This document shows, piece by piece, positions 1-64,000 of a stretch of DNA of 64,000 nucleotides. Every line of letters begins with the position of its first letter. The first letter of the stretch is position 1. The position numbers and the translations under genes are program-made. The notes below the pieces were generated by a model. It worked only from the letters and a program-made list of their open reading frames with translations. It did not search any database and was not told the origin of the DNA. This DNA comes from Rothia mucilaginosa (GTDB taxonomy: Bacteria; Actinomycetota; Actinomycetes; Actinomycetales; Micrococcaceae): positions 1 through 64,000 of the forward strand of contig NZ_AP014938.1 in the NCBI RefSeq assembly GCF_001548235.1, read 5' to 3'.

Positions 1-255
1 TCTCTCACACACCTTCGCTACAGATTTGTCGGTGGTGTATTCACCGCAGCTGGGGCGTTCCAGCGTGCACATGACGAGCCTCGATACCTGAGCCTCCACA
101 GCTTTTAGATTTTCCGGTGGTGGTTTGGGTGGCACGCAAGAGATGCGGTAGAGGTGCCCTATGTCTTGTGAGTGGCGTATCCCTAGCACGCCTACCCCAC
201 CCAGGCCGCCGCCGGGTTATTCAACTATCCGTTGTACACCACAGAAAGACACATC
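1..255. other. Left-edge intergenic region
   Basis: No convincing coding frame, RNA gene or operator is visible. It ends in the translation signal of the lipoprotein that starts at 256, with a purine-rich AGAAAG about 8 bases before the ATG. Confidence 0.4.
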
Positions 256-1402
256 ATGAAAATCACGAAGTTCCACACCGGCATTGCCCTGACCACTTCC
301 CTACTGCTGGCTGCGCTGACCGGTTGCGGGCGCCGCGAACACCGCCTCCTCCTCGGGTTCGGCTTCGAGCTCGGTGTCCGCTTCGGCTTCCTCTCAGAGC
401 TCGAAGAAGCACACCAGCTTCTTCGTGAAGGATAACGGTGACGGCACCAAGGTCATCAAGGACATTGACGGCAAAGAAGTCACCGTCCCCACCACCCCGG
501 AGCGCATCGCTGACCTGTGGCACGCAAACAACCAGGTGGTTCTGCTGCTCGGCGGTGCTGAGAAGCTGGTGTCCACCACGACTAACGTGAAGTCCCTGGC
601 ATGGTTCAAACAGGTCTACCCCGGTATTGAGAAGGTTGACGCGCCGGTGAAGGGCACCGACGTGAACATGGAGCAGCTGCTTGCCGATAAGCCGGAGGTG
701 CTGCTCGCCTCCTCGAAGGAGCAGATTGCGAAGGCAGCTGAGGCGGGTATCCCGGCGGTGCACGTGGAGTTCCAGAACTTCGCGGACCTCAAGCGCACCG
801 TTGAGCTGACCGCCGAGGTCATCGGCACCGACGAGGCGATTGAGCGTGCCGAGAAGTACCTGGCGTACCTGGAGAAGAACGAGAACCTCATCAAGGAGCG
901 CCTCAAGGACGTCACCGAGTCCCCGAAGGTGCTGCACATTTCCGGCGGTTCTGACCTGACGAAGGTGGACGGCTCCAAGTCTCTGATTGGCGAGTGGATG
1001 AAGCTTGCGGGCGCGAAGAACTCCCTGGACGGCGTGGAGAACCTGAAGAACATTTCTCTGGAGCAGATTATTGCCTCGCAGCCGGAGTACATCATCATTG
1101 GCGGCGCGGATGCGCAGAAGGGTGTGGACGCGATTAAGGCTGACGCCGCGTGGGCTGACGTTCCCGCGGTGAAGAACGGCAAGATCATTAAGAACCCGGT
1201 CGGCACCTTCAACTGGGACCGCTACTCCGCCGAGGAGGCTCTGCAGATTCTGTGGGCGGCGAAGCTGTTCCACCCCGAGAAGTTCACCGATGTTGATCTG
1301 GTGAAGGAGACCCGCGAGTTCTACTCGACCTTCTACGGCTACAACCTGACCGAGGATGAGGCGCAGCGCATCATCAATGGTCAGGGCCCGGCAACTAACT
1401 AA
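256..1402 (+). pseudogene. Iron/siderophore-type ABC transporter binding lipoprotein, frameshifted in its lipobox
   Basis: Two overlapping frames form one gene. From ATG 256 the first frame encodes a lipoprotein signal peptide ending in the lipobox L-T-G-C (Cys24, codon 325-327). The second frame supplies a Ser/Ala-rich linker and a complete periplasmic-binding-protein-2 domain of the FepB/FhuD/BtuF type, including a PERIADLW segment near its start and an IASQPEYIIIGG segment late in the domain. Removing one G from the GGG at 328-330 joins the frames and gives a product of about 382 residues. As written, translation from 256 stops at 435, and an internal start at 374 would make an unexported protein. 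Binding proteins of this family deliver ferric siderophore, haem or cobalamin to a permease, but no permease or ATPase gene lies beside it. A sequencing error in the G run is as likely as a true mutation. The ligand is unknown. Confidence 0.8.
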
Positions 1403-1456
1403 CGTGATGGCAGCTCACCTGGCGGCCGGTTAGTGACCGGCTAGTTCGTTAAACAC

Positions 1457-1505
1457 ATACCGCCCAGGACCGTGCTCACAGCATGGTTCCGGGCGGTATT
1501 TTCTT
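1457..1505 (+). terminator. Rho-independent terminator after the binding lipoprotein
   Basis: ATACCGCCC at the left pairs with GGGCGGTAT at the right around a further inner stem, followed by TTTTCTT. It lies between convergent genes and could act on both strands. Confidence 0.8.
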
Positions 1506-1532
1506 GGTTTGTAGCCGTGGGGTTCCTCAGCG

Positions 1533-2864
1533 TTAGCGCACCTCCACGGTGGCTCCAGCGAGGCTCATCAGCCCCCGGTTCGTCAGCGGAAGGTACCCAT
1601 TCAGGGCGCTCAAAATCAGCTGCATGGTGCGCTCTTCATCCTCCACGCTCAGCCCGCGCGGAATACCCACACCCGGCACGCAGATGCGCTGCTTATACAG
1701 GTCAATCACCGCGCACACGGTTCGGTTCGGCACACCCAGCACCGGCAGCATGCCGCGGTGGTTGACGGTGCGCAGGCCCTTACCGACTACGGCGGCGGTG
1801 CGGATATCCGGCAGGGCATTCCCCTCAAACCGGGAGGTGCCCACACCGTTCGCAAAAGCGGCAGGGTCGGGAATACTATTGGGCACCGCGCTCTTCTCGT
1901 TCAGCACAGACAGCAGCGGCTCCCCCACGGCGGCGGTGACCGCCACGTAGCGTACCTGCCGGTCCATGGCGTTGAGGAAGTCCAGTTCCGCGTACTCCTC
2001 CACGCGGTAGTTCTCGACTAGACCGGCTTCACCCGACCCGGTTTCTTCCACGGTTCGGGTGATGACTTCTTCATCGTAGAAGCTTGCCACGCACACCTGC
2101 GGGGCGCCTCGCTCAATGCGGGCGCGGCACCGATAGTCGTCATCGAGTAGCCAGAGGGACAGCTCGTAGCCATCGGGTACGTCGCGCACACCGGTCGCGA
2201 GCAACACCTCGCTGCTCTCCAGGGGGAACGGCTCCCAGCCTGCCGGTTCAAAAGCGTTAAGGGCACCGTCCAGGGCGGGGTTGCAGGATCCGAGGCTCGG
2301 CGCCTGCTCAGCCGGAGTGAATGCCTCGGTGGAGGGCATGGCGATGGTGAGCCCGCGCATCCTGCCAGCAAGGCAGAGCTCAACCGCCATGAGTAGGTGG
2401 CCCGCGCCTTCACGGCTGAGCGCTGGGCTCTGAACCAGGTGCGCCACGCCGGAGTTATCCAGGCTGAGGTATTCGCCGACTCCGCGGGCTGCGTTGGAGT
2501 AGCGGTTGTGCAGGCGCACCAGCTCGTCAATGGGCAGGGCGCGGCCCACGGCGCCGAACGCCTGGGCGATAGCGTGAACATGTTCGGGGAAGACGCGGCA
2601 GAGCCTGCCGAGCTGACGGGCAAATTCTGCCGGACGCTGCGTGAGCACGCTCAGCAGGGTGCCGAGGTTCTGCTGGCGGTAGGCGTTGAGCAGCTGGGCG
2701 ACGGTGGCGGGTTCAAGCTGCTCAGCGCTGTTCCGCTTGTGGAGGCGCGTTCCTGCGCGGTTGAGGGTTGCGGTGCCGCCGCGGCTGCCCGCGGAGGATT
2801 GCTCCGATGAGTTTTTGCCTGCTTGTTCGACTGCTTGTTCTCGGTAGGTTCCCGACTGCGTCAC
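1533..2864 (-). CDS. Conserved actinobacterial protein of unknown function, 443 aa
   Basis: Not firmly recognised. The start is a GTG at 2864 with only a weak ribosome site, so the true start could be further in. The first 60 residues are Ser/Gln-rich and probably disordered; the rest is mixed alpha/beta without a signal peptide or membrane segment. A stretch reading LTQRPAEFARQLGRL (residues about 75-90) recalls a motif seen in actinobacterial proteins with TerD-like C-termini (the SCO0854-like group), but no TerD calcium-binding motif is clear. It stands alone, convergent with the lipoprotein gene. Confidence 0.55.
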   Translation of the reverse strand: MTQSGTYREQAVEQAGKNSSEQSSAGSRGGTATLNRAGTRLHKRNSAEQLEPATVAQLLNAYRQQNLGTLLSVLTQRPAEFARQLGRLCRVFPEHVHAIAQAFGAVGRALPIDELVRLHNRYSNAARGVGEYLSLDNSGVAHLVQSPALSREGAGHLLMAVELCLAGRMRGLTIAMPSTEAFTPAEQAPSLGSCNPALDGALNAFEPAGWEPFPLESSEVLLATGVRDVPDGYELSLWLLDDDYRCRARIERGAPQVCVASFYDEEVITRTVEETGSGEAGLVENYRVEEYAELDFLNAMDRQVRYVAVTAAVGEPLLSVLNEKSAVPNSIPDPAAFANGVGTSRFEGNALPDIRTAAVVGKGLRTVNHRGMLPVLGVPNRTVCAVIDLYKQRICVPGVGIPRGLSVEDEERTMQLILSALNGYLPLTNRGLMSLAGATVEVR

Positions 2865-3412
2865 GTTTTCACGACCTTGAGCTCTTCAGAGCGTTCGTTA
2901 GCTGATTCTTATAGGTGACGGGCGAGGCTCGGCGCCTACCAGCAGATGGTTCGCACACACACCACCGTTTGCCAGATTGTATAGTACCGGCATACAGCTG
3001 TGCCTCGTTCCTTGAGTAACTAAGCTATAGCTTCAAGACGTCAGCATCAGGATCTCAGCACTGAGATAGTACCCAGTTCTCCGCGCTGAGATGTCAGCGT
3101 TGAGCCCGCCCGTCAGTGCGGGCGCACCCGTTCCCTCGTGGAGGCGCCGGGCTGGGTTACCGCTGGTGATGAACCCGTTGCCCATGCTGTGGAGGGGCGC
3201 GTGCGTTCCGCAACGCTTTTTAGGCTATCAGCTTTAGCAGGCAATTACTAGGGTTAGAGTAACTATTAACTAAGGTTGAGCTATATTTCAGGTTTTGAGA
3301 ACTTTACGCGGGTGCTTTAGCCCGGAAATCCAGAAACGGGAATCCAGGGCCGAAAATCTGGGAATGGAAATCTAGGATTGGGAATCTAGCGCCGGTACCC
3401 GAAGCCGGCAAC
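2865..3412. other. Intergenic region with degenerate short repeats
   Basis: No gene is supported. It contains a short palindrome ATCTCAGCACTGAGAT near 3051 and, from about 3325 to 3420, several degenerate copies of a GGGAATCTAG-like word. The 3' end of yigZ lies just to the right. Confidence 0.4.
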
Positions 3413-4099
3413 CTAGACCGGCAAATCCACCCACTGCGTATCGCCCCAGGTCACGCTCGCCGCACCGGAACTCAAGCTCACCACCAGCTCCTCGGCACGC
3501 TCCAGCTCCTCCGGGCGGTCAAACACACCCAGGGAAATCGTGGCACCCTCCGCACCGTACTCGGTACCCAGCACGTTCAGGCCGGCGGCGCGGATTTCGT
3601 TCTCCAGGCGGCCAGCATCCGCATGCGAACTGGGAACCTGACCCACACGCAGACGCTCGCGCGAATCAAATAGCGCACCGTCCAGGGTCTGCACCACCGC
3701 ATCAGTGTAGGCACGCACCAAACCGCCCGCGCCAAGCTTAATGCCACCGAAATAGCGCACAACCACCGCAACCACATCCGACAGGTCGGTGGTGCCATCC
3801 TCGCGGGTCTGACGCGCCAGCAACGCCTGCATCATCGGCACACCGGCGGTACCGGCGGGCTCACCGTCATCGGAGGAACGCTGAATATCGCGGTCAGCAC
3901 CAATAATAAACGCCGAACACACGTGGCGGGCATCGTGGTAGGTCTTGCGCACCGACTCGATGTAGGCGCGCGCCTCCTCAACGGTGCTCACGCGCTTGAT
4001 GTGACCAATAAATTCGCTACGCTTAATTTCGAGGAGGCTCTCATAGGGCTCATCGCCGCGCGGCACAAGGTAGCGGTTGGCGCGAGTTTCTTCCTGCAT
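3413..4099 (-). CDS. yigZ: YigZ/IMPACT family protein
   Basis: Matches the YigZ (UPF0029/IMPACT) family over its whole 228 residues. The N-terminal IMPACT domain carries the family's HDARHVCSAF and SDDGEPAGTAG segments (about residues 55-85), then VVVRYFGGIKLGAGGLVRAY (about 111-130); the C-terminal part is the ferredoxin-like DUF1949 region. The bacterial role is not established; eukaryotic IMPACT works in GCN2 translational control. The ATG at 4099 has a strong AGAGGAGG site. It is divergent from coaE, with 58 bases between the two starts holding both promoters. Confidence 0.93.
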   Translation of the reverse strand: MQEETRANRYLVPRGDEPYESLLEIKRSEFIGHIKRVSTVEEARAYIESVRKTYHDARHVCSAFIIGADRDIQRSSDDGEPAGTAGVPMMQALLARQTREDGTTDLSDVVAVVVRYFGGIKLGAGGLVRAYTDAVVQTLDGALFDSRERLRVGQVPSSHADAGRLENEIRAAGLNVLGTEYGAEGATISLGVFDRPEELERAEELVVSLSSGAASVTWGDTQWVDLPV

Positions 4100-4157
4100 G
4101 TGTCCTCCTCTGATCAGTACCTATCTATTGTGGCACAGCCCGTCAGGAGCACCGTCC

Positions 4158-4793
4158 ATGTCCCAGCCTTCTTCCCCCGCTTCTACCGCCCTGCGCCGTT
4201 ACGCCCTCACCGGCGGTATCGGCAGCGGCAAGAGTACCATCGCCTCCCTCTTCGTTGAGCAGGGAGCATTCCTGGTGGATGCGGACGCTATCTCCCGCTC
4301 CCTCATGGAGCCCGGCGAGGCGGTGCTCGCCCGCACGGTCGCGGAGTTCGGTGAGCATCTGCTCGATGAGGACGGCCGCCTCAACCGCCCCGCCCTGGCG
4401 CGTATCGTATTCAATGATGAGCAGGCGCGCCTGCGTCTGAACGCGATTGTGCATCCCGCTATTCGTGAGCGTGCCGCGCAACTGGTGGAGCAGGCGCAGT
4501 CCGAACCCGGTTTTAGCGGCGTGGTGCTGGAGGATATTCCCCTGCTCGTGGAGACCGGCGATCCGTCCGCCTTTGAGGGCGTGGTCGTGGTGCGCACTCC
4601 CCTGGCGACTCGCCTGCAGCGCCTCGTATCTTCGCGCGGCATGAGTGAGGAGGATGCGCGCGCCCGCATCGCCGCGCAGGCTACCGACGAGCAGCGTGAG
4701 GCGGTCGCAACCTGGATTATTGATAACGGCGGCTCGCTGGAGGAAACCGCCGAGCAGGTGCGCGCCGTCTGGGCGCAGATGATTGCCGCATAA
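4158..4793 (+). CDS. coaE: Dephospho-CoA kinase
   Basis: Catalyses the last step of coenzyme A synthesis, ATP-dependent phosphorylation of the 3'-hydroxyl of dephospho-CoA, in the cytoplasm. The P-loop GGIGSGKST sits near residue 19, followed by the family's VDAD segment and a LIVxxIPLLVE-type substrate segment (EDIPLLVE). At 211 residues it has normal length; some actinobacterial CoaE proteins carry a long C-terminal GrpB-like extension, which is absent here. The start at 4158 follows AGGAG; the open frame extends further upstream but without family similarity. A bidirectional terminator follows. Confidence 0.95.
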   Translation: MSQPSSPASTALRRYALTGGIGSGKSTIASLFVEQGAFLVDADAISRSLMEPGEAVLARTVAEFGEHLLDEDGRLNRPALARIVFNDEQARLRLNAIVHPAIRERAAQLVEQAQSEPGFSGVVLEDIPLLVETGDPSAFEGVVVVRTPLATRLQRLVSSRGMSEEDARARIAAQATDEQREAVATWIIDNGGSLEETAEQVRAVWAQMIAA

Positions 4794-4887
4794 AATCCTC
4801 CCCGGCAGCACTGGGCACAGCAACACAAGGCACACGCCCCGGCTCCCAAGGCGCCCAGCTCCAAACCTAAACCCCCAATAACGCAAA

Positions 4888-4926
4888 GAACCCCCTCACC
4901 TCCCAAACGGGAGATGAGGGGGTTCC
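4888..4926. terminator. Bidirectional terminator between coaE and rpsA
   Basis: GAACCCCCTC-ACCTCCC pairs with GGGAGATGAGGGGGTTC around a short AAAC loop. It lies between two convergent genes, so it probably ends both transcripts. Confidence 0.85.
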
Positions 4927-4998
4927 TCTGCTCTAGGCACCCCACGCGGGGTTACCTATCGGCTATTACGCCTGATGAGTGCTCATCTGAGCGGCAGA

Positions 4999-6453
4999 TT
5001 AGTTGCCGGTCAGCTTCTTGCGGAGCTCAGCCAGTGCCTCATCCGATGCGAGGGTACCTGCGGAAGCGGGCTCCTCGGAGGAGTAAGAGGTCGGTGCGGG
5101 CTCAGCTGCTGCGGGAGCTGCTGCTGCAGCCTCTGCGTCAGCCTCGAGAGCCTTAGCAACCTGAACCTTGTGAGCCTCGAAGCGAGCCTGTGCCTCTGCG
5201 TACTGTGCTTCCCAAGCCTCGCGCTGTGCGTCGAAGCCTTCCAGCCACTCGTTAGCCTCGGGGTCGAAGCCCTCGGGGTACTTGTAGTTGCCAGCCTCGT
5301 CGTACTCTGCAGCCATGCCGTACAGAGCGGGGTCAAACTCGGTAGCGTTGGGGTCAACGCCCTCGTTTGCCTGCTTGAGGGACAGGGAGATGCGGCGGCG
5401 GTCCATGTCGATGTCGATGATCTTAACGAAGACCTCTTCACCAACGGAGACGACCTGCTCAGCCAGGTCAACGTGGCGGGTTGCCAGCTCGGAGATGTGG
5501 ACGAGGCCCTCGATGCCGTCCTCAACGCGCACGAATGCACCGAAGGGAACGAGCTTGGTGACCTTGCCGGGAACGATCTGACCCAGAGCGTGGGTGCGAG
5601 CAAATGCCTGCCACGGATCTTCCTGGGTTGCCTTGAGGGACAGGGACACGCGCTCGCGGTCCAGGTCCACCTCGAGAACCTCGACGGTAACGGGCTGGCC
5701 AACCTCGACAACCTCGGACGGGTGGTCGATGTGCTTCCAGGACAGCTCGGAAACGTGAACCAGACCGTCCACGCCACCCAGGTCCACGAATGCACCGAAG
5801 TTGACGATGGAGGAGACAACGCCCTCGCGGACCTGACCCTTCTCCAGCTCGTTGAGGAAGGAGGAGCGAACAGCGGACTGAGTCTCTTCCAGGTATGCAC
5901 GGCGGGACAGAACAACGTTGTTGCGGTTCTTGTCCAGCTCGATGATCTTAGCTTCGATCTGCTGACCGATGTAGGGAGCGAGGTCGCGGACGCGGCGCAT
6001 CTCAACGAGGGATGCGGGCAGGAAGCCACGCAGACCGATGTCGAGGATAAGGCCACCCTTGACAACCTCGATAACGGTACCGGTAACGACGCCGTCGTTT
6101 TCCTTGACCTTCTCGATGTCGCCCCATGCACGCTCGTACTGTGCGCGCTTCTTGGAGAGGATCAGGCGACCTTCCTTGTCCTCCTTGGTGAGGACGAGTG
6201 CCTCAACCTCGGAGCCGAGCTCGACAACCTCAGAGGGGTCGATGTCGTGCTTGATGGACAGCTCGCGGGAGGGGATGACGCCTTCGGTCTTGTAACCGAT
6301 GTCGAGCAGAACCTCATCGTGGTCGATCTTAACGACCTGGCCGGAGACGAGATCGCCGTCGTTGAAGACCTTAATGGTCTGCTCGACAGCCTCGAGGAAT
6401 GCCTGCTCGTCGCCGATGTCGTTGATTGCGACCTGAGGGATGTTGGTGCTCAT
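4999..6453 (-). CDS. rpsA: 30S ribosomal protein S1
   Basis: RNA-binding ribosomal protein that helps recruit mRNA to the 30S subunit. The 484 residues contain four S1 OB-fold repeats at about 35-105, 120-190, 205-275 and 290-365. The last two carry the typical GAFVDLGGVDGLVHVSELS and GAFVRVEDGIEGLVHISEL signatures. An Ala/Glu-rich tail follows, ending in a short Lys-rich helix. Four repeats rather than six is usual in actinobacteria. ATG 6453 follows a GGAG site. A clear sigma-70-type promoter lies about 290 bases upstream, giving an unusually long 5' leader. Confidence 0.97.
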   Translation of the reverse strand: MSTNIPQVAINDIGDEQAFLEAVEQTIKVFNDGDLVSGQVVKIDHDEVLLDIGYKTEGVIPSRELSIKHDIDPSEVVELGSEVEALVLTKEDKEGRLILSKKRAQYERAWGDIEKVKENDGVVTGTVIEVVKGGLILDIGLRGFLPASLVEMRRVRDLAPYIGQQIEAKIIELDKNRNNVVLSRRAYLEETQSAVRSSFLNELEKGQVREGVVSSIVNFGAFVDLGGVDGLVHVSELSWKHIDHPSEVVEVGQPVTVEVLEVDLDRERVSLSLKATQEDPWQAFARTHALGQIVPGKVTKLVPFGAFVRVEDGIEGLVHISELATRHVDLAEQVVSVGEEVFVKIIDIDMDRRRISLSLKQANEGVDPNATEFDPALYGMAAEYDEAGNYKYPEGFDPEANEWLEGFDAQREAWEAQYAEAQARFEAHKVQVAKALEADAEAAAAAPAAAEPAPTSYSSEEPASAGTLASDEALAELRKKLTGN

Positions 6454-7185
6454 GTAGTGAGGGCTCCAATTGGATTTCTAATAGGTCGACGCTGCCGGTT
6501 CACCGCTCAACACCCCCGGGTGGAGGCGCCGACCGGCTCACTGTTTCACCCCGGCGCGCACGGCATAGGACCGCTAACGCCTTTGAATGGGGTGAGGAAA
6601 CGTCGAGCTGACGGATACTTACAATGTGTACCACCCACCGGAAGCAGATGCTTTTAGCAGGGTGTACGAGCAGTCTGTACCCGTTTTCTTAAGGAGAAAA
6701 AGAGCATAGAAAACCCGTACGTTGGTACACGCGATTAATAGTGTACGGGAATCCCGGGCGTGTCGTCAATGGTTACGCGCCCGGTTTTGCTCCCCTATTT
6801 TGCAGGCAGGACGGGCCTAGCTCGAGGGACGGTGCTCGTCCTCGTTCCTCTCACCATGGGAAGGGCGGGGCGCCGCATATTTCCTCCGCGCCTACGCAGG
6901 GGCACCCGTCACCCGGACGCTCCGCCCTCTCCTCGCTCCGCATCGGAGAGCGTCCGGGCTGACACCCTGAGGGCGCATCCGGAAAACACGGCCGCACCCG
7001 CACAGTACCCCAGCGCGGAAAGGCGGTATCGTCCGAAAGTGACATCAGGGTGCCCGAAGCGAAGCGAGGGCGGGTTCCCTGTAGGAACGAGGACGATAAC
7101 CACCTTTCCAAGCGGAACAGTGCATCCCACGCAGAGCCAAGCTGAGCACCGCTTTTCCATGCGGAGCCAGGCGGAAGAAACGCGC
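6454..7185. other. Long rpsA leader and polA 3' flank
   Basis: No gene is supported in these 730 bases. The left part is the rpsA leader (to about 6733) and contains self-complementary words such as CCCGTAC/GTACGGG and a TGCTTTTAGCA palindrome. The right part, about 6780-7170, is downstream of polA. It has inverted words (CTCGTCCTCGTTCC near 6835 against GGAACGAGGACG near 7085) that could fold into a long imperfect hairpin. Confidence 0.45.
6740..6769 (-). promoter_or_regulatory. rpsA promoter
   Basis: Read on the minus strand, TTGACG (6764-6769) is separated by 18 bases from TACACT (6740-6745). This is a good match to the housekeeping sigma consensus of actinobacteria. Predicted start of transcription is near 6733, about 280 bases before the rpsA ATG. 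Confidence 0.7.
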
Positions 7186-10100
7186 CTAGTGGCCCGCCTC
7201 CTGCCAGGACTTGCCCCAGCCGACCTGCACATCCAGAGGAACACGCAGGGAGGCGGCACCGCTCATCTCCTCGACGAGCACGCGTTCGGCGGCTTCACGC
7301 TCACCGGTGGCGACTTCGAGGATGATTTCGTCGTGCACCTGCAGCAGCATGCGGGTCTTCAGGCCCTCTTCGCGCAGGCGGCGGTGAATGTTAATCATGG
7401 CGATCTTGATGATGTCCGCGGCGGTGCCCTGAATCGGGGCGTTGAGGGCGGCACGTTCGGCGGCTTCACGGCGTACACGGTTGGGCGAGTCCAGGTCGGG
7501 CAGCACGCGGCGGCGGCCAAAAATGGTTTCGGTGTAGCCGTCCTGGTGTGCCTGCTTGAGCACGCCGCGCAGGAATCGTCCCACGCGTCCGAAGCGTTTG
7601 AAGTAGTTGGTGCGCAGTTCGCCTGCTTCGTCGGAGCTGATGTTCAGCTGCTTGGCGAGGCCGAATCGGGACAGGCCGTATGCCAGGCCGTAGGACATGG
7701 CCTTGACCTTGGAGCGCTGCTCGGGGGTGACGTCCTCGGGGGCGACACCGAAGACCTCGGAGCCGACGTAACGGTGCAGGTCCTCCCCCGCCTCGTAGGC
7801 GGCGATGAGCTTCTCGTCGGCGGCCAGGTGCACCATGATGCGCATTTCGATCTGCGAGTAGTCGGCGGTGAGCAGACCCTCGTACTCCACGCCGTCGATG
7901 GGCTCGGGAGCCACGATGAAGGCACCGCGGATGCGGCGGCCCTCCTCGGTGCGAATCGGGATGTTCTGCAGGTTCGGCGCGGTCGAGGAGAGTCGACCGG
8001 TGGATGCGGCGCCCTGCTGGAAGGTGGTGTGCACGCGTCCGTCCTCGGTGGCGGCCTTCTGCAGGCCCTCGACGGTCTGGGCGAGCTTGATGTTGTCGCG
8101 GTAGGCGATGAGCGCACCAAGGAAGGCTGCGCCGTCGGATTCAGGCGAGATCTTGGAGAGCAGCTCGGTGACGGATTCGGCGTCGGTGGAGTAGCCGGAC
8201 TTAATCTTGCGGGTGTGCGGCAGGCCGAGGGTCTCGAAGAGCACGGTCTGCAGCTGTTTGACGGAGGCGAGGTTGAGGGGTTCTTCGCCGTCCTCGGTGG
8301 CGACCTCCCCGCCGATGATGGCTCGGGCGGATTCCTGCGCCTGGTTGGCGCGTGCCGAGAAGGTGTCGTGCAGCTCGGTCAGGAGCGCATCGGAGACGGC
8401 GATGCCGGCCTGCTCCATGTCTGCGAGCACGTACAGTAGCGGCAGCTCGATTTCTTCGTAGACCTTCAGCTGGCCGTGCTCTTCCATTTCGTAGTGCAAC
8501 AGGCGCGCGAGTTCGTGGATGATGCGGCTGATTTGCGTGAAGTAGCGCAGGTTATCGACGGGTTCGGCTTCGCCGGGCAGACTGAAGAGGGAGGGTTCTT
8601 CGCGCGTCTCGGGCTGGAAGACCAGCTGCGCGTAGGGTTCCTTGGGGATCCAGAGGTAGCGTTCGGCGAGGTCTTCCATGCGTTCGGAGAAGAGCTTGCG
8701 GGTTGCGGTGGGAATGAAGCCGCACATGTAGGAGGACAGTGCGGGGTCTTCGACGGCGCCGGCGAGTTCGTAGCCGTAGGCGCGCAGGAGTTTGCGCTGG
8801 TTTTTGAGGTCCATGACGATTTTGCGGGCTGCTTCGTCGGAGAGCCAGGCGGCGAGGGCGGCGTCGAGTTCCGGGTCGATGGTGCGGGTATCGATCCAGA
8901 GGCTGGTGCTCTTGCTGGTGAGGAGCACGCCGAGCAGTTCGGGGTTTTCTTCGGCGGCGCGGATCTTGGTTTTGGTGACCTTGACGGCGGGGGCATCGCC
9001 GATGGCGGGGCGCGCTACGGGCAGGTTGGTGACCGGGTAGAGGGTCACGGCGCTTTCGAGGCGTTCGGGTACAGCGATGGGCGCGCCCTGTTCGTCGGTG
9101 CCGTAGTTTTCTTCGGCTGCGGCGGAACAGAAGGCGCGGAATGCTGCTGCGTCTGCGTTTTTGGTGGGTGCGCTGGTGGCAATGGGTGCGTAGACGGGGC
9201 CGGTGGGTGCCTTCTTGGGGGCGCCCTCCTCCCCTGCTTCTGCGGCGGAGCTAGTAGCGCCTGCGGATCCGGCGGCGCGCACGATGGGGCCGAGGGTGTC
9301 GGCGGCGCGCTTGCGGATGGTGCGGAACTCTACTTCGTCGAAGAAGGTGTTGAGTGCATCCAGGTCGGGGGTGAATGCGGTGTCTTCGAGGGTGACGTTC
9401 AGGTCGAGGTCGTTGACGAGCTGGTTGAGGCGACGGTTGCGCACCACGTTATCCACGTTCTCGCGCAGCGCCTCGCCCTTCTTGCCGCCAATCTTGTCGC
9501 GGTTGTCGAGCACACCCTGCAGGGAGCCGTACTCGCCGAGCCACTTGGCAGCGAAGCCGGGGCCCACACCGGGTACGCCGGGCAGGTTGTCCGCCTGCTC
9601 GCCGGTGAGGGCGGCAAGGTCGGGGTACATGTGCGGGGGTACCTTGGTTTTCTTTTCGACGGCGGCGGGGTCCATGCGCTGAATACCCTTGGAGGGGCCG
9701 GTGGTGACCGGGTAGAGCAGGGTGACGTCGTCGGTGACGAGCTGGAAGATGTCGCGGTCGCCGGAGAGGATGAGGACCTTGTAGCCGGCTTCGGTGCCGC
9801 GGCGGGTGAGGGTTGCGACGATGTCGTCGGCTTCGTAGTTTTCGTAGGTGAGCGCGGGGATGTTGAGCGCGCCGAGCATCTTTTTGATGAGGTCGATCTG
9901 GCCGTTGAAGGCTTCGGGGATGGCGTTGCGGCCGCCCTTGTATTCGCCGTATTCGGCGGTGCGGAAGGTGCCGCCGGGCAGGTCGAAGGCTACGGCGATG
10001 TGGCTGGGCTGGTTGTCTTTGATGATGCTCAGCAGGGTGGAGAGGAAGGCGTGGACGGCTTCGGTGTGCTGGCCGTCGCTGCGCACGAAGATGTGCTGTC

Positions 10101-10194
10101 CGGTCTTTTCGGCCATGGTGTAGATGCCGAAGAAGGAGCGTAGGGCGAGGGAGTGTCCGTCAATGAGCAGGAGGGTTTTGTTCTCTGTAGTCAC
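7186..10194 (-). CDS. polA: DNA polymerase I
   Basis: Repair and Okazaki-fragment processing polymerase, 1002 residues. The N-terminal 5'-3' exonuclease carries LLIDGHSLALRSFF, a YEADDI motif, LSGDRDIFQLV and a helix-hairpin-helix with GVPGVGPGFAAKWL. A middle region has the 3'-5' exonuclease fold but lacks the acidic metal-binding residues, as in other actinobacterial and Taq-like enzymes. The polymerase domain has motif A DYSQIEMR, motif B RSKVKAMSYGLAYG with Tyr where E. coli has Phe, and motif C QVHDE. About 100 residues longer than E. coli Pol I, mostly an Ala/Pro-rich linker near residues 310-350. The start is GTG 10194 with TACACT ending exactly 6 bases upstream, suggesting a leaderless transcript. 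Confidence 0.97.
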   Translation of the reverse strand: MTTENKTLLLIDGHSLALRSFFGIYTMAEKTGQHIFVRSDGQHTEAVHAFLSTLLSIIKDNQPSHIAVAFDLPGGTFRTAEYGEYKGGRNAIPEAFNGQIDLIKKMLGALNIPALTYENYEADDIVATLTRRGTEAGYKVLILSGDRDIFQLVTDDVTLLYPVTTGPSKGIQRMDPAAVEKKTKVPPHMYPDLAALTGEQADNLPGVPGVGPGFAAKWLGEYGSLQGVLDNRDKIGGKKGEALRENVDNVVRNRRLNQLVNDLDLNVTLEDTAFTPDLDALNTFFDEVEFRTIRKRAADTLGPIVRAAGSAGATSSAAEAGEEGAPKKAPTGPVYAPIATSAPTKNADAAAFRAFCSAAAEENYGTDEQGAPIAVPERLESAVTLYPVTNLPVARPAIGDAPAVKVTKTKIRAAEENPELLGVLLTSKSTSLWIDTRTIDPELDAALAAWLSDEAARKIVMDLKNQRKLLRAYGYELAGAVEDPALSSYMCGFIPTATRKLFSERMEDLAERYLWIPKEPYAQLVFQPETREEPSLFSLPGEAEPVDNLRYFTQISRIIHELARLLHYEMEEHGQLKVYEEIELPLLYVLADMEQAGIAVSDALLTELHDTFSARANQAQESARAIIGGEVATEDGEEPLNLASVKQLQTVLFETLGLPHTRKIKSGYSTDAESVTELLSKISPESDGAAFLGALIAYRDNIKLAQTVEGLQKAATEDGRVHTTFQQGAASTGRLSSTAPNLQNIPIRTEEGRRIRGAFIVAPEPIDGVEYEGLLTADYSQIEMRIMVHLAADEKLIAAYEAGEDLHRYVGSEVFGVAPEDVTPEQRSKVKAMSYGLAYGLSRFGLAKQLNISSDEAGELRTNYFKRFGRVGRFLRGVLKQAHQDGYTETIFGRRRVLPDLDSPNRVRREAAERAALNAPIQGTAADIIKIAMINIHRRLREEGLKTRMLLQVHDEIILEVATGEREAAERVLVEEMSGAASLRVPLDVQVGWGKSWQEAGH

Positions 10195-10607
10195 TCCTCT
10201 AGTGTATCGAGTCTGAGTTTTCTTGGTGGTTGGCTTCGTGACAGAGGGTTTCGTGACGGGTGGTTTTGCGGTGGCTGCGGGTTAGCCCTGTGGGGAGGCG
10301 CCCGCGCTGTGTTGAGTGCCGGTGCTGTGCCATATAGCGGAACTAGGGGGCGTGTGGAAAGAGTTTTACCTCATATATAAGTGCCGGTGGGGTACGTTTG
10401 GTGAATTTTCTTCCCAAAATTGTGCCCCAAGCCACTATATAAGGTGGATAATAATACAGTTTCCAGATAATATATAACCTTATTATCGCCTCCAGCGTAG
10501 GAACCCCCACACCCCGTGTATTCATAGGCAGAACTCTACCCAGAATTCACCGGACCGTGAGGGCACATCCCGCGCATAACACACAACGAACCCTCATTTA
10601 GGAAACT
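10195..10607. other. Divergent promoter region between polA and the symporter gene
   Basis: The part from 10425 to 10495 is strikingly AT-rich for this genome and includes TATATAAG, GATAATAATA and GATAATATATAA. GGTGGATAATAA (about 10442) is an imperfect inverted match to TTATTATCGCC (about 10482), a possible operator. No short gene is supported. Confidence 0.45.
10201..10206 (-). promoter_or_regulatory. -10 box for leaderless polA
   Basis: The minus strand reads TACACT, AGAGGA, then the GTG start codon. A 6-base gap from a TANNNT box places the transcription start on the first base of the codon. No good -35 is evident. Confidence 0.5.
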
Positions 10608-11885
10608 ATGAAGGCACTCAAAAAACTACCCCTTCTCGTATGGATCCTCATCGCGATCGCATCGGGTGTACTCATCGGCTTGCTGACCCCCGGAATGATT
10701 AGCGGCATCAATGACGCCACCGGCGCATCCATCGCCACCGACTTCATTGTGCAGCTCTTCGTCTCCTTCTCGACCGTGTTCAGCGCCTTCCTGAGCTTCG
10801 CTATCCCGCTGATTATTATCGGTTTCATCGTGCCCGGCATCGGTTCCCTCGCGCAGGGTGCGGGCAAGATGCTCGGCATCACCGTGGGCCTGGCGTACAT
10901 CTCCAGCATCTTTGCCGGCTTCCTGGCGCTGACCTGCGCACTGCTGCTCTACCCCATCATCCTGAAGGGTCAGCAGCTCGCGTCCTTCGATAACCCGGAG
11001 AACGCACTGTCCAAGGGTTACATCTCCTTCGAACTGACCCCGATTATGGGTGTGCTCAGCGCGCTGATTCTCTCCTTCATTCTGGGTCTAGGCATTACCG
11101 CGCTGAAGACCCGTGCGATGCTGAACCTCTTCGAGGACTTCCAGGTCATCGTTGAGAAGATGCTCAGCTACGTGATTATCCCCCTGTTGCCCGTGCACAT
11201 TGTGGGTGTGTTCGCGAACATGACTCTCGCCGGTCAGGTGGCGAAGATCCTCTCGGTCTTCGGCCTCGTCTTTGTCATGGTGATTATCCTGCACTGGGTC
11301 ACCCTGGCCCTGCAGTACTCGGTGGCTGGCGCGGTATCCCGCCGCAACCCCATCCAGATGCTCAAGACCATGCTCCCGGCATACTTCACCGCAATCGGCA
11401 CCCAGTCTTCGGCTGCGACCATCCCGGTGACCGTGCGTTCGGCGAAGAAGGCTGGCATCTCCCCCCGCGTGGTGGACTTCGCTATCCCGCTGTGCGCAAC
11501 CATCCACCTCTCCGGCTCCATGATTACCATTACCTCCTGCTCGGTGGCAGTGCTGTTCATGACCGGCAAGAACCCCGACTTCGGTTCGCTGATTCCCATG
11601 ATTCTGGTGCTCGGCGTGATGATGGTTGCAGCTCCCGGCGTTCCCGGCGGTGGCGTGATGACCGCAATCGGCCTGCTGCAGTCCATGCTCGGCTTTGACG
11701 CCTCCATGATTGCCCTAATGATTGCTCTGTACCTGGCTCAGGACTCCTTCGGCACCGCAACCAACGTGACCGGTGATGCGACCATCGCAGCCCTGACCGA
11801 GCGCATTTCTAAGGCAAGCGGCGTGAACCCCGATAAGGAAATCCGCGACGAGGACATCGAAAAGGCAGAAGCTATTTCCGCTTAA
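10608..11885 (+). CDS. Dicarboxylate/amino acid:cation symporter (DAACS family)
   Basis: Sodium- or proton-coupled uptake carrier of the SDF/GltP family in the cytoplasmic membrane; the substrate (glutamate/aspartate, serine/threonine or C4-dicarboxylate) cannot be read from sequence. The 425 residues show about eight hydrophobic helices. Re-entrant loop HP1 carries the serine-rich GTQSSAATIPVT (about residues 264-275), HP2 carries AAPGVPGGGVM, and the last helix has DSFGTATNVTGD, all diagnostic family segments. ATG 10608 lies about 5 bases after AGGAA. It is monocistronic, with a terminator directly downstream. Confidence 0.93.
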   Translation: MKALKKLPLLVWILIAIASGVLIGLLTPGMISGINDATGASIATDFIVQLFVSFSTVFSAFLSFAIPLIIIGFIVPGIGSLAQGAGKMLGITVGLAYISSIFAGFLALTCALLLYPIILKGQQLASFDNPENALSKGYISFELTPIMGVLSALILSFILGLGITALKTRAMLNLFEDFQVIVEKMLSYVIIPLLPVHIVGVFANMTLAGQVAKILSVFGLVFVMVIILHWVTLALQYSVAGAVSRRNPIQMLKTMLPAYFTAIGTQSSAATIPVTVRSAKKAGISPRVVDFAIPLCATIHLSGSMITITSCSVAVLFMTGKNPDFGSLIPMILVLGVMMVAAPGVPGGGVMTAIGLLQSMLGFDASMIALMIALYLAQDSFGTATNVTGDATIAALTERISKASGVNPDKEIRDEDIEKAEAISA

Positions 11886-11913
11886 TCCTCATCCGCTCAC
11901 ACAGCGTTTTTCA

Positions 11914-11944
11914 GCCCCGTCTCCTGGGTTCAGGAGGCGGGGTT
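11914..11944 (+). terminator. Terminator after the DAACS symporter
   Basis: CCCCGTCTCCTG pairs with CAGGAGGCGGGG around GGTT. Only a short T tract follows (TTGATG). Confidence 0.65.
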
Positions 11945-11995
11945 GATGCGTACCCGCAGACTCCCCCGCAGGTCAAAGGCACCCTAACCAGGGAG

Positions 11996-12001
11996 TACAC
12001 T
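11996..12001 (+). promoter_or_regulatory. -10 box close to the thioesterase start
   Basis: TACACT ends 7 bases before ATG 12009, so the transcript would have almost no leader. GGAAG between them could also serve as a weak ribosome site if transcription starts upstream. Confidence 0.45.
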
Positions 12002-12008
12002 GGAAGTC

Positions 12009-12515
12009 ATGACTGAAAACAACACACAGCACCCACCCGTCCGCGCGGCAGCACCCACCACCCTCACTACAGAAGAAATCAAGGCGCAGCTGACCGAAAG
12101 CGGAATCCCTGAGCACCTGCACCCCTACTTCCCCCGCGGCCTGGGCGAGCTCATCCCCGCCATGGGCATTAAGTTCCAGGAACTCACCGCAGAACGCACC
12201 GTCGCAACCATGCCCGTCGCCGGTAACACCCAGCCCATCGGCCTGCTGCACGGCGGCGCCAACGTGGTTCTTGCCGAGACCCTCGGCTCACTCTCCGCGG
12301 GCGTACACGGCGGCGAAAACCTCGTAGCAGTCGGCGTGGACATCAACGCAACCCACGTGCGCCCGGCAGTCTCCGGCCTGGTTACCGCAACCTGCACCGC
12401 CGTCAAGCTCGGACGCACCCTGTGCATCCACACCATCGACATTGTGGATGAGCGCGGCCGCACCACCTGCACGGCGCGCATCACCAACATGCTGATCCCC
12501 CGCCCCACTGCATAA
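12009..12515 (+). CDS. Hotdog-fold acyl-CoA thioesterase (PaaI/MenI-like)
   Basis: 168-residue member of the PaaI/4HBT hotdog family that hydrolyses acyl- or aroyl-CoA thioesters. The core has MPVAGNTQPIGLLHGGANVVLAET (about 70-93), with the family's GxLHGG turn and catalytic acidic residue (Glu in LAET). VGVDINATHVRP follows, and the usual final strands CTARITN. In menaquinone-making actinobacteria such enzymes often release 1,4-dihydroxy-2-naphthoate, but no men genes are nearby, so the substrate is open. A hydrophilic N-terminal extension of about 50 residues precedes the fold. Confidence 0.88.
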   Translation: MTENNTQHPPVRAAAPTTLTTEEIKAQLTESGIPEHLHPYFPRGLGELIPAMGIKFQELTAERTVATMPVAGNTQPIGLLHGGANVVLAETLGSLSAGVHGGENLVAVGVDINATHVRPAVSGLVTATCTAVKLGRTLCIHTIDIVDERGRTTCTARITNMLIPRPTA

Positions 12516-12613
12516 AGCCCTACAACCTCAGCAAGTAGCCTAAAATCGTAGAAGCACGGGGTACACGGCACCCCACCAACACCCCACCAGAAGGTACGAC
12601 CAGAAGGAGCACC

Positions 12614-12862
12614 ATGGCCCGCGAGCGCACCCCCTATTTCAAGCGTTACCCGAAGATTGTGCGCGCCAAGCGCATTGTCCTGCCCATCGCAATCGGTGTG
12701 ATGCTGGTGTGCCTGGTGACCGCCATCAATAACCCCGGTAGCTTCTGGTGGCTGGGCGTGATGCTCGGTACTGGCGGCATGCTCTGGGCAGGTTCCCCCA
12801 CGGACCGTCCCATTAGCGGCCCCAACAATGACGAAGACGATTTCAACCGCTACCTGCGCTAA
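12614..12862 (+). CDS. Small membrane protein, 82 aa, unknown function
   Basis: Not recognised as a named family. A basic N-terminus (YFKRYPKIVRAKR) precedes two hydrophobic helices at about 21-38 and 44-60, with a short loop, then an acidic tail DEDDF. The topology is probably both ends inside. ATG 12614 has an AAGGAG site 5 bases upstream and the reading frame is clean. A TAAAAT box near 12540 may be its promoter. Small two-helix proteins like this are common next to housekeeping genes in Micrococcaceae. Confidence 0.7.
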   Translation: MARERTPYFKRYPKIVRAKRIVLPIAIGVMLVCLVTAINNPGSFWWLGVMLGTGGMLWAGSPTDRPISGPNNDEDDFNRYLR

Positions 12863-12996
12863 GCCTGCCTGCGCTAAATCTGTCTGGCACGGCAGCTCTT
12901 GCGGCATTGGGTTACCCACGGCACCGGCGCAGAAACGCTCCGGGTTTAGAAACGTTCCGACTGCCCCGGCAGGATGCGCGCTTCAGAGGTTAAACA

Positions 12997-13040
12997 TTAA
13001 CGCCCCGTCCCTCAGCTTCATTGTGAGGGATGGGGCGTTA
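12997..13040. terminator. Bidirectional terminator between 12862 and the ANTAR gene
   Basis: TAACGCCCCGTCCCTCA pairs with TGAGGGATGGGGCGTTA around a 9-base loop. It is nearly perfect and lies between convergent genes. Confidence 0.85.
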
Positions 13041-13155
13041 GTGCGTCATGAAAAGGTGCCGGCCAGATGCTGACCGGCTGAAGGTGTGTACGGACGAATC
13101 CTAGTCTTCGTCGTAGCGTGCGTTCGTACCTGTACCGTTTGTACTGTGTACGTCT

Positions 13156-13767
13156 TTAGGAGAGCTGCTTGATGATGGTGTCGGAGACTTCGCGCATGGA
13201 CAGGCGGCGGTCCATGGAAGTCTTCTGAATCCAGCGGAATGCTTCCGGCTCGGTCAGGTTCATCTTGGTGATGAGCAGCGACTTTGCGCGGTCAACCAGC
13301 TTGCGGGTCTCGAACTGGTCGCGGATGGTGCCAACTTCCTTCTCGAGAGCGCGAATCTGCTCGTAGCGGCTGATTGCCACCTCGATTGCGGGGACCAGGT
13401 CGTTCGGGGAGAAGGGCTTGACGACGTACGCCATAGCGCCTGCCTCAACGGCACGATCGACGAGTTCCTTCTGGCTGAATGCGGTCAGCAGAACGACGGG
13501 AGCGATCTGTTCCTTCGCGATTTCTTCGGCTGCGGTGATGCCGTCCATGATCGGCATCTTCACATCCATGAGGACGAGGTCGGGGCGGTGCTTCTGCGCT
13601 AGCTCGACGGCGGTCTTGCCGTTATCGGTTTCTGCAACAACATCGAAACCCTGGTCCTTCAGAATTTCGACGATGTCGAGGCGAATCAGTGCCTCGTCTT
13701 CTGCCACGACGACGGTGCGGGCCGGGCCCTGCTCCTCCGCCTGGTTTTGAGTGGTCAGCTCTGACAT
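13156..13767 (-). CDS. pdtaR: ANTAR-domain response regulator, PdtaR-like
   Basis: Two-domain regulator of 203 residues. The receiver domain (about 18-135) has the acidic pocket EDE, the phospho-acceptor Asp in LVLMDVKMP, the conserved Thr in LLTAFS and Lys in VVKPF. A short coiled linker leads to a C-terminal ANTAR domain (about 145-200) that binds paired RNA hairpins and prevents termination. Order and length match mycobacterial PdtaR (Rv1626), partner of the PdtaS histidine kinase, which is not in this window. The start at 13767 has a GGAG site; the longer frame from 13785 begins without one. Antitermination targets cannot be named from here. Confidence 0.93.
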   Translation of the reverse strand: MSELTTQNQAEEQGPARTVVVAEDEALIRLDIVEILKDQGFDVVAETDNGKTAVELAQKHRPDLVLMDVKMPIMDGITAAEEIAKEQIAPVVLLTAFSQKELVDRAVEAGAMAYVVKPFSPNDLVPAIEVAISRYEQIRALEKEVGTIRDQFETRKLVDRAKSLLITKMNLTEPEAFRWIQKTSMDRRLSMREVSDTIIKQLS

Positions 13768-14204
13768 TACTCTTCTCCTTATCAAATTGAATCACTTAAA
13801 GTCTACAGGAGGGAATAAATGTTCATCTACTTTCTCGCCCTGTCCCTCGCGTGTTATATGCGTCCTATGTGCAGGTGGGAGGAGTTTTCTGACGTTATTT
13901 TGTGACCCGTTCAACGAATCTTGCACCTTAATGCATATTTTTGTTCTATACTGCTTATAACCACAAAGAAAAACCGCACACCATAGACATCACGCGGTGA
14001 AATTCACACCTAAAACATAGACCCGAAAATGACTCTGACATGCACTAACACACCCTCGGGTTAGACACAAACGTAATAAACAAAATATTTATACCGAAAC
14101 TCCATCACCTGCCAAAGAAGGCCGATACACTGGAATGGATTATTCTCCTCGACTTCTCCGGCACTCGCATTTGACCACCCATACTCGATACCCGGAGGGG
14201 ATTC
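13768..14204. other. AT-rich intergenic region left of the accessory stretch
   Basis: Lower GC than its neighbours from about 13790 to 14110. TACACT at 14126-14131 could be the -10 box of the PIN-like gene about 75 bases downstream, but no convincing -35 was found. No coding frame is supported. Confidence 0.45.
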
Positions 14205-15107
14205 ATGTCAATCACCCGTCAAGCACGCACCCTGTACTCAGACTTCGTCGAGTACAAGGAACTCGATCGCGCCCCGCTGACTTCCATTCACCCCGGAATT
14301 CTCGTCGCCTTCGACTCCACCGCGCTTGCATGCCTCTACAACTACCCAGCCCACATCAGCGACGAAATCCTCCGCGTCTACTCCCAGCTGCGCGGACACG
14401 CATTCCTCCCCCACCAGGCACTCAAAGAATTCTGGGCAGCACTCGACGGCACCTCCCCCGTACCCGCCGCCGCAGACCGCGTCCGATCAGCGCTCGCATC
14501 CTTCAAAGAAACCCTTCCCGAAGAACGCAACTCCCCCTGGAGCGCGCTGCGTTCAGTCGCGCACCAGCTGGACCACTCCATCGCGCAGATCATGAGGATT
14601 CTCGAACCCACCACCGACACCGGATCCATCAACGTGGCACGCCGCGAAGACGACACGATCCTGCCGCGGCTGAACCGCATCTTCACCGGACACGTAGGTG
14701 CCGCCCCCAGCCCCGAACGCCACGAACAGCAGTGCCGTGAAGCACTCGAACAGGGCCACCCGCTGCTCGCTAACGCCAGCTTCGACGCCGACTTCGCGCT
14801 CTGGAACCAGTGCCTTACCGAAGCAACCACCCGCGTGAAAGGCACCGACTGCGTGTTTGTCACCGGCGGTGTGCGCGACACCTGGCTGCGCAACGGCCCG
14901 CAGGTACGCGCCGCATCGGGTGGCAAACCCGTGCGCCAGCTGGCGAACCGTCAGCTGCTGCGTGAATACGCGCAGGCAACCGGAGGCGGCGTGTTCCGCA
15001 TCTACACCGTTGAGGAGATCCTGCGGCTCGCCTCCAACCAGTACGGCGTGACCGTCAGCGACCCTACCTATAGTGCGATTCGCGCGGAACAGCCCGTTGC
15101 CGTGTAA
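14205..15107 (+). CDS. PIN-like domain protein (PIN_8-like), possible nuclease
   Basis: The 300 residues have the outline of the PIN_8 (PIN-like) family: a first acidic residue in VAFDSTALACLY (Asp37), PHQALKEFW (Glu75), a second acidic cluster FDADF (Asp194/196) and FVTGGVRDTW (Asp225). In the family the last motif is usually FVTDDxKxDW. Here the first Asp pair is replaced by Gly-Gly, so the metal site may be weakened or altered. Such proteins are often found in defence islands and are predicted RNases, but function is inferred only. ATG 14205 follows GGAGGG. It is the first gene of the palindrome-punctuated stretch and ends just before palindrome 15188-15234. Confidence 0.6.
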   Translation: MSITRQARTLYSDFVEYKELDRAPLTSIHPGILVAFDSTALACLYNYPAHISDEILRVYSQLRGHAFLPHQALKEFWAALDGTSPVPAAADRVRSALASFKETLPEERNSPWSALRSVAHQLDHSIAQIMRILEPTTDTGSINVARREDDTILPRLNRIFTGHVGAAPSPERHEQQCREALEQGHPLLANASFDADFALWNQCLTEATTRVKGTDCVFVTGGVRDTWLRNGPQVRAASGGKPVRQLANRQLLREYAQATGGGVFRIYTVEEILRLASNQYGVTVSDPTYSAIRAEQPVAV

Positions 15108-15187
15108 AGTCGCGATATAAAGTTGCCGCGTAAAGCCACCATGTAAAGTCACCGGCGAGAATAATCCCACCACACTAACCACAAATG

Positions 15188-15234
15188 ACGCTAAGAAGCC
15201 ACATGTGTTTGATGCACATGTGGCTTTTCAGCGT
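15188..15234. repeat. CACATGTG palindrome, copy 1 (short form)
   Basis: An arm of about 20 bases, AGAAGCCACATGTG at its core, pairs with CACATGTGGCTTTTC around TTTGATG; 18 of 20 positions match. It lies between convergent genes and the TTTTC on the right suits a terminator. Related copies are at 16446, 17705 and 18756. Confidence 0.85.
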
Positions 15235-16284
15235 CTATCCTTCGCGGCTGGCGCGGTACAGCTCCGCGGCATGCTGCTCCAAGGAATCGTCATCGCCCAG
15301 AAGCAGGTAGCACAGGTACAGGGTGAAGGCGGCGCGGCGGTCGTCAGCGAGCGCATTAGTTCCTTCGCCGGGCGGGGTGCTGAAAGCGATAACGTCATGC
15401 GCCTGAGGCAGTGCGGCAATCAGGTGTGCGGCGGTCTCGTAGCCGTCCCGATTGCCGGGCAGGGTGACGTGGTGCGGCTCCTGGTTCTCGTCAGCAGCGC
15501 CGACTTCCGATCGGGCAGCCTGGAAATTAGCCTTGAGGACGTCCTCAACACGGGTCATCAGCTCATCATCGGGCAGCGTGCGGTCTGCATCTGCCAGCGA
15601 CACGTGGATGCCGTTCAGAGTCTCGTAGGGGTGCTCACCCGCGAAGTATCCGGCGGCGAGCGCGTAGCCAGTCAGCAGGTGCGCATCGGCGGCAATGAAG
15701 ATGCCGCGCGCCTCACGCAGGGCGGGCAGCAGCAGCTCAGTCAGGAGCGGGTACAGGGACTCGGGGGCGTTCGCGGTAGCCTCCTGCAGGTACTCTTCCG
15801 CCTCTGCGGTGGGCTCGGCGTTGAGTAAGGTCAGGAAAGCCTCATCGGTGCCCGCCCAGCAGCGGGCAATCAGTACGAGGGTCGCGATGAGCGCGAGAAG
15901 GTCGCGGTAGTTGCCGGAACGGTCAGCACCGAAGGACTCAGCAACAACGCGGGCAAGCATGCGGGCGGCAATGTTCTCGAGGACGAACTCGTCGTAGGCG
16001 TTATCGCCGGGCCAGTTTGCGGGGTCGGGCAGGTAGGTTTCGTCCAGGTACCGCAGCACGGGCTCGAGGGGCGCGGGCGCATCCGCCGCGAGGTCGGGGC
16101 GGCACTGCTCAACCCAACTGTTCACGGTAGCCTCGTCAGCGATGCCGGTAGCCTCAGCAAGCTGGGCGCGCGACAGGCTATACGGTGCAACGAGCTGGAC
16201 GAGGTCCTCGCATGCGCCGTTGGAGCGGTAGGTGGGCCGGTAGTTGGGGGTGGGAAGAGTTCCGGGGAGGTTGGGGGCTGCCAT
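15235..16284 (-). CDS. Protein of unknown function, 349 aa
   Basis: Not recognised. It is a soluble, acidic, mostly helical protein with no signal peptide or membrane segment. Residues about 30-65 (LSRAQLAEATGIADEATVNSW) look like a helix-turn-helix or small helical module. The middle is Leu/Ala/Glu-rich and could be TPR- or HEAT-like helical repeats. ATG 16284 follows a good AAGGAG site and codon use is like its neighbours. It is flanked by palindromes on both sides, one of them (16446) in its 5' region. No partner gene can be assigned. Confidence 0.6.
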   Translation of the reverse strand: MAAPNLPGTLPTPNYRPTYRSNGACEDLVQLVAPYSLSRAQLAEATGIADEATVNSWVEQCRPDLAADAPAPLEPVLRYLDETYLPDPANWPGDNAYDEFVLENIAARMLARVVAESFGADRSGNYRDLLALIATLVLIARCWAGTDEAFLTLLNAEPTAEAEEYLQEATANAPESLYPLLTELLLPALREARGIFIAADAHLLTGYALAAGYFAGEHPYETLNGIHVSLADADRTLPDDELMTRVEDVLKANFQAARSEVGAADENQEPHHVTLPGNRDGYETAAHLIAALPQAHDVIAFSTPPGEGTNALADDRRAAFTLYLCYLLLGDDDSLEQHAAELYRASREG

Positions 16285-16738
16285 TGGTGGCTCCTTCGCT
16301 GAGGTTCGGGGTGAATTGGGTTGTATGGTGTGCGATGCGCGGGGCCACCTGACGGGTCAGAGCGCCTTGCGCATCTTCTGATTTCAGAATATCCCAGAGC
16401 TCCGAATCGTGTGCTGCCCGTCGTCATTACCCGCCCATTAACCGCGAGAAGCCACATGTGTTTCGAAAAGCCACGTCTTTGGTGGCTTCTCGAAACACAT
16501 GTGGCTTCTGGAGGCAGCTAAGAAGCGCCCGCCCGCAGGAATTCAAAGAATATATTCCCCCAACCCCGCACCCAGTCCGACAATTTTTCGCTTACCCCGG
16601 GGTAAACCAAAAAATCTCAGCCACCCTAAACCCTCACCCTATCGTTGAGGTACAAGGTCACTGCACGACCACCACCCCACCTGCCCCGGTGTAGGCCCAC
16701 ACGGGCCGGGGCAGATTACTCCAGATAGGAGAAAACTC
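16285..16738. other. Divergent intergenic region with a palindrome
   Basis: Separates the 349-aa gene (minus) from the 303-aa membrane protein gene (plus). It holds the long CACATGTG palindrome at 16446-16509. The remainder, about 16540-16735, is AT-richer and presumably carries the promoter of the plus-strand gene. No coding frame is supported. Confidence 0.45.
16446..16509. repeat. CACATGTG palindrome, copy 2 (long form)
   Basis: A stem of about 29 base pairs: GAGAAGCCACATGTGTTTCG then AAAAGCCAC, loop GTCTTTG, then the complement through CACATGTGGCTTC. Unlike the other copies it sits between divergently transcribed genes, where a terminator is not expected. Confidence 0.9.
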
Positions 16739-17650
16739 ATGGAGTTTATCAACAAGTACGCACCGATTCTCATCCCCTTGCTCACCGCAATTGCAGGTCT
16801 CCTTACTGCATGGTTCAAGACCCGGGCAGCCCGCGCCGAAGCCAAGAAGGCTGAGGCGGGTACCAGCACCGGGGGTACCACGCAGAAGCTCAGCGTCGGC
16901 ACCATCAACGGCAATGGCAACCGCGTGCAGAACACTCACCAGCAGGTAGGCAACGGCTCCGCAGCCATTAGCGGCGACGGTAACCGCACCACCATCGACA
17001 ACAGCCAGCACACGCACAACCATGCACCTTCCAAGAAGGGTCATGAAAGCGATGACGATACCTGGGGCAATATCGCGATTGCTTTTGGTGGCGGCCCCCT
17101 TATCATGGGCGCGTTCCTCATCAGCTGGCCCACTATCAGCTGGACCCTCGTAGCCTACTGGGTTACCTGTCTCGCACTCATCGGTTGGCAGGTAAAGCTG
17201 CTTAATGCCAAGAGCACTAGCTCCTCTGCACACGCCATTCTGAATGTGCTCTACCCTGCTTCCCTGCTGGCGATTGTTGGTGGCACTTGGTTCACTCTTA
17301 TCGGGGCGGGTAAGTACAACATGGCGACCATCTACACCACCATCAGCGGACACTACGAGTCTCACCCTCAGGGTGGTATGGCTATGCGTTTCATTGAGGC
17401 AGTTACTGCGTCATACGGTGCTGCAGGCTTCACCCTGATCATGCTCAACCTGCTTACTGTCGTCTTCATGGCTGCGGCTTTGCTCCAGTGCTTCAAGTAC
17501 TCGGTTAAGGCTCTGAACGCACTCTATCGCGGCAATCTCATTCGCCCTTCTGTTCAGGAGGCAAGCATGAGCTTCTTCCTTGCTGTTGTGAGCCTGGTAG
17601 CATGCCAGCCCGCGCTTACTGAACATCTGATTGCACAGATCAACAAGTAG
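16739..17650 (+). CDS. Membrane protein with Gly/Asn-rich motif, unknown function, 303 aa
   Basis: Not recognised. Residues 5-25 form an N-terminal membrane helix, followed by a basic Ala/Lys segment. Then comes a Gly/Asn-rich stretch (about 52-88) with two similar units, INGNGNRV and ISGDGNRTTI, separated by QQVGNGS. This is typical of beta-strand stacking, amyloid-like or beta-solenoid motifs. A His/Lys/Asp-rich linker precedes four to five hydrophobic helices (about 112-132, 135-150, 168-190, 222-245, 270-295). ATG 16739 has an AGGAG site. A palindrome follows the gene. A sensor or membrane-active effector is possible but unproven. Confidence 0.6.
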   Translation: MEFINKYAPILIPLLTAIAGLLTAWFKTRAARAEAKKAEAGTSTGGTTQKLSVGTINGNGNRVQNTHQQVGNGSAAISGDGNRTTIDNSQHTHNHAPSKKGHESDDDTWGNIAIAFGGGPLIMGAFLISWPTISWTLVAYWVTCLALIGWQVKLLNAKSTSSSAHAILNVLYPASLLAIVGGTWFTLIGAGKYNMATIYTTISGHYESHPQGGMAMRFIEAVTASYGAAGFTLIMLNLLTVVFMAAALLQCFKYSVKALNALYRGNLIRPSVQEASMSFFLAVVSLVACQPALTEHLIAQINK

Positions 17651-17687
17651 CATCCAGTAACTAGATGCTGGGCCGTATTCACTCAAC

Positions 17688-17696
17688 TTATCCACA
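17688..17696 (+). promoter_or_regulatory. DnaA-box-like 9-mer
   Basis: Perfect TTATCCACA in the short gap after the 303-aa membrane protein gene. It is single and possibly fortuitous, but the word is over-represented in this window. Confidence 0.35.
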
Positions 17697-17704
17697 CCCC
17701 TCTC

Positions 17705-17776
17705 GTCGAGAAGCCACATGTGTTTCGAAAAGCCACGTTTTTGGTGGCTTTTCGAAACACATGTGGCTTTTCGGCG
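17705..17776. repeat. CACATGTG palindrome, copy 3 (long form)
   Basis: Near-identical to copy 2: CGAGAAGCCACATGTGTTTC, AAAAGCCACG, loop TTTTTG, then the full complement and TTTTCGGCG. It lies downstream of the membrane protein gene and upstream of the DUF559-like gene, in the same orientation as both. Confidence 0.9.
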
Positions 17777-17831
17777 TAATAACTAAACGTAACACTTGAA
17801 CATAAATACTCTCATTTGATGCAATTAAAAC

Positions 17832-18755
17832 ATGTTTACCAGAGAAGAACTATCAACGATGATACGCACCCGCACCGAACTCATCACCTCAGCCGCCCAC
17901 ACGCGAATCACCCTGAGCCATGCCCTCAACCGCGGCGAACTCACTCGCATCTCAAAAGGGCACCTTCTCCCCACCCAAACCTGGAACAACCTACACCCCA
18001 ACGACCGACACTACGTGTGCATCCTCGCGCACCTCAACGAATACCCCACCAATATCCTTGCATCCCAAAGCGCAGCCATCGCCTGGGGCATCTCCTCCCT
18101 CACCCCACCATGCCACATTCAAGTACGAGGAACCGGAGGCGGCCGCCGAGAAAACATCCAGCGCATCCAAGACACACTCACCGCGGACAGCCCCATCGTG
18201 TACACACCCGAGGGGATCCCCACCGTCACACCACTAACAGCTATCACCACCTGCGTAAAAACGCTCCCCTTTCGCGACGGGCTCATTCTGGCCGAAAGCG
18301 CCCTTCAGCGCTTCGCTCAGGAACCGGATATGCTCACCTACGAAGAGCTCAAGAAAGAGCTCTCATCTGCATCTGGCCGCGGGTGTCGAACCGCTCGCCT
18401 CGTTGGACATGAGCTCAGCCCGCACTCAGAATCCGTTGCTGAAACCTGCATGCGGTTACTTCTCGATGACCAGGGAATCCACTACAAGCAGCAGGAAACC
18501 ATCATCTACGAAGGTCATACCTCTCGAGTGGACTTTCTGCTACACACCACTAGCATCCACGGCAGGCCCGTCGTTCTGGAGGTAGACGGCAACATCAAAT
18601 ACAACGACAAAGAGGACCTGGTTCGGGAGAAGACCCGACAGGATCGGCTACTCCACGCGGGGTACGCCGTCGTCCGTATTTCTGCTAAGGATGCTATTTA
18701 CCGTCCGAGGCGGGCCCTGCAGGTGCTGCGTGCTGCTGGAGTGCCCCAAATTTAA
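17832..18755 (+). CDS. AbiEi-like N-terminus with DUF559/Vsr-like nuclease domain
   Basis: The N-terminal 50 residues resemble the winged-helix AbiEi antitoxin domain common in actinobacteria (a helix pair, then a GELTRISKGHLLP segment). The C-terminal 110 residues have a PD-(D/E)XK/Vsr-like core: Glu204, Asp234 in SRVDFLL, Glu250 and Asp252 in VVLEVDG, and the DRLLHAGYAVVRIS segment. Such fusions are widespread and of unknown role; a DNA nuclease is inferred from the fold. ATG 17832 lacks a good ribosome site and ATG 17859, preceded by AGAGAAG, is an alternative. No restriction methylase or toxin partner is adjacent. Confidence 0.7.
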   Translation: MFTREELSTMIRTRTELITSAAHTRITLSHALNRGELTRISKGHLLPTQTWNNLHPNDRHYVCILAHLNEYPTNILASQSAAIAWGISSLTPPCHIQVRGTGGGRRENIQRIQDTLTADSPIVYTPEGIPTVTPLTAITTCVKTLPFRDGLILAESALQRFAQEPDMLTYEELKKELSSASGRGCRTARLVGHELSPHSESVAETCMRLLLDDQGIHYKQQETIIYEGHTSRVDFLLHTTSIHGRPVVLEVDGNIKYNDKEDLVREKTRQDRLLHAGYAVVRISAKDAIYRPRRALQVLRAAGVPQI

Positions 18756-18801
18756 CCGCGAAAAGCCACATGTGTTCACAACACATGTGGCTTCTCGGCG
18801 G
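18756..18801. repeat. CACATGTG palindrome, copy 4 (short form)
   Basis: CCGCGAAAAGCCACATGTGT, loop TCACA, then ACACATGTGGCTTCTCGGCGG. It begins next to the stop of the 307-aa gene and ends 18 bases from the ftsY stop, so it may terminate both converging transcripts. Confidence 0.88.
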
Positions 18802-18818
18802 AGTGGAGTATGAGGATG

Positions 18819-19940
18819 TTAGTCCAGCAACGCGTCCACGAATGCTTCCGGGTCGAACGGCGCCAGGTCGTCCGGGCCTTCACCCAGGCCGATGAGCTTG
18901 ACGGGAACGCCGAGCTCCTCCTGGATAGCGACCACGATGCCACCCTTTGCGGTGCCGTCGAGCTTGGTCAGCACGATACCGGTGACGTCCACGATATCGC
19001 CGAAGACCTTCGCCTGAACCATGCCGTTCTGGCCGGTGGTCGCGTCAATCACGAGCAGAACCTCGGTGACCGGCGCTTCCTTCTCGATAACGCGCTTAAT
19101 CTTGCCGAGCTGATCCATCAGACCGGACTTGTTCTGCAGGCGGCCCGCGGTGTCCACGAGCACGGTGTCAACGCCCTGCTCCTTGCCAGCCTTCACGGCG
19201 TCAAACGCGACGGATGCGGGGTCGGCGCCTTCCTTCTCGGAACGCACGGTCTTCACACCCACGCGGTCACCCCAGGTGGTCAGCTGCTCAGACGCGGCCG
19301 CACGGAACGTGTCCGCAGCACCCAGGAGCAGGGTCTGACCGTCAGCGACCATCACGCGGGCAATCTTACCGACCGTGGTGGTCTTACCGACGCCGTTCAC
19401 GCCAACGACCAGCACCACGCCGGGGTTGCCGTCGCTACCGGCGGTCTTCAGTTCGCGGTCCATGTCGGGGCGAACAATCTTCACGAGCTCCTCGCGGAGC
19501 ATCTTCTTCACGGCGGCGGGGTTGCTCGTACCCTCAACGCGCACGCGCTGTTGCAGTGCCTCCACCAGGCGGGTGGTCGGCTCAGAACCGAGGTCGGCGA
19601 GCAGCAGGGTTTCTTCGACCTCGTCCCAGACGTCCTGGTCGATGCGGTCGCGGGAGAGCAGAGCCAGCAGGCCCTTGCCGAGCATGTTGTTGGAGCGTGC
19701 CAGGCGGGCACGCAGACGCACCAGGCGACCCGCGGACGGGTCGGGCATATCAAGTTCAATAGCGCGAGGTGCCGAGCTTTCGGGTTTTTCCGCCGATCCG
19801 CCGGAGGCTTCTGCCGCCTCCTGACGCAAAGACTGCAGGTTCGCGGTCTTCTTGGGTCGGCGCAGAACGGCGAAAAGTACACCGGCGATCACCAGTACAC
19901 CCAGCACGATTGCGCAGATTATCATCATCGTTTCATTCAC
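18819..19940 (-). CDS. ftsY: Signal recognition particle receptor FtsY
   Basis: SRP receptor GTPase that docks ribosome-SRP complexes at the membrane. The 373 residues begin with an N-terminal hydrophobic helix (about 5-25) that can serve as a membrane anchor, a short charged linker, then the NG domain. GTPase motifs are G1 GVNGVGKTTT, the insertion-box DTFRAAA, G3 DTAGR, G4 TKLDG and the closing GLGEGPDDLAPFDPEAF. The acidic A domain found in E. coli is short here. ATG 19940 starts close to the membrane helix. Confidence 0.97.
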   Translation of the reverse strand: MNETMMIICAIVLGVLVIAGVLFAVLRRPKKTANLQSLRQEAAEASGGSAEKPESSAPRAIELDMPDPSAGRLVRLRARLARSNNMLGKGLLALLSRDRIDQDVWDEVEETLLLADLGSEPTTRLVEALQQRVRVEGTSNPAAVKKMLREELVKIVRPDMDRELKTAGSDGNPGVVLVVGVNGVGKTTTVGKIARVMVADGQTLLLGAADTFRAAASEQLTTWGDRVGVKTVRSEKEGADPASVAFDAVKAGKEQGVDTVLVDTAGRLQNKSGLMDQLGKIKRVIEKEAPVTEVLLVIDATTGQNGMVQAKVFGDIVDVTGIVLTKLDGTAKGGIVVAIQEELGVPVKLIGLGEGPDDLAPFDPEAFVDALLD

Positions 19941-20109
19941 ACTACTAGCTTACCGGTTTGGGCGGTTTGGCTGGTCGAGATTACGCGCATGCCCGACTGT
20001 CGGCGGAGTAGACTGGACACTGTTAAGTTTTTTTAGCCGAACACATGTTGGGCAGTTGCGGGTGGGGCCTGCGACTGCCGCACGGCACCGCACGATTTCG
20101 AGGATGAAC

Positions 20110-21507
20110 ATGAGGAACCCTGCCACAACACCGCCTGTTTTTGACCCGCGCACGATTGACCCGAACCGTGTGCCGACCGGTTTGAAGGTTCTGATTGTTG
20201 CGTCGTTCATGATTGCGGTGGGTTTTGGTTTGGTGGCGCCGGTACTGCCGAATTATGCGCAGAATTTTAATGCCACGGTCACTATGGCGACGATGGTGGT
20301 TTCTGCGTTGGCGATTACGCGCCTGATTTTTGCGCCATCTGCGGGTCAGCTGATTACCCGTTGGGGTGAGCGTCCGGTGTACACGATTGGCATGCTGATT
20401 GTGTCAATCACCTCGTTTATGATTGCGTTTGCCTGGGATTATTGGGTGCTGTTGGCTTCGCGTGCGGTGGCGGGTATCGGCTCGGTCATGTTCACGGTTT
20501 CTGCGATGGGTCTGCTGGTGCGCCTGTCCCCTGCGCATATGCGCGGCCGTATTTCTGGCTATTATGCGACGGCGTTCCTGCTGGGTAACCTGCTGGGCCC
20601 GGTAATTGCGAGCGCGCTTGCGCCGTTTGGTATGCGTGCGCCGTTCATTGTGTATGGTTTTTCGCTGTTGGCGGCGGGCCTGATTGTGTGGTTTTTGATG
20701 CCGTCGCAGGCGGCGTTGGAGGCGGAGCGTGACGCGATTATGGAGGCGGCGGCGCTGGCTGAGGGTAAGGGCACCGGGGTGTTGCCGTCGGCGGCGCCTT
20801 CGCCTGCTGGAGCATCCGGTCAGGGGGCTAAGCCTGGGTCTTCTTCGGGTAAGAGCGATCTGCCTGCGATGAAGGTTCGTGATGCGTTGAAATTCTCGAA
20901 TTACCGCTCTGCGCTGGTTTCGAATTGGGCGATTGGCTGGTCGGTGTTTGGTGTGCAGTCGTCGATTATTCCGTTGGCGGCGGCGTATTTGGCGACCGGT
21001 GGTGACATGTCTAATTCGGTTGCGGGTACCCTGTTGGCTTCTTTGGCGATGGCGACGAACTCGTTTGGTAATGCGTTGACGCAGACGTTCTCGGGGCGTT
21101 TTTCGGATCGTTTTGGTCGCCGTGTGATGGCGTTTTCGGGTCTGCTGTTGGCGGGTTCTGCGGTGACGTTTATGGGTTTCGCGCCGGTGGCGTGGGTGTT
21201 TGTGTCGTTGACGGCGTGCCTGGGTATTGGTGCGGCGTTTATGGGCCCGTCGATTCAGGCTGCTGTGTCTGATGTGATTGGTACTCGCCGCAGTGGTGGC
21301 CAGGTGTTGGCGGTGTATCAGATGTTTAGTGATTTTGGTATGATTCTGGGTCCGCTGGTGGCTGGTTTGATTGCGGATGCGTGGGGCTTTGTTCCGGCGT
21401 TCATTATCAGTGGTTTGTTGTTGGTGGCGGCGGCGTTTACGTGGGCGCCGTTCCGTAAGGCGCGCTGGCCGAAGGATATTGCGGACGCGGACTATACGGG
21501 CCGCTAA
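20110..21507 (+). CDS. MFS drug/metabolite exporter
   Basis: Major facilitator superfamily carrier, about 465 residues with twelve predicted membrane helices and a central Ala/Glu-rich cytoplasmic loop (about 195-255). The N-half has the motif A-like GQLITRWGERPVYTIG and the motif C-like GFGLVAPVLP in helix 1. The second half repeats the pattern with GRFSDRFGRRVM. The substrate is not predictable; MFS carriers of this shape are commonly efflux pumps. Start 20110 follows AGGA with good spacing; ATG 20104 is possible. TAGACT near 20009 may be its -10 box. A strong terminator follows. Confidence 0.88.
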   Translation: MRNPATTPPVFDPRTIDPNRVPTGLKVLIVASFMIAVGFGLVAPVLPNYAQNFNATVTMATMVVSALAITRLIFAPSAGQLITRWGERPVYTIGMLIVSITSFMIAFAWDYWVLLASRAVAGIGSVMFTVSAMGLLVRLSPAHMRGRISGYYATAFLLGNLLGPVIASALAPFGMRAPFIVYGFSLLAAGLIVWFLMPSQAALEAERDAIMEAAALAEGKGTGVLPSAAPSPAGASGQGAKPGSSSGKSDLPAMKVRDALKFSNYRSALVSNWAIGWSVFGVQSSIIPLAAAYLATGGDMSNSVAGTLLASLAMATNSFGNALTQTFSGRFSDRFGRRVMAFSGLLLAGSAVTFMGFAPVAWVFVSLTACLGIGAAFMGPSIQAAVSDVIGTRRSGGQVLAVYQMFSDFGMILGPLVAGLIADAWGFVPAFIISGLLLVAAAFTWAPFRKARWPKDIADADYTGR

Positions 21508-21523
21508 ACGCTCGATGACAAGT

Positions 21524-21562
21524 GAAAAGCCGGTGCCTGCTTAGTAGCAGGCACCGGCTTTA
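21524..21562. terminator. Terminator between the MFS gene and the mannosyltransferase gene
   Basis: AAAGCCGGTGCCTGCT pairs with AGCAGGCACCGGCTTT around TAGT. It lies between convergent genes. A near copy lies at 23227. Confidence 0.9.
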
Positions 21563-21578
21563 TCCATCTATTTTGTTT

Positions 21579-23021
21579 TTAGGGCAGCAACCAGACGGGC
21601 CCAATAACGTCCGGGCCGCCCCAGAGCAGGCGCATCCACAGGGCGGATCCGAGCAGACCCGCCAGTACCAGCAGGAAGCGGTACATGCGGCTCTTCGGCA
21701 GATAGGCTGCGATTAGCAGCGACAGGGGGAACACCGGCAGCAGAATACGCACGGTGGATGACGTGGGGAGCCAGAAGATGAACAGGTACCCGGCGTAGCA
21801 GGCGGTCCACAACCACAGGGCGGGGTGCAGCAGGGTGCGGGTGAATTTCTGCGACATCCACCAGTAGAAGCTCAGGATGAGGAGCACCAGGCCCGCCCAC
21901 ATGATGATGGCGGGTACGGAGCCTACGAAGTAGAGGTTGAACTGGTGGACCCACTGGGAGAAGTACTGGTGGCCGTCTTCAACCTTGCGGAAGCTCCAGC
22001 CGAGTTCCGTGGCGAGGTACGCATCCATGCGTCCGGTGCGTAGAGCCGCGTGTAGGGGGTGTACGAAAGCAAAACCACACACCAGCAGTGCGCCGAGGAG
22101 CTGGCCGAAGCGTCCGCGGAACGCAACCCACGCGTCCGACAGTGCGGACTGTGAGGGTTCATCGGCGCGGCGGGCAAGATAGTCAGAAACGGTGCACCAC
22201 AGCCACCATAGGCCTACGAACGCTCCGAGTGGTACACCCAGCGGGCGGGACAGTGCCGTCATAAGAGCTACGGGCAGAAGCAGAATGTAGCGGCCACGCA
22301 CCACACACCACACACTCAAGGCAAGGAGCAGAGTGGAAAGAGCCTCGGCGTAACCGGTGACGAAGATGGGGCTCGCGGGGCTGAATGCGTACACGGCAAG
22401 CGCCCACAGGGCGATGCGGTTTCGGCTTTCGTCGCCAACGAGTGCGCGGGTGTCGAAGGTGCCGCGGTCACGCCAGTTCAGGCTACCGATGAAGAGGCGG
22501 TAGAGCACAACGGCCAGGGCGAGGCCAGCGGCTAGGCTGACTCCGACTGCGGCGAGGCGGTACTCGATACCGAAAATTTCAGCGACTTTACCGCTGATCA
22601 TTGAGTGGAGGGGCATGAAGGCCCAGGAATTGAAGGATACGGACCCGTCAGCGCGCATGGGCAGTTCGGTGGGGTACCACTCTTTGTAGATGTCCCGGTA
22701 CCAGCCGGCGTCCCAGATGTTGAGGTAGGAGAGGAAGCCTTGGTGGTTTTTGTTTTCGTTGCTGAGGGGGTTGCGCTGGTCTTCTGCGAGTGAGTATGCG
22801 AAGGTTGCGAGGTGGGTTGCGCAGGCTAGTGCCCAGATGATGAGGGCGGGCATCCAGGTGCGGTAGGCGGCAAGTTTCTGGGGGCTGGATGGCGCGGTGT
22901 TACGCACCCGGGTTTCAGCGGAGGGACGTGACGCTTTGAGGGTGGGTGCGGGACCGGTGGAGGAACCGGATGAGAGGTCGCGTTCGATAAAGGACACAGG
23001 TTTTCCTGGGGATTGAGCCAT
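21579..23021 (-). CDS. PIG-V-like polytopic mannosyltransferase
   Basis: 480-residue integral membrane protein with about nine to eleven helices after a hydrophilic, Ser/Pro-rich N-terminus of about 55 residues. The first extracytoplasmic loop has NIWDAGWYRDIYKEWYP; an aspartate in a WDxxWY context is the hallmark of GPI-mannosyltransferase-2 (PIG-V)-like GT-C enzymes, which use polyprenyl-phosphate mannose. Later FSPASPIFVTGYAEAL matches the family's second conserved segment. Likely it glycosylates lipids or proteins on the outer face of the membrane. Start 23021 has a GAGAA site. It probably acts with the MptB-like enzyme at 48.7 kb in cell-envelope mannan synthesis (inference). Confidence 0.8.
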   Translation of the reverse strand: MAQSPGKPVSFIERDLSSGSSTGPAPTLKASRPSAETRVRNTAPSSPQKLAAYRTWMPALIIWALACATHLATFAYSLAEDQRNPLSNENKNHQGFLSYLNIWDAGWYRDIYKEWYPTELPMRADGSVSFNSWAFMPLHSMISGKVAEIFGIEYRLAAVGVSLAAGLALAVVLYRLFIGSLNWRDRGTFDTRALVGDESRNRIALWALAVYAFSPASPIFVTGYAEALSTLLLALSVWCVVRGRYILLLPVALMTALSRPLGVPLGAFVGLWWLWCTVSDYLARRADEPSQSALSDAWVAFRGRFGQLLGALLVCGFAFVHPLHAALRTGRMDAYLATELGWSFRKVEDGHQYFSQWVHQFNLYFVGSVPAIIMWAGLVLLILSFYWWMSQKFTRTLLHPALWLWTACYAGYLFIFWLPTSSTVRILLPVFPLSLLIAAYLPKSRMYRFLLVLAGLLGSALWMRLLWGGPDVIGPVWLLP

Positions 23022-23226
23022 AAGTATTCTCGCGGGTGTAGTGTGGACGCATGATGGACATTCCAGCGCCGTATCGTTTGAGTCGTGTCTATTAGATGTG
23101 GCGGGTGCTACCCGGTCCAAAGCGGGTGGTGCAGTTTGGTGAAATATCCATGTGTAGACTATCAACGAACTGACTGCGTCTCAATGTGAACGCGCTATTC
23201 CTGCTGATTATGACGAAAGAGATGCG

Positions 23227-23264
23227 TGAAGCCGGTGCCTGCTGAATAGCAGACACCGGCTTTA
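23227..23264. terminator. Hairpin near-identical to the one at 21524
   Basis: GAAGCCGGTGCCTGCT, loop GAAT, AGCAGACACCGGCTTTAT. It shares nearly all its stem with the hairpin at 21524. It lies downstream of trpC and upstream of the mannosyltransferase gene. Confidence 0.8.
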
Positions 23265-23289
23265 TGCGTATGAGAGGTGAGCTGATAGA

Positions 23290-23470
23290 ACAAGCTAACA
23301 ACATGGAACCCCAGATACAGGCAAGCCAACTGGAGAAGGTAACCACCTACCAACTCCCCTAATACCCCCAGACCGAGGCGAGCTAACCCGAGAAGGAAAC
23401 CACGTACCACCCTCATATACCCCAGACCAAGACGAGCTAACCGAGAAGGTAACCACCTACCAACCCCCTA
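23290..23470. repeat. Three tandem units of about 55 bp
   Basis: GAGAAGGTAACCACCTACCA occurs at 23333 and 23443, and a variant (GAGAAGGAAACCACGTACCA) at 23390, giving periods of 57 and 53 bases. Each unit also has a GAGCTAAC-like word before it and a CCCCAGACC-like word after it. Too few and too uneven for a CRISPR array. Confidence 0.75.
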
Positions 23471-23480
23471 TATCAATCAA

Positions 23481-23673
23481 CCCGAGGGATAGGCGACCTA
23501 GAGGGCGTACCGGACACGCGAAGCGGGGGCTCCGTCCTCAAGGCGCCCCAGCGCCGCAGAGGGGGCACTCCCCCGCGAGTGTTGTCCGGTACGCACTTTC
23601 CAAACAACTAACCCACGGAAGCCTCGCTCCCCCGCGAGTGTTGTCCGGTACAACCTCTCAAACAACTAACCCA
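23481..23673. repeat. G-rich structured element, copy 1
   Basis: Begins CCCGAGGGATAGGCGACCTA, then ACCGGACA...TGTCCGGT as outer stem (about 23509-23590) and GCGGGGG/CCCCCGC as inner stem. An apical part has GGCGC/GCGCC. The right-hand end from CTCCCCCGCGAGTG to AACTAACCCAC is repeated once more up to 23673. It lies 5 bases after the trpC stop. Copies 2 and 3 are near 33.1 and 33.4 kb. Confidence 0.85.
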
Positions 23674-23677
23674 CAGG

Positions 23678-24493
23678 CTAGCGGGTCACCGGCACCTTGG
23701 AGAATTCACGCACGGTACCTTCCGGGTCGCCGGAGCGTACCAGTGCTTCACCGATGAGTACCGCATCGGCACCGGCGCCTGCGTAGGCGCGTACGTCCTC
23801 GATGCTAGCGACACCGGATTCGGCGACCTTGATGACGGAGTTGGGCAGGTGCGCTGCGAGGGATGCGTAGTGTTCGTTGTTGACTTCGAGGGTCTTGAGG
23901 TTACGCACGTTGATGCCGACGATTTTGGCGCCGATGCGCTGGGCGACCTCGATTTCTTCGGGGGTGTGGGTTTCGACGAGGGCGTTCATGCCGAGCGATT
24001 CGGTGAGTTCGAGGAATTCGCGCAGGGTCTGCTCGTCGAGGGCCGCCACAATCAGCAGGACCAGGTCGGCGCCGTGTGCGCGTGCTTCCCAGATCTGGTA
24101 TTCGTCGACGGTGAAGTCCTTGCGTAGCACGGGGATGTTCACGGCGGCGCGGACTGCGTCGAGGTCGGCGAGGGAGCCGTTGAATCGGCGCTGTTCGGTG
24201 AGTACCGAGATTGCTGCGGCGCCACCTGCCTCGTAGCGTGCGGCGAGCGCGGCGGGGTCCGGGATTTCGCCGAGCGCACCCTTGGAGGGCGAGGAGCGCT
24301 TCACCTCAGAGATAATGCGTGCGGTGGTGCCGTTGCCGCCGCCGGGTACTTCACCGCGGAGGGAGGCGAGCGCGTCGCGGGCGGGTGCGGCTGTGAGGGC
24401 GCGCTTCTTCATTTCTTCGAGGGGAACCTGCTGTACGCGGGCGGCGAGGTCTTCGCGGACGCCGACGATGATCTCGTCGAGAACGGTGCTCAT
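23678..24493 (-). CDS. trpC: Indole-3-glycerol phosphate synthase
   Basis: Tryptophan synthesis enzyme that closes the indole ring of CdRP. The 271-residue TIM barrel carries [11 protein letters not shown] (phosphate and anthranilate binding, catalytic Lys), [26 protein letters not shown], and [12 protein letters not shown] with Asn in the active site. The AESGVAS and [12 protein letters not shown] segments near the C-terminus bind phosphate. ATG 24493 with a GGAG site follows the trpE stop by 14 bases, so the two are co-transcribed. It is a stand-alone TrpC, not fused to TrpF as in enteric bacteria. Confidence 0.97.
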
Positions 24494-24507
24494 GGTGTCT
24501 CCTTGGG

Positions 24508-26118
24508 TTACTTGGTGGCGTTGACGGCTGCGTCTGCGTCCAGGGGTGCTAGGCCGGAGGCGGTTAGCACGGCGCGCAGCGGGGCGGCGGACTTGTTGAC
24601 GGTTTCGAGGGTTTCGGAGTCCGGGTTGGAGTCCATGACGAGGCCCGCGCCTGCCTGTACGTAGGCGGTGCCTTCCTTGAGTACGGCGGTGCGGATGGCG
24701 ATTGCCATGTCCATGTTGCCGGCGAAGTCGAAGTAGCCGCACACGCCGCCGTAGACGCCGCGGCGGGTGGGTTCGTATTCGTCGATGAGCTGCATGGCGC
24801 GCGGCTTGGGGGCGCCGGAGAGGGTGCCTGCCGGGAAGGCGACGCGCAGCACGTCGTAGGCGCTGAACTGCGGGTCGAGTTCGGCGCTGACGGCGGAGGA
24901 AATGTGCATGATGTGGCTGAAACGCTCAATGATCATGAACTGGTCGACGGACACGGTGCCGGGCTTGGCGATGCGCGAGAGGTCGTTGCGTGCCAGGTCG
25001 ACGAGCATGAGGTGTTCGGAGCGTTCCTTCTGGTCGGCGAGCAGTTCCTCGGCGAGTGCGAGGTCCTCTTCGCGGGTTGCGCCGCGCGGGCGGGATCCGG
25101 CGATGGGGTGGGTGCTGGCGATGCCGTCCTTGAGGGTGACGAGAGCCTCCGGGGAGGAGCCGACAATGTGGAAGGGGGTGCCGTTGCTGTCTTCGAAGTT
25201 GAAGAGGTACATGTACGGCGAGGGGTTGGACTGGCGCAGTACACGGTACACGTCGAGTGCCTTGGCGTTGGTTTCGGCTTCGAATCGGCGTGAGAGCACG
25301 ATCTGGAAGACGTCGCCGTCGATGATGTTCTTCTTGGAGCGGTCGATGGCGTCCTTGAAGCCCTGTTCGCTCCAGGTGAGGGTGACGTCTTCGCGGACCT
25401 TGCGGTCAACGTCTGCCACGCCGGAGAGAATGGAGGTGGTCGTTGCGGCGCCGCGCTGCAGGCGGCGGAGCATGCTGTGCAGGCGCGCTACGGCGTCTTC
25501 GTAGGCGCCGTCGACGTTTTCGCTGGTGCCGTTGAAGTTGATGGCGTTGGCGACGAGCAGGACGGTGCCGTCCTTGTTGTCGTGGATTGCCATGTCGGAG
25601 ACCATGTTGAGCGCGAATTCGGGCAGGTTCACGTCATCTGCGGGCGGGTAGGGCAGGTGCTCCCAGTGGCGCACGACGTCCCAGCCGAGGTAGCCGACCA
25701 GGCCGGAGGTGAGCGGCGGCAGGGTCGGGTCGGGTTCGGTGTAGAGCATCTGCAGGGTCTTGGCGATGGCTTCTACGGGGTCGCCGTCGACGGGTGCGCC
25801 GGCGGGGGTGCGTCCCTGCCAGTGGACTGCGCCGTCAACGGTGGTGAGGGTGGAGCGGGAGGACGCGCCGATGAAGGAGTAGCGGTCCCAGGCTGCGGAT
25901 TCGCCTTCTGCGGAGATTTTGGCGGATTCGAGCAGGAAGGTGCCGTGGGCTGCTTCGACGGGTTCGCCCTGGTCGTTTTGGAGTACGAGGGATCGGTAGA
26001 TGCCGATGGGGGTGAGTGAGTCGGCGAGGATTTTGATGTGTACGGGAATGACGCGGGTGCTGGCTGCGCGGGCGCGGAATTCTTCGAGGCTGGGGGTGAT
26101 GGTGCCCAAATCCTGCAT
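24508..26118 (-). CDS. trpE: Anthranilate synthase component I
   Basis: Converts chorismate to anthranilate with ammonia from the TrpG glutaminase, which is not in this window. The 536 residues include the feedback-site LLES motif (FLLESAK, about residue 60), [39 protein letters not shown] and the final [22 protein letters not shown] and [12 protein letters not shown] chorismate-enzyme signatures. ATG 26118 follows AAGGAG. First gene of a trpE-trpC unit. I found no run of Trp codons in the 290 bases upstream, so classic attenuation is not supported. Confidence 0.97.
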
Positions 26119-26412
26119 TGCTGTACTCCTTGGTGTTGGGTTGGGGGCGCGTCGGTGCGCTGTGTCCCTTAGCTGCCGCGCGGGGTTTTACCGGTGCATG
26201 AGGGTTTTACCGTATGTGCCGGCGTGTCTATCTGGCGCATACATGCCAGATTCATCACGCCCGATCATGCCTGATAAGGCCCGGTAAGCCCTTTAAAGCC
26301 CGGTAAGCCCGGTGCGCGGGTTGTTTCAGTTTAACCGGTGCTACGGCCCAGTTCCACGGTGAAGAGTCAATAGTTCTCTTCGTGAAACTGAGCCGCATAC
26401 CGTTCAGCCGTA

Positions 26413-26889
26413 TTAGTTGCTGAACTGCTTGAGGGTTGCTGCGGTCTGCAGTGCCGCTGCGGTCGCCTCGTAGCCCTTGTCTTCGTTGGAGCCTTCCAAG
26501 CCTGCGCGGTCGAGTGCCTGCTGCTCGTTATCGCAGGTGAGCACGCCGAAGCCGATGGGTCGGCCGGTCAGCACGGACACGTCGGTCAGGCCGTTGGTTG
26601 CGCCCTGGCAGACGTAGTCGAAGTGGGGGGTGCCACCGCGGATGACCACGCCGAGCGCGACAATTGCGTCGAACTTCTCGGCGAGGCGGGTTGCTGCGAC
26701 GGGCAGTTCGAAGGTGCCGGGAACGCGCACGAGGGTCGGCTCGATGCCTGCGTCGCGTGCTGCACGCTGCGCACCGTCAATGAGGCCGTCCATGACCTGG
26801 GTGTGCCAGCTTGCCGCTACGATTGCGAGCTTGAAGCCCTTGTAGTCTTCAGGGTTGAGGGTGGTGTCTGCTGCGCCTACGCCGCTCAT
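26413..26889 (-). CDS. ribH: 6,7-dimethyl-8-ribityllumazine synthase
   Basis: Condenses the ribityl-pyrimidine with dihydroxybutanone phosphate, the step before riboflavin synthase. The 158 residues show [31 protein letters not shown] and [21 protein letters not shown], which hold the phosphate and pyrimidine sites including the catalytic His. Likely forms pentamers or 60-mer capsids like its family. ATG 26889 follows AAGGAG, 54 bases after ribA. It is the last gene of the riboswitch-led riboflavin operon. Confidence 0.97.
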
Positions 26890-26943
26890 TGTGTTCTCCT
26901 TGTGGGTTGTGGTTTTTGAAAAGTTTAGTGTGCAGGGGTGCCG

Positions 26944-27762
26944 CTACGCGCTTTTGAGCACGTGGCGCATACGCTCACGCTTGGTCTGCAGGTAGTGTGC
27001 GTTCTCGACTCGGGCGGGAATTTCGTCCGGGATGATTTCGGTGACCTGCAGGCCGAGGCTTTCGAGCGCCTCCTGCTTGGCGGGGTTGTTGGTCACGAGC
27101 CTCAGCTCGTTCACGCCGAGTTCCTGCAGAATCAGTGCCGCCTGCGAATAGTCGCGCATGTCGCCGTCCAGGCCGAGCGCCAGGTTCGCGTCGAGGGTGT
27201 CGAGTCCGGCATCCTGCAGTGCGTAGGCGCGGAGCTTGTTGACCAGGCCGATGCCGCGTCCTTCGTGGTTGCGCACGTAGATGAGGTACCCGCCGGTGCG
27301 GCTGATGATGCGCAGGCCGTTCTCCAGCTGGGGGCCGCAATCGCATCGGAAGGAACCGAAAATGTCGCCGGTGGCGCATTCGGAGTGGATGCGTACCGCG
27401 GGTGCTCCCCCGTCCTCGGCGGGTACGGGGGTGCCGTCACGGTCGAGGGCGCGGGCGCTGATGTGCTCGGCGCCGTCTGCGAATCGCCAGGCGCGCAGAC
27501 CGAACAGGCCCTGCGGGGTGGGTACGGCGACCTCTTCGGTGCTTTCGACCAGTAGCGGGCTGGGGTTGGGCACCATGTCGAGGGGGCTGACTCGGTAGCC
27601 TTCAGCGAGCTGGGAGGCGATGCGCAGGGATTCGGCGCTGAGCTCTTCAGCCTGCGCCTCAATCGGCTCGACCAGGGTGCCCGGCTCTGCCAAGGTGACA
27701 GCCGCGGGGGTACCCGATGCGGAAGTGCCCGGCGTTGCCTGGGTGTTAGGGGTTTCGCTCAT
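26944..27762 (-). CDS. ribA: GTP cyclohydrolase II, stand-alone
   Basis: Opens the imidazole ring of GTP, the committed step of riboflavin synthesis. The 272 residues have the zinc-binding HSECATGDIFGSFRCDCG (three Cys) and NHEGRGIGLVNKLRAY, followed by the NLALGLDGDMRDYSQAALIL and LVTNNPAKQEAL segments. The N-terminal 75 residues are Ala/Thr/Glu-rich and not part of the catalytic fold. In most actinobacteria this domain is fused behind DHBP synthase (RibBA); here it is separate because DHBP synthase is fused to riboflavin synthase upstream. ATG 27762 lies 8 bases after the ribEB stop. Confidence 0.95.
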   Translation of the reverse strand: MSETPNTQATPGTSASGTPAAVTLAEPGTLVEPIEAQAEELSAESLRIASQLAEGYRVSPLDMVPNPSPLLVESTEEVAVPTPQGLFGLRAWRFADGAEHISARALDRDGTPVPAEDGGAPAVRIHSECATGDIFGSFRCDCGPQLENGLRIISRTGGYLIYVRNHEGRGIGLVNKLRAYALQDAGLDTLDANLALGLDGDMRDYSQAALILQELGVNELRLVTNNPAKQEALESLGLQVTEIIPDEIPARVENAHYLQTKRERMRHVLKSA

Positions 27763-27770
27763 GCGTTCTC

Positions 27771-29054
27771 CTACGCCTTAGCTACGTACTTGATGAGGTC
27801 TTCGATAGAGATCATGGGCAGGTTGTGCTCGGTTGCGAAGGCGCGCAGTGCGTCGAAACGCATCATGGAGCCGTCGTCGTGCACGACCTCGGCGATAACG
27901 CCCACGCCGGACAGGCCCGCCGCGAGGGAGAGTTCCACTGCGGCTTCGGTGTGGCCGGGGCGCTCCGCCACGCCGCCGTCAACGGCGCGCAGCGGGAAGA
28001 TGTGGCCCGGGCGGGTGATGTCAGCCGGGGTGGAGGATGCGTCCGCGAGGATCTGCACGGTGCGTGCGCGATCTGCCGCGGAAATGCCGGTGCTCACGCC
28101 GGATGCCGCATCGCAGGAGACGGTGTATGCGGTGCCCTTGGGGTCTTCGTTGTTGGTGACCATGGGCGGCAGGTTCATCTCATCGGCACGCTTGTTGCTC
28201 AGGGGTGCGCAGACCACGCCGGAGGTGTAGCGGATCATGAAGCCCATCAGCTCGGGGGTTGCGTGCTCGGCGGCGAAGATGATGTCGCCTTCGTTTTCGC
28301 GGTCTTCATCGTCGACGACGACCACGGCGCGACCTGCGGCGATAGCGTCCACCGCGGTCTGCACGCTGTCGAGGACGCTTGCAGCGTCGGCGCGACGCGG
28401 CGCAACCTGCTCGGAGGAAGAGGCCTGGGACACGCCTGCGAACGCGGTCAGACGCTGCACGTACTTGGCGAGCGCATCGGTCTCAAGGTTCACGCTATCG
28501 CCGACCTTGAGCGCGCCGAGGTTGGTTGCCTTCAGGGTTTCGGGAATCAGGCCGACCTCGAACCATGCGGGGGTTTCGCCGGGCTCAGATACCGCGGTGA
28601 CGGTCAGGGACACGCCAGAAACCGCGATGGAGCCCTTCTCAGCGAGCAGGGGCGCCAGTTCGGTGGGCAGGTTGAAGCGCAGTGTGCTCCACGCCTCGTG
28701 CGCGGTGACGGATGCGAGGGTACCGACCGCATCCACGTGGCCCTGCACGACGTGACCGTCGAGGCGGCCACCGGCGGGCAGGCAGCGCTCCAGGTTGACG
28801 GTGTCCCCGGGGTTCAGGTTGCCGAGGTTGGTGCGGCGCAGAGTCTCACCCATCGCGTAGGCGCGGAACTGGCCGGGCTGCAGCTGGTCGAGGTCGATAG
28901 CGGTGAGGCATACACCGTTGACGGCGAGGGAGCCACCGTGTTCGAGGTCGGCGACAATGTCACCGGCGCTGAGGGTCAGGTAGGCTGCGTCGCTACCTTC
29001 GATGGGGGTGATGGATTCTACGGTGCCGAGGGCGCCAATGATTCCGGTAAACAT
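27771..29054 (-). CDS. Riboflavin synthase / DHBP synthase fusion
   Basis: One 427-residue frame carries two enzymes. Residues 1-200 are riboflavin synthase alpha: two lumazine-binding domains, starting [10 protein letters not shown] and each with a [10 protein letters not shown] / [10 protein letters not shown] core, plus [11 protein letters not shown] between them. Residues about 225-425 are DHBP synthase, with the signature [26 protein letters not shown], and [18 protein letters not shown] 25-residue Ser/Ala linker joins them without a stop or frame change. The usual partner of DHBP synthase is GTP cyclohydrolase II, here the next gene. ATG 29054 follows GGAAAG and lies 241 bases after ribD. 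The product would supply both the four-carbon donor and the final step of the pathway. Confidence 0.94.
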
Positions 29055-29295
29055 GTGTGCTTTCCTTTTCTCGCCGTGTCCGCCGGGGCGTCGTCGTTGA
29101 GGGCGACGGGCGGCGATGGTTTGTTCGTCGGTATAACTATACGTATTTTTCGAATATTCCCCGTGACGGGGAGGTTTTGTGCCAGCATGCGAACCAGCCG
29201 GCATAAATCATCTGGTACAAACTAGCCGGGCGGGGAGCCTTGAGGTGCTACTCCCCCGCCCGTGCTTAGTCCAAAGGCGGCTAACCCAAGCGAAG

Positions 29296-30669
29296 CTAAT
29301 CCAGCCGCGGTTCCGGCGCGTGGCAGGCGTCCAGCTTCGGCAGGGTACGCCGCTCACCAGGCTCCTCCGCTGTTCCGCGAGGCGCCGGCACCAGGTGCGT
29401 TGCGGTGTCATTGCCGAGCACGCGCACCGCCGGGAACATGCCCAGGTCGTCCAGTTGCAGGCGCGGTGCCTGCGCGAGGGTGTCCACGAGCAGGCGGTAG
29501 ACGGCGCTCTTGCCCTGCCCCATAATCATGGGGGCGCGGTACCAGACCATCTCGTCGATGAGGTCTTCACCGGCGAAGAGGCCGACCATGCCGGGGCCGC
29601 CCTCAATCATGAGGTGCCGCACCCCGCGGGCGTACAGCTCATCGAGCAGTTCGCGCGGGTCGTGGGTGAAGACCTGCAGGAAGTTCTGCGGGTCCGCCTC
29701 CACGCCTTCGGGCGGGTTGAGGCCGCGAATCCGGTAGTTCTCGGTAATCTCGGTCTTGCCCATGACCACACGCAGCGGCTGCTTCTCGAAGCGCTCCCCG
29801 TTGGCATCGCGCGCATCCAGGGTCGGATCATCCATGAGGGTGGTACGGGTGCCAATCATGACGGCATCGGCGCGGTGGCGAATCAGGTGCCCGTCAATGC
29901 GGGCGGCAGGACCGGTAATCCATTTGCTCGTGCCGTCAGCTGCCGCAATGAACCCGTCCAGGGTGGAGGCACTCTTAGCGGTGATGAAGGGGCGGCGTTC
30001 GGCGGCGGCAATGAACCAGCGCTCATTCAGCAGGTAGGAAGCGTTCGCGAACTCCTCCATGGCGTGCACGGTGACGCCCTGCGAGCGCAGGTAGGCGGCG
30101 CCTCCGGCTGCGTTTTCAGTGTCGTCGCTGTAGGCGTAGTAGAGTTCGCTGATGCCCGCCTCGGCGACGGCGTGGGAGCAGGGGCCGGTGCGTCCGGTGT
30201 GGTTGCAAGGCTCGAGGCTCACGTACATGCGGGCGCCGGTGAGGTCGGTTCCTGCGGCACGGGCGGCGGCGAGGGCGTCGGCTTCGGCGTGCGGGGTGCC
30301 TGCGCCTCGGTGGTAGCCCACGTGCAGCAGGTGCCCGTGTCTGTCGGTAATAACGGCGCCAACGAGGGGGTTCGCGCCGCGGATGCCCTGGCGTGCCGCC
30401 TGCAGCGCCAGGGTCATGGCGTCTGCGTGGCTGAGCGTCTGCTCGGGGTCGGGCAGCTGGAGGGTGCGTGCGGCGGGCAGCCCGGCGAGGTGCCCATACT
30501 CCGCAGCGGAGTAATCCAGGTCGTTGTGCGGAAGCGGCACAGTCGAGGGCGTGGTCGCGGGCAGGTAGCCCGTGTCTTTGGGAATGGGTCGCTCGTGCAC
30601 GGCGGCGATGGGCTCAGGCAGGGTACCCGCCGGGCCCTGGGCCTCGTGCTGGCGGTTATGTGAGGTCAT
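29296..30669 (-). CDS. ribD: Bifunctional riboflavin deaminase/reductase RibD
   Basis: Deaminates and then reduces the pyrimidine intermediate of the riboflavin pathway. In 457 residues the zinc-binding deaminase domain has PHAEADAL and LEPCNHTGRTGPCSHA (about 125-175). The C-terminal RibD-type reductase follows, with FITAKSASTLDGFIAA, DAVMIGTRTTLMDDPTL and LMIEGGPGMVGLF. About 70 extra residues at the N-terminus are Pro/Thr-rich. Start 30669 follows GGGGAA, 16 bases after the pnuX stop, so both are translated from one mRNA under the FMN riboswitch. Confidence 0.96.
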   Translation of the reverse strand: MTSHNRQHEAQGPAGTLPEPIAAVHERPIPKDTGYLPATTPSTVPLPHNDLDYSAAEYGHLAGLPAARTLQLPDPEQTLSHADAMTLALQAARQGIRGANPLVGAVITDRHGHLLHVGYHRGAGTPHAEADALAAARAAGTDLTGARMYVSLEPCNHTGRTGPCSHAVAEAGISELYYAYSDDTENAAGGAAYLRSQGVTVHAMEEFANASYLLNERWFIAAAERRPFITAKSASTLDGFIAAADGTSKWITGPAARIDGHLIRHRADAVMIGTRTTLMDDPTLDARDANGERFEKQPLRVVMGKTEITENYRIRGLNPPEGVEADPQNFLQVFTHDPRELLDELYARGVRHLMIEGGPGMVGLFAGEDLIDEMVWYRAPMIMGQGKSAVYRLLVDTLAQAPRLQLDDLGMFPAVRVLGNDTATHLVPAPRGTAEEPGERRTLPKLDACHAPEPRLD

Positions 30670-30685
30670 GGCAATAATTCCCCTT

Positions 30686-31468
30686 CTACGCGGCTTCGTT
30701 CTTGGGCGCGCTCTTGGTGACGGTTTCGCACTCTGCAACGGAAGCGGCGGAGGATAGATCAGCCACGTCCACGGTCACGTCGGGGAACTGGGTCTGCACC
30801 CGAGTCTTCTGCGCCTCCAGGTTGCGGGTGCGCCACCAGACGAAGAAGCCGACCAAGGTGAAGCACCCATAGAACACGTACATGAGGGAGGTCGCGTAGT
30901 AGCCTGCGCTCCACAGTAGCGGCACGCCGACCAGGTCGACGGCCACCCAGATGAGCCAGAATTCAACCCAACCGCGCGCCATGCCGTAGGTGGCGAGCAG
31001 CGAGCCGGTGAAGATCCAGGCGTCGGACCAGACCGGTTCGTAGGAGCCGAGGGCGCGGAAGATGGGGGTGAGCAGCAGGGTGCCTGCAACCATGGCGACA
31101 ACCAGGCCTGCGCGTTCGGTGTTGGTGGCCCACTTGGGAATCACTGCGGCACCTGCGGAGGCATCACCACCGGCGGCGCGGGTTGCGCGCCAACGATGCC
31201 AGCCCCAGATGGACACGGCAATAAACATGATCTGGCGGCCTGCCTGGCCGAGCATGGTCACGGGGTGCGGGCTGCCGACGAGGGCGCCCAGGAAGACGGT
31301 GAGGAGCAGCAGGTTGCCGAGAATGCCGACGGGCCACGCCCATACTTTGCGTCGCATACCGCCGAGCGCCGATGCCAGGCCGAATGCGTTTCCGAGAACT
31401 TCGCGCACGAGGAGGGACTGGTCCCCCACGTGAATTTGTGCGTCGAAGAGCCACCGCAAGATGTCCAT
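30686..31468 (-). CDS. pnuX: Riboflavin transporter of the PnuC/PnuX family
   Basis: 260-residue membrane protein with seven or so helices and the PnuC-like pattern: GNAFGLASALGGMRRKVWAWPVGILGN near the start, then WxxWxWG-type FIAVSIWGWHRW, and EFWLIWVAVDLVGVPL. In actinobacteria the FMN-riboswitch-controlled branch of this family (PnuX) takes up riboflavin by facilitated diffusion. Position directly behind an FMN riboswitch and in front of ribD supports that, rather than nicotinamide riboside. ATG 31468 follows AGAGAGGAAAG. A polar tail of about 40 residues is cytoplasmic. Confidence 0.92.
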   Translation of the reverse strand: MDILRWLFDAQIHVGDQSLLVREVLGNAFGLASALGGMRRKVWAWPVGILGNLLLLTVFLGALVGSPHPVTMLGQAGRQIMFIAVSIWGWHRWRATRAAGGDASAGAAVIPKWATNTERAGLVVAMVAGTLLLTPIFRALGSYEPVWSDAWIFTGSLLATYGMARGWVEFWLIWVAVDLVGVPLLWSAGYYATSLMYVFYGCFTLVGFFVWWRTRNLEAQKTRVQTQFPDVTVDVADLSSAASVAECETVTKSAPKNEAA

Positions 31469-31869
31469 TGTTTCTTTCCTCTCTGAGTTGGACCGTGTGT
31501 CGGATGCGCTGGGTGCGCATCTGCGGCGGCTCCGGGGAGAGGAACAGAAAAGGGCGGCTACCGCGGGCATCTTAGGGAGTGCCCAGTATCCGTGGTGAGG
31601 CGGGAGCAGCGAATCAGCCAACCGCGGCTGAAATCAGTCGGCTACGGTCGAGGGGAATAACGTACCGGCGCCTCGGAGGCGCCTCTCCCCTGTCGCGCAG
31701 AAAACCGCTGTGCTGAAAATACTGTGCTGAAAACCGCTATGCTCTCAACTATTTTTCGCGAGTAGCAATTCTCGCAAGCAACAGTTTTCTCAAACAACTG
31801 TTTCGGTGCACCCTGCACGCCACCCCGAGGTTTTCGGGAGGTGCGGCGGAGTGCGCTCCTGCCTTTTTC

Positions 31870-32068
31870 TGCTCGTGCTACCTTCCATCCAGACTGTACT
31901 GTCGGCACCGGATTTTCACCGGTTCGGCCTCTCTTGCGGGCGGGCGTCTCTAGCGGAGTCTTGGCGTCCTGCGCGGATGCGAAGATTCGTACGATTTTTG
32001 CCTGCCTGCGAGAGCGGTTCGCGGGCTGTGACCGCCGGTTCGGAATTTCACCGACCCCGGAGCACGAT
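31870..32068 (-). ncRNA. FMN riboswitch (RFN element)
   Basis: On the minus strand it begins at a closing stem CGTGCT/AGCACG and carries the hallmark GGTGAAATTCCGAACCGGC, GGTCACAGCCCGCG, then CCGGTGAAAATCCGGTGCCG and ACAGTACAGTCTGGATGGAA. These are the conserved loops of the FMN aptamer. In this family FMN binding lowers expression, by termination or by hiding the ribosome site. About 400 bases separate it from pnuX, leaving room for an expression platform; hairpins with TTTTT are visible near 31750 but the exact terminator was not resolved. Confidence 0.96.
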
Positions 32069-32446
32069 GTCGATATTGATTATGCCACAGCGCACGCCGG
32101 GGGTTTAATTTGTTTTCTCTGGGATAACTTCCGTGACAAGATGACGTTTTATGACTGTGCCCGCAGTGCGTCTCCACGTCCCCTACACAACTGCCCGCGG
32201 TAGCCACACAGTAGCCACCCACGGGACCACATGGGAACCCGGTCCTTCATTCTTCGGGGACGATTTATCACGGTTTCATAACGGTGGAGAGCAGCAAACA
32301 GACCAAAGGGTTACGGGGACCTCCAGGGGGTCATTCAAGACACATTGAACACCCGTCAATACCTTTATGACAAGGAATTATAACAATAAGGTTAAATTAT
32401 TGGTTTAAGGTTTACTCCAGGGGTGATTTAAGGTTATTCTTATCTA

Positions 32447-32946
32447 CAGGAGCTCCCATCACCGATAAACCGGTTCCGTTGAGAGCGACATGATTCGGAC
32501 CATCCGAGCACTCACATCAAACCCTTAAGCTTCTGCCATTTGAAGCTGGAAAACTGGCCCGCGGACTGCATTCCCCGGATGGTTTTCACGCAGCATCTGC
32601 GCGTACTGGATTGCGCAGTATTGCGGCGCACGATGTTGATGTGCTTCACCATCGGGAGGCAACCACACCGAATTATTTCTCAACGGAACCGGCGTGGGAG
32701 CTCTTCCGAATAAACTTCCGGAAGATCGCACGGTATGCGCCTTTGTAAACCGTTATGAGGGGCGTTGTGCGTGTCAAACGGTCATAAGCTCCCGTTCTTC
32801 TGTCGTCGCCTACCGTGGTGCGCGATGGGGGTTACGGGAACCTTGCGGGATGGTTGATCCCGCGCGCTCTGCATTGTCTTGTGGAGTGTGGTGTGTTTGG
32901 GTGGCGTATTCGCAGTGCCGGAGCGAATACGCCACCCGTTTTTAAC
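32447..32946 (+). ncRNA. Candidate structured non-coding RNA
   Basis: A TTTACT box (32411-32416), 18 bases, and TATTCT (32435-32440) could start a transcript near 32447. It would end at the strong terminator at 32899-32946. In between are several stable hairpins (TCTTCCG/CGGAAGA near 32702-32727, GCGGGAT/ATCCCGC near 32844, a long-range GACCATCCG/CGGATGGTT pairing) but no convincing reading frame. It is not RNase P RNA (found elsewhere), and I see no tmRNA tag. An actinobacterial 6S-like or Ms1-like RNA is possible but unproven. Confidence 0.4.
32899..32946 (+). terminator. Strong intrinsic terminator with no upstream gene
   Basis: GGGTGGCGTATTCGC pairs perfectly with GCGAATACGCCACCC around a 9-base loop, followed by GTTTTTAA. 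Confidence 0.88.
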
Positions 32947-33079
32947 CCATAAAACGTTCAGCAACCACGTACCCAAACAAACTGGCAGCGTAAGCCTGCC
33001 ACAGGCCAGCCCTACTCAATCCAAATTTTGGCGAGCTGACCAAATGCCCTAACCGGGTACCAAGCATCTATATCTACTC

Positions 33080-33250
33080 CCCCGAGGGATAGGTGACCTA
33101 GAGGGCGTACCGGACACGCGAAGCGGGGGCTCCGTCCTCAAGGCGCCCCAGCGCCGCAGAGGGGGCACTCCCCCGCGAGCGTTGTCCGGTACAACCTCTC
33201 AAACAACTAACCCACGGAAGCGGCACTCCCCCGCTTCGTGTGTTTTGGTC
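33080..33250. repeat. G-rich structured element, copy 2
   Basis: Nearly identical to copy 1 from CCCGAGGGATAGG through TTGTCCGGTAC. Its right stem reads GCGAGCGTTGTCCGGT, which pairs better with the left CGC than copy 1 does. A duplicated right end with AAACAACTAACCCAC and CCCCCGCTTCGTGTG follows. Confidence 0.85.
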
Positions 33251-33282
33251 GCCTTCTGCAAACCCTAGCCTACAAACGCAAA

Positions 33283-33316
33283 GGTCGCCCGCGATAGTTA
33301 ACTATCACGGGCGACC
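33283..33316 (-). terminator. Hairpin downstream of fabF
   Basis: GGTCGCCCG-GATAGTT pairs with AACTATC-CGGGCGACC, a nearly perfect stem. It lies between two G-rich elements, 150 bases past the fabF stop. Read on the minus strand it is followed by TTTGCG. Confidence 0.6.
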
Positions 33317-33343
33317 CTGTTTGTTGCCAAGCCTATATCTATA

Positions 33344-33436
33344 GGGGTGCCTCGGACATGCGTGGCGGGGGCTCCGTCCTCAAGGCGCGCCAGCGCCGCA
33401 GAGGGGGCACTCCCCCGCTAGCATTGTCCGACGTGC
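33344..33436. repeat. G-rich structured element, copy 3
   Basis: Diverged copy. The outer stem is TCGGACA/TGTCCGA instead of CCGGACA/TGTCCGG, and the next stem TGC/GCA instead of CGC/GTG. The inner GCGGGGG/CCCCCGC and GGCGC/GCGCC stems are kept. It ends 27 bases before the fabF stop. Confidence 0.85.
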
Positions 33437-33462
33437 CCTTCCTATGAGGCTGTCGAAGAGTT

Positions 33463-34734
33463 TTAGCCCTCTACGGAGCGGAATGCTACAACCGCGTTGT
33501 GGCCGCCGAAACCGAAGGAGTTCGACAGCGCCACAATCTCGCCGGCGGGCAGCTCACGTGCCTCGGTCACCACGTCCAGGTCAATCTGGGGGTCCTTGTT
33601 GTCCAGGTTGATGGTGCAGGGTGCGGTGCGGTGGTACAGAGCCAGTACGGTCAGCACAGCCTCCAGGGCACCGGCGCCGCCGAGCAGGTGGCCGGTCATG
33701 GACTTGGTTGCGGAGACGGCGATGTTCTTGGTGTGCTCGCCGAAGGTTTCGTGCATTGCGGTTGCTTCGGGCAGGTCACCGGCGGGGGTGCTGGTGGCGT
33801 GCGCGTTGATGTGCACGACGGTCTTCGGGTCGATGTTGCCGTCTTCGAGGGCTTCGCGCAGTGCGCGGGTTGCGCCGAGTGCTGCGGGGTCCGGTGCGGT
33901 GATGTGGTAGGAGTCGGCGGAGACGCCGGTGCCTGCCAGTTCCGCGTAGACGCGTGCGCCGCGTGCCTTGGCGTGCTCTTCGGATTCGAGGATGAGTGCT
34001 GCTGCGCCTTCCCCCATGACGAAGCCGTCGCGGTCGACGTCGTAGGGGCGGGATGCCTTTTCGGGTTCGTCGTTGCGGGAGGAGAGTGCCTGCATCTTGG
34101 CGAATGCTGCCATGGGAAGCGGGTGGATTGCTGCTTCGGCGCCGCCGACGATGACGACGTCTGCCTTGCCGCTGCGGATCATTTCGGCGCCGAGCTGCAT
34201 GGCTTCGGTGGAGGATGCGCATGCGGAGACGACGGTCTGCGCTGCGGCGCGTGCCTTGAGGTTCATGGAGACGGCTGCTGCGTTGCCGTTGGGCATGAGC
34301 ATCGGGACGGTCATGGGGAGGACGCGGCGGGGGCCCTTTTCGCGGAGGGTGTCCCATGCGTCGAGGAGGGTCCACACGCCGCCGATGCCGGTGCCGAAGG
34401 CTACGCCGGTGCGCTCGGGGTCGACTTCTTCTGCAGATTCGGCGTCGGGGCCGGTGAATCCTGCGTCTTCCCATGCTTCGCGTGCGGCGATGAGGGCGAG
34501 CTGGCCCGAGGGATCCAGGCGCTTTGCTTCTACCTTGGTGAGGCGGCCGGATTCGAGGGCGGGTACGGCGAGCTGGCCTGCAATGTATACGGGCAGGTCG
34601 TATTCCTTGACCCAGGGGTGGTCGAGGGTGGATACACCAGATACGCCCTTGGTGGCGTTTTCCCAGGTGGTGGGGACGTCGCCGCCAATGGGGGTGGTCG
34701 CGCCGAGGCCGGTCACCAGCACTTTTCGAGACAT
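33463..34734 (-). CDS. fabF: Beta-ketoacyl-ACP synthase II
   Basis: Elongating condensing enzyme of type II fatty acid synthesis. The 423-residue thiolase fold has the catalytic Cys172 in SACASSTEA and the two active-site histidines in NAHATSTPAGD (about 310) and GHLLGGAGA (about 350), plus the C-terminal NSFGFGGHNA. Only one ketosynthase of the KASI/II type is in the cluster, as usual in actinobacteria. Last gene of fabD-fabH-acpP-fabF; the 281-base gap to acpP carries a DnaA-box-like word and may hold an internal promoter. Confidence 0.97.
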   Translation of the reverse strand: MSRKVLVTGLGATTPIGGDVPTTWENATKGVSGVSTLDHPWVKEYDLPVYIAGQLAVPALESGRLTKVEAKRLDPSGQLALIAAREAWEDAGFTGPDAESAEEVDPERTGVAFGTGIGGVWTLLDAWDTLREKGPRRVLPMTVPMLMPNGNAAAVSMNLKARAAAQTVVSACASSTEAMQLGAEMIRSGKADVVIVGGAEAAIHPLPMAAFAKMQALSSRNDEPEKASRPYDVDRDGFVMGEGAAALILESEEHAKARGARVYAELAGTGVSADSYHITAPDPAALGATRALREALEDGNIDPKTVVHINAHATSTPAGDLPEATAMHETFGEHTKNIAVSATKSMTGHLLGGAGALEAVLTVLALYHRTAPCTINLDNKDPQIDLDVVTEARELPAGEIVALSNSFGFGGHNAVVAFRSVEG

Positions 34735-34782
34735 TGTGGCACTTTCTCTTCGGTGGTCGATTTGGTGGTTTATCCGGTGGTG

Positions 34783-34791
34783 TGTGGATAA
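34783..34791 (-). promoter_or_regulatory. DnaA-box-like 9-mer upstream of fabF
   Basis: TGTGGATAA on the plus strand, that is TTATCCACA on the minus strand, 49 bases before the fabF start. A perfect consensus 9-mer; its function is unknown. Confidence 0.35.
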
Positions 34792-35015
34792 AAACCTGTA
34801 GGGCCCGGGGGTCTGCGGTGTGCGTTTTCACGCGGTGTTTCACGCGCGTTTCACACGGTGCTTCACGCGGTGGAGGGTGCTGTCGTTGCGCCCTGTGAGT
34901 TCCGCGCTGCAGATTCCGCTCTGTATTCCCGGGGGTGTGTTGGATTGAAAGCTGAGTGAATAGCGATGCGGCGCGGGCCGGTGAGAGCCCGCGCCGCCTC
35001 GTTATTGGTTATAGC

Positions 35016-35258
35016 TTAGGCAGCGTTCGCGATGAACTCGACTGCGTCGCCAACGGTCTTGAGGTTCTGGACCTCTTCGTCCGGGATGGTCACCTCGAAC
35101 TTCTCCTCAGCGTTCACGACGATGGTCATCATCGAGATGGAGTCGATGTCCAGGTCCTCGGTGAAGGACTTGTCCAGCTGAACGTCCTCAACCTCAACGC
35201 CGGTCTCTTCGTTAACGATTTCTGCCAGACCTGCGAGGATCTCTTCCTTGTTAGCCAT
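35016..35258 (-). CDS. acpP: Acyl carrier protein
   Basis: 80-residue acidic four-helix carrier for growing fatty acyl chains. The phosphopantetheine attachment serine is Ser40 in DLDIDSISMM; the usual DSL motif is DSI here, as in several actinobacteria. It has a strong AAGGAG site before ATG 35258. It lies between fabH and fabF, where it is expected. Confidence 0.96.
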   Translation of the reverse strand: MANKEEILAGLAEIVNEETGVEVEDVQLDKSFTEDLDIDSISMMTIVVNAEEKFEVTIPDEEVQNLKTVGDAVEFIANAA

Positions 35259-35460
35259 TCAGGGGCTCCTTTGTTTTTTCGATGGTCATCGCACCCGCCG
35301 GGTGGGGGTACGCGTGCATTACCGAGTTTATCGTGTCTGCGTGGTGTACGCATGCGTCAACTCGGAGTTTAGGGGATGCTTTCCCGCTTTATTTTCTTTC
35401 TCGTGCACCGGCGCGGTGCCGGTCGTGAGGGGCGGTAAGCATCAGGCTCCGGGGTTTTCC

Positions 35461-36486
35461 TTAGGGAAGGACGACTACCTGAGCTGCGAATGCCAAGCCG
35501 GCACCGAAGCCGATCTGCAGGGCGAACTTGCCGGAGAGTTCCGGGTTCTCCTTGAGCAGGCGGTGTGCGGCGAGGGGAACCGATGCGGCGGAGGTGTTAC
35601 CGGCATCGACGATGTCGCGTGCCACTGCCACCGTGTCGGGAAGCTTGAGGGTCTTGACCATCTGGTCAATGATGCGGGCGTTTGCCTGGTGCGGGATGAG
35701 CGCGCCGAGCTCGTCGGGGGTGATGCCGGCGGTTTCGAGTGCCTGCTTGGCGACCTTCGCCATTTCCCATACTGCCCAGCGGAAGACGGAGGGGCCGTCC
35801 TGGCGCAGGGTGGGCCAGATCTTTTCGCCTTCCTGCACGGGGTTTGCAACGAAGTCGCGGTTGCGGATATCCAGCAGGGAGTGAGTCATACCCACAGTGC
35901 CCCAGCGGGAGCCGTCCGAGCCCCATACGGTGGGGGCGATGCCGGGTTCGTCGGAGACGCCTACGACTGCTGCGCCCGCGCCGTCGCCGAGCAGGAAGGA
36001 GATGGTGCGTTCGGTGTTGTCGATGAAGTCGGAGAGCTTCTCAACGCCGATGACCAGCACGTGCTTTGCGGTGCCCGCGCGAACGAGGGCGTCTGCCTGG
36101 GCGATGCCGTAGCAGAAACCTGCGCACGCTGCGGAGATGTCGTATGCGGGGCACTTGGAGCCGATTGCGTCGGCGACCAGGGTTGCCAGGGAGGGGGTTG
36201 CGTAGGGGTGCGAGATGGTCGAGATGATGACCGCCTCAATGTCCTCACCGGCTACACCGGATGCCTCGAGGGCGTCCTTGGCGGCTTCGATGGCGAGGTC
36301 GGTTACCGACTGGTTTTCGCTGGCGCGGTGGCGGGTTGCGATGCCGGTGCGCTGCTTGATCCACTCGTCGGAGGAGTTGATTGCCTCAACGATGTCATCG
36401 TTGGGGACGATGACATCACCGCGGGCTGCGCCGTAACCGAGGATGCGGGAGTAGCGGTTGATTTCGTACTGCTTGAGGGTAGTCAC
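35461..36486 (-). CDS. fabH: Beta-ketoacyl-ACP synthase III
   Basis: Starts fatty acid synthesis by condensing an acyl-CoA with malonyl-ACP. In 341 residues the catalytic triad is Cys121 (DISAACAGF), His in LIPHQANARI and Asn in AGNTSAAS. I chose the GTG at 36486 because it has AAGGA at good spacing and the protein then begins as the family does; the open frame reaches back to an ATG at 36516 without a site. Branched-chain primers are likely in this group, but the specificity is not readable. Confidence 0.96.
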   Translation of the reverse strand: MTTLKQYEINRYSRILGYGAARGDVIVPNDDIVEAINSSDEWIKQRTGIATRHRASENQSVTDLAIEAAKDALEASGVAGEDIEAVIISTISHPYATPSLATLVADAIGSKCPAYDISAACAGFCYGIAQADALVRAGTAKHVLVIGVEKLSDFIDNTERTISFLLGDGAGAAVVGVSDEPGIAPTVWGSDGSRWGTVGMTHSLLDIRNRDFVANPVQEGEKIWPTLRQDGPSVFRWAVWEMAKVAKQALETAGITPDELGALIPHQANARIIDQMVKTLKLPDTVAVARDIVDAGNTSAASVPLAAHRLLKENPELSGKFALQIGFGAGLAFAAQVVVLP

Positions 36487-36601
36487 GTATTCAATCCTTA
36501 GTGCTGATGCTCGCAAGACACTGTGTGCCTCGCATGTCTAAAGTGATGTCTAGTGTGAAGGCTTCCTGGCGTGAGGAGAGCTGGGGGCTCTCCTGCGACG
36601 T

Positions 36602-37501
36602 TTAGCCCTTCAGCGAGGCGAGATCCTCGGGGGTGTTGATGGAGGTGCCGGGCACACCGCGCATCGCGCGCTTTGCCAGGCCGACCAGGGTGCCTGCGGG
36701 GGCGACCTCGATAATGCCGGCGACCTCACGCTCGAGTAGGGTTGCCATGCACAGGTCCCAGCGGACGGGGCTGGTGACCTGGGAGACGAGGGTCTTGACG
36801 AACTCTTCACCGGATGCCACGGCGGAACCGTCGCGGTTGGTCAGCAGTGCGGAGGTCGGGTCGGATACCTGCAGGGATGCGGCGAACTCTTCCAGGGCGG
36901 GCACGGCGGGTGCCATTGCCTCGGTGTGGAATGCGCCAGCGACCTTCAGAGGGATGACGCGGGTGCGTGCGGGCGGGTTCGCGGCGAATGCTTCGATGGC
37001 GGGGATGGGGCCTGCGGCTACGATCTGGCCGCCGCCGTTGGAGTTTGCTGCAACGAGGCCTGCTGCGTCGATGGCTTCGCGGACGTTTTCTTCAACGCCG
37101 CCGAGTACTGCAGCCATGCCGGTCGGGGAGGCGGCTGCCGCCTCCGCCATACCGTTGGCGCGCACGCGCACGAAACGCATTGCGTCTTCGTCGCTGAGTA
37201 CGCCCGCGAGGGCTGCTGCGGTGATTTCGCCGACGGAGTGGCCCGCGAAGATGAGTTCTTCACCGTCGAGTTCGCGTAGTGCGAGGCGGCCGGTGACGAT
37301 ACCTGCAGCCACGATGAGCGGCTGGGCGATTGCGGTGTCCTTGATGGTTTCTTCTTCGGCTTCGGTGCCGTAGTGAATCAGGTCGATGCCTGCCGCTTCG
37401 GAGAGTCGTTCCAGGTGCTCACGCACACCTTCAATCTCGAGCCAGGGGCTCAGGAAGCCCTTCTTCTGGGAGCCCTGTCCGGGGCAAACGAGTGCGCGCA
37501 T
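36602..37501 (-). CDS. fabD: Malonyl-CoA:ACP transacylase
   Basis: Loads malonate onto ACP. The 299 residues carry the N-terminal CPGQGSQKKG, nucleophile Ser89 in the GHSVGE elbow, and the catalytic His in GAFHTEAM (about 195). ATG 37501 follows GAAAGG. First gene of the fabD-fabH-acpP-fabF operon; the PucR-type regulator often found upstream in actinobacteria is not present here. Confidence 0.96.
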   Translation of the reverse strand: MRALVCPGQGSQKKGFLSPWLEIEGVREHLERLSEAAGIDLIHYGTEAEEETIKDTAIAQPLIVAAGIVTGRLALRELDGEELIFAGHSVGEITAAALAGVLSDEDAMRFVRVRANGMAEAAAASPTGMAAVLGGVEENVREAIDAAGLVAANSNGGGQIVAAGPIPAIEAFAANPPARTRVIPLKVAGAFHTEAMAPAVPALEEFAASLQVSDPTSALLTNRDGSAVASGEEFVKTLVSQVTSPVRWDLCMATLLEREVAGIIEVAPAGTLVGLAKRAMRGVPGTSINTPEDLASLKG

Positions 37502-37752
37502 GCGGTGCGACCTTTCTGGTTTTTAGTACTCGTACGCGGTGCCTCCGCAGAGATGGAGACCACGGCTAGTCTGTTACCTATGCTACCTTGTTCAGCCGCT
37601 TTGCATAAACATCGCAGTGCAAGAATTTTGGGGTGCACTGGGAGCCTAGACAGTGGTTGAACAGTGTATAGCTTAGATTGAATTCACCCATTCGTACAAC
37701 CCGAACGGGCAAGGTTCAAATAGAGAGACAGCTAACTTTAGGGTTGCCACCC

Positions 37753-38862
37753 CTAGGCTCGCGGATGCGCCCGCGCGTATGTCTCCGCCAAACGCTTCAT
37801 CGACACGTGCGTGTAAATCTGCGTGGTCGCCAACGATGAATGACCCAGCAGCTCCTGCACCGAACGGATATCGGCACCACCATCGACCAGGTGAGTCGCC
37901 GCTGAATGACGCAAAACGTGCGCGCCCGACGCCTGAGTGTTCTCCACCGTGCGCAGCAGGCGGGTCAGGTCCTCACGAATCTGACGGGCATTCGCACGCC
38001 CACCACGAGGGCCAATAAACAGCGCCGTCACGCCCTGAGCGCCCTCCGGAATCCACTGCGGACGACCATACGACACCCAACGATTTAACGCCTTGAGCGC
38101 CGGGGTGCCCAGCGGCACTACGCGCTCCTTATTACCCTTACCCAGCACGCGCACCGTCTTATTCGCCCGGTCCACGCTCTGCAAATCCAGGCCGGTCAGC
38201 TCAGAAATACGCATGCCCGAGGCGTACAGCACCTCAACCACGGCTTCCAGGCGCAGCAGGCGTGCATCACGAGGATCCTGCGCCCGGCGCTCCTGCAGGG
38301 TAGTCAGCAGCTGGTTCATCTGCTCACGGCTCAGCACCGGCGGCAGGTGATTCTCCCGCTTGGGGGTGCGCATACCGCGCGTGGGGTTGGCGTGCACCAG
38401 CTCCTCCTCCTGAGCCCAGGTGAAGAACGTGCGCAGGGTCGAGCCGCGGCGCGCCACCGTAGAACGAGCCGCCTGCCGCAGATGCAGCGAACCCAACCAC
38501 TCACGAATCAGGGACGCGTCAATGCTATCCAGATGCCGCACGCCGCGGCGCGCCATGTAGCCGAAGAAGCCCTCCAAATCCGAAATATAGGAGCGGATTG
38601 TCTCTTCGGAACGGTGCTTCTCATAGCGCAGAAAACGCTCAAAACGGTCCAGGACGGGGCGGAACACCTCGCCGGAAACGCCCAGTGCCGATTCAGGTAG
38701 AGCAGAGCCGGGCAGGGCAGAATCTGGACCCTCAGCCTGGGCGCCGGGATAATCAGCGGCGAGGCTACGGGTATAGGTCACCGGCAGGGTCGTGGAGGGA
38801 GCCTCATCTCGGTATTCTTCCCGGCTCTCGCTCCGGTTTTCGTGCTGGCGGGCGGGGGTCAT
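37753..38862 (-). CDS. xerC: Tyrosine recombinase XerC
   Basis: Site-specific recombinase of about 369 residues that resolves chromosome dimers at dif with XerD. It has an N-terminal SAM-like core-binding domain (about 65-150) and a C-terminal catalytic domain. The active-site residues are Arg in ASGMRISEL, Lys in GKGNKERVVPL, HVLRHSAATHL (His-x-x-Arg), HSS in ELLGHSSLATTQIYTH, and the Tyr nucleophile in that last segment. About 60 extra N-terminal residues are polar. The start at 38862 has a perfect AAAGGAGG site. Position after dprA is the usual actinobacterial one, so this is the housekeeping enzyme rather than an integron or phage integrase. Confidence 0.93.
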   Translation of the reverse strand: MTPARQHENRSESREEYRDEAPSTTLPVTYTRSLAADYPGAQAEGPDSALPGSALPESALGVSGEVFRPVLDRFERFLRYEKHRSEETIRSYISDLEGFFGYMARRGVRHLDSIDASLIREWLGSLHLRQAARSTVARRGSTLRTFFTWAQEEELVHANPTRGMRTPKRENHLPPVLSREQMNQLLTTLQERRAQDPRDARLLRLEAVVEVLYASGMRISELTGLDLQSVDRANKTVRVLGKGNKERVVPLGTPALKALNRWVSYGRPQWIPEGAQGVTALFIGPRGGRANARQIREDLTRLLRTVENTQASGAHVLRHSAATHLVDGGADIRSVQELLGHSSLATTQIYTHVSMKRLAETYARAHPRA

Positions 38863-38973
38863 GCGTCCCTCCTTTCGTGGTTCTTGGTTCCTGGTTCTAG
38901 CTACGTTTCTAGCGGCGTTGATGCTTCTCAACAGCCTATTTCTATCCCCCGGCGCATCTGCCGTTAGGACGGC

Positions 38974-39010
38974 GGGGTAGGCTCCGCGCCAGTACGCGCG
39001 AGCCTACCCC
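38974..39010. terminator. Hairpin between dprA and xerC
   Basis: GGGGTAGGCTCCGCG pairs with CGCGCGAGCCTACCCC. The T tract is poor on both strands, so it may be an attenuating or processing hairpin. Confidence 0.5.
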
Positions 39011-39127
39011 AATTGTAGAGAGGTTCAGCCTCCCCCACGTGCCGTCCTGTCATGATTGACCACCGCATCCCGCTATAGCCGGGTGTTCAGCCAGGATGTT
39101 CGGCCGAGGTGTTCAGCGGGGGCTCTC

Positions 39128-40924
39128 CTACGCTGCGGCAGCCGGGCGGACCTTCCTCCAGCTCGTTCCACTGCTCTCCGCCAAACCGCAACGACCCAGG
39201 TGGAACAGGTCAGCCATCACATCGCGAGCGCTCAAGCCCAAAGCGGCGGCAATCTCGTCCACGCCGCGGTAGGAGCGCGGGCTCAAATCATCCCAGACCC
39301 TACCCTGCCGCTCCGTCAGCTCATCCAACGCACTGGAGGAGGCAGCCCGATCCCATTCGCTCTCGTGCTCGGTACCCAGCTCAAAACCCGCGGCGGCATC
39401 GTAGTCGAGAATATCGGCGGCCTCGGTGAGCGTTTGCGCTAGTCCATCGCGTAGCAGACGGTTCGTGCCCACCGAGTTCGGCGAGTTAATCTGCCCCGGA
39501 ACAGCCCAGAGAGTACGCCCAATCTCCATCGCATGACGAGCCGTATTCAGCGCACCGGAACGCCAGCGCGCCTCCACCACAATGGTGTGCCGCGCCAACG
39601 CCGCAATCAGGCGGTTACGCTCCAGAAAACGCCAACGCGTCGGGGTGTTACCCACGCTCACCTCGCTCATGATGAGCCCGCGGTCAACAATCATGTTCAA
39701 CGCATCCGAGTTCTGCGCCGGGTACAGCCGATCCAGCCCACCCGCCATGAAGGCGATGGTCGGCAGGTCGCTGCCCTGCTGGGTCAGCGCCGCCCGATGC
39801 GCCGCAATATCGATGCCCATCGCACCGCCAGAAATCACCGTGTACCCGCGGCGTGACAGCTCGGCGGCAAGGTGGGTCGTCGCCTCCGTACCGTAGATGC
39901 TCGGGTCACGCGAACCGACCAGCGCCACGCTCGGAGCAGACGCCAAATCCAGCAGGTGCCGCGAATCGCCTCGGCACCACAGCCCGTACGGTCGGGCAGG
40001 CCCCAAATCGTTCAGCTGCGGAGGCCACAGCGGATCGGCGGGAGTGACCAGCCACGCCCCGCAGGTTGCCGCCATGTGCGCCTCCGCGTTCAGGGTGCGT
40101 TCCATACGGCGGTTCCAGCGCAGGCGGCGAGTCGCGAGCGCCTTGCCGAACTTATCGCGGCTCATCTGATGCTCACCCGGTGTGTAGTAGCCATTCGCGC
40201 TACAGAACAGGGTGGACTCCCCCTCGGCGGGCGCGCCCACCGAGTGCAGAAATTCGCTGAGCTGCGCATCCGGTTCGCCGTGCTCCCAGGTGTGTTCATC
40301 CGGGATGTGCCCGGTCAGCAGATAGTGCAGGGTCAGCGGCGCACCCAGGCTGGTGAGGGATTCGACCACGAGCTCATCGGCGGGTTCGGCGTAGCGCATC
40401 AGCTGGGCGGTGCAGCAGCGGATGTACTCGCGGCACGCTGCCTCAAGCTCCTCCGCGCTGAGCTCAGGGTTGAAGAGAGGTGCGGGGTGAGGACCGCTGG
40501 AGGCTGTACCCGCCGCAGCTTCGGGACGCTCGCCCTGTAGCCCCTCGCTCTGTGGCTCCTCCCCCGGCTGTTCCTCCCGGTGCATCTCCTCTAAGTACAC
40601 AGGGTCTTCTAGATACACCGGGTTCAGGCAGGAGGCGAGGAACCCCGGCAACCGCGCCGCGTTATACGGGCTCGGCGAGGGTTCCTGCCCCAGCGACAGA
40701 ATATGCGCAACCCTCTCACGCACCAGGGCGTGCGCATCCAGGGTGCGGCCTGGCAGGCGGATCTGCAGTTCCTCCTGCACAAAATCCCCCACAACGCTCT
40801 CCTCAGCCGCGCTCGCTTCTGGCAGGCTCACTTCTGGCACACGCTCTTCCAGCACTGCTTCTCTCAGCGCATTTTCTTTCAATTCGGCCTCTTCAGCTCG
40901 TTTTCTGAGCTTCTTCTCACCCAT
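39128..40924 (-). CDS. dprA: DNA-processing protein DprA with long N-terminal extension
   Basis: Binds incoming single-stranded DNA during transformation and loads RecA. The Rossmann-like DprA core is at about residues 300-515, with SVALVGSRDPSIYG, VISGGAMGIDIAAHRAAL, FMAGGLDRLYPAQN and EVSVGNTPTRWRFLERNRLIAAL. A C-terminal winged helix follows (about 535-590). The family is usually near 290-390 residues; here 598, because the first 170 residues are an acidic Glu/Pro-rich, low-complexity extension. ATG 40924 has AGAGGAG; shortening the start would lose no core. It sits between comM and xerC. Confidence 0.93.
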   Translation of the reverse strand: MGEKKLRKRAEEAELKENALREAVLEERVPEVSLPEASAAEESVVGDFVQEELQIRLPGRTLDAHALVRERVAHILSLGQEPSPSPYNAARLPGFLASCLNPVYLEDPVYLEEMHREEQPGEEPQSEGLQGERPEAAAGTASSGPHPAPLFNPELSAEELEAACREYIRCCTAQLMRYAEPADELVVESLTSLGAPLTLHYLLTGHIPDEHTWEHGEPDAQLSEFLHSVGAPAEGESTLFCSANGYYTPGEHQMSRDKFGKALATRRLRWNRRMERTLNAEAHMAATCGAWLVTPADPLWPPQLNDLGPARPYGLWCRGDSRHLLDLASAPSVALVGSRDPSIYGTEATTHLAAELSRRGYTVISGGAMGIDIAAHRAALTQQGSDLPTIAFMAGGLDRLYPAQNSDALNMIVDRGLIMSEVSVGNTPTRWRFLERNRLIAALARHTIVVEARWRSGALNTARHAMEIGRTLWAVPGQINSPNSVGTNRLLRDGLAQTLTEAADILDYDAAAGFELGTEHESEWDRAASSSALDELTERQGRVWDDLSPRSYRGVDEIAAALGLSARDVMADLFHLGRCGLAESSGTSWRKVRPAAAA

Positions 40925-41002
40925 GATGTTCTTCTCCTCTCGTGAGTGATTCCTTCTATAAACCGGCACGCTATGTCCACTGTCCCTATTTCAGCTGGCA
41001 CA

Positions 41003-42541
41003 TTATTTCAATTGCCCCTGCTGCCGCAGAAAAAGCGCCACATCCAGGTGCTCCCGGCTCGGGTAGGCGGCGCCCTCCAAATCGGCGAGAGTCCAGGCGA
41101 TACGCAACACCCGGTCGTAGCCGCGAGCCGTCAGCGTTCCGCGATCCACGGCGGCGTTCAGCTCGCCGGTGAGCTTCGCATCCAGACGCAGCGGACCGCG
41201 CAGAATCTTGCCGTTCATCTCCGCATTCGTCTTCAACCCGTACGGTTCCAGGCGCTCCTTCTGAGCCTGCCGCGCCGCCATGACGCGCTCACGAATCTGC
41301 GCCGAACTCTCATTCACCTGACCGCCCGCAAGCTCCGTGGAAGACACCTTCGGAACCGTCACATTCACATCAATGCGGTCCACCAGCGGGCCCGACAGTC
41401 GCCCAAAATAGGCGCGACGCTCACGCGGGGCACACGTGCACTCCGTACCGGTACCCACGTTCATGCCGCAGGGGCACGGGTTCGCCGCCAAAATCAGCTG
41501 AAAACGCGCCGGATACGTCGCCGACGCACTCGACCGATCCAGGGTCACGGTCCCTGACTCCAGGGGCTGACGGAGCGAATCGAGCACCGTGCGTTTGAAC
41601 TCCGGCGCCTCGTCGAGAAAGAGCACGCCGCGGTGCGCTTTAGACACGCAGCCCGGGCGGGGAATGCCGCTGCCGCCGCCCAGAATCGCCGGCGCGGAGG
41701 CGCTATGATGCGGCGCCTCAAACGGCGGCTGACGCACCAGCTCACTCAGGTGCTCCCCCGCCGAGCAGAGGGAACGAATCGCGGTCACCTCCATCGCGGC
41801 GTCGTTGTCGAGGGTCGGCAGGATGCTCGGCAGGCGCTCCGCAAGCATGGTTTTACCCGAACCGGGCGGGCCGGTCAGCAGCATGTGGTGACCACCCGCA
41901 GCGGCGATTTCGAGGGCGAAACGTCCCTGCGACTGACCGGCAACATCGCTCATATCCGAAGGGATTTCAGCCGGTTTCGCCACCGGTGCGCTCGCCTCCG
42001 TCTGAGGGGCGGGCGGGTAGGTCAGCTTCTGGCTCTCGGCGCCGAGAGCGGCAAAAACCTCCGCCAGGCAGCGGAAACCGCTCACCTGCGCGCCGGGAAT
42101 CAGCGCCGCCTCCTCAGCATTTTCGGCGGGCACAATCACGCGGTGGTGACCGGCATCCACAGCGGCTTTGACCGCTGGCAGGATACCCGGCACGGGGCGT
42201 AGCGTTCCGTCCAGTCCCAGCTCGCCCAGGAAGACGCTATCGCCGCTGGGGTGCAATTTCTTCTCCGCCTGCAGCGCCGCAACCACGATGGCTAGGTCGA
42301 ACGCCGAGCCGCGTTTGGGCAGGGTCGCCGGGGTCAGGTTCACGGTAAGCCGGTGCTGGGTGAGGGTGATGCCGGTGTTCTTCGCCGCGGAGCGCACACG
42401 CTCTTTAGACTCGTTGAGCGCGGTATCGGGCAGACCCAGCAGCACGAAGCCGGGCAGGCCCTGCGAAATATCCGCCTCAACATCAACAATGTGCCCGCGC
42501 AGGCCAACCAGCGCCACGGAATAGGTGCGTGCGAATCCCAT
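41003..42541 (-). CDS. comM: Competence-related AAA+ helicase ComM/YifB
   Basis: 512-residue Mg-chelatase-like AAA+ protein. ComM promotes branch migration when transforming DNA is integrated. It has an N-terminal Lon-substrate-like ChlI domain (about 1-180), Walker A GPPGSGKTML, Walker B GVLFLDEAPEF, a zinc-type CPCGMNVG...C segment, sensor region and a C-terminal Mg-chelatase domain. ATG 42541 overlaps the last base of the yraN stop, indicating translational coupling. It forms a unit with dprA, suggesting natural transformation capacity. Confidence 0.95.
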   Translation of the reverse strand: MGFARTYSVALVGLRGHIVDVEADISQGLPGFVLLGLPDTALNESKERVRSAAKNTGITLTQHRLTVNLTPATLPKRGSAFDLAIVVAALQAEKKLHPSGDSVFLGELGLDGTLRPVPGILPAVKAAVDAGHHRVIVPAENAEEAALIPGAQVSGFRCLAEVFAALGAESQKLTYPPAPQTEASAPVAKPAEIPSDMSDVAGQSQGRFALEIAAAGGHHMLLTGPPGSGKTMLAERLPSILPTLDNDAAMEVTAIRSLCSAGEHLSELVRQPPFEAPHHSASAPAILGGGSGIPRPGCVSKAHRGVLFLDEAPEFKRTVLDSLRQPLESGTVTLDRSSASATYPARFQLILAANPCPCGMNVGTGTECTCAPRERRAYFGRLSGPLVDRIDVNVTVPKVSSTELAGGQVNESSAQIRERVMAARQAQKERLEPYGLKTNAEMNGKILRGPLRLDAKLTGELNAAVDRGTLTARGYDRVLRIAWTLADLEGAAYPSREHLDVALFLRQQGQLK

Positions 42542-43041
42542 TACGCCACCGCCTTCAGGTGCTCGAAGGTGAAGGTTTCGCAGGTCCCGGTCACCGCAAT
42601 TGCGTCAATGCGAAAACGCGGAAAATCCAGGTTCTCACGCAGCCTGCACCAGAGAATCGCCAGCGAGCGCGTGCGGCGCGCCTTATCGCGGTCAATGGAC
42701 GCAAACGGGTGCCCAAAGTCTTCACTGCTGCGGGTCTTGACCTCAACGAACACCAGCTCGTCCTCGGGGTCAATGGCGATGAGGTCGAGCTCCCCGCGAA
42801 TCTGTTCGTGTTCCAGTCCGGCGGGCGGGCGCCAGTTCCTCTCCAGGATGCGGTAGCCGTTCGTCTCAAGGATGCGGGCGGTCAGCTCCTCACCCCAACG
42901 CCCGACGCTGTGGGCGCGAGGCGGGGTTTTGTGGAGCTGGGTTCGCTGAGACCTGGTTCCCTGGAGCTGGGTTCTGCCGAGCAGGGATCTGTTGGGTGCG
43001 CTTCGGGTTGCGGCGCGGGCTGTTATTCGGGCTGGTGTCAT
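42541..43041 (-). CDS. yraN: YraN/UPF0102 family nuclease-fold protein
   Basis: 166-residue protein. The UPF0102 core starts at VGRWGEELTARILETNGY (about 47-64) with the endonuclease-like core GELDLIAIDPEDELVFVEVKTR, that is Glu/Asp...Glu-x-Lys of the restriction-endonuclease fold. Its role is not settled. The first 45 residues are basic and Arg/Ser-rich. ATG at 43041 follows a purine-rich GGGAGAG. It is coupled to comM by a 1-base overlap. Confidence 0.9.
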   Translation of the reverse strand: MTPARITARAATRSAPNRSLLGRTQLQGTRSQRTQLHKTPPRAHSVGRWGEELTARILETNGYRILERNWRPPAGLEHEQIRGELDLIAIDPEDELVFVEVKTRSSEDFGHPFASIDRDKARRTRSLAILWCRLRENLDFPRFRIDAIAVTGTCETFTFEHLKAVA

Positions 43042-43347
43042 GGGTCTCTCCCCTAAGTAGATAGCGGTTGTGCTTCTACTGTGCCCGCCGCGCGCGTGCC
43101 CGAACGCGGTTAACGAAAAACTGTGGATAACCTCGGCTTCCAGAAGGAATTAGAGGTTATCCACAGTCGTTTATTTGAAATTTTGGGGTATATTTTTCAA
43201 AAACACCGCCCGTGCGCCGATTCGGCGCGTCATATTTGCGCAGGTTCGTCGCCTAGTTCTGCGCGCGCTTTCATCACTCAGTCCCGCCGCCCGGCAACTT
43301 GGGCACCCACGCGCCTACCCCGGCGAGGTATCGAGCTAGGCGTTATT
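43042..43347. other. Intergenic region between yraN and the DUF2469 gene
   Basis: The palindromic DnaA-box pair (43121-43166) is the only clear feature. The rest, about 43170-43345, shows no supported gene. Confidence 0.45.
43121..43166 (-). terminator. Hairpin made of two inverted DnaA-box words
   Basis: CTGTGGATAACCTC (43121-43134) and GAGGTTATCCACAG (43153-43166) are perfect inverted repeats with an 18-base loop. Each arm holds a perfect TTATCCACA. On the minus strand the hairpin is followed by TTTTTCG, so it can also be the terminator of the lepB-rnhB-DUF2469 transcript. Confidence 0.65.
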
Positions 43348-43674
43348 TTAGGCGTTGAAGTCCGGCATTTCCGGCACGGTGAACTCCTGGTTGGGCAGGC
43401 GCTCCTCCACGTTCACGTCACGCACCGAGTAGGCGTGCACCTTCTTTACAAAGCGGTTGGAGCGGAATACATCCCACACCCACACGTCGCTCATGCTCAC
43501 CTCAAAGTAGAGGGTGCCGTCCTGCACGTGCGGGGTGACGTCCACCTGGTTTGCCAGGTAGAAGCGTCGGTCGGTTTCTACCGCGTAGCTAAAGAGCGAC
43601 ATGACGTCTTTGTATTCGCGGTAGAGCGCCATTTGGGCGTCGGTCTCGTAGTTTTCGAGGTCTTCTGCGCTCAC
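43348..43674 (-). CDS. DUF2469 domain protein
   Basis: 108-residue member of the actinobacteria-specific DUF2469 family, recognised from MSAEDLENYETDAQMALYREY at the start and VWVWDVFRSNRFVKKV in the middle. Function unknown; it is almost always encoded between rnhB and yraN, as here. Acidic, soluble, no signal peptide. ATG 43674 follows GGAAAG. Confidence 0.93.
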   Translation of the reverse strand: MSAEDLENYETDAQMALYREYKDVMSLFSYAVETDRRFYLANQVDVTPHVQDGTLYFEVSMSDVWVWDVFRSNRFVKKVHAYSVRDVNVEERLPNQEFTVPEMPDFNA

Positions 43675-43772
43675 TACTCTTCCTTTCCTGGGCTTTCTTA
43701 GTACTGATTCAGCGGTGGCACGTTAGGCTTTCGCAGGCTTCCGAGGCGCGGTTTTCAGGAACATCACGCACC

Positions 43773-44609
43773 CTAGCCGCGCTGTGCTGCTGCCGCCTCA
43801 ATCTGCTCGGCGGTTGCCGGAAGCGACCATGATAGGCGATGCTGCGGGCTGGGGCCCTGCACGCTAATCGCCTCGCGGTGAGCGGCGGATCCGTAACCCT
43901 TGTTCTTTGCCCAGCCGTACCCCGGGTAGCGGGCGTCCAGCTGGACCATCAGCTCGTCACGTTCCACCTTCGCAACCACCGAGGCGGCGGCGATGGAGGC
44001 GCACTTGTAGTCGCCCTTGATGACCATGGTCACCGGCATCTGCGCGGGCTCACCTGCGCCGCCTTCACCCGCGCCTTCCCACGCCTGGGCGAGCAGGGCG
44101 TTGTAGTGTGCCTGCGCCGGGCCCGGTGCCAGCGCACTGAACAGGTCTTCCTGCGGAGGGGTGAACCAGTCGTGCTTACCATCCAGTAGGGCGGCGTCGG
44201 CACGGTATCCGCGGCGCGCCAGTTCGGCGAGCGCACGCTGGGCGGCAAGTCTCAGCGAGAGGGTCATGCCGAGCCGGTCAATGTCCGCCGGTTCCACGTG
44301 CCCGACCGCCACGGCGCACCACTGGCGGATTTCGGGAACCATGGATTCGCGGCGTGCCGGTGAGAGCGCCTTGGAGTCGATCAGCCCGCCCACATCGAGG
44401 GTAGCGTCCGGGGTGAGGATTGCGACGCCCACGGTGACCGGGCCCGCCATGGAGCCGCGGCCCACCTCGTCGATTCCGGCAACCGTGCGGGCGCCGGAGG
44501 CGAAGAGCTGCTGCTCGTACTCGAGGTCGGCGGCGGGCGGGGTTGCCTTCGAGGGCTTAGCTTGAGCGGGTTTCGTTGCGCTCTTCTGAGCGCTCACCAT
44601 CATTCCCAA
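43773..44609 (-). CDS. rnhB: Ribonuclease HII
   Basis: Removes ribonucleotides from DNA-RNA hybrids and single embedded ribonucleotides. The catalytic acidic residues are in AGIDEVGRGSMAGPV (Asp-Glu) and DAALLDGKHDW, with a further Asp in SVVAKVERDELM. The C-terminal YGWAKNKGYGSAAHREAI segment is typical. 278 residues, slightly long owing to a Lys/Ala-rich N-terminus and a Gly/Glu insertion near residues 180-190. It starts 6 bases after lepB; several starts (ATG 44609, 44603 or GTG after them) are possible. Confidence 0.94.
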   Translation of the reverse strand: MGMMVSAQKSATKPAQAKPSKATPPAADLEYEQQLFASGARTVAGIDEVGRGSMAGPVTVGVAILTPDATLDVGGLIDSKALSPARRESMVPEIRQWCAVAVGHVEPADIDRLGMTLSLRLAAQRALAELARRGYRADAALLDGKHDWFTPPQEDLFSALAPGPAQAHYNALLAQAWEGAGEGGAGEPAQMPVTMVIKGDYKCASIAAASVVAKVERDELMVQLDARYPGYGWAKNKGYGSAAHREAISVQGPSPQHRLSWSLPATAEQIEAAAAQRG

Positions 44610-44615
44610 GCTCGC

Positions 44616-45776
44616 TTACTCGCTCGGGGTAGAGGTCGGCTCGGGAATCGAGGAGAACACCGAGCTCTGATCCTGCAGCAGACCGAAGTGGTTCAGCGGC
44701 CACGCCACCACGAACACGTTACCCTGCACGTCGTCCTTGGAGATGAACGCGGTACCGTCGCTAATGTGGTAGCGGGAGTCGGCGGAGTTGCTGCGGTGGT
44801 CACCCATCACGAAGTACTTGCCGGCGGGCACGGTCACCTTGAAGGGCACCTCCGAGGGCGGGTTGCCGGGGTACAGGTACGGTTCGGTAATCTCTACACC
44901 GTTGACCTTGATTTTGCCGTTGCCGTCGCTTTCGACCACGTCACCGGGGGTGCCGATAACGCGCTTGACCAGGAAGTTCGAGGAGGTATCCGGCAGAATA
45001 CCCGCGAAGGACAGGGCGTCCTTGAGCGGGCTGCTGGACTTCTGGGTGGAGGGAATCCAACCCTGAGAGTCCTTGAAGACGATGACGTCGCCGCGCTTGG
45101 GCTCGCTAAAGTAGGAGCCCGCCACGTTAATGAACACGCGGTCGTTCACCTGCAAGGTCTGCTCCATGGAGCCGGAGGGAATGTAGAAGCCGCGCAGCAG
45201 GAAGGTCTTGACCAGGAACGCGATGACCAGCGCGTAGAGGATGACGGTGCCGCCCTCACGTGCCTGCACCCAGAACCATTCGCCGAGGCGACCTTCTTCC
45301 TGTGCCTGGGAGTAGGTCAGCTCTGCCTGTTCGGCGCGCTTAGCCTTGCGGCGTTCCTTGGGGGTCATTTCGGAGAAGTCCTTGGTGGTTTCCACGTCTG
45401 CAGCGTTCTCCTTATCGGTGGTTTTTTCGCCCTCGGTATTCTTCACTGCGGCACTCTTCTTCGCATCCTTCGCGGCGGAAGAAGCTGCGGCGGCACTCTC
45501 AGATGCACCGGTGGAGGCGGTGCTCGCCTCGGCGCTAGCTACCACCTCGCGGGTGCTCTTGGTATCGTCTTCGGTCGCCTCCGTAGCGCCCGCGGATGCC
45601 GTCCAGGGGGTATCCTTCTCGGTCGCAGTCTTCTCAGCGTCCGACTTCTCTGCTGCCGACTTTTCGTCGGCGAGGCGCGCAAAGTATTCTTCCATTTCGC
45701 GGCGCTCACGGCGGCTTTGAGGCTGGTATCCCTCAGGGAAGGGGCTGGTGTTCGCAGTGTTCTTATCGTCTGCCAT
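44616..45776 (-). CDS. lepB: Signal peptidase I with long acidic N-terminus
   Basis: Cleaves Sec and Tat signal peptides at the outer face of the membrane. The catalytic Ser is in YIPSGSMEQTL and the general-base Lys in VKRVIGTPGDVV. GDVIVFKDSQGW and YFVMGDHRSNSADSR are the other family boxes. Of 386 residues, the first 175 are a Ser/Ala/Glu/Lys-rich low-complexity cytoplasmic extension before a single membrane helix (about 185-205). This extension is much longer than in most actinobacterial homologues and its role is unknown. ATG 45776 follows AAAGG. Confidence 0.95.
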   Translation of the reverse strand: MADDKNTANTSPFPEGYQPQSRRERREMEEYFARLADEKSAAEKSDAEKTATEKDTPWTASAGATEATEDDTKSTREVVASAEASTASTGASESAAAASSAAKDAKKSAAVKNTEGEKTTDKENAADVETTKDFSEMTPKERRKAKRAEQAELTYSQAQEEGRLGEWFWVQAREGGTVILYALVIAFLVKTFLLRGFYIPSGSMEQTLQVNDRVFINVAGSYFSEPKRGDVIVFKDSQGWIPSTQKSSSPLKDALSFAGILPDTSSNFLVKRVIGTPGDVVESDGNGKIKVNGVEITEPYLYPGNPPSEVPFKVTVPAGKYFVMGDHRSNSADSRYHISDGTAFISKDDVQGNVFVVAWPLNHFGLLQDQSSVFSSIPEPTSTPSE

Positions 45777-45901
45777 GCTGGAGTGAGCCTTTCGTTTGAG
45801 AGATACCTAGCTCGAGTGAAACGGTACCTAGCTATTGTATCGAGAGTGCTTGCGCTCTTGGGCTTTTATTTTCTGAGAGCGGCAAGGTTCTCAGAATATG
45901 C

Positions 45902-45944
45902 AAAAACCGCTCCGTGCCCGCGGAATGCGGTTGGGGAGCGGTTT
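45902..45944 (-). terminator. Terminator after rplS
   Basis: AAACCGCTCC (45904-45913) pairs with GGAGCGGTTT (45934-45943) with a loop containing a second small stem. On the minus strand it is followed by TTTTTGC. Confidence 0.75.
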
Positions 45945-45970
45945 GCAACAGAATTCTGTATCTATAAAGA

Positions 45971-46318
45971 TTAGAACTCGCGCTTCTCGCGGATACGAGC
46001 AGCCTTACCGTGGCGGTCGCGCATGTAGTACAGCTTTGCACGACGGACGTCACCGCGGGTCACAACCTCGATCTTCTCGATGGAGGGAGAGTGAACGGGG
46101 AAGGTACGCTCAACACCAACGCCGAAGGAAACCTTGCGGACGGTGAAGGTCTCGCGAACGCCTGCACCCTGGCGGCCAACGACGAAGCCCTTGAAGACCT
46201 GGATACGGTGGTTCTTACCTTCAACGATCTTAACGTGAACGTTCAGGGTGTCACCGGGGCCGAATGCGGGGATGTCGTCACGGAGGGACTTCTTGTCGAG
46301 GAAGTCAAGAGTCTGCAT
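45971..46318 (-). CDS. rplS: 50S ribosomal protein L19
   Basis: 115-residue ribosomal protein at the 30S-50S interface. The sequence [64 protein letters not shown] and the C-terminal [21 protein letters not shown] are diagnostic. ATG 46318 follows GGAG. A consensus promoter and a 165-base structured leader precede it; a terminator separates it from lepB. Confidence 0.98.
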
Positions 46319-46483
46319 AGTTGTAGATCTCCAGAGTCATCTGCCGCAGGTCAAATAGACTCAGATTGCTCTGCCCCACTGCGGGACAGAAAACCTCATG
46401 CTTCGGACAGGATTGGTGCCCGAAGGTTGACATCGTTGGTCGCTCTCCCCCCTGCGGCAGGGGCGTGCCCGATGTCAACACAA
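46319..46483 (-). promoter_or_regulatory. Structured 5' leader of rplS
   Basis: On the minus strand a 10-bp perfect stem GTTGACATCG / CGATGTCAAC (46470-46479 with 46426-46435) encloses a CCCCTGCCGCAGGGG hairpin. A second hairpin follows with CCTTCGGGCAC/GTCCGAAGC. This is suggestive of a ribosomal-protein autoregulatory leader; no T-rich terminator lies before the gene. Confidence 0.55.
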
Positions 46484-46489
46484 TGCTCC

Positions 46490-46518
46490 ATTATCCCAAT
46501 GCACCCGCGTTTATGCAA
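46490..46518 (-). promoter_or_regulatory. rplS promoter
   Basis: TTGCAT (46513-46518), spacer of 17, GATAAT (46490-46495) on the minus strand; predicted start near 46483. This is the best sigma-70 consensus match in the window. Confidence 0.8.
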
Positions 46519-46535
46519 GCATCCGGGGAGCACTT

Positions 46536-47111
46536 TTAGAAGGGGGGTTCGTCACTCTGCGCTCCCCCGTTCTGTGCTGGAGCGCCCTGCGCGGTCACGC
46601 CCGGCGCCTCCGCGTTCTGCTGAGGTGCGTGCGGCGGGGCATACTGCGGCGCGTACTGAGGCGCCTCCTGAGCAGACGCATACTGCGGCGTGTCCTGCTG
46701 CGTTGCGTTCTGCTGCGGCGCCCCCTGCATGGCACCCTCGTTGACCGTGCGCTTTTCCACGGTGCGGGCGAAGGTGCTCGTACCGTAGTTCAGGTCGTGA
46801 CCGATGCCCAGGGCATCCACTTCTACCGTGGTGCCCTGCGTGCCGTCTTCGCGGTTCCAGCGGCTAATGCGCTGGCGGCCGCTCACGACCAGCGGCTGCC
46901 CCTTCTCAATGGAGGTGGCGATGTTCTGCGCGAGGCGGCGGTAGGCTTTCACGGTGTACCAGTTGGTGGTGCCTTCCTTCCAGGTGCCGGTGGCGTCCTG
47001 CCAGCGCGGGGTGCTGGCGAGGCGAAAGTTCACGACGGGCACCCCGTTGGGCAGGGTGCTCAGTGCCGGGTCGGAGGCGGTGAATCCGCGGATCAGGATG
47101 GTGTCGCTCAT
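46536..47111 (-). CDS. ssb: Single-stranded DNA-binding protein
   Basis: 191 residues. The N-terminal OB fold (about 1-115) has ILIRGFTASDPALSTLPNG and the WYTVKAYRRLAQNIATSIEKGQPLVVSGR region. Then a Gln/Pro/Ala-rich disordered linker and the acidic tip SDEPPF, which binds repair partners. The fold is more divergent than the rpsF-linked replicative SSB, and it is monocistronic, so it may be the second, competence- or repair-linked SSB; this is inference from context near comM/dprA. The ATG has AAGGAG, and two DnaA-box words lie upstream. Confidence 0.92.
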   Translation of the reverse strand: MSDTILIRGFTASDPALSTLPNGVPVVNFRLASTPRWQDATGTWKEGTTNWYTVKAYRRLAQNIATSIEKGQPLVVSGRQRISRWNREDGTQGTTVEVDALGIGHDLNYGTSTFARTVEKRTVNEGAMQGAPQQNATQQDTPQYASAQEAPQYAPQYAPPHAPQQNAEAPGVTAQGAPAQNGGAQSDEPPF

Positions 47112-47508
47112 GGTTTCTCCTTAGAAACTAGTGGATGGGGTTCCTCCACCCTGCCAGGGCTGAGCCGACCCTGCATCCGCTGACCACTGCATCTGTGGAT
47201 AACCTTGCGTTTTGCGGTTTTGAGCGCCGCCTGTGGATAAAATTTTTGAACTTTTCGCCTCGTTTTTTCAAAATTTGCCCGCCGGCAACACACTCCCCGC
47301 AGAAATATGACGACTGCTCCCCCACCCTCATCACGCCCGCGCCCCAAAGCTACCTCCGCAAAACCCCACCCCATCCGGCATCGTGATAGGTATCTCAGCG
47401 TCGAGGCGGCTATTTTTGCCCTCAAGTTCACTATTTCAGCCCCGCGCACTCTATCCTTGATGATGCGGTGCACTCAGCCGCATCCCGTCTACCCGCCTTG
47501 GAGAATCC
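47112..47508. other. Divergent promoter region of ssb and the HNH nuclease gene
   Basis: Carries two DnaA-box words in the same orientation (47194-47202 and 47232-47240), and AT-rich tracts around 47235-47275. No gene is supported. Confidence 0.5.
47194..47240 (-). promoter_or_regulatory. Two DnaA-box words upstream of ssb
   Basis: TGTGGATAA at 47194-47202 and 47232-47240 (TTATCCACA on the ssb strand), 38 bases apart, 83-130 bases before the ssb start. Both are perfect matches to the DnaA 9-mer. Confidence 0.5.
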
Positions 47509-48411
47509 GTGAGCAAAAAGCCTGCGAACAACAACCTGCCTTCTTTGCAGGAACTTCAGCAGCTGCAACGCAACCTGCCCAAGCTGCCCGATTCGATGGA
47601 CCCGCAGAAGAAGCGCCTCATTTACGGCCTGCTCGCCGTGCTTGCCGTCATTGTGCTGATTATTGGCCTGGTCTACGTGAGCAAGAACGGCGTGGACGGC
47701 CTGCTCGGCTCCGATAAGAGCACCTCCGCCACCGATGACGAAGAGACCAACGTTCAGACGGAAACCCTCGCCGAGGTCAAGAACCCGTACAAAGCGGTTG
47801 ATCCCGCGACCGCGCTCGCACCGGATCTGGCGACCGCGAAGAGCGAGCTGGCGTCCCTGCAGGTGAAGGAACGCGCCTCGAAGAATGGCTACTCTCGTGA
47901 TCAGTTCGGCCCCGCCTGGGATGACGTTGACGGCAACAAGTGCAACACTCGCGACGACATTCTGCGCCGCGACCTGACCAATGTTCGTTTCAAGGTCAGG
48001 ACCCACGCATGCACCGTAATCAGCGGCACCCTGAATGACCCGTACACCGGCAAGACCATCGAGTTCAAGCGCGGCAAGAAGACCTCCTCGGCAGTGCAGA
48101 TTGACCACGTGGTGGCCCTTTCGAACGCATGGCAGACCGGCGCGCAGGATCTGACCGCAGAGCAGCGCCGCCAGCTGGCGAACGACCCGGAGAACCTGCT
48201 GGCTGCAGATGGCCCGGCAAACCAGCAGAAGTCCGATGCGGACGCCGCCGACTGGCTGCCGAGCAACACCGCCTACCGCTGCACCTACGTGGCACGCCAG
48301 GTGCACGTGAAGGCGAAGTACAAGCTGTGGGTGACCTCGGACGAGAAGAAGGTTATGGAGCGCGTCCTCAACTCCTGCAAGGACACCAACCCGACGAAGA
48401 ATAAGAAGTAG
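47509..48411 (+). CDS. Membrane-anchored HNH nuclease (GmrSD C-terminal/DUF1524-like)
   Basis: 300 residues: a short cytoplasmic N-terminus, one membrane helix (about 42-62), a Thr/Asp-rich linker, then an extracellular DUF1524-type HNH nuclease. Typical family segments are YSRDQFGPAWDDVDGNKCNTRDDIL, GTLNDPYTG, the IDHVVALSNAW His-containing metal finger, NDPENLLAADGPANQQKSD and AADWLPSN. Two Cys pairs could form disulfides. Related actinobacterial proteins are secreted DNases. Because it is stranded outside the cell, roles in nucleic-acid scavenging or in cutting DNA for uptake are plausible. GTG 47509 follows TTGGAG. Confidence 0.88.
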   Translation: MSKKPANNNLPSLQELQQLQRNLPKLPDSMDPQKKRLIYGLLAVLAVIVLIIGLVYVSKNGVDGLLGSDKSTSATDDEETNVQTETLAEVKNPYKAVDPATALAPDLATAKSELASLQVKERASKNGYSRDQFGPAWDDVDGNKCNTRDDILRRDLTNVRFKVRTHACTVISGTLNDPYTGKTIEFKRGKKTSSAVQIDHVVALSNAWQTGAQDLTAEQRRQLANDPENLLAADGPANQQKSDADAADWLPSNTAYRCTYVARQVHVKAKYKLWVTSDEKKVMERVLNSCKDTNPTKNKK

Positions 48412-48451
48412 CCTCCCGGCACCTCGCGGCGCACCAACGTAAAAGCATAAA

Positions 48452-48497
48452 GAAAACCGCCCCGCACCCTGAGTTTAGGGTGCGGGGCGGTTTTTCT
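48452..48497 (+). terminator. Terminator after the HNH nuclease gene
   Basis: AAAACCGCCCCGCACCCT pairs with AGGGTGCGGGGCGGTTTT around GAGTTT and ends in TTTTT. Confidence 0.92.
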
Positions 48498-48500
48498 ATG

Positions 48501-48576
48501 TGGCGCCCCAGGAGGGAATCGAACCCCCGACCAAGAGATTAGAAGGCTCCTGCTCTATCCTCTGAGCTACTGAGGC
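48501..48576 (-). tRNA. tRNA-Arg (anticodon TCT)
   Basis: Cloverleaf on the minus strand: acceptor GCCTCAG/CTGGGGC, D-arm with AGCTCAGAGGATAGAGC, anticodon loop CTTCTAA with TCT, T-arm GGGGGTTCGATTCCCTC, discriminator G and encoded CCA. It reads AGA codons, rare in this genome. Confidence 0.96.
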
Positions 48577-48736
48577 CTTCCTCTAGGGTACATGAGAATT
48601 TATGCTTCTCATGCACAGCACGTGCCACGCCGGGGCTACTCCGCTGGGCGGTGCATCCGGTGAGCACGGCATCCGACGAGCGCGCCGGGGGTTTACACCG
48701 GGATTTCGCCCCGGGAGTTTACACTGGGTGTTCGCG

Positions 48737-50410
48737 CTAGGAGCCTACCTTGGTGGCTTCCCGTTCTGCCTTCTTCACCTCGCGGCGGCGTGCACGGCGG
48801 CTTGATGCGCCGGGGAACAGCTGCCACCACAGGCGGATGGTGGTGCGGCGAATCTGCGTGGGGTGCAGGCTCACGTACACCAGGCGGCGGGTTGCCGGGT
48901 CGAGGGCGACCAGGTAGATGATGTAGCCCAGGCAGATGACCGTCGCAATGAGTCGGCCCATGTCCTGGTTGAAATCGCGCAGGTAGGGCGACACGTTCAG
49001 CTGGTCGCTCACGCCGTACGCAATGAAGAACAGCGTGGTGATGAAGTACCACATGAGCTGGAAGTGCGAGCGCAGGCCGGTTGCGGCGAGCATCGGGATG
49101 GCCCAGAGCAGGTACCAGGGCTGAATCATGGGGCTGCACAGGAGCATGAACAGGATCGCGAGGCCGGCGTGGCGCACGATGTTGCGGTCGCGTCCGACGA
49201 ATGCCATTGCCATGGCGCCAAGCATGCCGATGCCCTTGCCGACGGTCTCGATGAGCTTGCGGATCACGTCGAAGGCGTCGCCCTGAACGAACAGGGAGGC
49301 GGCGCCGATGACCAGGCCGAAGGGGGTGTACCAGATGTACTGGCCGCCGGTGGTGGACAGTGCCTTGATCCAGCCGAATTCCAGTCCGGTTGCCCAGCCC
49401 ATGAGCGCCATTTCGGCGAGCAGCAGCACGCCGGCGAGCGCCCAGAAGATGAACTTGCGCGGCCAGGAGGCATTCTTACCCGCCCAGAGCAGACCCACGA
49501 AGGGCAGCACCACGAGGGCGAGCGGCTTGACGGCAACACCGAGGGCTACGAAGGTCACGCCGAGCGGACCGCCCCACCAGGTGTCGCGGTAGCGCTTGGC
49601 GTAGTAGAGGCCGCCGAGCATGAACATGGTCATGAGCGAGTCGTTGTGGCCACTGGCGATGAACGATGCGATGAACAGCGGGTTCGGGCCGATCTGCCAG
49701 AGGGCGCGGACCTGGTTGAAGCCGTGCGCCTGGGCGAGTTTTGCCACGTAGAAGAGGATGCCGATGACCGCGAGCACGGAGAGCAGGCGGAAGTAGAAGA
49801 GGGAGAGGTCGATGTTCTCCCCCGCCAGGCGCACAATCCACTCTTCGAGCTTGAGGGAGACCGGTCCGTACGGGGGCGGGGATTCCGCCCACATGGGGTC
49901 CGCACCGTTCTGCATGAAGTTCGAGATTTCGGAGACACCGTGCTTGTACGGGTTGAGGCCGTGCGCCATGACCATGCCCTGGCCGTAGTAGGAGAACATG
50001 TCGCGGCTGTAGATGGTGAAGGCGAAGACCTGCGGCAGGGACCAGCTGGTGATGACGGCAATCATCCAACGCATGGTGTTGGGCTCGTCCCAGTCGCCCA
50101 TTTTCTGGTAGATGCGCAGCCATTCGCGGCACATGATCATGGCGCCGAGGGCGAGCATGATGATGCCAGTGATGACCCATGCGGCTTCAAATCGGATGGC
50201 GCGGATAGTGTCGTAGCGCCAGAAGCTGGAGCTGTCGGCGAGCCAGCCGACGGCGTAGGAACCGAGGGTGACCATGATGGAGCCGATGGTGCCGATAATC
50301 AGCGTGCGCAGACGGTGATTATTGACGTAGTCCAGGAGTTTGGGTGAGAGAGGTGCGTCGTGTGCGCCGGGTGTGGTGAGCCGGTGTGCTAGCTCCTTTG
50401 GTGCGCGCAT
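48737..50410 (-). CDS. Polyprenol-phosphomannose-dependent alpha-1,6-mannosyltransferase (MptA/MptB type)
   Basis: About 557 residues and twelve to thirteen membrane helices. GT-C enzyme that extends the alpha-1,6-mannan backbone of lipomannan-type glycolipids at the outer membrane face. Diagnostic are FTIYSRDMFSYYGQGMVMAHGLNPY (DxD-like first loop), PPPYGPVSLKLEEWIV, ASGHNDSLMTMFMLGG, and PMIQPWYLLWAIPML. The N-terminal 35 residues and the Arg/Lys-rich tail are cytoplasmic. I chose 50410, which follows AAAGGGAG. Micrococcaceae carry lipomannan instead of mycobacterial LAM. It likely works with the 21.6-kb mannosyltransferase. Confidence 0.88.
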   Translation of the reverse strand: MRAPKELAHRLTTPGAHDAPLSPKLLDYVNNHRLRTLIIGTIGSIMVTLGSYAVGWLADSSSFWRYDTIRAIRFEAAWVITGIIMLALGAMIMCREWLRIYQKMGDWDEPNTMRWMIAVITSWSLPQVFAFTIYSRDMFSYYGQGMVMAHGLNPYKHGVSEISNFMQNGADPMWAESPPPYGPVSLKLEEWIVRLAGENIDLSLFYFRLLSVLAVIGILFYVAKLAQAHGFNQVRALWQIGPNPLFIASFIASGHNDSLMTMFMLGGLYYAKRYRDTWWGGPLGVTFVALGVAVKPLALVVLPFVGLLWAGKNASWPRKFIFWALAGVLLLAEMALMGWATGLEFGWIKALSTTGGQYIWYTPFGLVIGAASLFVQGDAFDVIRKLIETVGKGIGMLGAMAMAFVGRDRNIVRHAGLAILFMLLCSPMIQPWYLLWAIPMLAATGLRSHFQLMWYFITTLFFIAYGVSDQLNVSPYLRDFNQDMGRLIATVICLGYIIYLVALDPATRRLVYVSLHPTQIRRTTIRLWWQLFPGASSRRARRREVKKAEREATKVGS

Positions 50411-50661
50411 AACTCCCTTTCTGTCTGCATCGTCGTTCTGGTTTTTATCATACCGGAGCCCTTGGATGCACTGGCGAGAATCACTGCCGCGAAGACGCTT
50501 GTGGACACACCGCAGGGCACACCGGATAGCACACCGGGTAGCACGCAGAGTGGCGCTATTCTCCCCCGCTGCCGCTGTTTGTGCATCCACCTGTGTCCTT
50601 CTTGCACCATCTTGTACCCCTTTTGTGACGTGCTGCCCGCCGGGCCGGCGGCGTTTGGGGG

Positions 50662-50667
50662 TAGAGT
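50662..50667 (+). promoter_or_regulatory. -10 box for leaderless orn
   Basis: TAGAGT ends 6 bases before the GTG start at 50674, placing the transcription start on the start codon. GGGAGG lies between and is too close to serve as a Shine-Dalgarno site. Confidence 0.45.
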
Positions 50668-50673
50668 GGGAGG

Positions 50674-51336
50674 GTGAGTATTTCTAGTGAACGTATTGTA
50701 TGGATTGACTGCGAGATGACCGGCCTGGACGTGGAGAATGACGCTCTCGTCGAGGTGGGCGTTCTGGTCACGGATGCCGATTTGAACATTCTGGGTTCTG
50801 GCGTTGAGTTCGTCATTAAGCCCGGTGATGAGTCTCCTGCCGGTGCGCTGGAGAACATGAATGACTTTGTGCGTTCGATGCATGAGGCGTCGGGTCTGCT
50901 GCCCGATATTGAGCACGGTGTGTCGATGGATTACGCGCAGGAGCAGGTGCTTCGCTACATCAAGAAGTGTGTTCCGGTGGCGGGCAAGGCGCAGCTGGGC
51001 GGCAACTCGGTGGGCATGGATAAGCGCTTCTTGGAGCGCTACATGCCCGAGGTCATGGCGCACCTTCACTACCGTGTGATTGATGTGTCGACCATTAAGG
51101 AGCTGGCGGCGCGCTGGTACCCGGCGGCTCGTCACAGCGCCCCGGCGAAGACCGGTAACCACCGCGCACTGGGTGATATCAAGGACTCGATTGATGAGTT
51201 GAAGTATTACCGCCGCGCTATTTTTGTGCCGCAGGGCCCTGATGCGATTGCTTCGGCGCAGATTGCGCGCGAGGTGGAGGCTGAGCGTGCCGCCCGCGAG
51301 GCGGCTGAGCGCGAGGCTGAGGCATCCGAGGCGTAA
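50674..51336 (+). CDS. orn: Oligoribonuclease
   Basis: DEDDh 3'-5' exonuclease that degrades two- to five-nucleotide RNAs, the last step of RNA turnover. It has IVWIDCEMTGLDVENDALVEV, the GNSVGMDKRFLERYMPE block, YRVIDVSTIKELAARWYP and NHRALGDIKDSIDELKYYR. Of 220 residues, the last 30 are an Ala/Glu-rich extension beyond the normal end. The GTG at 50674 begins right at the conserved domain. Confidence 0.96.
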   Translation: MSISSERIVWIDCEMTGLDVENDALVEVGVLVTDADLNILGSGVEFVIKPGDESPAGALENMNDFVRSMHEASGLLPDIEHGVSMDYAQEQVLRYIKKCVPVAGKAQLGGNSVGMDKRFLERYMPEVMAHLHYRVIDVSTIKELAARWYPAARHSAPAKTGNHRALGDIKDSIDELKYYRRAIFVPQGPDAIASAQIAREVEAERAAREAAEREAEASEA

Positions 51337-51441
51337 GCACGGCATGTAACGAGCATCACGGCTTTTCGACTTGGCAGGTTTCTGAATCTCCTGTACAGTA
51401 GTATCCGTTGCATATCGCAAGGGAAACCAAGCGAAGCACAT

Positions 51442-51515
51442 GGTGGTCGTAGCTCAGTTGGCAGAGCGCCTGGTTGTGGTCCAGGAGGTCGCGGGTTCAA
51501 CCCCCGTCGATCACC
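51442..51515 (+). tRNA. tRNA-His (anticodon GTG)
   Basis: Acceptor GTGGTCG pairs with CGATCAC, with the extra G(-1) at 51442 opposite discriminator C that is specific to tRNA-His. Anticodon loop TTGTGGT with GTG, T-arm GCGGGTTCAACCCCCGT. CCA is not encoded. Confidence 0.96.
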
Positions 51516-51521
51516 CCGATG

Positions 51522-51562
51522 GAAAGGGTCGTTATGGTTATCCGTAACGACCCTTTCGCTTT
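51522..51562 (+). terminator. Terminator after tRNA-His
   Basis: GAAAGGGTCGTTA pairs with TAACGACCCTTTC around TGGTTATCCG, followed by GCTTT. Confidence 0.85.
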
Positions 51563-51731
51563 ACCCCCTGTTCGGTTTGCCTGTACACGGTTCACCCGCA
51601 CACGGCGTACCGAATTAGAGCCCTACACCCGCACTTTAAACCAGCGAGCGGGAACAGGGTGCGCCCCGCGCATCTTCACACGGCAAGCACACCCGGCAAG
51701 TTCCCGTTCAACACAAGCAAAGGATAATTCC

Positions 51732-52304
51732 GTGGCTATTCGCCCCATCGTTATTCACGGCAACCCCGTTCTGCACCGCCCCGCGGCACCCGTCACCGAG
51801 TTTAATGATGAGCTCAAGGAGCTCGTGGCTGACATGTACGAAACCATGGACGCATCCAACGGTGTGGGCCTGGCGGCACCGCAGATCGGTGTGGGCCTGC
51901 GCATCTTCACCTACAAGATGGAGAATGAGGACGGCGTTCCCCCGCGCGGCTGCATCATCAACCCGGTACTGACCCTGGGCAAGATTTCTACCGCCGACCC
52001 GGACCCGTACGAGGAGGAAGAGGGCTGCCTGTCCTTCCCCGGTTACGGCTTCCCCCTCAAGCGCGCCGAGTGGGTGACTGTGAACGGTCTTGACGAGCAC
52101 GGCAACCCCGTCCAGTTTGAGGCGACCGGCTGGTTCGCACGCTGCATGCAGCACGAAACCGACCACCTGGACGGCAAGCTGTACGTGAACCGTCTGAACA
52201 AGAAGTGGACCGGCAAGATGAAGAAGGTCGTGAAGAAGGAAGGCTGGACCGTCGACGGTAACTCGTGGATGCCCGGCGTGGATCCGGATCCGTTCGGCCA
52301 CTAA
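51732..52304 (+). CDS. def: Peptide deformylase
   Basis: Removes the N-formyl group from new proteins. The 190-residue metalloenzyme has motif 1 GVGLAAPQIGVG, motif 2 EGCLSFPG with the Cys ligand, and motif 3 QHETDHLDGKLYV with the two His ligands and catalytic Glu. The start is GTG 51732 with AAAGGAT; the open frame upstream runs through the tRNA terminator and is not real. A Lys-rich tail ends DPDPFGH. Confidence 0.97.
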   Translation: MAIRPIVIHGNPVLHRPAAPVTEFNDELKELVADMYETMDASNGVGLAAPQIGVGLRIFTYKMENEDGVPPRGCIINPVLTLGKISTADPDPYEEEEGCLSFPGYGFPLKRAEWVTVNGLDEHGNPVQFEATGWFARCMQHETDHLDGKLYVNRLNKKWTGKMKKVVKKEGWTVDGNSWMPGVDPDPFGH

Positions 52305-52348
52305 TCACGAGCTCTTCTGAAGGTCAGAGACCTTTCGAGAAGTTTAAA

Positions 52349-52396
52349 ACGAAGACCGCGAATGCACTCTAAAAGCGCATTCGCGGTCTTCGTTTT
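52349..52396. terminator. Terminator between def and rnpB
   Basis: CGAAGACCGCGAATGC pairs with GCATTCGCGGTCTTCG with loop ACTCTAAAAGC, then TTTTCC. It probably also ends rnpB transcription from the right. Confidence 0.88.
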
Positions 52397-52436
52397 CCGT
52401 CGGCCGATGATATTTTCCATCAGTCAACGGTAGCGT

Positions 52437-52847
52437 GAAACGGGTCATCCTATGAGCCGGGTTCTGTCTAAAACGCCGCCCGAAGGGGCGTTTTGAGGCA
52501 ATCATCTATCTAGAACGTACGTTGCCGCACGTCTCAAGCAGCCTACCCGAATACGCACCCCACCTCCGTGAAGGAAGCTGACGGGGATCGGGCGCACTAC
52601 CCTACCATGGCGTATTCTGTTTGACCTTGCTCCGAATGGGGTTTACCTAGCCGGGCACGTCACCGCGCCCGCTGGTGGTCTCTTACACCACCCTTTCACC
52701 CTTACCGCGGCGAACCGCGGCGGTTTACTTTCTGTGGCACTGGCCTGCGGGTTACCCCGAGTGGATGTTATCCACCATCCTGTGCTGTGGAGCCCGGACT
52801 TTCCTCGAAGCACGTGTGCCTCGCGATTGCCCGGACGGCCCGTTTCA
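52437..52847 (-). ncRNA. rnpB: RNase P RNA, bacterial class A
   Basis: Catalytic RNA that matures tRNA 5' ends. On the minus strand the GAGGAAAGTCCGGGCTCC of P4/J3/4 comes early and ACAGAACCCGGCTCATAGG late; these two universally conserved segments pair to form P4. Outer P1 arms GAAACGGG and CCCGTTTC fix the ends. Inner blocks AACCCGCAGGCCAGTGCCAC and GAAAGTAAACCGCC are as expected. Length about 410 bases. Divergent from yaaA. Confidence 0.97.
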
Positions 52848-52855
52848 CCTCACCC

Positions 52856-52861
52856 ATTATA
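52856..52861 (-). promoter_or_regulatory. -10 box of rnpB
   Basis: Consensus TATAAT on the minus strand, 8 bases before the predicted 5' end of RNase P RNA. The -35 region is not clear, but TGCG just upstream hints at an extended -10. Confidence 0.75.
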
Positions 52862-52910
52862 CGCACACCCCCGGCGGTGGCTATTTCCGCAGGTTCTCTC
52901 ACAACTACAC

Positions 52911-52961
52911 TGGACCTCACGTACGCTGGGCCTCACGTACGCTGGGCCTCGCGGGTACACT
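52911..52961 (+). promoter_or_regulatory. Tandem 16-bp repeat and -10 box before yaaA
   Basis: CTCACGTACGCTGGGC occurs twice in a row (52917-52948) and a third diverged unit contains TACACT at 52956-52961. That box lies 6 bases before ATG 52968, again a leaderless arrangement. Confidence 0.55.
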
Positions 52962-52967
52962 GGAGAG

Positions 52968-53759
52968 ATGCTGATTCTTCTTCCCCCCTCCGAAGGTAAA
53001 ACTCCCGCCCCCGCAGGCAACGCGCCCGTCTGCTTTGCCGACCTCTCGTTCCCCGAACTGACGGCTGAGCGTGAGAGCGTCCTGGAGGAGCTGACAGCTG
53101 TCAGCTCGGGACCCGACGCCCTGGCGGAGCTCAAGGTGGGTACATCCCTCGAAGCAGAGGTGGAACGCAACACGCGCCTGCTCACCGAACCGGCGCAGCC
53201 CGCGATCCGCACCTACACGGGCGTACTCTTTGAGGCGCTGGACTACGCGAGCTTCTCCCCCGCCGAACGCGATGCCGCGCACTGGTCGCTACTGATTTCT
53301 TCGGCGCTGTGGGGTATTCTGCGCCCCGAGGACGCGATCCCCGCCTACCGCCTATCGATGGGCGTGAAGCTGGGTTCGGTGGGTGCGCTCGCATCCTTCT
53401 GGAAGGGTGCGTTGGGTACCACCCTGGAGGCGACCGCGAAGGACCAGCTGATTCTGGATTGCCGTTCTGCCGCCTACGCGAAGTCGTGGGTGACTCCCCC
53501 GGCGCAGACTCTGGCGGTTCGTGTGGAGCGTGTGGCGGCTGATGGGTCGCGTAAGGTCGTCTCGCACATGGCAAAGCATTACCGCGGCCTGTTTGCGCGC
53601 TACCTGATTCAGTCGGGTTTGGCGGCTCGTCCTATTGACGGCTCTACGGCGGGTATTGCCGAATTTTTGGAGGCGGTCAGCGAGGACTGGTCGGTGGAGT
53701 GTACCCTGCCGACGGCGCGTAAGGCGGGCGTTTTGACTCTGCTGGTGCATGAGCAGTAG
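52968..53759 (+). CDS. yaaA: YaaA family peroxide-stress protein
   Basis: 263-residue UPF0246/DUF328 protein. In E. coli YaaA lowers free iron during peroxide stress. Family segments are MLILLPPSEGK at the start, YTGVLFEALDYASF, LLISSALWGILRPEDAIPAYRLSMG and SVECTLPTARKAGVLTLLVHEQ-like ending. ATG 52968 was chosen from homology; upstream frame overlaps rnpB. A terminator at 53898 follows. Confidence 0.93.
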   Translation: MLILLPPSEGKTPAPAGNAPVCFADLSFPELTAERESVLEELTAVSSGPDALAELKVGTSLEAEVERNTRLLTEPAQPAIRTYTGVLFEALDYASFSPAERDAAHWSLLISSALWGILRPEDAIPAYRLSMGVKLGSVGALASFWKGALGTTLEATAKDQLILDCRSAAYAKSWVTPPAQTLAVRVERVAADGSRKVVSHMAKHYRGLFARYLIQSGLAARPIDGSTAGIAEFLEAVSEDWSVECTLPTARKAGVLTLLVHEQ

Positions 53760-54133
53760 GTCGGCCAACTATTTGTTTTCGCCTATTTTTTGCATCATAT
53801 TGAAAATTTTTTAACTATTTTTCTAGGGGCTTAAGCCTGTATTTCCCCCTGTAAAACCATATTTCCCCACATTGAGCGGGTAGGTTTTTATGGGGTGCAA
53901 GGCGGGTAGTGTCTATCTATCCGCCTTCTTTTTGTGCACAGAAGTGCTTATAGTATTAAACGTCTCGCCATTGGTGGCGGGTAATTCGCTCACAAACGCT
54001 CATATTCTCAACTCAGCACACACGAAGCACGACATGCCACGTACGTATAACAAACTCGCAGAGGCTTAACCAATGGTTATTGGTTTGCTAGCGTAGAAGT
54101 GAACACTCAGAAACACGTCGATGGGACAATATC
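53760..54133. other. AT-rich region before the SLH gene array
   Basis: Drops sharply in GC after yaaA (53765-53880), with repeated TATTTCCCC words. It then holds the yaaA terminator and, near 54070, a small palindrome AACCAAT/ATTGGTT before the first SLH gene. Confidence 0.5.
53898..53933 (+). terminator. Terminator after yaaA
   Basis: AAGGCGGGTA pairs with TATCCGCCTT, then CTTTTT. It lies about 140 bases after the stop. Confidence 0.75.
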
Positions 54134-55204
54134 ATGTCTATTTTTTCCTCTCGTCGCGCCCTTTTTAAGGGTGCGGCAGCACTAACAGTCGCTGGCGCTT
54201 TGGGTGCGCACCACGCCGGCGAGCAGAGCGCCCAGGCTGCCACCTTGGACGTTAAGACCACCCCGCTGACGTTCAAGGTTACTGAGGCGTCATTTGATAT
54301 TAGCGGCTTCAACCTCAGCTACGAGATTACCGGTCTGCAGGCTGTGCTTGATACCGGCCTGTACACCCCGTACATTGAGGCCGGCTACTACACCAAGGAG
54401 AAGGGCTTCAGGCAGTTCTATTTCTTCTCTCTTGAGCCGAAGAAGCGCATCGAGAATGATGTCTACATTAGGCACCACATCATTAATCGTGATATCACCG
54501 GCGGCCCGAATGCAAACTATGGTATTCGTCTGTCTCTTCGTCCGCGCCGTGAGCAGTACACCATTCTGCGCACTCTTGAAGTTCGCCCCACGATTGACAC
54601 TGAGTTCGCGTGGGCACCGTTCATTGTGGACATTGATATGGATGGCGAGTACGCTCCCGATATCTACAGGTCATGTAAAGCGAAGGTTCTGCTACTCGAT
54701 AAGGACCGTTGTTTCCACCCCCAGCGTGCGGTGACCCGCGGCGACCTGATGGATGCTATCTACCGAAGCGCCCGCTCGCCGAAGGTGAAGCTTCCTGCGC
54801 GTTCTCCTTTCCCGGATTTGTCCCCGAAGGATGAGCGTTACGCGGCGTACATTTGGGCGTATCAGAATGGTCTGACTTCCGGCTGGTCTGACGGTAAGAT
54901 GCACCCGGAGGCGGTGGCTAGCCGCGCTACGATGGCTGCGTTCTTCTACCGTTACAAGCATCTTCCCTCCTCTACCGGTACCCGCTGGTACAATCCGACC
55001 ACCCCTGCCGATATGAAGCCTGGTTCCCCGTTCTTCGTGGAGTGCTCGTGGCTGCACTCGTCGGTGAATATTGATACGAGCTATTACTATAAGAGCAAGG
55101 ATTTCCGTCCGACCAAGATTGCTACCCGCGAGGAGCTGGCTCGTGTCCTGTCAATGCTCGACATGCTTGACACCATCCCCAATAGCCCTTATCTCGATGA
55201 TTAG
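54134..55204 (+). CDS. Exported SLH-domain protein, first of the array, 356 aa
   Basis: The N-terminus has a twin-arginine signal, SSRRALFKGAAALTVAGALGA, with likely cleavage after QSAQA. Residues 35-190 are a beta-rich domain with no recognised family. Residues about 195-345 resemble S-layer homology (SLH) modules, including TRGDLMDAIYRSA, SPFPDLSPKDERYAAYIWAYQNGLTSGWSDGKMHPE and SRATMAAFFYRYKH. SLH modules bind secondary cell-wall polymers. It lacks the module set of the following paralogues but shares their C-terminal SLH and the GATGGGA start context. A Tat rather than Sec signal sets it apart. Confidence 0.8.
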   Translation: MSIFSSRRALFKGAAALTVAGALGAHHAGEQSAQAATLDVKTTPLTFKVTEASFDISGFNLSYEITGLQAVLDTGLYTPYIEAGYYTKEKGFRQFYFFSLEPKKRIENDVYIRHHIINRDITGGPNANYGIRLSLRPRREQYTILRTLEVRPTIDTEFAWAPFIVDIDMDGEYAPDIYRSCKAKVLLLDKDRCFHPQRAVTRGDLMDAIYRSARSPKVKLPARSPFPDLSPKDERYAAYIWAYQNGLTSGWSDGKMHPEAVASRATMAAFFYRYKHLPSSTGTRWYNPTTPADMKPGSPFFVECSWLHSSVNIDTSYYYKSKDFRPTKIATREELARVLSMLDMLDTIPNSPYLDD

Positions 55205-55610
55205 GATTTGGCAGGCGCCGTGAACCGGACGGTTGACCCTACACGGTTTAGCGTGGGTTGACTTCTGAGAACAGCAACTGAAGATAGCGGCTATAGAAGG
55301 GGCGGTGAGAGTTTTTCTCTCACCGCCCCTTCTTTGTGGTCTTTTTTTGGGGGGCGGGCTTTGTATAAAACCGGGGGCGTAATTTTCGAATTTTTTGTCT
55401 TATAACTCTTATTGGAATGTTTTTCTCGTGTTTTCATTGAATGTCTAAGACGCGGGTTGGTAGGCTGAAATTGCACTTCAGCATGCCGCCGCTACGGGTC
55501 CTCTACTATGTGGATTCGGTGCGGGTTCGGTGCGATGGACTGTCACTCATTGATCCTCTCAACTTCTTTTCTCATTCGCCCTCTTTCATGCAGAAAATTC
55601 AGATTGGATC
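55205..55610. other. Intergenic region between the first two SLH genes
   Basis: Starts with a terminator (55296-55340), then AT-rich DNA 55360-55440 likely to hold a promoter for the next gene. No gene supported. Confidence 0.45.
55296..55340 (+). terminator. Terminator after the first SLH gene
   Basis: AAGGGGCGGTGAGAG pairs with CTCTCACCGCCCCTT around TTTTT and is followed by CTTTG. Confidence 0.9.
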
Positions 55611-57605
55611 ATGATGTCCTCTTTCTTTACGCCTGTTCGTGGCACGCACCGAAGGGTTGCGGGTGCTTCCTTGGTTTTGGGTTTGTCTCCGCTGCTGGCT
55701 TTGACGCCGGTGGCGGCTCAGCCGGCGCCCGCCTCCCCTGTGAACACGCAGCAGGCAACTACTCAAGAAACACCGGCCCGTCAGGTGCCTCAAGTGCAGG
55801 GTGACAATCCCACCTCTGAACTGGAGAAGGTTGATTTGAAGGTCACGACAGGCCCCCTCAACATTTCTCAGGGCGGTATCATTTCGGTAACGACCTCTCC
55901 GTTGAGCGCTGAATTCCGTCAGAAGTACACGTTCCACGAGCTCGCGTTGGTGGAACGGGGTTCCACGTACGTCCATGCCGGGCATCATAATTATGTTCCC
56001 CTCACTCAGTACGGTGGGATGGTTAGTGACCTCAAGCAGCAGGGTAATGTGCGAGAGAACCCGGATGGTAGCCTCACCTTCACGCTCGTTGTTCCCGCCC
56101 ATGTTGTTGAGGCTCCAGAGGGGACTCTCTTCGATACGGTACTGACGTACTACCCGTCGAATGAGTATGCGCCGGATCCGTTAACGTGGTCGAATCGCCG
56201 GGTAATCCGTACTCCTACCGATGTGGTGCAGGACGCTAAACCTACGAAGACCACCTACCTCTTCAGTTCACCTTCTATCGAGCATCCGGAAGAGGATACA
56301 ACCCTGACGGTTGAGGGTTTCCACATCCTCTCGAAAAGCACCATTCTGGGTCCTGAAGGCCCGGCGGTCCTGACCCTTTTTGAGGTTGATCCGGTGACTG
56401 GGCGGGGTATTGGTTCACCTGTGTTTACTCAGAACCTGAATTACACCAGGTGTGATCAGTACTGTGATACTTTCTTGAACGACCATTTCAGTACGGCTAT
56501 CACGATTCCCGGGGGTACCCTCAAAGCGGGCAGGCAGTACAGGATTGGTTTCTACGGCGGTGGTCTTCCTGACCCGACTTCGGAGGAATACCCTGGTGCG
56601 TGGATGACCGATGTGGCAGATTTCATCCCGGTAGGTACCCCGGAGCAAGATGAAGCTCCCACCAGCATCTACGTCTCAGGAGATAAGGTGAGCCCTTATC
56701 GCGAGAATAATACTTTGAAGGTGACTATTTTGGGTCTGCCGCCGCTGACCAAGGGTTACTACCGTTTCTCCTTGCAGCCGATTGATGATCATGGCCGTCC
56801 GACCGGGCAGAAGTCTTGGGAGAAAGTGATTCCTGCCGGGAACATTCAGAAGGGTCGTACGGAGCAGACGCTTTCTCTCCCTGGCTATGCCCTGAATTTT
56901 GATGTGGCCTATAGGCTCTTTGTGGAGAAGGTAACCCCGAATCAGGGTGATGGTGTCGATTCGGTTGAGCAGATTGCTTCCAAAGACCTGGACTCGGATA
57001 TCAGTCAGGAACGGGAGATGGAGGCTGCCAGGAAGTGGATTGTGAACCGTCAAATTCTACCGGACTACCCCACTGATCACGATTGGGAATCAGTGAATCG
57101 CCGTTCTGTGACGGTGGCGTTGTACCGGTTAGCGGGTGCGCCGCAGGTTGAGCTTCCGGCAGCCAGCCCTTACACGGATATTACGCCGGACGACCCTGAC
57201 TATACCGCTATTATTTGGGCTCGTCAGCGGGGTATTACGTTCGGCTGGGTTGATGGTCGATTCCACCCGAATGAGCCGCTTTCGGATCGTTCCACGGCCG
57301 CGTTCCTCTACAGGTATCAGCGAGCCCGTGGGGAGGTGTCGCCAAGCTTACCAACGTCTCCTTCACTGCCGGACTCTAACCCGAAGAAACAGACGCATTT
57401 CCCGCTTAGCTCTCATTGGCGGCTCTGGATCAGCCCGGAGACTGCTTTTTCACGTGAGTCTAGCTGGGCTATTGAGCAACGTATCTGGGGTTACACTCCT
57501 GATCAAGGTTACCTCTATGAGAACTTTGGTGGCTACAAGATGTCGTACCGTCAGGTGGCTGTGATGCTGTACCGTATGGAGCACGGCGGCAGCCGCCTCA
57601 GGTAA
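55611..57605 (+). CDS. Exported SLH-domain surface protein, 664 aa
   Basis: Starts MMSSFFTPVRGTHRR, then a Sec signal core ending near PVAAQP. After a Pro/Gln/Thr linker come three modules. About 50-200 is a strand-rich domain beginning LNISQGGIISVTTSPLSAEF. About 210-345 is an Ig-like domain with DTTLTVEGFHIL and a C-x-x-x-C pair. About 350-470 is a further beta domain ending AYRLFVEKVTP. Residues 485-664 carry SLH-like units with VTVALYRLAG, DPDYTAIIWARQRGITFGWVDGRFHP, STAAFLYRYQ, and end VMLYRMEHGGSRLR. Likely an exported surface protein held by cell-wall polymer. Ligand unknown. Adhesion is possible but not shown. Confidence 0.82.
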   Translation: MMSSFFTPVRGTHRRVAGASLVLGLSPLLALTPVAAQPAPASPVNTQQATTQETPARQVPQVQGDNPTSELEKVDLKVTTGPLNISQGGIISVTTSPLSAEFRQKYTFHELALVERGSTYVHAGHHNYVPLTQYGGMVSDLKQQGNVRENPDGSLTFTLVVPAHVVEAPEGTLFDTVLTYYPSNEYAPDPLTWSNRRVIRTPTDVVQDAKPTKTTYLFSSPSIEHPEEDTTLTVEGFHILSKSTILGPEGPAVLTLFEVDPVTGRGIGSPVFTQNLNYTRCDQYCDTFLNDHFSTAITIPGGTLKAGRQYRIGFYGGGLPDPTSEEYPGAWMTDVADFIPVGTPEQDEAPTSIYVSGDKVSPYRENNTLKVTILGLPPLTKGYYRFSLQPIDDHGRPTGQKSWEKVIPAGNIQKGRTEQTLSLPGYALNFDVAYRLFVEKVTPNQGDGVDSVEQIASKDLDSDISQEREMEAARKWIVNRQILPDYPTDHDWESVNRRSVTVALYRLAGAPQVELPAASPYTDITPDDPDYTAIIWARQRGITFGWVDGRFHPNEPLSDRSTAAFLYRYQRARGEVSPSLPTSPSLPDSNPKKQTHFPLSSHWRLWISPETAFSRESSWAIEQRIWGYTPDQGYLYENFGGYKMSYRQVAVMLYRMEHGGSRLR

Positions 57606-57773
57606 CGCCCGGTCGTGGTGAGGGGTAACCGATGGGCTGGGATGCTCGACGTAGTTCGGCTTTTCAGCCCGCCGGTGCAACCCTTTGTTTCCCCCTCCCC
57701 GGCGACTTCTCTTGCCTGGCGCCAGGCTTTACGGGGCGTCTTCTCCCCTAGTCTGGCTTTCAGGTTCTATCCG

Positions 57774-57862
57774 CTCAACTTCTTCACTCACTTCATCTAC
57801 TCACTCATTTCAATCACCGTATAAATTTTGTAGATGGGATTATGATGTCTTCATTCTTCGCC
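57774..57862 (+). repeat. Shared upstream/start segment of SLH paralogues, copy 1
   Basis: About 88 bases up to and including the first codons, from CCGCTCAACTTCTTCACTCA through ATAAATTTTGTAGATGGGA and ATGATGTCTTCATTCTTC. Near-identical to 61234-61323, with two or three differences, and partly kept near 63555-63660. Confidence 0.85.
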
Positions 57863-60800
57863 CCACGAGGTGCCCCGCACCATTCTGAAACCCCGCGCCA
57901 CCCGGCGAGCGCACGCGTGCTCAGCCTGTCGCTGCTGCTGGGTTTGAGTCCGCTTGCGGGTATTACTCCCGCTGCGCTGGCTGCGCCTCAAGAAGCACCC
58001 GTGCAGAACGCGCCCGTGCAGCAGAACGAACCCGCTCAGAACAAACCTGCGCAGAATAAACCTGCACAGGGTGATCAGCAGGATGCTTCCCTGCCGACCC
58101 TGCGCGTGTCCAGCGGTTCCCTCGACATTCTTCACGGCGGTACCGTGCACGTGGAGGGTACCGGGCTGAGCCCCGAGTTCTTGGCGCATCACGAACTGCG
58201 TAGCCTCACAATTGCCCCGAAGGGCTCTTCAACCTACGCCAACCCCTACCAGAAAGTCGATCACCGCGGCCTCGTCTTTGACGCCCCGAAACCAGCTGCT
58301 GACGGCAGTTTCAGCGCCGACCTGACGGTTCCGGCGAATAGCCTGCCGGCAAACCTGGAGTACGAGGTCATTCTCACCTACCGCCCCGTAGACGATGCGC
58401 ACCCCTATGCGTGGAACACTGAGGATCGTGTCCGTACGGCGCTGCCGGTGGAGCATAACGTGCCGGAGGGTGTGCTTCCCTCCATCACCTATGATGTTTC
58501 GGCTATTTCTGAGGAGCAGATTGCTTCCGGCCAGCCGGTCGAGGTGACGTTGACGGGTACCGGTTTTCAGGATGTCAGTTCTGTAAAATTCACCCTATCC
58601 GAGCATGATGAGCAAGGAAAGGTCACGAACGATAATGTGGCTTCGCTTGGTGAGCTGAAAGCACCGGATACGGAAGAGAATCAGCGCATTTTCAAGGGCC
58701 TGATTCCGAACGGCTATTTCCAGAAGAAGATCACGATCCCCGCGGGAGTCCTGAAGTCCGGTAAGGGGTATTCCCTGGGTGTTTCCGGTGTAGAAACCCA
58801 CGGGTGGCCTAAGCTGACGCGTAAGTTCCCCTTCGTTCCTGTGGGCAATAACCCCGCACACATGGCGTATCAGAATAATTCGTTCAGGAACACCCTGCCG
58901 AAGGTATCTGTTGCTGCGCAGAATTTTGATCCCGGTCAGGACCGCGTCTATAAGGTGACTATTTCTAATATTTCACCCGAGGTGGACCTGGGGTACTACC
59001 TTGATTCTGTGTCGATTTATAACGCTACTTCTGGTGAGCAGGCACCCTTTGCGAGGAATGATGTAGCGGGCCAATACGATAAGCAGGATGAGCTGGTGAC
59101 CCGCAACGCTGACGGCACTCTGACCGTGGAGGTTGAGTATAAGGTTCACGGTGATTCCTCCTATAGGCCTTCTTCTCGCGGCTCAATGGCTGAAGTGCGT
59201 GCAGTGTTCTCGGACTCTAAGTATTCGTACGGTAGCCATAAGTTCACGGTGAGCACCCAGCTTCCGATGGCGCCTCCTGCCGCTGATGCTGTTGATTGGG
59301 AGAACCCGGCGAATGTTAAGTTGAAGGTCGATTCGGGCACCCTCAATATTTCTCAGGGCGGCACGGTGTCGGTGACCACTTCCCCGTTGAGCGCCGAGTT
59401 CCGTAAGAAGTACGCTTTCTACGAGCTGGCTCTGGTGACGCGCGGGTCGGTGTACGTGTATGAGGAGCACCATAGTTATCCGCCTCTCAACGAGTACGGC
59501 GGAATGCTCAAGGATCTGGAGCATCAGGTGCGGGAGAACCCGGACGGTAGCCTCACCTACACGTTTAAGGTTCCCCCGCAATACCTTGAGGTTGCCAACG
59601 GTACGCTCTTCGATGTGGTGATGTCGTACTACCCGTTGGATGATTTTGAGCCGGAACCTTCGAGTAGGTCGAACCGTTTGTATGCCCGCGCCCATATTGA
59701 TGTGGTTCAGGAAGCGCAGCCGACCCGTGGGACCTACACCTTCAGTCAGTCCGCTATCGATAACCCGTGGAAGGATACGACGCTGCGAGTTGAGGGACGC
59801 CATGTCCTCTCCCAGGCTAGTGAACTGATTTCTAATGAGTCGCCGGTCGTCGCTATCTATGAGGCTGACCCTGCAACGGGAAAGATGGTGGGTCAGCCCG
59901 TGTTCACTCAGCAGGTGGACTACACGTACTCCGGGGTTAACTCCAGGTGGTTCCGCAATAACTATTTCAGCACGGAGCTGAAGATTCCTGCGGGTACGTT
60001 GAAGCCGGGCAAGCTCTACTTTATTGGTATGTATGGGGACGGGTTGCCTTACCCCGGCATGGAAGATTCTCCGGGCTCTATGCTGAATGATGTTGCTGAG
60101 TTCCTTCCGGTGCGTTCCCCCAATCAGGAAACCGCGCATCCTGCGTTGCACCTTGGGTCGGTGAGACTGAACCCGTACGCAAAGACGAACTCGTTTACGG
60201 TGCGCGCTACCGAGCTCTATGCACCGGGTGAAGGATCGTACCGCCTCTCGGTGCAGCACGTTGATGAGCAGGGGCGTTTGACCGGTCAGCCGGTGTTCCA
60301 GCGGGCGATCCCCGCTGAGCGCATCAAGGATGGCAGGGTGGAGCTGAATCTGACGATTGATCAGCAGCTGAGCTATTCGGGTGCGTATCGCCTGGTTTTG
60401 GAGAAGGTCACCCCCGGTAAGGATGGTGCCGCGGAGTCGGTGGAGCAGCTTGACGTCGAGGATATTCCTCTGAAGCTGACGCGTGAGGATGAGTTGCAGG
60501 CGGCTGAACGCTGGTTTGATGAGCGTCAGATTCTGCCTGGTCCTTCGCCGCAGTCCTGGCATAACGATATGACGCGCCGCGATGTGACGGTGGCGCTGTA
60601 CCGCCTGGCGGGTTCCCCGAAGGTTGAGCTGCCTGCAACCAGTCCTTACGCGGATGTGGCACCGAGCGACCCGGACTACGCCGCGTACATTTGGGCTCGT
60701 CAGAAGGGCATTACCTTCGGTTGGGTGGATGGCAAGTTCCACCCGGATGTGCACCTTTCGACCCCGTCGACGGTGGCGTTCCTGTACAGGTACCAGAAGG

Positions 60801-61087
60801 CGATGGGTAAGGTCACGCCGAAGGCGCCGACCTCTCCCTCATTGCCACGTAGCTCGTCTGTGCCGGGCACCCAGGATGCGCCCCGGAGTACTAGCGGCTG
60901 GGAGCATAAGGCTCTTAAGGGTACCGCTTTCTGGCGTGAGGCTCAGTGGGCTGTTGATTACCGCGTGTGGGGTTACCGCGTTGACGGAGAATACCCTTAT
61001 GAGGGTTTTGATAATTCTTCCATTTCCTCTGGTGATTTTGCGTTGATGCTGTACCGTATGGAGCACGGCGGTAGCCACCTCAGGTAA
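57842..61087 (+). CDS. Exported SLH-domain surface protein, 1081 aa
   Basis: Largest member. Sec signal (hydrophobic core about 26-43, Ala-rich end), Gln/Pro/Asn linker with QNKPAQ repeats, then an extra N-terminal half (about 80-480). That half begins LRVSSGSLDILHGGTVHVEG, a variant of the SGTLNISQGGTVSV module. From about 490 it follows the module order of its neighbours: SGTLNISQGGTVSVTTSPL, an Ig-like DTTLRVEGRHVL domain, a YRLSVQHVDEQGRLTGQ domain and three SLH-like units from about 890. It ends in the same VMLYRMEHGGSHLR. The Cys pair of the neighbouring Ig-like domain is absent. Start at 57842 or 57845, with GATGGGA upstream. Confidence 0.82.
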   Translation: MMSSFFAPRGAPHHSETPRHPASARVLSLSLLLGLSPLAGITPAALAAPQEAPVQNAPVQQNEPAQNKPAQNKPAQGDQQDASLPTLRVSSGSLDILHGGTVHVEGTGLSPEFLAHHELRSLTIAPKGSSTYANPYQKVDHRGLVFDAPKPAADGSFSADLTVPANSLPANLEYEVILTYRPVDDAHPYAWNTEDRVRTALPVEHNVPEGVLPSITYDVSAISEEQIASGQPVEVTLTGTGFQDVSSVKFTLSEHDEQGKVTNDNVASLGELKAPDTEENQRIFKGLIPNGYFQKKITIPAGVLKSGKGYSLGVSGVETHGWPKLTRKFPFVPVGNNPAHMAYQNNSFRNTLPKVSVAAQNFDPGQDRVYKVTISNISPEVDLGYYLDSVSIYNATSGEQAPFARNDVAGQYDKQDELVTRNADGTLTVEVEYKVHGDSSYRPSSRGSMAEVRAVFSDSKYSYGSHKFTVSTQLPMAPPAADAVDWENPANVKLKVDSGTLNISQGGTVSVTTSPLSAEFRKKYAFYELALVTRGSVYVYEEHHSYPPLNEYGGMLKDLEHQVRENPDGSLTYTFKVPPQYLEVANGTLFDVVMSYYPLDDFEPEPSSRSNRLYARAHIDVVQEAQPTRGTYTFSQSAIDNPWKDTTLRVEGRHVLSQASELISNESPVVAIYEADPATGKMVGQPVFTQQVDYTYSGVNSRWFRNNYFSTELKIPAGTLKPGKLYFIGMYGDGLPYPGMEDSPGSMLNDVAEFLPVRSPNQETAHPALHLGSVRLNPYAKTNSFTVRATELYAPGEGSYRLSVQHVDEQGRLTGQPVFQRAIPAERIKDGRVELNLTIDQQLSYSGAYRLVLEKVTPGKDGAAESVEQLDVEDIPLKLTREDELQAAERWFDERQILPGPSPQSWHNDMTRRDVTVALYRLAGSPKVELPATSPYADVAPSDPDYAAYIWARQKGITFGWVDGKFHPDVHLSTPSTVAFLYRYQKAMGKVTPKAPTSPSLPRSSSVPGTQDAPRSTSGWEHKALKGTAFWREAQWAVDYRVWGYRVDGEYPYEGFDNSSISSGDFALMLYRMEHGGSHLR

Positions 61088-61103
61088 CGCCCGGTCGTGG
61101 TGA

Positions 61104-61112
61104 GGGGGGGGG
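61104..61112 (+). repeat. Run of nine G
   Basis: Just after the stop of the 1081-aa gene, in sequence otherwise copied from 57606-57650 where the run is four G. About 190 bases before the next SLH gene. Confidence 0.8.
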
Positions 61113-61233
61113 ACCGGTGGGCTGGAATGTTCGGCATAGTTCGACTTTTCAGCCCGCCGGTACCGCCCCTCCTATTCGTTTCTCCAGAACGCTTCTTCTC
61201 CCCTGTTGAGGGTTTTCTTTTCACGCTTTATCC

Positions 61234-61323
61234 GCTCAACTTTTTCACTCACTTCATCTACTCACTCATTCCAATCACCGTATAAATTTTGTAGATGGGA
61301 TTATGATGTCTTCATTCTTCACA
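61234..61323 (+). repeat. Shared upstream/start segment of SLH paralogues, copy 2
   Basis: Near-identical to 57774-57862 including TATAAATTTTGTAGATGGGA and the first codons. It probably carries promoter and translation signals common to the array. Confidence 0.85.
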
Positions 61324-63378
61324 CCACGAGGCGCCCCGCGCCACCCGGCGAGCGCCCGCGCGCTCAGCCTATCGTTGCTGCTGGGTTTGAGCCCGCTTGC
61401 CGGTATTACTCCGGCGGCGCTTGCAACACCGACCCAGGCAGCACCCGCGCAGGCAGAACCGGAACAGGCAACCCCCGCGCAGGCAGAACCGGAACAGGCA
61501 ACCCCCGCCTCCCCTACCCTGTTGACCCCTCCCACCCCTGCGGAGGATAAGAAACCTGACAACCCGGTTGGCATGAAGCTCACCTCGGGCACCCTCAATA
61601 TTTCTGAGGGCGGCACTGTCTCTGTGACCACCGCGCCGCTAAGTGCCGAGTTCCGCGCGAAGTACACGTTCTTTGAGTTCGGCATTGTGGAGCGCGGTCA
61701 GAATTACCTTTGGTCACGTTATGGCGATCGCCTTCCTGAGGCGCAGTACGGCAGCAAGGTTGCCGACCTCCGTGCTGAGGGTAAGGCCCACGATAATCCT
61801 GATGGGAGCGTCACGTTCACTCTTGATATCCCGAAGCAGTGGATGATGGTTCCGGAGGGTACCCTCTTCGATGTGGTGCTGACTTACTACCCGTCCAATC
61901 AGTCGGAGCCGGACCCCTATTCTCCGTATGAAGATCCTCGTAGCACGGCGCGAATTCCTTTGCCCACGGTGCGCGACCCTGAGCCTAATCAGCCGACGTA
62001 CCGCTACAGCATTTCTGCGATTGATAAGCCGTGGCAGGATACAACTCTGACGGTTGAGGGTTACCATATTCTCCACCCGAATATCGTGGGCGGGTACGAC
62101 GGCCAAGCGTACGTTACTCTGTATGAGGCAGACCCGGCTACGGGAAAGATTATGGGACGCCCTGTTTTCTCTCACGTGGTTCCGATGACAGGCGACTGCT
62201 GGAATTACTGTATCGGGTTCCGTAATAACTACTTCGCCACGAAGATGACAATTCCGGCGGGTACGTTGAAGCCGGGCAGGCTCTATGTGATTGGTATCTA
62301 CGGTTCTAATCTTCCTCACCCGGGCGAGGAAGACTATAACGGCAGCTTGCTGACCAGTGTTGCGCAGTTCCTTCCGGTGCGGTCTGGGCAACCGAGCGAT
62401 AACCAGCCGAATCCTGACCAACAGTTGGCGCGTCCGGACTTGTACATTCCGTATAAGCGCGTCAACCCGTATCAGGAGATGAATACTCTCACCGCGCGCG
62501 TCTCTAATCTTCCGAAACTTACCGAGGGCTATTACCGTTTCTCGGTTCAGGCGACGGATATTTTTGGCGAGCCGACCGGCGAGAAGGCTTTGGAGCAGAT
62601 TATCCCTGCTGAGCGCATCCACAATAGTGCCGCTGAGGAGACATTGAATGTCCCCGGTAGTACGCTGAATTATGAGGGGTCTTACAGGGTTGTTCTGGAG
62701 AAGGTGACCCCCGGCAAGGATGGCGCCGCAGATGCGGTCGAGCCGGTGGCTTCTGAGAATCTTGACCTCTTGGCGAATACTACCGAGGAGCAGAAGGCGG
62801 CTGTTGAGTGGGTTAAGCAGCAGGCTCTTCTGGACGAGAGTAAGACCGTTTTGAGTCGCCGCGACGTCACGGTGGCGTTATACCGCTTGGCGGGTTCCCC
62901 GAAGGTTGAGCTGCCTGCAACCAGTCCTTACGCGGATGTGGCACCAAGCAACCCGGACTACACTGCGTACATTTGGGCTCGTCAGAAGGGCATTACCTTC
63001 GGCTGGGCGGATGGCAAGTTCCACCCAGAGGCGAAACTTTCGACGCGTTCTACGTTGGCGTTCCTGTACAGGTACCAGCGGATGGTCGCGCCGGCTCCTG
63101 TGCCGGAGTCGAGCAGTTTACCGTCTTTGTCTGTGCCTAAGAATAGTAGCGTGCCGGATGATTCTCCCATCCGGGTTTCGCGCTCGCATTGGTCCGATTA
63201 TGAGCGTACAGATACTGCGTTCTGGAGGGAATCGCTGTGGGCTACTCAGCAGTTCATCTGGGGTTATAAGGATTATTCTCGCCGCTACGCTGAGGATTTC
63301 AGTTTGGATTCTGTTTCTTCTTCGGAGTTGGCGGTCATGCTGTACCGCATGGAGCACGGCGGCAGCCGCCTCAAGTAG
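61303..63378 (+). CDS. Exported SLH-domain surface protein, 691 aa
   Basis: Sec signal near-identical to that of the previous gene (SLSLLLGLSPLAGITPAAL). The linker holds a perfect 30-bp tandem duplication (61444-61503) coding for PAQAEPEQAT twice. Modules follow in order: SGTLNISEGGTVSVTTAPL (about 90), Ig-like with DTTLTVEGYHIL and a Cys pair CWNYC, YYRFSVQATDIFGEPTGE, and AYRVVLEKVTP-like end. SLH-like units at about 520-691 match the 1081-aa protein nearly word for word over SPKVELPATSPYADVAPS. It ends VMLYRMEHGGSRLK. Function as for its paralogues. Confidence 0.82.
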   Translation: MMSSFFTPRGAPRHPASARALSLSLLLGLSPLAGITPAALATPTQAAPAQAEPEQATPAQAEPEQATPASPTLLTPPTPAEDKKPDNPVGMKLTSGTLNISEGGTVSVTTAPLSAEFRAKYTFFEFGIVERGQNYLWSRYGDRLPEAQYGSKVADLRAEGKAHDNPDGSVTFTLDIPKQWMMVPEGTLFDVVLTYYPSNQSEPDPYSPYEDPRSTARIPLPTVRDPEPNQPTYRYSISAIDKPWQDTTLTVEGYHILHPNIVGGYDGQAYVTLYEADPATGKIMGRPVFSHVVPMTGDCWNYCIGFRNNYFATKMTIPAGTLKPGRLYVIGIYGSNLPHPGEEDYNGSLLTSVAQFLPVRSGQPSDNQPNPDQQLARPDLYIPYKRVNPYQEMNTLTARVSNLPKLTEGYYRFSVQATDIFGEPTGEKALEQIIPAERIHNSAAEETLNVPGSTLNYEGSYRVVLEKVTPGKDGAADAVEPVASENLDLLANTTEEQKAAVEWVKQQALLDESKTVLSRRDVTVALYRLAGSPKVELPATSPYADVAPSNPDYTAYIWARQKGITFGWADGKFHPEAKLSTRSTLAFLYRYQRMVAPAPVPESSSLPSLSVPKNSSVPDDSPIRVSRSHWSDYERTDTAFWRESLWATQQFIWGYKDYSRRYAEDFSLDSVSSSELAVMLYRMEHGGSRLK

Positions 63379-63641
63379 TTTCGGTGCGTGAAGTGGCTAG
63401 TGGGCTGTGTTCTTCGAGTCGTTGTGCCTGCAGGCTCAACAGCTAGACCAGTCCCGCCCCTAGCATCCTTTACAGGTACCGGTGAGAGGAATCGGGAGCG
63501 TTACCCGATGGGAATCTTCCCGTGAGTAGCGCCCCGGTTTCCCGGCCCTTGATTTACTCAACCTTTTTCACTCGCTTCACCTATTCACGCTTCACCTGTT
63601 CATTCGCTTCACTCACCGTACAGTTTTTTGTAGATGGGATA
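63379..63641. other. Intergenic region before the fifth SLH gene
   Basis: The right part (63555-63641) is a diverged version of the shared upstream segment, with a duplicated pyrimidine-rich CTTCACTC/CTTCACCT stretch. The left part has no counterpart in the other gaps. Confidence 0.5.
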
Positions 63642-64000
63642 ATGATGTCTTCATTCTTCACACCACGAGGCGCCCGGTGCCGCTCAACTGCGCCGAGCCA
63701 CCCGGCGAGCGCCCGTGCGCTCAGCCTGTCACTGCTGCTGGGTTTGAGCCCGCTTGCCGGTGTTACTCCGGCGGCACTCGCAGCACCGGCTCAGGCGGCA
63801 CCTGACCAGCAGGCGCAGCCAGCACAGGTAGCCCCCGCCTCCCCCGCCGCAGCTCAAGAAGATGCTGACGAATCCACGTCTTCGCTTCCGGAGGCGGATG
63901 ATTCTCGCTATCCTGAAGTGGATGATCATCGCCATCCTGAAATGGAAGGGTTTAAAGTCTCTCCTGAGACTCTCAACATTTCTCGAGGCGGCACCGTAAC
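63642..64000 (+). CDS. Exported SLH-array protein, N-terminal part, cut by the window end
   Basis: Open through the last base. It starts MMSSFFTPRGARCRS, with the same Sec signal as its neighbours (SLSLLLGLSPLAGVTPAAL), an Ala/Gln/Pro linker, an acidic Asp/Glu/His segment with DDSRYPEVDDHRHPEMEG, and the beginning of the first module, SPETLNISRGGTV. The SLH part is expected beyond the window. Preceded by TTTTTTGTAGATGGGATA. Confidence 0.8.
   Translation, partial: MMSSFFTPRGARCRSTAPSHPASARALSLSLLLGLSPLAGVTPAALAAPAQAAPDQQAQPAQVAPASPAAAQEDADESTSSLPEADDSRYPEVDDHRHPEMEGFKVSPETLNISRGGTV

Follow-up and report, generated by a model that had tools for sequence, protein, structure and literature searches.

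A tandem array of SLH-type surface-protein genes in Rothia mucilaginosa with signs of recombination at shared blocks

Surface-protein genes that stand in tandem and share their ends raise the question of whether the copies have simply diverged since duplication, have exchanged parts, or serve a system of surface variation. We addressed this question for an array in Rothia mucilaginosa that begins in the window, the 64,000-nucleotide stretch analysed here, which forms the start of a single-contig genome of 2.29 Mb. An earlier note on this DNA had described five consecutive plus-strand genes; all five ORFs are present, the fifth cut by the window end, and the array exceeds what the window shows, with 13 SLH-type genes on one strand at 54134-81557. 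The genes of the window are the following.

54134..55204, plus strand: g1, ORF of 356 aa at the upstream edge of the array; Pfam SLH 37.9 bits; ortholog in the sister genome G014 at 87.0% amino acid identity
55611..57605, plus strand: g2, ORF for a 664-aa MMSSFF-type surface protein; SLH 31.3 bits; G014 ortholog at 93.7% nucleotide identity
57842..61087, plus strand: g3, ORF for a 1081-aa MMSSFF-type protein whose additional N-terminal half reaches to about aa 485
61303..63378, plus strand: g4, ORF for a 691-aa MMSSFF-type protein with three predicted beta-sandwich domains and SLH-like helices
63642..64000 in the window, continuing to genome position 65714, plus strand: g5, ORF start of a 690-aa MMSSFF-type protein

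Beyond g5 lie eight further plus-strand genes with SLH-like ends, reaching to 81557 (h1 to h7 and one between h3 and h4). As the earlier note stated, four genes of the window begin with MMSSFF and carry LNIS.GG-type modules, of which g3 has two. The note had also given g3 the VMLYR-type ending; its actual ending is LMLYRMEHGGSHLR. The first gene, g1, has a Tat-like N-terminus (by eye) and an SLH C-terminus, and belongs to the family through the latter only. Pairwise DNA identity among g2-g5 is 58-62%, and the second half of g3 is 50-52% identical to g2, g4 and g5 at the amino acid level. The MMSSFF genes, at about 60% nucleotide identity, are old paralogs.

Named database relatives of the array proteins are mostly from Rothia mucilaginosa. 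Some public records name homologs of g3-g5 “superoxide dismutase” or “siroheme synthase”; the window's genes gave no Pfam or NCBIfam match to such domains, and these names are probably propagated misannotation. The g5 frame is open upstream of its MMSSFF start (63522-63642), and many homologs are listed at 742-766 aa as against about 670-690 aa; in the longer listings the start was probably called too early.

The layout of the MMSSFF proteins was read from an AlphaFold2 model of g4 (mean pLDDT 68.2, pTM 0.46, with the last SLH part poorly predicted). It comprises a hydrophobic leader, a low-complexity linker, three predicted beta-sandwich domains (about aa 88-225, 228-360 and 378-490) and an SLH-like region, whose helices are placed at 493-529, 553-595 and 639-685, with pLDDT below 50 at 599-640 and 650-668. 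Structure matches are to generic Ig/Fn3-type folds. Hydrophobic N-termini can be seen by eye on each of g2-g5.

Pfam SLH scores exceed the cut-off of 20.8 bits in four array genes, g1 (37.9), g2 (31.3), h2 and h7, whereas g3 (15.6) and g4 (14.6) fall below it; the remainder were assigned by similarity to those four. A profile built from 41 relatives matched one solved SLH structure (E 0.0039), over residues 524-571 only, and 30 of the 41 aligned relatives matched SLH at E 0.1 or better. The arginine motif of SLH domains matters for binding. By eye, this motif (TRRD or similar) is found in SLH1 of g2-g5 and is absent from SLH2 and SLH3. Elsewhere in the genome, a tandem of three ORF frames, each about 1400 aa long, lies at 847397-860163 and contains SLH repeats with arginine-containing motifs. 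A search for csaB, suggested by the earlier note, gave one match to the pyruvyl-transferase family PF04230 (78.5 bits, in a 575-aa ORF), but this family is wider than CsaB and was also found in 8 of 14 control genomes. Since the genome has this one PF04230 gene, anchoring of the array proteins through SLH on a pyruvylated polymer is plausible.

Three kinds of block are shared closely between neighbouring genes of the array.

57758..57882, plus strand: 5' shared block of g3 (upstream region, start and leader codons), 93% over 125 nt with 61219-61343
61219..61343, plus strand: 5' shared block of g4, 93% over 125 nt with 57758-57882
57562..57625, plus strand: shared gene-end block of g2, 97% over 64 nt with 61044-61107
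61044..61107, plus strand: shared gene-end block of g3, 97% over 64 nt with 57562-57625
60565..60796, plus strand: SLH1-2 block of g3, 89% with 62847-63078
62847..63078, plus strand: SLH1-2 block of g4 (about aa 515-592), 89% with 60565-60796

The near-identity around the starts, put at about 88 bases in the earlier note, is real, but its size was understated, as the 125-nt block shows. Near-identity after the stops, also claimed there, does not extend over the whole stretch: 57612-57683 and 61097-61168 are 79% identical over 72 nt. The SLH1-2 block is strongly conserved across all four paralogs. In this genome, g3, g4 and g5 are 53-60% identical to one another in the bodies but reach 82-95% in the leader and 83-91% in the SLH2 block; the same comparison within the sister genome G014 gives 83-85% for the leader and 77-87% for the SLH2 block.

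Matching stretches between paralogs were assessed by a run test on 536 polymorphic third codon positions in 32 paralog pairs, with 2000 permutations. Between g3 and g4 of this genome, 18 polymorphic third positions match in a run at aa 527-547, which was reached in 0 of 2000 permutations; the same value was obtained for the leader of g4 in this genome against g5 of G014. Four further pairs gave 6 to 22 of 2000, and the other 26 of the 32 gave 72 or more. At fourfold sites of the SLH2 region, g4 of this genome matches g3 at 26 of 30 sites versus 20 of 29 for its own G014 ortholog. By these matches, the genes g3 and g4 have a converted SLH stretch in common within this genome. The roughly 40 nt preceding the g4 start are likewise of g3 type in this genome and of g5 type in G014.

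To place the array in the genus, we queried 35 genomes with g4. Matches at E 0.001 or better were obtained in 28, mostly via the SLH region, and full-length matches at 50% identity or more only in the window's genome and G014. The latter is collinear, with orthologs of each of g1-g5 (88.3% over 10.5 kb), and differs in gene number, having an extra gene, g6, after g5 and no h3. The junction of the g6 gain or loss lies in the shared gene end of about 40 nt, in the g5 version of the block. In a further genome, G013, there is nothing between the counterparts of g1 and h1. Nucleotide identity to the G014 orthologs is 93.7% in g2, 91.3% in g3, 88.7% in g4 and 83.9% in g5, with ranges in 150-nt windows of 90-98%, 86-98%, 80-96% and 75-94%, respectively. 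Such distances fit the high divergence within R. mucilaginosa, for which one study gives an ANI of about 93-95% (PMC9600527). The earlier note had proposed comparing strains for gene number and mosaic breakpoints: gene number does differ, but g2-g5 and their one-to-one G014 orthologs show no sharp identity breaks and no tail swap in this DNA-level comparison, which covers two genomes.

Exchange becomes visible in the wider set of homologs. We took the best 120 of 958 matches to g4, of 952 to g3 and of 736 to g5 (g2 was not a query), 354 proteins altogether, and painting in 50-aa windows identified mixed proteins among them. For a body-versus-tail test, 14 of the 354 were set aside for want of an anchor motif or a complete tail, and 62 with identical body and tail were merged, leaving 278 distinct homologs. 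Body and tail agree in 231 of these, while 47 carry a tail from another gene. In the swapped proteins, the body is 77-99% identical to its own gene and the tail 73-100% to the other gene, compared with 39-49% to the tail type of its own gene. Bodies of g4 type carry tails of g5 (24), g6 (3) and g3 (3), bodies of g5 type carry tails of g4 (8), g6 (7) and g3 (1), and one g6 body has a g5 tail.

For 43 of the 47, the junction interval lies within aa 500-600, in or beside the SLH1-2 block; the test favours junctions between its two scored parts, but those in the second half of the body are also detectable and only 4 were found. Interval counting gives 18 distinct junctions, an indicative figure, as the labels rest on two reference genomes. 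On the tree of tails, the body label changes 24 times, compared with a floor of 4 and with 104-126 changes in 20 shuffles. Fusions of the g3 N-terminal half to a g4 body occur in 29 of 123 distinct long homologs and fall into two junction classes. Mosaic proteins thus occur among natural homologs, and the SLH1-2 block is where most of their junctions lie.

Within classes, SLH1-2 is 90-95% identical, and the median for the bodies is 88-94%. In g3 and g5, no part varies more than the tail (median 85% and 79%); in g4, with the tail at 89%, tail and body are about equal. “Conserved ends with variable middles”, as the earlier note had it, applies to the leader and the last dozen codons, which together with the SLH1-2 block make up the conserved parts. 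The tail (SLH2 to gene end) varies at least as much as the body and is the piece swapped in the 47 proteins.

Recombination among the g2-g5 paralogs is well supported by these sequence comparisons. The proposal of duplication and recombination is borne out by the database mosaics, the g3/g4 conversion tract and the gene-number difference with G014; the locus does not present the same genes with uniform divergence and no breakpoints, as both breakpoints and gene-number differences are present. We consider it quite likely that the array is a set of tandem SLH surface-protein genes whose diversity arose by ordinary homologous recombination at the blocks they share. Homologous recombination is the simplest mechanism, since the junctions fall at the shared blocks, whose similarity suffices for it. 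Exchange of the RecA type would act at the leader, SLH1-2 and gene-end blocks. The DNA exchanged would come either from the same chromosome, by conversion or unequal crossing-over, or from other strains, and the parts reassorted would be the exposed body, the additional half of g3 and the C-terminal tail. A ComEC-type gene is present in the genome; such genes are common. From what is known of the family, the beta-sandwich bodies would face outward, with the SLH part holding the protein on a pyruvylated wall polymer. The benefit probably lies in making adhesion or recognition surfaces differ between strains rather than in a programmed switch.

Of the other explanations, the strongest, though an unlikely one, is a contingency locus in which the array changes rapidly within a lineage or host, by RecA conversion or a switch, and yields antigenic or phase variation under pressure from the immune system or from phages. 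Shared blocks, mosaics and gene-number change would fit such a locus, and so would dN/dS, which for orthologs against G014 is 0.17-0.41 in g1-g5, as opposed to 0.05-0.11 in four flanking genes; h1, h4 and h7 lie at 0.13-0.21 and two neighbouring lipoprotein-like genes at 0.16 and 0.24. A parallel exists in Clostridioides difficile, whose S-layer cassette is described as hypervariable, with a citation for its switching by recombination, and whose SlpA probably serves as a phage receptor (PMC8809339). Against this explanation, g2-g5 each have, as read from sequence only, their own start and hydrophobic leader, and are therefore not headless cassettes; orthologs retain their identity between the two genomes; and dN/dS stays below 1, with the within-class bodies as similar as given above. 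The dN/dS pattern of the array is relaxed or mildly diversified and not positive overall. Promoter-like sites at the array say little, with 2 found versus 4.7 expected, no more than chance. Antigenic or phase variation may be conjectured here, but the earlier note's “surface-variation locus” in that sense sits poorly with collinear g2-g5 lacking sharp breaks and with their dN/dS.

It is far less probable that the mosaics are mostly artefacts of metagenome assembly or gene calling, joined at the conserved SLH block, in an array that diverges vertically. The mosaic evidence rests on proteins, many of them from assemblies, the junctions fall where assemblers would join paralogs, and 29 of the 47 swapped proteins are each represented by one contig below 50 kb, including P0311, whose tail is 100% identical to that of g3. 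The other 18, however, represent at least two contigs or a contig of at least 50 kb, up to 1.19 Mb (P0085); this protects only roughly against assembly chimeras, as the matches are 90%-identity clusters whose contig counts may include unswapped members. P0102 combines a g4 body with a g5 tail by painting and comes from records named R. mucilaginosa, with no MAG label and contigs to 271 kb. Moreover, the g3/g4 tract and the changed g4 5' region occur in single-contig genomes. A history with no recombination since duplication, in which function (leader, SLH fold) kept the blocks and the anomalous tails belong to native paralogs not yet sampled, is barely credible: SLH1-2 is indeed strongly conserved in the four paralogs and the labels come from two reference genomes, but bodies mostly above 90% within a class carry tails below 50% to that class's tail, which vertical descent cannot give unless the proteins are artefacts, and the g3/g4 match holds at third codon positions and the 5' match in non-coding sequence.

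Read as a recombining family, the array resembles variable surface-protein gene families of other bacteria, of which it appears to be a new example. A partial open-literature search, with subscription papers mostly outside its scope, found no paper on it. In Campylobacter fetus, the sap homologs are reportedly silent. PMC3887049 describes several surface-layer protein genes at that one locus, with recombinational exchange, and one gene predominantly transcribed, whereas each of the Rothia genes g2-g5 has its own start and leader, a layout known from sequence alone. The Rothia array also departs from sap in its SLH-like anchor and, as its particular twist, in having most of its exchange points within the anchor region. 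Mosaicism between strains, in a surface protein anchored to the wall, is also a feature of the slpA cassette of C. difficile (PMC8809339); there, a five-gene cassette with hybrids is involved, while in Rothia the swaps occur inside the genes of a paralog array. The C. difficile anchor is CWB2 (PMC8056022), in contrast to the SLH-like anchor of Rothia. With the CsaB systems, whose SLH proteins sit on a pyruvylated wall polymer (PMC6801904 and PMC8056022), the array shares a C-terminal SLH-like module and a pyruvyl-transferase family gene. One difference is that SLH2 and SLH3 of g2-g5, by eye, lack the arginine motif seen in the three large SLH proteins at 847397-860163.

Other loci of this genome bear separate mention. 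Beside the array, at 83338-90863, lies a second tandem family of short proteins with Tat-lipoprotein-like N-termini (by eye), whose number differs in G014. At 101379-109416, ORFs resembling a helicase-type Cas gene accompany a repeat tract, a region that looks by eye to be CRISPR-like, as we presume. Host ABO genotype has been associated with the absence of an R. mucilaginosa region holding 3-isopropylmalate dehydrogenase (PMC12979206); the sole Iso_dh match in this genome is at 1839688, not near the array.

R. mucilaginosa is common in the mouth; according to the same report (PMC12979206), no species was more abundant in a large survey of saliva. We tentatively propose, as a possibility more doubtful than the recombination itself, that the species maintains a combinatorial pool of surface proteins spread over its population. 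Exposed bodies, an N-terminal half that may or may not be present, and anchor tails would be shuffled at conserved blocks, with phages, antibodies or partner bacteria of the mouth as the selective agents, and the swapped tail, lacking the usual SLH arginine motif, would have acquired a new role. In practice, gene-content or marker studies at the array may confuse paralogs. A locus that reassorts surface proteins between strains would be a natural place to seek determinants of phage sensitivity, partner binding and strain turnover.
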